Shown here piece by piece: positions 1 to 20,820 of a stretch of DNA of 20,820 nt. Under the pieces are notes generated by a model, which did not search any database, was not told the DNA's origin, and saw only the letters and a program-made list of their open reading frames with translations. This stretch comes from a virus, in IMG/VR virus record IMGVR_UViG_3300020185_000307, positions 1-20,820 of that record. One strand, 5' to 3'. Made by a program: the position numbers and the translations under genes. How positions within the stretch are numbered: position 1 is the stretch's first letter; every line of letters begins with the position of its first letter.

Positions 1-233
1 TAACGTCCAAACTTGACAAAAGCCTTGTAATAAGGACTGCTACAAAAATCATCATAGGTTTTTAACTTGGCACTGCCCTGCGTCATTTCATAAAATTTGA
101 TGTATGCTTGAAACCCCAGTTCCACTCCACGTTCAGAACGTTCCTGTCTACGTCTACGTGGCTCGCAACTGTGCACAGTGAGGCTTGTTTCTTTAACAAA
201 ATCTTTTTTACAAAACTGACAAGTGTACTTCAT
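1..233 (-). CDS. Partial small zinc-finger protein (C2HC), left end cut by window
   Basis: The gene starts at ATG 233-231 and reads leftward off the window edge, so only about 77 residues are visible. The N-terminus carries a CxxC pair (C5, C8) and an H21-x-C23 pair, with spacing like a C2H2/C2HC zinc finger, followed by an Arg-rich stretch and then an aromatic-rich region ending FVKFGR. Its ATG overlaps the TGA of the upstream gene (ATGA at 233-230), so it is translationally coupled to it. I recall similar small finger proteins in uncultured marine T4-like phages, but no function. A nucleic-acid-binding role is inference from the finger only. The last two bases (TA) leave open whether it stops here or continues with Tyr. 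Confidence 0.75.
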   Translation of the reverse strand, partial: MKYTCQFCKKDFVKETSLTVHSCEPRRRRQERSERGVELGFQAYIKFYEMTQGSAKLKTYDDFCSSPYYKAFVKFGR

Positions 234-679
234 TTTTTCTTTTCTTGACCCATCAACTTGTAGTGTTCGTCAATTTCTTTTTTGGTTGTCATTGATGCCA
301 GCACAGCAATATCATCATCTTTCATATGCGGATACAGTTCCGACAACTGCTTGCGTATACTGCTGGCACCGGGTTCTTTTTTCTTTGGAGCAATCCAAGT
401 ATGCCTGGGAGTGCCCATATCCGGACTCACAGTGGTGGCGCATAGCCATTGCAGTTCTGGGTGCTTGCTCAGTGTAAAGAAATGCTTGTTGAGCCGTTCA
501 TTGGTGGCAATGAGATAGAACTGTTGCAGTTCCGGTGAACCTTCTACTGAACTGCCCCATCTGATCATTAAAAATGTCGAAAACTTTTTGCGTTCTTCGT
601 CAGTCAGCTCTTGATAAAAGTTTCTGTTCTTGCGATCCAACTGTCGCATTTCGTTGCCAATGTTCAACTTGTCGCTCAT
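230..679 (-). CDS. Possible clamp-loader small subunit (gp62-like)
   Basis: A 149-aa protein starting at ATG 679-677. It begins with a charged helix, then an LTDEERKKF-type segment, an MIRW stretch, a NERLNKHFF segment, and a short helical C-terminus ending in lysines. This pattern resembles proteins annotated as clamp loader subunit A (T4 gp62-like) in marine myoviruses; T4 gp62 is 187 aa, so this would be short. In T4, gp62 bridges the gp44 ATPases and loads the gp45 sliding clamp. I rely on remembered family pattern and on the neighbourhood of DNA-metabolism genes, not on a catalytic motif, and no clear gp44 or gp45 is in the window. It overlaps the upstream gene by one base (TAATG) and the downstream gene by ATGA, so all three are probably co-translated. 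Confidence 0.5.
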   Translation of the reverse strand: MSDKLNIGNEMRQLDRKNRNFYQELTDEERKKFSTFLMIRWGSSVEGSPELQQFYLIATNERLNKHFFTLSKHPELQWLCATTVSPDMGTPRHTWIAPKKKEPGASSIRKQLSELYPHMKDDDIAVLASMTTKKEIDEHYKLMGQEKKK

Positions 680-1182
680 TACCAGGCCTTGCTGTAGTCT
701 ACAATTTCACAGTTACGGCTAATGTCTTTGACAAAGTACACACAATCGGGCTCTGGTCCGTCGGTGATAGGAACACACAGCATTTGCCCGTTTTTTAACT
801 TGGGAGCATACCAAGCCACTTCGTGATAAACATCTACAATTTCAATATCTGGAAAGCTGGGTCTAAAACTGCTCAATGGGTTGAACTGAAATACTTTGAA
901 CCCGCGATCGTTGATACTGGTCAGTGGCAACACTTCAAGATCACCTATTTCCGGTTCGCCAATAAGAATTTGCCAGTCCATGGGCATACGAATTTTGTTG
1001 TTGCCGATTTTTAATACCAGTGCAGGCGCATTAAAACTTTCAAGAAAGATCAAAGGAATATAATGATAGTCAGGATCTTTGGGATCGCTATTGTCAAAAA
1101 TAGCAAATCTCATATCATCTACTTCTTCAGGAAGATGGTCAAGATCAAATGGTTCGTTTTTATCTAAAGTTAATATACGCAT
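679..1182 (-). CDS. Unknown 167-aa phage protein
   Basis: Starts at ATG 1182-1180. The protein is acidic at the N-terminus (DLDHLPEEVDD) and otherwise mostly beta-strand-like, with a conserved-looking C-terminal stretch YFVKDISRNCEIVDY. There is no signal peptide, no membrane segment and no motif I can assign. There is no Shine-Dalgarno upstream; instead an extended -10 box (TGCTATAAT) ends 6 nt before the ATG, suggesting a leaderless transcript. It lies between uvsW and the putative gp62 gene, so it is expressed with DNA replication/recombination genes. I do not recognise a function. Confidence 0.8.
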   Translation of the reverse strand: MRILTLDKNEPFDLDHLPEEVDDMRFAIFDNSDPKDPDYHYIPLIFLESFNAPALVLKIGNNKIRMPMDWQILIGEPEIGDLEVLPLTSINDRGFKVFQFNPLSSFRPSFPDIEIVDVYHEVAWYAPKLKNGQMLCVPITDGPEPDCVYFVKDISRNCEIVDYSKAW

Positions 1183-1188
1183 GTTGTT

Positions 1189-1217
1189 ATTATAGCAGGT
1201 TTGTTAAAAATTACAAC
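1189..1217 (-). promoter_or_regulatory. Extended -10 sigma70-like promoter before the 1182 gene
   Basis: On the minus strand TATAAT (1194-1189) is preceded by TGC, an extended -10. A weak -35 (TTGTAA at 1216-1211, spacer 16) overlaps the tail of uvsW. The -10 ends 6 nt from the ATG at 1182. Confidence 0.5.
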
Positions 1218-1219
1218 CA

Positions 1220-2680
1220 TTATTTCCATTCTAGTTTTTCTTGTGAGAAGGGATAGTTGGCATCTCTGTAAAATACTTTTCGTTTGGTCAAGTGTCGTTT
1301 GGCAAACTTACAGGTGCTGGTCACATCCCAGATTTGGACGTGGTCTTTGTCTTCCGCTTTCCTAATACCTCGCCCAATTGATTGTATAACACGGACAAAG
1401 CTCTTTCCGGGCTCAAGAAGAACCAGATTAAAAATCCTAGGGATATTAATACCCACAGCGGCCACACCATAAGTCGCCACAATAATCTTCCCAGTGCTTG
1501 TTGCAATTTCATCATATTCATCTTGTCTTGCTCCTGCTTTGGTTGCACCTGATACAAATACAGCTTGATCGCCCAGGCGCTCGATCAAGGCGTGGCCTGC
1601 TGCCACACGGTCTACCAATACCAGTGTATTGCCTGTGTCATTGACATGTGCAACCAAGCTGGCAATAGCCGATAATCTATCTGGCTCTTCTAATAAAAAC
1701 TTCAATTCGCTTTGGTAATTTGAAAATTCAGCATGGTCCACCAACTGCACAATGTTCACATGACATTGTGCCAACACTCCGCGATCTTGCAATTCGCTGG
1801 CACTGAGCTGATTAATAACAGGACCCAAACTGCACTTCAATGCTTGAAACTCAAACGGTTCTTTGGGCACAGTTCCGGTCAATCCCCAACGAATTGGCAC
1901 TCTAGCCATTATGCCAGTCAACAGTGTCTTGAGTGCATCAGCTTTGGCCATGTGTACTTCGTCTACCATTACACACACAACATCTTCAATGAAGTCTTGA
2001 ATAGTGACATCTGCTACACCACTCTTTGTGTTTTTCATCAGCACATTTAAACTTTGCCAAGTACAAATTGTATGTGTACGGCCAATTTCTTTGCGATCAC
2101 CAAAGTACACACCCACATCCAATCCCAAGTTGATGTAGTCTGCTTCGGTCTGTGTGACCAAACTCTTGTTGGGCACAATAACAATACTGCGACCATACGG
2201 TTCAATGCTCAAACTCAATGCCGCTGTCATCAATGTTTTGCCAGCACCTGTGGCCACTTCCTGTATACACTGTGGGTTGCCAAGAAAAGCATTGATAATC
2301 TCCACTTGGTAGTCACGCAACACCACAGGTTGTCCTGCCATGGGATGTGTCTTGGGCCATGATTTGTGTGCAAACGAATCTTCTTTGATGTGGTCAAAGT
2401 CAAATGTGGTTGAGTATGTGCGTTGATCATCCAGCTCAATGTCGTAATTGAACTTTTCAAGTATGGGCACAATCTCTGGCAGCAAGTTCACATAGGTACT
2501 GCCACCCAGTTGAAAATAACTGACCTTGCCGTCCCAACGACCTAGCCGCACTGCGGGCAAGTATCGGGCGCCCGGCACATCATATTTGAAAGCATTAGTT
2601 AATGCACGGCGTGCATCAAGTTCGAGCCCTTCAATTTTAATGTTAACTTCGTCTTTGATTATTATTGTGGCTGTTTTCAT
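1220..2680 (-). CDS. uvsW: UvsW-type superfamily 2 DNA helicase
   Basis: 486 aa, close to T4 UvsW (503 aa). Residues 1-90 match the UvsW N-terminal DNA-binding domain in style (RLGRWDGKV, as NGNWDGRI-like segments in T4). The helicase core has Q-region LRDYQ at 122-126, Walker A ATGAGKT at 143-149, DEVH box at 240-243, motif III LTGT at 267-270 and motif VI QSIGRGIRK at 433-441. UvsW is an ATP-dependent branch-specific helicase and annealing factor that resolves R-loops, regresses stalled forks and drives the switch to recombination-dependent replication, working with UvsX and UvsY, both encoded at the other end of this window. The ATG at 2680-2678 has no Shine-Dalgarno; the -10 of a strong promoter lies 8 nt upstream. 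Stop is at 1222-1220. Confidence 0.95.
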   Translation of the reverse strand: MKTATIIIKDEVNIKIEGLELDARRALTNAFKYDVPGARYLPAVRLGRWDGKVSYFQLGGSTYVNLLPEIVPILEKFNYDIELDDQRTYSTTFDFDHIKEDSFAHKSWPKTHPMAGQPVVLRDYQVEIINAFLGNPQCIQEVATGAGKTLMTAALSLSIEPYGRSIVIVPNKSLVTQTEADYINLGLDVGVYFGDRKEIGRTHTICTWQSLNVLMKNTKSGVADVTIQDFIEDVVCVMVDEVHMAKADALKTLLTGIMARVPIRWGLTGTVPKEPFEFQALKCSLGPVINQLSASELQDRGVLAQCHVNIVQLVDHAEFSNYQSELKFLLEEPDRLSAIASLVAHVNDTGNTLVLVDRVAAGHALIERLGDQAVFVSGATKAGARQDEYDEIATSTGKIIVATYGVAAVGINIPRIFNLVLLEPGKSFVRVIQSIGRGIRKAEDKDHVQIWDVTSTCKFAKRHLTKRKVFYRDANYPFSQEKLEWK

Positions 2681-2688
2681 TGTTGTTT

Positions 2689-2717
2689 AGTATACACTAT
2701 TTAAACAGTAAAGTCAA
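2689..2717 (-). promoter_or_regulatory. Sigma70-like early promoter of uvsW
   Basis: Minus strand TTGACT (2717-2712), 17-nt spacer, TATACT (2694-2689). The first two T of the -35 are the end of the T-tract of the upstream terminator. The spacer is nearly the same as in the promoter at 4582-4610. The -10 ends 8 nt before the uvsW ATG. Confidence 0.85.
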
Positions 2718-2747
2718 AAAAAAGCAGGTACTATTTTACTAATACCT
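2716..2747 (-). terminator. Rho-independent terminator after the three-gene cassette
   Basis: Minus strand stem AGGTATTA / TAGTACCT (8 bp, one T-G wobble), loop GTAAAA, then GC and eight T. It ends transcription of the 2778-4574 cassette and its T-tract merges into the -35 of the uvsW promoter. Confidence 0.85.
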
Positions 2748-2754
2748 TCATAGA

Positions 2755-2773
2755 AGAGTAGATTGTCTACTCT
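2755..2773 (-). other. Conserved upstream hairpin (module copy A)
   Basis: Perfect 8-bp inverted repeat AGAGTAGA / TCTACTCT with a 3-nt loop, lying between the stop codon at 2778 and the terminator. It has no T-tract of its own. The same hairpin occurs at 4647-4665 with one G-T wobble. Confidence 0.75.
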
Positions 2774-2777
2774 AACT

Positions 2778-3338
2778 TTACCCTACACCCGATTGTATTA
2801 CTAACCAGTTTTGATAAACATCACTGCCTCTTTTATCAACTGGAATGCTTAGTATGTTATTTAATTCTGGTAATACATTTCCGCTCATTATGGATTCTAA
2901 TTTTACAGTTTTAGATGTGTGTTCTCTAACTAAATTTGAAAAATCAAGCATCATTTGAGCATAGTCGGCGACGGTAGATGCGCCACAAGCTGATTGCATT
3001 TCATCCCAGACATGTGGTCGATGAAAATTTTTAAATCTGTGTGCGGCTGTTAATGCTACTTTAATATCGTCGCAAACAATCCCAATAAAAGAATGTTTAC
3101 GGTCAATATGATAAGGCAAATCGTGACTAGATATTGATCGATAATTGGTGTCTGTTTCTACTTGTTTCAAGTAATCGTCTTTGTCTTTAGTAGTAGGAAA
3201 TTGATGAGGTTTCTTAAGACGTTGTCTAATGTCTGTATGACTCATTTTTTTACCTTTAAATTGACAGTCTCTGTGATCTATTATTGCAGAAATCAAGTCG
3301 CCGCAAGTACCGCCCATATAACACACAATTTCAATCAT
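2778..3338 (-). CDS. Unknown cassette protein with GGTCGD N-terminal motif
   Basis: 186 aa from ATG 3338-3336; a GTG at 3350 is possible but the ATG overlaps the TGA of the upstream gene as ATGA, the usual coupling in this genome. The N-terminus is a hydrophobic strand followed by a Gly-rich turn (MIEIVCYMGGTCGDLISAII), which looks like the first strand and loop of a nucleotide- or cofactor-binding fold but is not a Walker A. A second hydrophobic strand (SFIGIVCDDIKVAL) lies near residue 85. I have seen similar MGG.GGD starts in uncultured marine phage proteins without known role. A P-loop-like or sulfotransferase-like fold is only a guess. It is the last gene of the three-gene cassette and is followed by hairpin and terminator. 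Confidence 0.8.
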   Translation of the reverse strand: MIEIVCYMGGTCGDLISAIIDHRDCQFKGKKMSHTDIRQRLKKPHQFPTTKDKDDYLKQVETDTNYRSISSHDLPYHIDRKHSFIGIVCDDIKVALTAAHRFKNFHRPHVWDEMQSACGASTVADYAQMMLDFSNLVREHTSKTVKLESIMSGNVLPELNNILSIPVDKRGSDVYQNWLVIQSGVG

Positions 3339-4027
3339 GCTACGTTCCACTCATTTCCGTTATACACAAACCAAAATTTTAAATTTCCATTTGTTGTGTC
3401 TGGATTTTCTAACATATCATAATATCCGTTACTGTCTGGTTCTTTTTTAGGAAACTCGATACTGTGCCAAACTAATTTTAAATTGTGCATTTTTTCTAAA
3501 CTTAGCGCCCAATCTAACATGAAGGCTTCAATGTCTACTGTTAATCTATTAACTATAATTTGTGTATCTCTGAAACTGTAAAAAAATCTACAACCAGGTT
3601 TCATTGCACTGATATAATGCTCAAAATGTTTTGTCAATCCATCTAACGTTACCCACAAGTCGCCTCGATTATTAATAACTGCAAAGTTGTCTGCTTTTTC
3701 TCCTACTGCGTTTTCTAATTCGCTTCTGTCAGACACAATCTTGACGTTATTGTAAAATGTCTTGACAACCGGATGCATTTCTATTACTTCTATTTCGGGA
3801 TAAGCATCTTTAATGTAGTAACCGCTGCTTGCAAAAAATACAGTTTTACCGGGCTGACAATTTTTTAAAATTGCATAATCATACTCGTCCATGATAAATT
3901 TATCCGTATTCTTTCTGTTCCAAAGCCAATATTGATGTTTTAGTCTACCAAGTCGGTATCTGATATACTGTGTCTTCCAATCAGTTTTAATGCTACTTTG
4001 ATTAAAAAATTCTAAAATTTTAGTCAT
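3335..4027 (-). CDS. Unknown cassette protein, weakly methyltransferase-like
   Basis: 230 aa from ATG 4027-4025, overlapping the end of the upstream gene by 8 nt. The middle part alternates strands and helices in a Rossmann-like order: TVFFASSGYYIKDAYPEIEVIEMHP around residues 62-86 could correspond to motif I and the acidic loop of a class I methyltransferase, and FAVINNRGDLW and KPGCRFFYSFRD to later strands. The glycine-rich SAM loop (GxGxG) is missing, so any methyltransferase activity is doubtful. The sequence looks more AT-rich than the flanking uvsW and ATPase genes. It lies in the middle of the cassette between the two regulatory modules. Function unknown. Confidence 0.8.
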   Translation of the reverse strand: MTKILEFFNQSSIKTDWKTQYIRYRLGRLKHQYWLWNRKNTDKFIMDEYDYAILKNCQPGKTVFFASSGYYIKDAYPEIEVIEMHPVVKTFYNNVKIVSDRSELENAVGEKADNFAVINNRGDLWVTLDGLTKHFEHYISAMKPGCRFFYSFRDTQIIVNRLTVDIEAFMLDWALSLEKMHNLKLVWHSIEFPKKEPDSNGYYDMLENPDTTNGNLKFWFVYNGNEWNVA

Positions 4028-4574
4028 TTTTTAACTCGATAAAAAAATGTCTGTCGGGAATAGCCCACGTAAACGCATTACCATAATCAATGTAATCTAA
4101 ACTTATATCAATGATGTCAACATCCGGCAATTCTTTTTTAAGCCACTGGGTAATTGCCAGTGTAAAGTTGGCGTCCAAGGACAAATCATGATAACTGTTG
4201 TCTATATTGATGTAATGCCTGTTTAGACACAAATACAATTTTGAACACTTGGTTAATTGTAGTTGTATTTGATTTATAATTTCAGGGCAAGGATATCTGC
4301 TAAATTTTTGATCTGTTATTACGGTTATGTCAGCATCGGCACTATGCTTGCACCTTTCAACAACAAAGTTATTAAACACATCTGTGTCGGTTTTAAATTT
4401 AACTTTTTTAAATCCGTTTAATGTAATAAAATCTTCAATTTGTTTTTCTCTACGAAGTTTGGTTTCCTCAATGAAAAAATTTCGTTGCAGTCGGTTAAAT
4501 ATTTTTGACCATCTGTATAAGCTACGTGTTGGCTGAACTATTAATTCTTTATCTAAATTTGATAAGATATGCAT
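4020..4574 (-). CDS. Unknown cassette protein, first gene after promoter
   Basis: 184 aa from ATG 4574-4572. The N-terminal third is basic and helical (RSLYRWSKIFNRLQRNF, then an EETKLRREKQIEDF helix); the rest alternates short strands and helices (DADITVITDQ, KLYLCLNRHYINID, DVDIIDISLDYIDYG). No motif or membrane segment is recognisable. There is no Shine-Dalgarno: the -10 box TATAAT ends 7 nt before the ATG, implying a leaderless mRNA. It is the promoter-proximal gene of the three-gene cassette, coupled by an 8-nt overlap to the next. Function unknown. Confidence 0.8.
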   Translation of the reverse strand: MHILSNLDKELIVQPTRSLYRWSKIFNRLQRNFFIEETKLRREKQIEDFITLNGFKKVKFKTDTDVFNNFVVERCKHSADADITVITDQKFSRYPCPEIINQIQLQLTKCSKLYLCLNRHYINIDNSYHDLSLDANFTLAITQWLKKELPDVDIIDISLDYIDYGNAFTWAIPDRHFFIELKND

Positions 4575-4581
4575 ACAGTTA

Positions 4582-4610
4582 ATTATACACTATTTAAACT
4601 GTAAAGTCAA
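4582..4610 (-). promoter_or_regulatory. Sigma70-like early promoter of the three-gene cassette
   Basis: Minus strand TTGACT (4610-4605), 17-nt spacer, TATAAT (4587-4582), 7 nt from the ATG at 4574. The spacer differs from the uvsW promoter at one base (TTTACAG versus TTTACTG). Confidence 0.88.
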
Positions 4611-4640
4611 AAAAAACAGGCACTGTTTTACCAATGCCTG
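4609..4640 (-). terminator. Rho-independent terminator after the AAA+ ATPase gene
   Basis: Minus strand stem CAGGCATTG / CAGTGCCTG (9 bp with one T-G wobble), loop GTAAAA, then eight T. Compared with 2716-2747, two base pairs differ on both sides of the stem so that pairing is kept. Confidence 0.88.
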
Positions 4641-4646
4641 CTGTAA

Positions 4647-4665
4647 AGAGTAGATTGTCTACCCT
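4647..4665 (-). other. Conserved upstream hairpin (module copy B)
   Basis: Minus strand AGGGTAGA / TCTACTCT with loop CAA; the single difference from copy A gives a G-T wobble so the stem is kept. It starts 13 nt after the stop codon of the ATPase gene. Confidence 0.7.
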
Positions 4666-4678
4666 GGAGTTAAATTGT

Positions 4679-5698
4679 TCAAGCAACTTTCATGCAAGTT
4701 GTTTCTGCCAAACGCATCCAATTGCTGGCACTCAGTTTGCGCAAGTCTGCAATCTTCAATGCCATACGCAAGCTCACCTCACGCAAACGATTTTGATTTG
4801 TATCCATAAAAGAGATAATCTCCTTTTGCGCTTCTTCTTCAAAGTCATAATCCGAAAACAACACGCCGTCTTTGGCAATTTGTTGAATACGCAAAATCTT
4901 ATCACGCATGGTGTCCAGTGTCAAATCCAAATAGTGACAACGACTCTGCAATGCATCCAAGTGATCTTTGAGCTTCTGCGACTTCATTTTGTCAAACTTC
5001 AAGTTGGTGATAAAAATCACACTGCCTTTGAATTCAAAACGCTCTGGGATACCTTCACGTCGTAGAGCACTGCTCTCACTCAACCACGAAATGGTACGCT
5101 TCTTGCCAGAGTCCAATGCACCTTTCAGCAAGTTAAGAGCAACATCATCTAGCAAAATGCTGTCACAGTCGTCAAACACCACAACACAATTTTCGTCGGA
5201 GAATTTGTAAAGTGTCTGGTACAAGCCAATTGGGGTAGCACTGCCTTTGACAACTTCTGCACGAAGTCGCTTGCCAGCCAATTTGTCAAACAAACAAGAC
5301 TTTTCGATTTCTTGTTCAACTCCAAAGCTCTTGCCCACGCCAGGAGGGCCACTTACAATCATAGCACGAATGTCACCGCTCACTGTTGCCTTTGTCATTT
5401 CAGTCAAAATGTCAAATCGCTCACGGATGCGGTTGATTGCTTGCTCGTCAGTTTCTTCTACTACAGGAACAGCGGGTGCTGATTGTTGCTCCATATTTTC
5501 TCCATTGATGTATTCAAAATCTTCAATAGCATCCACACGGATGCGAACAGTTTTAAACTCTGGGCCAAAGTAGCCATCAGAATCCACAGTTACATAATTG
5601 CCTTTTGCTCCAGAAGTGTAACCTTTTACAAGTTTGAAGCTGATGTTGTTGACAGGACGATTGCGGTAAACACCGTTTTTGATACGAATTGCGTTCAA
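4679..5698 (-). CDS. AAA+ ATPase with N-terminal beta domain (TTG start)
   Basis: 339 aa starting at TTG 5698-5696, chosen because AAGGAG lies 6 nt upstream and there is no ATG near; longer reading upstream would run into the -10 box. Residues 1-65 look beta-rich and may bind nucleic acid or a partner. The AAA+ core has Walker A GPPGVGKS at 117-124, Walker B VVVFDD at 172-177, sensor-1-like ITN at 230-232, and SRC at 252-254, reminiscent of clamp-loader SRC boxes. The Walker B reads DDCD rather than the DE.D of gp44/RFC and the N-terminus lacks the usual KYRP start, so I do not call it gp44. It could be a helicase-loader, MoxR-like or divergent loader ATPase. It has its own promoter and terminator. 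Confidence 0.88.
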   Translation of the reverse strand: MNAIRIKNGVYRNRPVNNISFKLVKGYTSGAKGNYVTVDSDGYFGPEFKTVRIRVDAIEDFEYINGENMEQQSAPAVPVVEETDEQAINRIRERFDILTEMTKATVSGDIRAMIVSGPPGVGKSFGVEQEIEKSCLFDKLAGKRLRAEVVKGSATPIGLYQTLYKFSDENCVVVFDDCDSILLDDVALNLLKGALDSGKKRTISWLSESSALRREGIPERFEFKGSVIFITNLKFDKMKSQKLKDHLDALQSRCHYLDLTLDTMRDKILRIQQIAKDGVLFSDYDFEEEAQKEIISFMDTNQNRLREVSLRMALKIADLRKLSASNWMRLAETTCMKVA

Positions 5699-5731
5699 TT
5701 TTAACTCCTTGTTGTTGCTGTCTATGTGTAT

Positions 5732-5760
5732 ATTATAGCAAAAGAGCAATTATTGGTCAA
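5732..5760 (-). promoter_or_regulatory. Sigma70-like promoter of the AAA+ ATPase gene
   Basis: Minus strand TTGACC (5760-5755), 17-nt spacer, TGC-TATAAT (5737-5732), an extended -10. The -35 lies inside the last codons of the 50-aa gene. Leader of about 30 nt with AAGGAG before the TTG start. Confidence 0.88.
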
Positions 5761-5902
5761 CTGGGTTGTTGGCCACTGTTTCAGTGCTGAGTACTTGTTG
5801 TGTAAAAACAACACCTCCCAGATTGAGTTGATAAGTGTCTGCTAAAGACTTGACATAAAATTGCATGACTTTGCCCGTTTTTGTAATCAACGTGTACTGC
5901 AT
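5750..5902 (-). CDS. Small 50-aa unknown protein
   Basis: A short gene from ATG 5902-5900 to TAA 5752-5750, preceded by AAGGACC 6-7 nt upstream and by its own consensus-like promoter and leader, which supports it as real. The product starts MQYTLITKTGKVMQFYVKSL and ends in a polar tail NNPVDQ; it is predicted to be a small beta-rich soluble protein without cysteine pairs or membrane segment. It precedes the AAA+ ATPase gene and its 3' end overlaps the -35 box of that gene's promoter. Read-through would co-transcribe the two. Function unknown. Confidence 0.75.
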   Translation of the reverse strand: MQYTLITKTGKVMQFYVKSLADTYQLNLGGVVFTQQVLSTETVANNPVDQ

Positions 5903-5933
5903 TTTAGGTCCTTTTTTGTTGCTCTATGTACAT

Positions 5934-5962
5934 ATTATAGCAAACAGCGTATTATACGTCAA
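5934..5962 (-). promoter_or_regulatory. Sigma70-like promoter of the 50-aa gene
   Basis: Minus strand TTGACG (5962-5957), 17-nt spacer, TGC-TATAAT (5939-5934). It starts only a few bases after the T-tract of the terminator at 5967-5995, the third terminator/promoter junction in the window. Confidence 0.88.
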
Positions 5963-5966
5963 CCAC

Positions 5967-5995
5967 AAAAAAACCCTGTATAAAACAGGGTTTTT
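5967..5995 (-). terminator. Rho-independent terminator of the virion-protein gene
   Basis: Minus strand AAAAACCCTG, 7-nt loop, CAGGGTTTTTTT. The stem is flanked by A- and T-tracts, so it could work on both strands. It lies about 20 nt after the stop codon at 6016. Confidence 0.88.
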
Positions 5996-6015
5996 GATAC
6001 CGCTAAGTGTGGTTT

Positions 6016-6714
6016 TTACTCGCCGCCCTCGGCAACGTTGAGATCGCATTCAAGTGTACTACCGGCATCGACAAACCAATACCATACGCCGGTGGATTTT
6101 GCCAATGGTGGAACTTGTTGAACACCATTAATTTGGACACTACTACGTATATCAGTTGTGCCTTCTGAGTTAATTGGCGCTCCAAAATAGCATTCTCTAA
6201 AAACATCAGCAGTTCCCGGAACTTGAATTGCGCCGCTTATGTTTGTTTCGCCTACTGTTTGACTGGCAGAAACTATCCAAGTTGATCCGTTTCCTGATAC
6301 AATTGTTGTTCCATTGGTTACACCAGTACCGTACAAATGTTGCCCAACTGCTATTTCCCCTGATGTTACAGAACTCACAGTTAAAGTTGTTCCACTGATA
6401 CTTCCAGAAAAGTCCACTTCGTCAGTGTCTGTGGTCATATAATTGCATTTAACTAAACCTAATCCAATGCCGTTGCCTGTTGCAACCGATACTGTCATTG
6501 GGTATGCACCAGAATAACTAGTTGGGTATAAAGCAGAATCAGCGATGCTGAATAATACCGGGGCATCTGTTAAATCAACAGGCTGTGGTGGTATCGATCC
6601 TGCTGTTGTAGCGACGGGTCCGCTAAAAACTAACTCACCGTTGATGTGTGCGTTTAATTGGACTGGCACGTCACCGTACGCCATTCCATAAAATTGTAGT
6701 GTTCTATTGGCCAT
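6016..6714 (-). CDS. Putative virion/adhesin protein with inserted Gly/Ser/Thr-rich domain
   Basis: 232 aa from ATG 6714-6712, with AGGAGACC upstream. The ends (1-97 and 163-232) form a beta-rich core opening [15 protein letters not shown], a type I recall in uncharacterised structural proteins of marine myoviruses. Residues 101-162 form a separate repeat-like domain ([19 protein letters not shown], then [17 protein letters not shown] and a closing SQTV), a pattern common in phage tail-fibre and bacterial surface proteins. A role in the virion surface or adhesion is inference. A late-promoter-like GATAAATA 23 nt upstream and a terminator downstream make it a one-gene late unit surrounded by early genes. 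Confidence 0.8.
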
Positions 6715-6736
6715 TTTTTTGGTCTCCTGTTATGTT

Positions 6737-6744
6737 TATTTATC
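6737..6744 (-). promoter_or_regulatory. Late-promoter-like GATAAATA element
   Basis: Minus strand GATAAATA matches the T4 late consensus TATAAATA at 7 of 8 positions, and the NATAAATA form reported for T4-like cyanophages. It overlaps the stop codon of the upstream glycosyltransferase gene and precedes the structural gene at 6714. Confidence 0.6.
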
Positions 6745-7474
6745 ATTGCCAGTGTTTTACAATCACTGGATCTGTTGTTTCATGGGGATTAGGACTGCCA
6801 TGAAACACTAAAATACTTGTTTCTTTACTTACTGTTGTTCCTGATCTAGGATTCAAATACTTTCTACTACGAAAGTCAAATCCTCCGTCTAAACATTCCC
6901 AACGCCAACTTTTTACCCACTCTGTGTGAAAAAAGCGGCGGTGTGATGCTGGTATAACATCTGAGATAAAATCTTGATCTCCGCGGTATTTAGCAGTGAA
7001 AAAATTAATATCCTGTTTCACTACAGTTTCCCATATGTGTTTGTATTGTGTTGTGTCCCACCACATAACACTGGAGTTTGCACCAGTCCAATTTGATTTC
7101 CACAAATACTTGAAATCTCTAATGGTCCAAAAATGCCGCAATGGTAACTGCCAAAGCCAGTCTATGTTGTTGACAATAACAACATCTAGATCAAAGTACA
7201 GCATAGGACCCACATGATGTTGTGTGTTGAACAATTGTAGCTTGTACCACCAACTCTTTTTAGGTCCTGCAAATCCCCAGTCTTGCAATGCATGCTTGAT
7301 CAAATGATCTGGAACTGGCCTATTGGCTTCTGTATAAACATGCAATCGAACAGGGCGTGTCAAATGTCTACACAACATGCTGTACAAACGCTCTACATAA
7401 ATCCAATCGTAGCCTGGGCCGTGTATTACACAGGCACAGTCCAAGGGCTCTGTGTTGGCAATTGCTGGTGTCAT
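6743..7474 (-). CDS. GT-A type glycosyltransferase
   Basis: 243 aa from ATG 7474-7472. The start is supported by the GT-A beginning LDCACVIHGPGYDWIYVERL, a first strand followed by a surface-residue helix; a longer reading would run through the divergent gene. The metal-binding DxD is DLD at 95-97 within MLYFDLDVVI, and the acceptor region ends with LVFHGSPNPHE, similar to the C-terminal His-Gly segment of GT8-like enzymes. It would transfer a sugar from a nucleotide sugar; donor and acceptor cannot be told. It is the left border gene of the glycan island, divergent from the nucleotidyltransferase-cupin gene with only 37 bp between. A CATAAATA lies just before its ATG and may be a late promoter. 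Confidence 0.85.
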   Translation of the reverse strand: MTPAIANTEPLDCACVIHGPGYDWIYVERLYSMLCRHLTRPVRLHVYTEANRPVPDHLIKHALQDWGFAGPKKSWWYKLQLFNTQHHVGPMLYFDLDVVIVNNIDWLWQLPLRHFWTIRDFKYLWKSNWTGANSSVMWWDTTQYKHIWETVVKQDINFFTAKYRGDQDFISDVIPASHRRFFHTEWVKSWRWECLDGGFDFRSRKYLNPRSGTTVSKETSILVFHGSPNPHETTDPVIVKHWQ

Positions 7475-7511
7475 TCTATATTTATGTGCGTATATAACGG
7501 TAAATATCTTT

Positions 7512-8273
7512 ATGAAAATCGTAATAGTAACCGGCGGGTTTGATCCTGTGCATTCCGGACACATAGCATATCTTAAAGCGGCACGTGAGTTGGGTGATCG
7601 ACTTATTGTCGGTGTCAATTCAGACCAATGGCTTGAACGAAAGAAGGGCAAGTCGTTTATGCCTGTCACAGAGCGTGTGAGCATTATAGAAAATCTCAAA
7701 CCAGTGGACGGTGTTTTGTTGTTCAACGACAACGACGGATCTGCTGTAGAAGCTATTAAGAATGTAAGACAGTTATATCCTGATGCAGACTTGGTGTTTG
7801 CCAATGGCGGTGATCGTACCAATGTAAACATTCCGGAAATGAGTTTTGAGGATGATCGATTGACATTTGAGTTCGGTGTAGGCGGTACCAACAAAGCCAA
7901 CTCAAGCAGTTGGATACTGGAAGAATGGAAAAAACCCAAAACTGTTCGTGCATGGGGATATTATCGTGTGCTACACGAAGTTGGTGCCAATGTCAAACTA
8001 AAAGAACTCACAGTTGCTCCAAAAACTTGTCTAAGTATGCAACGTCACGAACACCGTGCAGAGTTTTGGTTTGTTGCCGAAGGTGAAGGTGCAGTATACA
8101 CACTGGACAAATCAACTGATCACGATTTGAAATGTCACATGACAGCGCACCAACATACTTTTATTGCCACAAACGAATGGCACATGTTGTGCAACGAAAC
8201 TGATCGACCACTTAGACTGATCGAAATTCAATACGGCGAGAACTGTGTAGAAGAAGATATCGAACGCAAATGA
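7512..8273 (+). CDS. Cytidylyltransferase-like / cupin (mannose-6-P isomerase type II-like) fusion
   Basis: 253 aa from ATG 7512. Residues 1-135 are a HIGH-type nucleotidyltransferase: GGFDPVHSGH at 8-17 (HxGH H14-H17), VGVNSD at 33-38, ERVSII at 54-59, and ANGGDR at 97-102, most like the C-terminal domain of HldE and glycerol-3-phosphate cytidylyltransferases. Residues about 145-253 are a cupin like the isomerase domain of type II phosphomannose isomerases: QRHEHRAEFW at 177-186 with metal-ligand His/Glu, EWH at 222-224, and IEIQYGENCVEEDIER at the end. Substrates (a sugar phosphate plus CTP or similar) are inference. First gene of the rightward operon; its TGA overlaps the next ATG. Confidence 0.88.
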   Translation: MKIVIVTGGFDPVHSGHIAYLKAARELGDRLIVGVNSDQWLERKKGKSFMPVTERVSIIENLKPVDGVLLFNDNDGSAVEAIKNVRQLYPDADLVFANGGDRTNVNIPEMSFEDDRLTFEFGVGGTNKANSSSWILEEWKKPKTVRAWGYYRVLHEVGANVKLKELTVAPKTCLSMQRHEHRAEFWFVAEGEGAVYTLDKSTDHDLKCHMTAHQHTFIATNEWHMLCNETDRPLRLIEIQYGENCVEEDIERK

Positions 8274-9178
8274 CCCGTGTTGTAGCATTCAATGGCTTGA
8301 TCAATAGATTTTTTCAAGTTGATTTTAAAATACCCAACTGGAAGATATTAAATTTTGACGATCCAGACAAACACAATGCTGATTGTTATTTTCAAATCAA
8401 CGTAAAGAAGCGCAAGAGTCAACACATAGAAGAATATGATTTTATAACAGCGTCAGGAAAGCCTGTGCTTGTTTGCGAATCAAATTTGTTTAGAAAAAAC
8501 AGTTTTTCAGTTCACTATCCGGACAAGTGCTATTATAGATTAGGGTGGGGACATTTCTTAAGAAGCGGCAACTTCAACAATGCCAACAGTCCGCCAGATA
8601 GATGGAATCATATACAAAAATTACAAAACATAGAAATCAAGCCATGGCAACAACGTGATGGCCATGTGCTACTGTGTTTACAAAAGCCCGGTGATTCAAC
8701 TCTTAACAGCTTGTATCAAAAGTACAACACCTACGAAGCGTGGATAGCACACGCTGTGGAACAAATCAAGTTGTACACAGACGCACCCATAATGATTCGC
8801 CCACATTTGAAAACAAAGAAAATAAACTTCAACAAGTTTATAGGAAAAAACATAACATTGAGCGAAACATGGAACCAGCGTACAGTGTACGAAGGCGGTG
8901 CTGGATTGCAAAAAGACCTTGATGCTGCCTGTGCAGTTGTGGGGTACAACAGCAACGCATTGGTAGAAAGTACCTGTGAGGGCATTCCTACTTTTCCGCT
9001 CAGTGACGAAAGTGTTGTGTGGGACATAAGCAATCGAATCAAAAATTTATCCAACCCGGCATTAGACATAGATCGCACACAATGGTTGCACAACGCTGCT
9101 TATATGATCTGGAATATGAACGAGTTAAACGACGGCACAGCATGGAATCATTTGAAAGGAGTATACTTTGATGATTGA
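8270..9178 (+). CDS. GT-B/capsule-transferase-like protein, paralogue 1
   Basis: 302 aa, ATG 8270 overlapping the previous stop (ATGA). It belongs to a family with four members in this window (also 11228, 12133, 17361). Shared landmarks: a DRW..(I/F)Q segment (110-115), a strand with LQKPGDS (137-143), IRPH (176-179), a VVGYNSNALVES strand-turn near 222, GIPTF, and a C-terminal DRTQWL...AWNHL. The RPH and late NS...E...G.P motifs are typical of GT-B type capsule transferases (KpsC/KpsS and TagF-like relatives), hence the call; donor may be a CMP/CDP-activated compound, which would fit the cytidylyltransferase next door, but this is inference. Confidence 0.72.
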   Translation: MTRVVAFNGLINRFFQVDFKIPNWKILNFDDPDKHNADCYFQINVKKRKSQHIEEYDFITASGKPVLVCESNLFRKNSFSVHYPDKCYYRLGWGHFLRSGNFNNANSPPDRWNHIQKLQNIEIKPWQQRDGHVLLCLQKPGDSTLNSLYQKYNTYEAWIAHAVEQIKLYTDAPIMIRPHLKTKKINFNKFIGKNITLSETWNQRTVYEGGAGLQKDLDAACAVVGYNSNALVESTCEGIPTFPLSDESVVWDISNRIKNLSNPALDIDRTQWLHNAAYMIWNMNELNDGTAWNHLKGVYFDD

Positions 9179-9626
9179 ACCAACTTGGGCAAAACGCAAT
9201 GTAATGTTAGATCAATTTGAGCTTGCTGATTGTAGTGTAGTTGATTTTGGATGCGGTGATCGAAGTGTATTGAACTATCAAACATTCCGTGAGTACATCG
9301 GGTTAGATCGTGTGGCCACTGCTGACATTCAAATTGACTTTGATACTGATACCATCGCATTAGACAAGCATTACGATGTAGGCCTTGTGCTCGGCGTGTT
9401 GGAGTACATCAAAGATCCTGCAGCCTTTGTGCAGGCAATAACACCGTTTGCTGATAGATTTATTATTATGGTATTGGCAAGAGCTGTGCCCAAGTCAGAA
9501 TGGCGACAATCATTCACACAAGAATCAATTACTGCATTGTTGTCTGCTCAATGGAGCAATTGCAAGTATATACAAGCCGGTGGCTATATTATCGCCGATT
9601 GTTCAAACATCAAACAAACACAATGA
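9171..9626 (+). CDS. Small SAM-dependent methyltransferase-like protein
   Basis: 151 aa from ATG 9171, preceded by AAAGGAG at 9154-9160, and overlapping the end of the previous gene by 8 nt. Motif I is VDFGCGD at 24-30, followed by YIGLDRV as the acidic strand, VGLVLGVLEYIKDP as motif IV region and a hydrophobic strand RFIIMVLAR. This is the class I methyltransferase fold in a short form lacking most of the substrate domain. In this island it probably methylates a sugar or an intermediate; target unknown. Its TGA overlaps the ATG of the next gene. Confidence 0.78.
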   Translation: MIEPTWAKRNVMLDQFELADCSVVDFGCGDRSVLNYQTFREYIGLDRVATADIQIDFDTDTIALDKHYDVGLVLGVLEYIKDPAAFVQAITPFADRFIIMVLARAVPKSEWRQSFTQESITALLSAQWSNCKYIQAGGYIIADCSNIKQTQ

Positions 9627-10327
9627 CTATCAACCCCGAATTACCTATTCCTATTTTCATCGGCTACGATCCAAGAGAAGCAATTGCTTATCATACTTGT
9701 GTCAACAGCATTATCCGACACGCTAGCCAACCAGTTGCTATTATTCCAGTGGCGTTGAACTTGTTCAGCGACTACGAAGAAACCCACAAAGACGGGTCCA
9801 ACCACTTTATCTACACTCGCTTCTTGGTGCCGCACTTGATGAGATTTAAAGGATGGGCTATTTTCATTGACGGTGACATGATTGTCAGAGACGATATTAC
9901 CAAACTGTGGGACATGCGTGATCCATGCAAAGATGTCATGGTAGTCAAGCACAATTACAAAACTAGAATGCCTGTCAAGTATCTTGGCAGCAAGAATGAA
10001 GATTACCCACGCAAGAACTGGTCAAGTGTCATATTATGGAACTGCGCCAATCATCCTAATAAAGTACTTACACCAGAATTTATACAAAAAAGTACAGGTG
10101 CTGATTTACACAGATTTACCTGGTTAGATGACAACCGCATAGGGGAATTGCCCATCGAATGGAATTGGTTACCAGATGAGTTTGGCGAAAACAAAGATGC
10201 CAAACTACTGCACTACACGTTAGGTACACCTTGCTTCCACGAGTTTTCCAATACTCCACAAGCAAATGAGTGGCACAACGAAAGGCTACTAACCGAATAC
10301 TGTCAGCAGAGGACCGACCATGACTAA
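9623..10327 (+). CDS. GT-A glycosyltransferase (GT8-like)
   Basis: 234 aa from ATG 9623, which forms ATGA with the previous stop; a longer reading frame starting at 9500 lies over the methyltransferase and is rejected. The N-terminus IPIFIGYDPREAIAYHTC is the typical start of GT8-like phage glycosyltransferases, with DxD motif DGD at 83-85 in AIFIDGDMIV. The C-terminal LLHYTLGTPCFHEF resembles the H-x-x-G metal/UDP-binding end of GT8 enzymes. It likely transfers a hexose; donor and acceptor unknown. It overlaps the pyruvyl-transferase-like gene by 8 nt. Confidence 0.85.
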   Translation: MTINPELPIPIFIGYDPREAIAYHTCVNSIIRHASQPVAIIPVALNLFSDYEETHKDGSNHFIYTRFLVPHLMRFKGWAIFIDGDMIVRDDITKLWDMRDPCKDVMVVKHNYKTRMPVKYLGSKNEDYPRKNWSSVILWNCANHPNKVLTPEFIQKSTGADLHRFTWLDDNRIGELPIEWNWLPDEFGENKDAKLLHYTLGTPCFHEFSNTPQANEWHNERLLTEYCQQRTDHD

Positions 10328-11231
10328 ACCAAAGTTTACTGTTGTACACCGCGCTGACCCAAACAATGTAGGCGATCTGGCCAGTAACCCATTACAATAC
10401 TTCCTTGAACCAGAAGAATATCAAGTGGTTGACATCACACGAATAAACGAAACAGAGTACGACAGTCGATTGCCAATGGTTGTTGGTGGTGGTGGACTCA
10501 TTGGCAATGAATTTTTTGGAGACGCTATTCCGTCATTGCTGCCATCGGCAGATTTAGACCAGTTGACACGTATACAAAAACACAAATGGAATCTTAAAGA
10601 CCTGGCCAACGAAAAAGCCCATGAAGAATTTCAATTTGCACACCGTAATTTTATCAAACGGTACATGAATAAAATTAAACCAGTGTCTGCGCCGCGACAC
10701 ATTTGGGGTGCTGGACACAACGGACCACTGGACAAGCGAGGCATTGCCGATATAGTCTATCCAGACTGGCTTATGAATTTTGACGAAGTTGGTGTTCGTG
10801 ATTGGGATCAAAATCAACCATGGGTGCCTTGTGCCAGTTGCATGCATCCAGCACTGGACAAAGAATATGCAATTAAAAATGATGTTGTATTTTTTGAACA
10901 CAAGAAACAGTTAATTAAAAACTTTGGCAATGATAGTATACCGCGTTTTGTAAACTCTGGAAGTAACATTGATCAAACTATAGAACTACTGGGCAGTGCC
11001 AACATAATCCTGACCAACAGTTATCACGGCGCTTACTGGGGTGTGTTGTTAGGAAAAAAAGTCATTGTGGTAGAGCCGTGGAGCAGTAAATTTTTGAGTA
11101 TGAAATATGCTCCTTGGATTTTAAAACGTGATCAAGATTGGAAAGAAGTAGTTGATATGGTTAAAATACGTGAAGGAGCACTAGAATCTTCTCGTCTTGC
11201 AACTACAAAATTCTGGGAAAAAATCAAATGA
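10320..11231 (+). CDS. Polysaccharide pyruvyl transferase-like protein
   Basis: 303 aa, ATG 10320 with AGAGG just upstream. Features of the polysaccharide pyruvyl transferase family (PF04230, CsaB/WcaK type): N-terminal VGDLASNPLQYF around 17-28, the MVVGGGGLIGNEFF loop at 53-66, IWGAGHN mid-protein, VGVRD, and the late TNSYHGAYWGVLLGKKVIVV segment with the conserved Ser-x-His. Such enzymes put ketal-linked pyruvate from phosphoenolpyruvate on sugars of surface polysaccharides, giving a negative charge; some family members are sugar transferases instead. Central gene of the rightward operon; TGA overlaps next ATG. Confidence 0.85.
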   Translation: MTKPKFTVVHRADPNNVGDLASNPLQYFLEPEEYQVVDITRINETEYDSRLPMVVGGGGLIGNEFFGDAIPSLLPSADLDQLTRIQKHKWNLKDLANEKAHEEFQFAHRNFIKRYMNKIKPVSAPRHIWGAGHNGPLDKRGIADIVYPDWLMNFDEVGVRDWDQNQPWVPCASCMHPALDKEYAIKNDVVFFEHKKQLIKNFGNDSIPRFVNSGSNIDQTIELLGSANIILTNSYHGAYWGVLLGKKVIVVEPWSSKFLSMKYAPWILKRDQDWKEVVDMVKIREGALESSRLATTKFWEKIK

Positions 11232-12136
11232 AATTTGTAGCATACTTGGCGTCTGTTCCGCCTAGCAAAAAAAGTCAACACAAGTCAGATTTGCTAAGAA
11301 GATTTGTAGGCGGAGTTCAGGCTGCTGGCGACCATGGAGTGCTGGCCACACGTCCTCAGTTGGTCAATGCCAACGTGGCTTTTATACAAGGATGGCCACA
11401 TGCTACAGGCAAACAAGCTGCACACAATTTGTTTAGAAAAGAAGTATTTGATTTTCAAAAGAGAAACAACAATAGACTACTGGTAGTTGACAGCAATTTG
11501 TTCAACTACCGCGGAAAGAACGAATACTCTAGATACAGTTTTGATGGAGTATTTCCAAGTACAGGAAATTACTTTTGGGACAATCCAGATCCTGCTCACT
11601 GGCAATCTATAAGTCGCAACACCGGCATCGCTTTAAAAGATTGGCGGCGCAACGGCAATCATATACTGGTCTGCTTGCAACGCAACGGCGGATGGAGTAT
11701 GGGAACTTACGATATAGTCGAATGGGCCAACAAAACCATTGCCAAAATACAGCAAGCAACAAGCCGTCCTATTGTACTACGTCCGCACCCCGGTGATAAA
11801 TCAGCAAGACAACATATTGGTGACGTCGGTCACATGCGTAATGTAAAAATCTCAGAACCAGGATCTACACTGTTAGACGATCTCAAAGATTGCTGGGCTG
11901 TGGTCAATCATAATTCTAGTCCCACAGTGGGATCTGTGATCGAAGGGTACCCAATTTTTGTCACAGATCCAGAAAAGAGTCAAGCAGCTCAGGTTGCCAA
12001 TACAGATTTTAGACTAATAGAAAATCCTGCTATGCCAGATCGTCAGGAATGGCTAGAACGGATTGCCATGTGTCACTGGAGCCAAAAAGAAATCATGTCC
12101 GGAGAAGCGTGGCAACACATTAGGACTTATGTATGA
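11228..12136 (+). CDS. GT-B/capsule-transferase-like protein, paralogue 2
   Basis: 302 aa, ATG 11228 in an ATGA overlap. Same family as 8270, 12133 and 17361. Visible landmarks: W.SISRNTGIALKDWR, ILVCLQRNGG, IVLRPHPGDK, CWAVVNHNSSPTVGS, EGYPIFV, and DRQEWLERIAMCHWSQKEI ending in GEAWQHI. The VVNHNS and RPHP elements are the likely nucleotide-binding half of a GT-B fold. It has the most typical motif set of the four. Its TGA overlaps the ATG of the next paralogue, so two family members are directly adjacent, as expected for a tandem duplication followed by divergence. Confidence 0.72.
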   Translation: MKFVAYLASVPPSKKSQHKSDLLRRFVGGVQAAGDHGVLATRPQLVNANVAFIQGWPHATGKQAAHNLFRKEVFDFQKRNNNRLLVVDSNLFNYRGKNEYSRYSFDGVFPSTGNYFWDNPDPAHWQSISRNTGIALKDWRRNGNHILVCLQRNGGWSMGTYDIVEWANKTIAKIQQATSRPIVLRPHPGDKSARQHIGDVGHMRNVKISEPGSTLLDDLKDCWAVVNHNSSPTVGSVIEGYPIFVTDPEKSQAAQVANTDFRLIENPAMPDRQEWLERIAMCHWSQKEIMSGEAWQHIRTYV

Positions 12137-13065
12137 AAATTGCAAGCATACGCGGCAGTGTCAAAGGAGTAAAATCTATAGTCACAGGAATGCTTGTGTC
12201 AGGTGATGACTATGCGCTGGTTGATTCTATTGACGATCCTGTTGCACAACAAGCTGATGTGTTTTTGCAAACCAACCAGATTAAAACAAAATTTACAACA
12301 GAAGGAATATTAGGATCATACGAACAAATATTGCAAAGTTCAAAACCATTCTTAGTACACGAAAGTGCAAATTTTAGACAGTACGCACATAGTCACGGAT
12401 ACACACGACTTGGTTGGTATAGTTATTTGTGGACACAAGGCATATGTGGCAACGAAAATTCACCGTCTGACCGCTGGAATAAATTTCAAGCCGCAACTGG
12501 TATACAACTTAAAGATTGGCGCAGTCCCGGAGATAACATTGTTATTATGGGACAAAAATCAGGTGACAGCAGTCTAGTTGACCTTCAGTTCAACAAAGTA
12601 AGATTTTCAGTATGGGTACAGCAGGTAATTGACACTATACGACTGTATACCGATCGCCCTATTGTGATACGCCAGCATCCAAGAGGAAGAAAAGGTCGCG
12701 GGCATTTGGCACTGTTAGCCAATGCAAACACAAATGTTTCGATCAGCGACTGGGTAGCCAACGATCAAGATTCTTCATCAGGCGGCAGCAGTTTGCAAGC
12801 TGATTTAGACAACGCATACTGTGTAGTAACATACAACAGTCTTAGTGCTGTAGAAGCAGTGGTTCAAGGAATTCCTGTGTTTGCATTACATAATGGATCC
12901 ATGGCCTGGCCTGTGGCACATCATTTGTTATCGCAAATTGAAAACTTAAACTACAACATTGACAGAACACAATGGTGTAACGATATAGCATACACTCAGT
13001 GGAACAGCAAAGAACTAGCAAGTGGAGAGGCATGGGCTCATCTAAAGCCCATTATATACAGATGA
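12133..13065 (+). CDS. GT-B/capsule-transferase-like protein, paralogue 3
   Basis: 310 aa, ATG 12133 in an ATGA overlap with paralogue 2. It shares SPSDRW.KFQAATGIQLKDWR, VIMGQKSGDSS, the late VVTYNSLSAVEA and GIPVFAL segments, and the C-terminal DRTQWCNDIAYTQW...GEAWAHL. It is closer to paralogue 1 (HYNS/YNS type, PSDRW with Asn-Ser before it, LYTD before the RPH-like motif) than to paralogue 2. The motif is IRQHP instead of RPHP, so one position of the putative active-site loop differs. Function as a transferase is inference. Followed by a methyltransferase with ATGA coupling. Confidence 0.72.
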   Translation: MKIASIRGSVKGVKSIVTGMLVSGDDYALVDSIDDPVAQQADVFLQTNQIKTKFTTEGILGSYEQILQSSKPFLVHESANFRQYAHSHGYTRLGWYSYLWTQGICGNENSPSDRWNKFQAATGIQLKDWRSPGDNIVIMGQKSGDSSLVDLQFNKVRFSVWVQQVIDTIRLYTDRPIVIRQHPRGRKGRGHLALLANANTNVSISDWVANDQDSSSGGSSLQADLDNAYCVVTYNSLSAVEAVVQGIPVFALHNGSMAWPVAHHLLSQIENLNYNIDRTQWCNDIAYTQWNSKELASGEAWAHLKPIIYR

Positions 13066-13538
13066 AAATAGAATTTGGATGCGGTGAAACACCTACTAAA
13101 GAAGGCTTTATGACTTGCGACATAAGAGACGTGCCGGGAGTTGACTTTGCATGTCCTGCTTGGGATATAGATAAACATGTTGAATCCAACACAGTGACTG
13201 ATATATTTTCTAGACACTTTTTTGAACACCTTACATTTAAGCAAGGTGAATATCTGTTGGAAGTTTGGCACAATATTCTCAAACCCAGTGGCAGAGTAGA
13301 AATGTTGATTCCCAACATGCGAGTTCATGTGCAGCAGTGGTTAGACAAAGATGCCAGGGCACAGCGCAACATATACGGACATCAACGGGGTAATTTTTTG
13401 GATGTGTGGGATGTACACAAAAGCGGATACGATGTTGACACGTTGAGAGAATTGGTTACAAGCAAAGGTTATACCGGATATTGTTCTCTTGCATCAGGAA
13501 AAAGCAAACATGTACATGTGGAGTTTTTCAAACCGTAA
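13062..13538 (+). CDS. SAM-dependent methyltransferase (small, class I)
   Basis: 158 aa from ATG 13062, ATGA-overlapping the previous gene; the longer frame from 12999 lies inside paralogue 3. Motif I is IEFGCGE at 3-9, the acidic strand CDIRDVPGVDF near 20-30, then DIFSRHFFEHLT (motif IV-like, with the typical HxxEH) and LKPSGRVEMLIPN. This matches the Methyltransf_11/23-type proteins frequent in polysaccharide clusters. Target likely a sugar or lipid-linked intermediate; unproven. It is the last gene of the rightward operon and its end overlaps the convergent gene 13528-14256 by 11 bp. Confidence 0.85.
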   Translation: MKIEFGCGETPTKEGFMTCDIRDVPGVDFACPAWDIDKHVESNTVTDIFSRHFFEHLTFKQGEYLLEVWHNILKPSGRVEMLIPNMRVHVQQWLDKDARAQRNIYGHQRGNFLDVWDVHKSGYDVDTLRELVTSKGYTGYCSLASGKSKHVHVEFFKP

Positions 13539-14256
13539 TGTTTTTCCAATAAGAATTGTTTTTAATTTCTGTGTGTAACTCAGCAAGTGTCAGTGCTTTT
13601 TTGGCAACTTCGTCTACTTGTTGTATTGTTACAGCAGATAGCTGATCAACATGCAATTCGTCTGGTCGATAGAAAAACATGTTTACACCATTTGAATTTA
13701 GTGTAAAGAATTCGTACCCGTGTGTCTTTAAGTAAGTTTTGTACTTTTTAAAACTTACACCGTGAAACACATGTTTATTATACTTGGCGCCTGCTACATA
13801 CGGATATGAAAATTCGTAGTCGTACCCAAGGTTCCTGTTTATTTCTGCACAAATAACTTTTGGACGAAAACTGTTTTCCAGTAGGCCCTGCATTATTTCA
13901 AAGTCAAAACTGTCTATATCAAGACTGAAGAAGTCTACATCCAATGGAAATCTAGTCAGGTACTCGGCGCAGTTGGCAGGATCAATACATTCATTGTAAA
14001 ATGTAACATTGGCCGGGATGCTGTTTTGGACATTGAGGTCAAATGCAAAACACTGATATCCTTTGTTCTGTACAAGATTTTGAGTACAGTTTACTGCCAA
14101 TCCGTCACGTGCTTTTTTGCTGTCTTGACCCCATCCCATTTCTACACAAACACCAGTGGGATTTTTAATATTGCTTAACAAGTGCTCAATGATACCATCT
14201 TCTCCGTGCTGTGAATAAACACGTTGTTCGTACGGCAATTTATAATTATTGGCCAT
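13528..14256 (-). CDS. FkbM-like SAM-dependent methyltransferase
   Basis: 242 aa from ATG 14256-14254, overlapping the previous gene by 11 nt. The N-terminal YSQHGEDGIIEHLL (14-27) and the following GVCVEMGWGQDSKKARD are typical of FkbM-type methyltransferases; the acidic-strand AFDLNVQN and the DVDFFSLDIDSFDFEIMQGL segment fit the family (usually LKIDVEG; here SLDIDSFDFE). FkbM-type enzymes O-methylate sugars or other hydroxyls. A role on a sugar of the phage-directed glycan is inference from context. Convergent with the 13062 gene. Confidence 0.82.
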   Translation of the reverse strand: MANNYKLPYEQRVYSQHGEDGIIEHLLSNIKNPTGVCVEMGWGQDSKKARDGLAVNCTQNLVQNKGYQCFAFDLNVQNSIPANVTFYNECIDPANCAEYLTRFPLDVDFFSLDIDSFDFEIMQGLLENSFRPKVICAEINRNLGYDYEFSYPYVAGAKYNKHVFHGVSFKKYKTYLKTHGYEFFTLNSNGVNMFFYRPDELHVDQLSAVTIQQVDEVAKKALTLAELHTEIKNNSYWKNITV

Positions 14257-14815
14257 TGATCAGCACTGCCAGTTTCTTTTTACTAGGCCAAGTGATTAAA
14301 TTTACAGCGCCTATTTCATCACAAGCACGTTTGACATCAGGTATGTCATAATCGTCAAAAAATATCACTTTGGAATCTTTTATTTTTTCATAATCATGCA
14401 ACACAGTTTCGTAACTGTGTCCGCCATCAACAAATACCATATCAAACTTACGTGATTCCAGTGTATCTTGTGTAAAACCTTTGTATAGATCGTATGTTAG
14501 ATCTATATTCTTAGCCAACGATCGTGCCTTTAGTTTGTCAAATCTTTTTGCACACGCATCGTAGTTGCCAGACCCTTTGCCGTTGATTTCTTGCTTATGC
14601 GTTTCGTTAGTGGCCAGTTCAAATAGATCGTAACCTGCAAAATAAAAGTTGCTGGTGTATTGTAAACAATAATCGGTTGTCACTGTGGCAGCACGACCAG
14701 TATGGCATCCTATTTCACAATATGATTGTGGTTTAAATAAATCAATGGCAGTACGGAAATACTGTTGTCTCCAACCCAAGCCCATTACTGCATCAACTGG
14801 CCATTTAATTTTCAC
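14246..14815 (-). CDS. Class I methyltransferase (Methyltransf_24 type)
   Basis: 189 aa. The start is GTG 14815-14813, overlapping the GMD stop by 11 nt; the next in-frame ATG is at residue 11, so a shorter start is possible. Motif I EIGCHTG at 34-40, YFAGYDLFE as the second strand, and MVFVDGGHSYETVLHDYE at 126-143, which is the hallmark DGGHSY segment of Methyltransf_24 proteins, next to KVIFFDDYD. Members act on sugars, macrolide sugars or lipids. Coupled to GMD and the FkbM gene, so a role in finishing a deoxysugar glycan is a reasonable inference. Confidence 0.83.
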   Translation of the reverse strand: MKIKWPVDAVMGLGWRQQYFRTAIDLFKPQSYCEIGCHTGRAATVTTDYCLQYTSNFYFAGYDLFELATNETHKQEINGKGSGNYDACAKRFDKLKARSLAKNIDLTYDLYKGFTQDTLESRKFDMVFVDGGHSYETVLHDYEKIKDSKVIFFDDYDIPDVKRACDEIGAVNLITWPSKKKLAVLINGQ

Positions 14816-15785
14816 GTGACAGTCTCCGTATATCTTCTGTGACCATCAACGTTACCATGTCTTTAAATGACGTTTTTGGTTTCCAGTTTAACATTTTTTC
14901 TGCTTTGCTGTATGAACCATGCAAACTATGAACTTCGGCTGGCCGTTTAAAGCGCGGATCTGTTTCTACATAGTGTTCCCAATCGATGATACCTGCGGCT
15001 TCAAAAGAGTAAGTTAACAATTCTCTAATGCTGTGTTGTACACTTGTGCAAATTACATAGTCGCTGGGTTCTGGTTGTTGCATCATCGTATGCATTGCTT
15101 CTACAAAGTCTCCGGCAAATCCCCAATCACGTTTGGCATCCAAGTTGCCCAGTGTGATCTTGTCAGTCAGTCCCAGCTTGATACGGGCAACACCGTCTGT
15201 TACTTTTCTTGTTACAAATTCTTTGCCTCGAATCGGACTTTCGTGATTGAACAATATACCATTACAAGTGTATAAGCTATAACTTTCTCTAAAGTTAACT
15301 GTGGTCCAGTAAGCATGTAGTTTAGATATTGCGTAAGGCGATCTAGGCTTAAACGGAGTATCTTCATCTTGAATACCATTGGTATTGCTGTTGCCGTACA
15401 GCTCACTGGTGCTCGCTTGGTAAAACTTAGTGGTAGAGCTGTTGTTTAAAATAGCATTTAAAATGTTCAATACTCCCATTGCATTGACTTCGGAAGTGGT
15501 TTTATTAAGATCCCAACTGGCTCCTACAAAACTTTGTGCGGCTAGATTATAAAATTCATTGGGCTTGATTCTTTTGACCAAATGATTCATGCTGGCATCG
15601 TCGGTGATGTCGCCTGTGACCAACTCAATATCGTTCTGGATTCCAAGATAGTCAATATTGCTTAAATTGGGATTAGAGTATCGTTGGACTAATCCGTATA
15701 CTCTGTAATCATTTTCTAATAGATATTTGGCAAGGTAAGGACCGTCTTGTCCTGTCATACCGGTTACAAATGCTGTTTTTTTCAT
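14805..15785 (-). CDS. gmd: GDP-mannose 4,6-dehydratase
   Basis: 326 aa, of family-normal length, ATG 15785-15783 in an ATGA overlap with the upstream gene. The NAD(P)-binding loop TGMTGQDG is at 8-15, catalytic region QASTSELYG at 123-131 (T126 and E128), Y151xxxK155 within RSPYAISK, and the diagnostic NHESPIRGKEFVTRK at 180-194. It converts GDP-D-mannose to GDP-4-keto-6-deoxy-mannose, the precursor of GDP-fucose, GDP-rhamnose, perosamine and colitose. No downstream reductase/epimerase or aminotransferase is in the window, so that step must come from the host or from elsewhere in the phage genome. Second of several minus-strand island genes read from the 17319 gene. Confidence 0.95.
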   Translation of the reverse strand: MKKTAFVTGMTGQDGPYLAKYLLENDYRVYGLVQRYSNPNLSNIDYLGIQNDIELVTGDITDDASMNHLVKRIKPNEFYNLAAQSFVGASWDLNKTTSEVNAMGVLNILNAILNNSSTTKFYQASTSELYGNSNTNGIQDEDTPFKPRSPYAISKLHAYWTTVNFRESYSLYTCNGILFNHESPIRGKEFVTRKVTDGVARIKLGLTDKITLGNLDAKRDWGFAGDFVEAMHTMMQQPEPSDYVICTSVQHSIRELLTYSFEAAGIIDWEHYVETDPRFKRPAEVHSLHGSYSKAEKMLNWKPKTSFKDMVTLMVTEDIRRLSREN

Positions 15786-16510
15786 TGTGTGCTTTCGTTC
15801 TCTTTGTACTTACGCTTGCCTTTGGCATGAGAAAAATATTGGCTTAGGACAGTTTTTCCAATGGGACTTAGATGTTTCTTTTGAGGAGCAAGATTTGTCA
15901 CTCTAACATTGTTGGATTCGGCTAGCTTTACACAATCTGCTATTACCCAGGTATCGTGCGGTTTACAAAATTTATACGAATCACTTATTTCTTTTGATTC
16001 ATAAATGTGTTCATATCTTTCCATGAAAGTTTTAGCAAACGGATGTTGGTTATTAAAGAAATAGATACAGGTTTCTGCATTATCCACAGGCTCGCCAGTG
16101 GGTCTGGTTGCTGGTGCATACATGTACGAAATAATGCTGTTGCGCGGTAATATGTTTTCTAAGAATGTGGCCGGCACAGGAGCATGTGTTTCTGAATCTG
16201 CATCAAGATATATTAGTACGTCTTGCGTTAACATTTTACATGCATTGATCCAGGCATAGGCTTTGTAAGTAAACTTGCGTGTAAAGTGTGTGCCACGCCA
16301 ATCTAAAAAATTCTGTAGTTGCGGGTTGCAAGTTTCGTAGATATCCATACTGACCAAGTTGTCGGCCCGGTCTGGAATATCAAATCCTTCTGTCATTACA
16401 TACAATGTTACAGACTTTGGCCAATACTTGATAAATGATTGTACCATTTTGTGCCCTATCAAGTCATAATAGGCTTTGTTCATTGTTGTTACTGCTGCAA
16501 ATGTTCTCAT
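15782..16510 (-). CDS. GT-A type glycosyltransferase, paralogue of the next gene
   Basis: 242 aa from ATG 16510-16508, in an ATGA overlap with the previous gene; a TTG at 16522 would lengthen it by four residues but is less likely. N-terminus RTFAAVTTMN is the first strand of a GT-A fold, DxD is DAD at 103-105 in LIYLDADSE. The layout and wording are parallel to the gene at 16507-17319 (both VTT.N at the start, SFIKYWP/TFLQNWP, FTYKAYA/RFAHKVYA before the DAD), so the two are diverged duplicates. Sugar donor and acceptor are unknown. Basic C-terminal tail (KGKRKYKENE). Confidence 0.83.
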   Translation of the reverse strand: MRTFAAVTTMNKAYYDLIGHKMVQSFIKYWPKSVTLYVMTEGFDIPDRADNLVSMDIYETCNPQLQNFLDWRGTHFTRKFTYKAYAWINACKMLTQDVLIYLDADSETHAPVPATFLENILPRNSIISYMYAPATRPTGEPVDNAETCIYFFNNQHPFAKTFMERYEHIYESKEISDSYKFCKPHDTWVIADCVKLAESNNVRVTNLAPQKKHLSPIGKTVLSQYFSHAKGKRKYKENESTQ

Positions 16511-17319
16511 TGTTGTTTCCAATACGCTTCTGTTCTAGGCACTAGCAAGTCTCGATCTTTACTACGACCTTGTGCTTTTCTACCGCCTTTGAGATGATCC
16601 AAGTAAGCACCCCATTCTGAATTTATAAGTGGATGGCCTTCACCTTGTATCAAATGCCCGCTCCAATCGTGTTCCGCCAGCGGTATTGATTTGCGTACAA
16701 CATCAAATACAAAGCTGTCATGCCATTCTTTCATTGTGAATATACCGTTTTCTGCATCGTCGTACACATGTTGAAATTTCTTAAGAAAATCCGACACATT
16801 TGTAGAACGTAGATTCATTGCATACAATCCACACTCAGTGTATTTGCCGCGACGCCCTAAAAAGCAAAGTTCTTTGTCCAACGGGCATAGTTCATTTAAT
16901 CGTGCAAGTGTAACAGGACTATGGCATACAGTATCTGCATCCATCCACAACAACCAATCAGTGTGTGCTTTTTTTGCTGCAAAAATAGCATAGACTTTGT
17001 GAGCAAAACGTATGGCATTCCATTTAAAACTTTTGCCAGCATCCTTGCGTTGGCTTCTTACTGGATCCGCTGATATAATGCCATTGGCTTTGGGAACGTT
17101 GTTCCATTTTTCTTTAAACGCTACCAACGCAGGACTCTCCTTGTGCAAGTCCAACACTTTTAAATTGGATGCAGATTCTACCACTGTGCAATCTTCTGCG
17201 TAAACCAATAAGTCAACTTCGGCAGGCCAGTTTTGTAAAAATGTGTTGATCATTCTTTTGCCATACTGGTTGTATCCATGCGCATTGAATGTGGTAACCA
17301 CAGAGAATTTCCGACTCAT
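16507..17319 (-). CDS. GT-A type glycosyltransferase
   Basis: 270 aa from ATG 17319-17317 with AAGGA about 6 nt upstream. Starts KFSVVTTFNAHGYNQYG, DxD is DAD at 127-129 in WLLWMDADTV, followed by a GRRGKYTECGLYAMN acceptor-side loop. First gene of the minus-strand part of the island and paralogue of the following gene. A basic tail (GGRKAQGRSKDRD) ends the protein. Donor and acceptor unknown. It is divergent from the 17361 gene with only 41 bp between the two starts. Confidence 0.83.
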   Translation of the reverse strand: MSRKFSVVTTFNAHGYNQYGKRMINTFLQNWPAEVDLLVYAEDCTVVESASNLKVLDLHKESPALVAFKEKWNNVPKANGIISADPVRSQRKDAGKSFKWNAIRFAHKVYAIFAAKKAHTDWLLWMDADTVCHSPVTLARLNELCPLDKELCFLGRRGKYTECGLYAMNLRSTNVSDFLKKFQHVYDDAENGIFTMKEWHDSFVFDVVRKSIPLAEHDWSGHLIQGEGHPLINSEWGAYLDHLKGGRKAQGRSKDRDLLVPRTEAYWKQQ

Positions 17320-17360
17320 TGTTTTCCTTATAACTAAGTGTATATTTAACTAGGTATATT

Positions 17361-18203
17361 ATGAGAGTAAGTATTTTTGACCAATATGGTGCACTTAACA
17401 GTTCACCTATTTTCGAAGCCATAAGAACAGGTCTGGACCGGATTGGCGTTGAACACAACAACATGGACAGTTCAGCCGACGTTGCTGTTATATGGAGTCA
17501 ACTGTGGCACGGCCGTATGCGACACAATCGCGAAGTGTGGCAAGCATTTAGGTCAAGCGGAAGGTCTGTTATAGTAGCAGAAGTGGGAATGTTGCGCCGT
17601 GGCAGTACTTGGAAACTGGGACTGAACGGAACCGGGAGTACAGCGTATTATGGAAAAGATTTGATCCCAGGGCGGGCAGATCAGTTGCGTCTAGAGGCCA
17701 AGCCGTGGATCACAAATGGATACAATATTGTTATTGCTGCCCAGCGATCTAACAGCGAGCAATGGGCAGGGCAACCTCCTACTGTTGCTTGGCTAACAGA
17801 AACTGCTCGTAAGATTAGAGAATACACAGACAAGCCTATTGTTATACGCCCGCATCCGCGACAGCGCATAGGCGACGTTCCGGGATGTGTTATAGAAATG
17901 CCAAGGCCTGTACAAGGAACGTACGATAACTTTGATTATGATCGTAGTTTAAAAACAGCGTGGGCTGTGGTCAACCACAACAGCGGACCGGGATCACAAG
18001 CAATATTAGCAGGTGTCCCGGCGTTTGTTGATGCGTCTAGTTTGGCAGCACCTGTTGGTAACTTGGATTTGTCTACAATAAACAATCCATCAAGACCGGA
18101 CCGTGCTCAATGGTTAGAACAATTGGCACACACTGAATGGTACACAGACGAAATTGCCACTGGGTTACCACTTGAGCGGTTAATGGTGTCCCATAACAGA
18201 TAG
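17361..18203 (+). CDS. GT-B/capsule-transferase-like protein, paralogue 4
   Basis: 280 aa from ATG 17361, a weak AGG is 7 nt upstream. It is the shortest and most diverged of the four-member family: IVIAAQRSNSE replaces the LQK.GDS segment, IVIRPHPRQR is the RPHP motif, TAWAVVNHNSGPGSQA and AGVPAFV the second half, and DRAQWLEQLAHTEWY the C-terminus. The DRW segment of the others is replaced by LRLEAKPW. It stands alone on the plus strand between minus-strand genes, so it probably arrived or was flipped separately from the rightward operon. It runs 24 bp into the convergent methyltransferase gene. Confidence 0.72.
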   Translation: MRVSIFDQYGALNSSPIFEAIRTGLDRIGVEHNNMDSSADVAVIWSQLWHGRMRHNREVWQAFRSSGRSVIVAEVGMLRRGSTWKLGLNGTGSTAYYGKDLIPGRADQLRLEAKPWITNGYNIVIAAQRSNSEQWAGQPPTVAWLTETARKIREYTDKPIVIRPHPRQRIGDVPGCVIEMPRPVQGTYDNFDYDRSLKTAWAVVNHNSGPGSQAILAGVPAFVDASSLAAPVGNLDLSTINNPSRPDRAQWLEQLAHTEWYTDEIATGLPLERLMVSHNR

Positions 18204-18938
18204 ACTTTTGTCAATCCATTGCAATACTAGATCCTGCTGTCGTACCATACTGTGATGTTGTATGCTGGCCACTGCTGTTTCCGGCAATAAGTCTTTTTCG
18301 ACCAACTCGTGCCATGTAGTGGTTTTTGGATTCATCGGTGCATGTGTGCTTTTGTACGCAATTACATGGATAAATTCATCGTCGGGGCGTTTTAAAAAGA
18401 ATCCAGAATTACAGTCCCATCCATTTACTGCCAACATGTGCATTAAACTGACCACAGTGTGATGATAGAAACATCCGCTGGGCTGCACAAACGATAACTG
18501 ACGTATGTTCATGAATGTGGTCTGCGGAACTGCAATTACCAACATACCGCCATCTTCGGCAATGCCATTCCACTTGGCCAGTGTGTCAAGTGGATTGACA
18601 CAGTACTGAAAAGCGTCATGACACCACAGCACATCAAACTTTGATTTTAATGATAACTCGTTGACTTTTTCAAAATCAAACTTCTGATGTGTGACATTGG
18701 GATACTTTTTAAACTTTGACGGTGCGTCAGCAATATCAATTCCTGTACAGCGAATGTTCAACGGGATGGGCGCATCATCGCGAGTGGTTCTGGTTGCCCA
18801 CCATTCTAGATCTGCTCCGGCACCGCACCCAAGATCAACCAATGATCCAATGCTTTCCATAAAGTCATCATACTCAAATAGCGTGTTGAGAGTTTGTAAA
18901 CTGTGTTCGTGCCGCTCTTCGTCGTTTCTAAAACTCAT
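18180..18938 (-). CDS. Class I SAM-dependent methyltransferase
   Basis: 252 aa from ATG 18938-18936 in an ATGA overlap with uvsY. Motif I is VDLGCGAGAD at 34-43, acidic strand CTGIDIADAP, motif IV-like DVLWCHDAFQYCVNPLDTL, and GGMLVIAVPQ. The fold is Methyltransf_11/25 like. Because it is coupled to uvsY but borders the glycan island, its substrate could be either nucleic acid/protein or a sugar; nothing in the sequence decides. Histidine-rich segments (FYHHTVV, QHHSM) are unusual. Ends convergent with the 17361 gene. Confidence 0.82.
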   Translation of the reverse strand: MSFRNDEERHEHSLQTLNTLFEYDDFMESIGSLVDLGCGAGADLEWWATRTTRDDAPIPLNIRCTGIDIADAPSKFKKYPNVTHQKFDFEKVNELSLKSKFDVLWCHDAFQYCVNPLDTLAKWNGIAEDGGMLVIAVPQTTFMNIRQLSFVQPSGCFYHHTVVSLMHMLAVNGWDCNSGFFLKRPDDEFIHVIAYKSTHAPMNPKTTTWHELVEKDLLPETAVASIQHHSMVRQQDLVLQWIDKSLSVMGHH

Positions 18939-19387
18939 AGTTGTATATCTTCCATGCCGGCGGCCCGTAATCTAACAACATGTCCTAACATGAAGTTTTT
19001 ACTTTCCATTGCTTTCATAATTCCTAGAAATCGATTTCTAAGGAACGCTACTTCGTTAATAATAGTTTCAAAGTCTACTACTTCGTCTTCGCCGTCTACG
19101 TATTTTTCTGCATCTCTACTGGACAATGCACGGGCGTATCCTTCTAAGTACTTTTGAAAATGTCGACGACGAATCTTGCGTAGTTGTATATTTAAATGAT
19201 TTAATATTGCTTCAATTTCTTGTAATTGATTAAATCTATGCTCAGTGATGCCGGGCAATGCTGAAATGTTTTTTTCAACTAGGCCGCCAATGTTGCAATC
19301 ACGTCGTGCAGATTCAAGCTCTTTTTCAAAATAAGCAATAAAGTCTGGGATTTCGCCTAGATTGTTTGTAACACGGCTAAGCCACAT
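18935..19387 (-). CDS. uvsY: UvsY-type recombination mediator
   Basis: 150 aa from ATG 19387-19385, close to T4 UvsY (137 aa). Mostly helical with a basic middle (LRKIRRRHFQKYLEGYARALSSRDAEKY is the most conserved-looking segment, described here by positions about 71-98) and a C-terminal MKAMESKNFMLGHVVRLRAAG, matching the UvsY pattern I know from marine T4-like phages. UvsY loads UvsX onto single-stranded DNA covered by gp32 and stabilises the filament. The start lies 2 nt after the acidic gene's stop and lacks a strong Shine-Dalgarno, so coupling is likely. Confidence 0.82.
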   Translation of the reverse strand: MWLSRVTNNLGEIPDFIAYFEKELESARRDCNIGGLVEKNISALPGITEHRFNQLQEIEAILNHLNIQLRKIRRRHFQKYLEGYARALSSRDAEKYVDGEDEVVDFETIINEVAFLRNRFLGIMKAMESKNFMLGHVVRLRAAGMEDIQL

Positions 19388-19389
19388 AA

Positions 19390-19650
19390 TTAATCTTCAT
19401 ACTCAGATTCGTTGTCGTCATCTTCATCATATTCTTCTTCTTCATCAGGATCGTCACTGAGATCTTTGATGTAGGCTGCCAGCGCCACTTTGACTTCTTT
19501 GTCGCCTTTGTACATGTCTCGAATATCATCAGGATCAACGTCGTTGTCAACTAGCACAGAAACTAAAACTTCTGCGGCTTCTTCTCGATCAACTGTGTTG
19601 ATATATCGTCTGAGTTCATTCCAAATTTCGCTAGATAATTCCACTGACAT
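19390..19650 (-). CDS. Small acidic protein between uvsX and uvsY
   Basis: 86 aa from ATG 19650-19648. The Shine-Dalgarno GGAGG sits inside the last codons of uvsX, and the ATG follows the uvsX stop after 2 nt, so translation is coupled. The N-terminal two thirds are helical and mixed-charge; the last 20 residues are nearly all Asp/Glu (DPDEEEEYDEDDDNESEYED), an acidic tail as in single-strand-binding-protein or DNA-mimic tails. A role as partner or regulator in the UvsX/UvsY reaction is inference from position and tail. No homologue recognised. Confidence 0.8.
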   Translation of the reverse strand: MSVELSSEIWNELRRYINTVDREEAAEVLVSVLVDNDVDPDDIRDMYKGDKEVKVALAAYIKDLSDDPDEEEEYDEDDDNESEYED

Positions 19651-19652
19651 TG

Positions 19653-20723
19653 TTATTCCTCCGTTGTTTCTTCTAACGTTTCTTCAATCACGGCTGTTTG
19701 TTCTTTCAATCCTGAAAAATAAGCCATTAACTTGTCCAAACAACCATCTTCGTTTGCTTCCCACTTTTTACGAAACTTTTTAACAATTTCACCATCGGCA
19801 GTTACAAATACCAAACTGTTGCCTTCTCTCTTGAGAATTTCTTTTTTCTCTGCCAAATCAACTAGTCCACTGTGCGGACTCATTCCGGTTGAATAAGGAA
19901 TTTTGACCTGCATGCCTTCAAAAGGTTTTGCGTAGCGTGTCTTCATTACCTTACACCCTGCACGGATACCGTTGACTTCAGAAACTTTATTGCCGTCTTC
20001 GTCTTCTTTCAGCTTCATTTTCTTCATTGCAACAACAATCGAGCTTGCATAGATGAAACCTTGTCCGCCGCTGATCTTATCATCTGGATCAAACATGTCT
20101 TGACTAGCATATGTATGATTGGTTGCGACCAAGCCTACGTTATGACTGCCAAACATGTTGACGGAGTTTCGAACAAGGCTTGTAAGTGCCTTGGGTTTAC
20201 GACCCATGTCACCTTTCATATCGCCTGCTTCGAACTGGTTCACATCAGTCGGAGTTAACAGCATGCCCAAGCTGTCAATTACAAACAACACTTTCATGCG
20301 CTCTTCCTCTGGAAGTGCTTTGTAGTCTGTCATGAATGTGGAAATTGTTTTAGCAACGTCGTCGATCATGCTCATGTTGAGTTTAAGCAACTTTTCGGGG
20401 CTAGTGTCAACACCCAGTGCGCGAAGCCATGCTTCGTCGAGTGCGTTTTCTGTGTCAACAAGAATAACAAATATATCTTGCTCTTGTGCGTTCTTTACAA
20501 TGTTGCCTGAACAGATGTAGCTCTTGCCTGCACCTGATTCGCCGGCAAATACTGTAACTTTGCCCAGTGGAATACCTTTGTTGAAGTCACCTGAGATCAG
20601 ATAGTTAAGTGCATAGTTGCCTGTGCTGATCCAGTCAGTTGGATCGTTAAATCCAATGCTTAGGCCTTGGATACTTTTTGTGATGTCCTTGCGGAACTTT
20701 GAGATATCAAATGGTTTTGCCAT
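19653..20723 (-). CDS. uvsX: UvsX RecA-like recombinase
   Basis: 356 aa from ATG 20723-20721 with AAAAAGGC upstream. RecA/RAD51 core: Walker A GESGAGKS at 61-68, Walker B VLFVIDS at 145-151, and L2-like region with VGLVATNHTYASQDMF. T4 UvsX is 391 aa, marine forms are often shorter. It forms filaments on single-stranded DNA and performs strand exchange for recombination-dependent replication and repair with UvsY and UvsW, all present here. First gene of the early operon uvsX - acidic gene - uvsY - methyltransferase. C-terminus is acidic (EETLEETTEE). Confidence 0.96.
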   Translation of the reverse strand: MAKPFDISKFRKDITKSIQGLSIGFNDPTDWISTGNYALNYLISGDFNKGIPLGKVTVFAGESGAGKSYICSGNIVKNAQEQDIFVILVDTENALDEAWLRALGVDTSPEKLLKLNMSMIDDVAKTISTFMTDYKALPEEERMKVLFVIDSLGMLLTPTDVNQFEAGDMKGDMGRKPKALTSLVRNSVNMFGSHNVGLVATNHTYASQDMFDPDDKISGGQGFIYASSIVVAMKKMKLKEDEDGNKVSEVNGIRAGCKVMKTRYAKPFEGMQVKIPYSTGMSPHSGLVDLAEKKEILKREGNSLVFVTADGEIVKKFRKKWEANEDGCLDKLMAYFSGLKEQTAVIEETLEETTEE

Positions 20724-20750
20724 GATTTGCCTTTTTAAAAATGTTAATAT

Positions 20751-20779
20751 ATTATACTATGTATTTTGATGTTTGTCTA
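20751..20779 (-). promoter_or_regulatory. Sigma70-like early promoter of uvsX
   Basis: Minus strand TAGACA (20779-20774), 17-nt spacer, TATAAT (20756-20751). Unlike the leaderless cases it has a normal leader of about 27 nt with AAAAAGG. Confidence 0.85.
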
Positions 20780-20820
20780 TGTGTAAATCCATGTAGGATT
20801 GCCAAAAGTCTCCAACTAAT
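20757..20820 (-). CDS. Possible 3' end of a further minus-strand gene
   Basis: One minus-strand frame reads open from the window edge and ends at TAG 20759-20757, giving about 20 residues (ending ...SYMDLHIDKHQNT) that look protein-like. Another frame is also open, so this is weak. If real, the uvsX promoter overlaps this gene's end. Confidence 0.3.
   Translation of the reverse strand, partial: LVGDFWQSYMDLHIDKHQNT

Follow-up and report, generated by a model that had tools for sequence, protein, structure and literature searches.

The window, i.e. the whole stretch of 20,820 bases analysed here (IMG/VR virus record IMGVR_UViG_3300020185_000307, positions 1 to 20,820), carries on its minus strand a gene for an AAA ATPase (4679..5695; phrog_1250, E 1.9e-85), three genes g3, g2 and g1, and the gene for the helicase UvsW (1220..2680), which has Pfam helicase domains and matches DNA helicase PHROGs. 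The AAA gene and uvsW, which are syntenic in relatives as well, form the left and right borders, respectively, of what will be called the slot, and the genes between them are its cargo. These are g3 (4020..4574, 184 aa), g2 (3335..4027, 230 aa) and g1 (2778..3338, 186 aa), in an order that is kept in relatives, with an ATGA overlap between g2 and g1 in the window. The original prediction had left all three unassigned, and their matches in Pfam and PHROGs are indeed insignificant; g3 belongs to no known family, and comparison of the cargo protein sequences with the PDB returned nothing significant. AlphaFold2 models compared by Foldseek predict a class I methyltransferase-like fold for g2 (pLDDT 83.5; E 1.8e-6, TM about 0.5) and a sulfotransferase-like P-loop fold for g1 (pLDDT 94.7), the latter assignment being weak since the best Foldseek E is only 2.5e-3.

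Two copies of a module flank these three genes on the minus strand, as had been described. In the left copy, between the AAA gene and g3, a hairpin H1 (AGGGTAGA-caa-TCTACTCT, 4665-4647) is followed by a hairpin H2 (AGGCATTG-gtaaaa-CAGTGCCT, 4639-4618), which together with the T8 after it is a predicted intrinsic terminator and which ranked first, with 11 pairs, in a terminator scan of the window. Next comes a putative sigma-70-type promoter (4610-4582) composed of TTGACT (4610-4605), 17 nt and TATAAT (4587-4582), with 11/12 consensus matches, ahead of the ATG at 4574; the last T's of the terminator's T-tract double as part of the -35 box. The right copy, between g1 and uvsW, repeats this layout with H1 (AGAGTAGA-caa-TCTACTCT, 2773-2755), H2 (AGGTATTA-gtaaaa-TAGTACCT, 2747-2726, again a predicted intrinsic terminator with T8) and a putative promoter at 2717-2689 (TTGACT 2717-2712, 17 nt, TATACT 2694-2689; 10/12 consensus matches) that precedes the uvsW ATG at 2680. 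The copies differ in H2 at two positions on both sides and in H1 by a G-U wobble, exactly as first noticed. Among the direct-repeat families of the window they are listed first (57 nt at 81% identity and 39 nt at 92%), and the promoter core occurs there twice where chance would give 0.10 matches. A covariance model of the window type, built partly from both of these copies themselves, retrieved them from the 20.8-kb record with E 2.5e-30 and 1.3e-26 and found no third good copy there (next match E 0.31).

Other features of the window deserve mention. A second, smaller duplication comprises 5721-5763 and 5923-5995; two similar sigma-70-type promoters on the minus strand (5760-5732 and 5962-5934) flank a 50-aa ORF (5750-5902), with a strong terminator-like hairpin (5995-5969) in front of the outer promoter. 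Four proteins of about 280-310 aa with C-terminal motifs in common (8270-9178, 11228-12136, 12133-13065 and 17361-18203) look like paralogues, and their genes belong to a stretch in which glycosyltransferase- and methyltransferase-like genes cluster. Finally, the ORF 19653-20723 may encode a UvsX-like protein.

Structure and distribution of the double hairpin

In the commonest variant among relatives, H1 has the form CCYGGG...GGUUGGCUCC...CCCRGG, its apex GGUUGGCUCC being invariant in 38 modules, a set that was gathered via the AAA gene and afterwards sorted by hairpin type. Across these modules 13 of the 19 base pairs have changed on both sides, whereas 500 shuffles of the set gave a mean of 5.3 such pairs and never as many as 13, and the paired cells fell from 98% to 30-50% when the pairing partners were slid. 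This upholds the earlier claim of selection on RNA pairing. In the same relatives H2 consists of 10 pairs with 99% of cells paired, and it displays the G+C-rich stem followed by a T-tract expected of an intrinsic terminator (in the left copy of the window an 11-pair stem and T8). Covariation is weaker in the ten window-type modules alone (3 pairs, a value that 38 of 500 shuffles equalled or exceeded), the pairing of helix 1 being kept in 97% of cells. That the two variants are homologous is supported by the finding that the model of the GGUUGGCUCC-apex variant also detects both window copies (E 8.2e-8 and 2.7e-5). The apex of H1 lacks this conservation in the lineage of the window itself, which makes a single function of H1 across the clade doubtful.

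Within a set of 115 modules, gathered partly via the H1 core and hence with a biased apex count, 14 have no TTGAC-type box while 99 of the 101 others have TTGACT or TTGACA, and the promoter spacer measures 17 nt in 93 of the 98 modules scored. The H2 terminator and the promoter are predictions made from these sequences. A known RNA family was ruled out for the module in the five sequences searched, since Rfam 15 produced no match at gathering score in the window, L039, L045, L020 or L042.

The module was present at 64/64 AAA-uvsW junctions tested, once in 61 of them, and two copies were seen only in the window, L006 and L003 (with its near-identical contigs), counts that do not stand for a random sample because junctions were gathered partly via module or cargo searches. 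Covariance searches of 15 whole records of up to 349 kb, which may be incomplete, gave one strong match each, always at this junction; secondary matches were weak (E 1.4e-4 in G005, 0.02 in G002 and 0.05 in G009, the last on the opposite strand to the main match). The H1 core was matched at least 120 times in a scan of IMG/VR. Among the matches listed, 80 lie between AAA and uvsW, 21 adjoin one of these genes near a contig end and 19, all without H2, occur in unrelated contexts; likewise among the matches listed, those bearing the hairpin are at the AAA-uvsW junction in 101/101 cases. The record G002 contains 151 terminator-like hairpins, six of which have a fused promoter and only one H1. There was no match to the specific H1 pattern in bacterial genome contigs, and none in cultured phages by blastn with one module as query. 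In phage PA5oct, AAA and uvsW are about 108 kb apart, and neither its AAA region nor the uvsW region of Phosso gave an R1 match better than E 3. The pattern GTAGANNNTCTAC..GTAAAA, scanned in viral contigs, was too unspecific to be useful. Across the sequences searched, the module is site-bound and as a rule single-copy, not a dispersed element.

The secondary match in G005 lies around positions 10314-10388 of contig L232 (G005:206313-206387), where a porin-like gene is followed by an H2-type terminator-promoter fusion without a proper H1, and the occurrence of a porin on a viral contig may indicate a Gram-negative, perhaps betaproteobacterial, host.

Cargo states and exchange at the junction

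A search with the AAA protein gave 80 loci, in which the order and strand of AAA and uvsW are kept wherever both are in reach, with a gap of 107 to 3,291 bases. The comparison of gene content in relatives that had been proposed revealed four cargo states behind uvsW proteins that are about 99% identical: no cargo, with one module and a gap of 110 (L004/L029); a single unassigned gene for a protein of about 288 aa (L010, L015); a single radical-SAM gene (L003/L005/L007; cargo gene c1 is radical SAM/SPASM); and g3-g2-g1 (the window, and L006, which has the same genes and both modules). A one-module AAA-uvsW junction is also found in L020/L021. Clustering of open frames outlined a few alternative cargo sets on the uvsW side of the module and small variable genes on its AAA side. 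At nearly all readable loci among the 66 found with g2, the order g3-g2-g1 is kept before uvsW, sometimes with an additional radical-SAM gene. Among these loci the right-hand copy of the module is confined to the window and L006, and elsewhere the three genes are accompanied by the left copy alone. Methyltransferase-like, sulfotransferase-like and radical SAM cargo suggests, to the extent that the predicted folds are correct, that enzymes of chemical modification are traded as allelic sets.

How often cargo changes was estimated on a uvsW tree of 138 junctions, which requires at least 51 changes of cargo state compared with 80.7 on average for shuffled labels. Since this is fewer than for shuffled labels, cargo appears to be partly inherited, yet often turned over. 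Among pairs of uvsW at least 95% identical, 190/290 differ in cargo, although these pairs are not independent and were sampled partly via cargo.

Comparison of the window with L006 brought the most direct view of an exchange, because the cassette is mostly 98-100% identical between them while the flanks are only 78-90% identical. The near-identical tract extends from the left promoter to about 75 nt inside uvsW, the first 75 nt or so of the window's uvsW thus belonging to it, and in these sequences it records a single transfer whose breakpoints lie at the module and within uvsW. This bears out the view that the genes at 2778-4574 are swappable. Recombination between the two copies had been predicted to join AAA directly to uvsW, and junctions of this one-module form do exist, that of L004 being a left/right mosaic. 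Up to and including H2, its single module resembles the left copy at 12/13 informative positions; between the -10 box and the start codon it resembles the right copy at 6/6. Such a mosaic is compatible with an insertion at the module or an excision through it, in either direction. In L003, the left copy is without promoter and the right copy without most of H1. In L298 (2085-2222), part of the uvsW 5' end is found upstream of a g3-g2-g1 cassette that has a complete uvsW downstream, and this fragment is likely the footprint of the same kind of event.

Interpreting the AAA-uvsW junction

We consider it probable that the AAA-uvsW junction is a fixed cargo slot with a single-copy terminator-promoter anchor, whose cargo is swapped by homologous recombination, in a large clade of uncultured phages (some contigs are near 350 kb). 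The left edge of the slot would be formed by H1, the intrinsic terminator H2 and a T-tract continuous with the -35 box of a sigma-70 promoter of host type. Transcripts of the AAA operon would end at H2, and the fused promoter would start those of the downstream cargo and then uvsW, possibly with polymerase handed over across the fusion. As we infer from the breakpoints, homologous recombination in mixed infections would exchange the cargo sets, the module supplying the homology on the left and the 5' end of uvsW that on the right, so that every newly arriving cargo would come under one and the same insulated promoter. A second module before uvsW accompanies the cargo in the window and L006, and the resulting pair of direct repeats could recombine to the one-module state of the L004 type. 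What counts against this scenario are the 14/115 modules without a TTGAC-type box, the loss of the left promoter in L003 and the contigs L379, L381, L415 and L414, which carry the cassette or its relatives elsewhere with AAA/uvsW not in reach. In L379 (1754-3505) and L381 (4472-6223) the g3-g2-g1 cassette is near a PhoH-like gene and sulfotransferase-looking ORFs; L415 also carries the cassette, and L414 relatives of the three genes.

Parts of this arrangement have parallels elsewhere. The PeSLs (promoter early stem-loops) of T4-type phages, reportedly the subject of work by Arbiol in 2010 and Comeau in 2014, are likewise small intergenic composites of a terminator hairpin and a host-type promoter where gene modules are exchanged. 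As judged by sequence, both window copies have the stem-loop terminator and sigma-70-type early promoter of a PeSL (H2, T-tract, TTGACT-17-TATAMT), and they flank exchanged genes, as cargo swapping and the transferred cassette attest. In contrast to PeSLs, which have been described as dense where shuffling occurs (PMC4503421), the module has no dispersed copies in the 15 records but is single-copy in each genome at one fixed junction, and it has two hairpins with, in most relatives, a conserved apex in the first. It may work in part like a PeSL. Exchange regions bordered by homing endonucleases in phages (Barth, Dunham and Seed 2023, PMC10448857) similarly have a marked border and near-identical blocks of DNA exchanged between phages near essential genes. 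However, the window cassette is without a recognised endonuclease gene, and only L406 has one, inside an interrupted uvsW. As for the fused promoter, single-molecule studies of bacterial RNA polymerase report that the enzyme can remain DNA-bound once the RNA is released and restart nearby (PMC6978380, PMC6978322). A promoter placed right at a terminator could then serve a polymerase that has finished there, and this may also hold for the phage element.

The uvsW gene is split in L008 (1272-4047) and L406 (2949-5410) and interrupted also in L012 and L013. In the two split genes a Hint/intein splicing domain closes the first part; a free ORF follows, which carries NUMOD3 and TnsA-like endonuclease domains in L406 and is similar but unassigned in L008, after which the last ORF opens with an intein-like C-terminal stretch and resumes uvsW. 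As read from sequence, the layout resembles the split-intein arrangement of a 'fractured gene'.

Could the module be there for reasons other than exchange? It might be ordinary transcription punctuation between two operons, at a boundary that tolerates inserts and where accessory genes gather by chance, the module playing no part in their exchange. Terminator-promoter fusions without H1 do occur elsewhere (six in G002 and the one behind the porin-like gene in G005), and any position in conserved flanks can host a breakpoint, the right one lying inside uvsW itself. The concentration of cargo turnover at one module-marked place over the clade, the left breakpoint inside the module and the mosaic one-module state of L004 nevertheless speak against this explanation, which is possible but less probable. 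A dispersed, mobile PeSL-type cassette, as originally predicted, would spread through the genome and promote shuffling wherever it lands; its terminator hairpin and host-type promoter are the same kind of parts, and the module is duplicated around the cassette in the window, L006 and partly L003. However, the search for further copies that had been suggested found none that is strong elsewhere in the 20.8-kb record or in the 15 records of up to 349 kb, an outcome named beforehand as an argument against mobility and one that leaves the swapping of genes untouched. In addition, the three cargo genes are mostly without the right-hand copy, and a single hairpin among the 151 of G002 has H1. Because the element is single-copy and fixed, mobility of this kind is not supported and is quite improbable. 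An origin of replication or other single-copy DNA site, finally, is very improbable. A single copy with hairpins and a promoter adjoining a replication-recombination gene would suit it, but in G002 the GC skew does not switch where the module lies (about 162 kb), and the compensatory changes fit RNA/hairpin pairing with a T-tract terminator.

A further proposal, which can be made only tentatively next to that of a recombining slot, is that H1-H2 represents a new structured RNA family of uncultured phages, in which the invariant GGUUGGCUCC apex would bind a phage or host factor or pair in trans, controlling the hand-over from the AAA operon to transcription of the cargo and uvsW, while from its fixed place it would also serve as the anchor for recombination in a slot of allelic accessory genes. 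The double hairpin with its covarying stems is a candidate for a new RNA family. For the biology of this large uncultured phage clade, the junction would provide a defined, searchable address for accessory-gene exchange and, with empty, single and alternative cargo states known, the swapping of genes without breaking transcription becomes testable.
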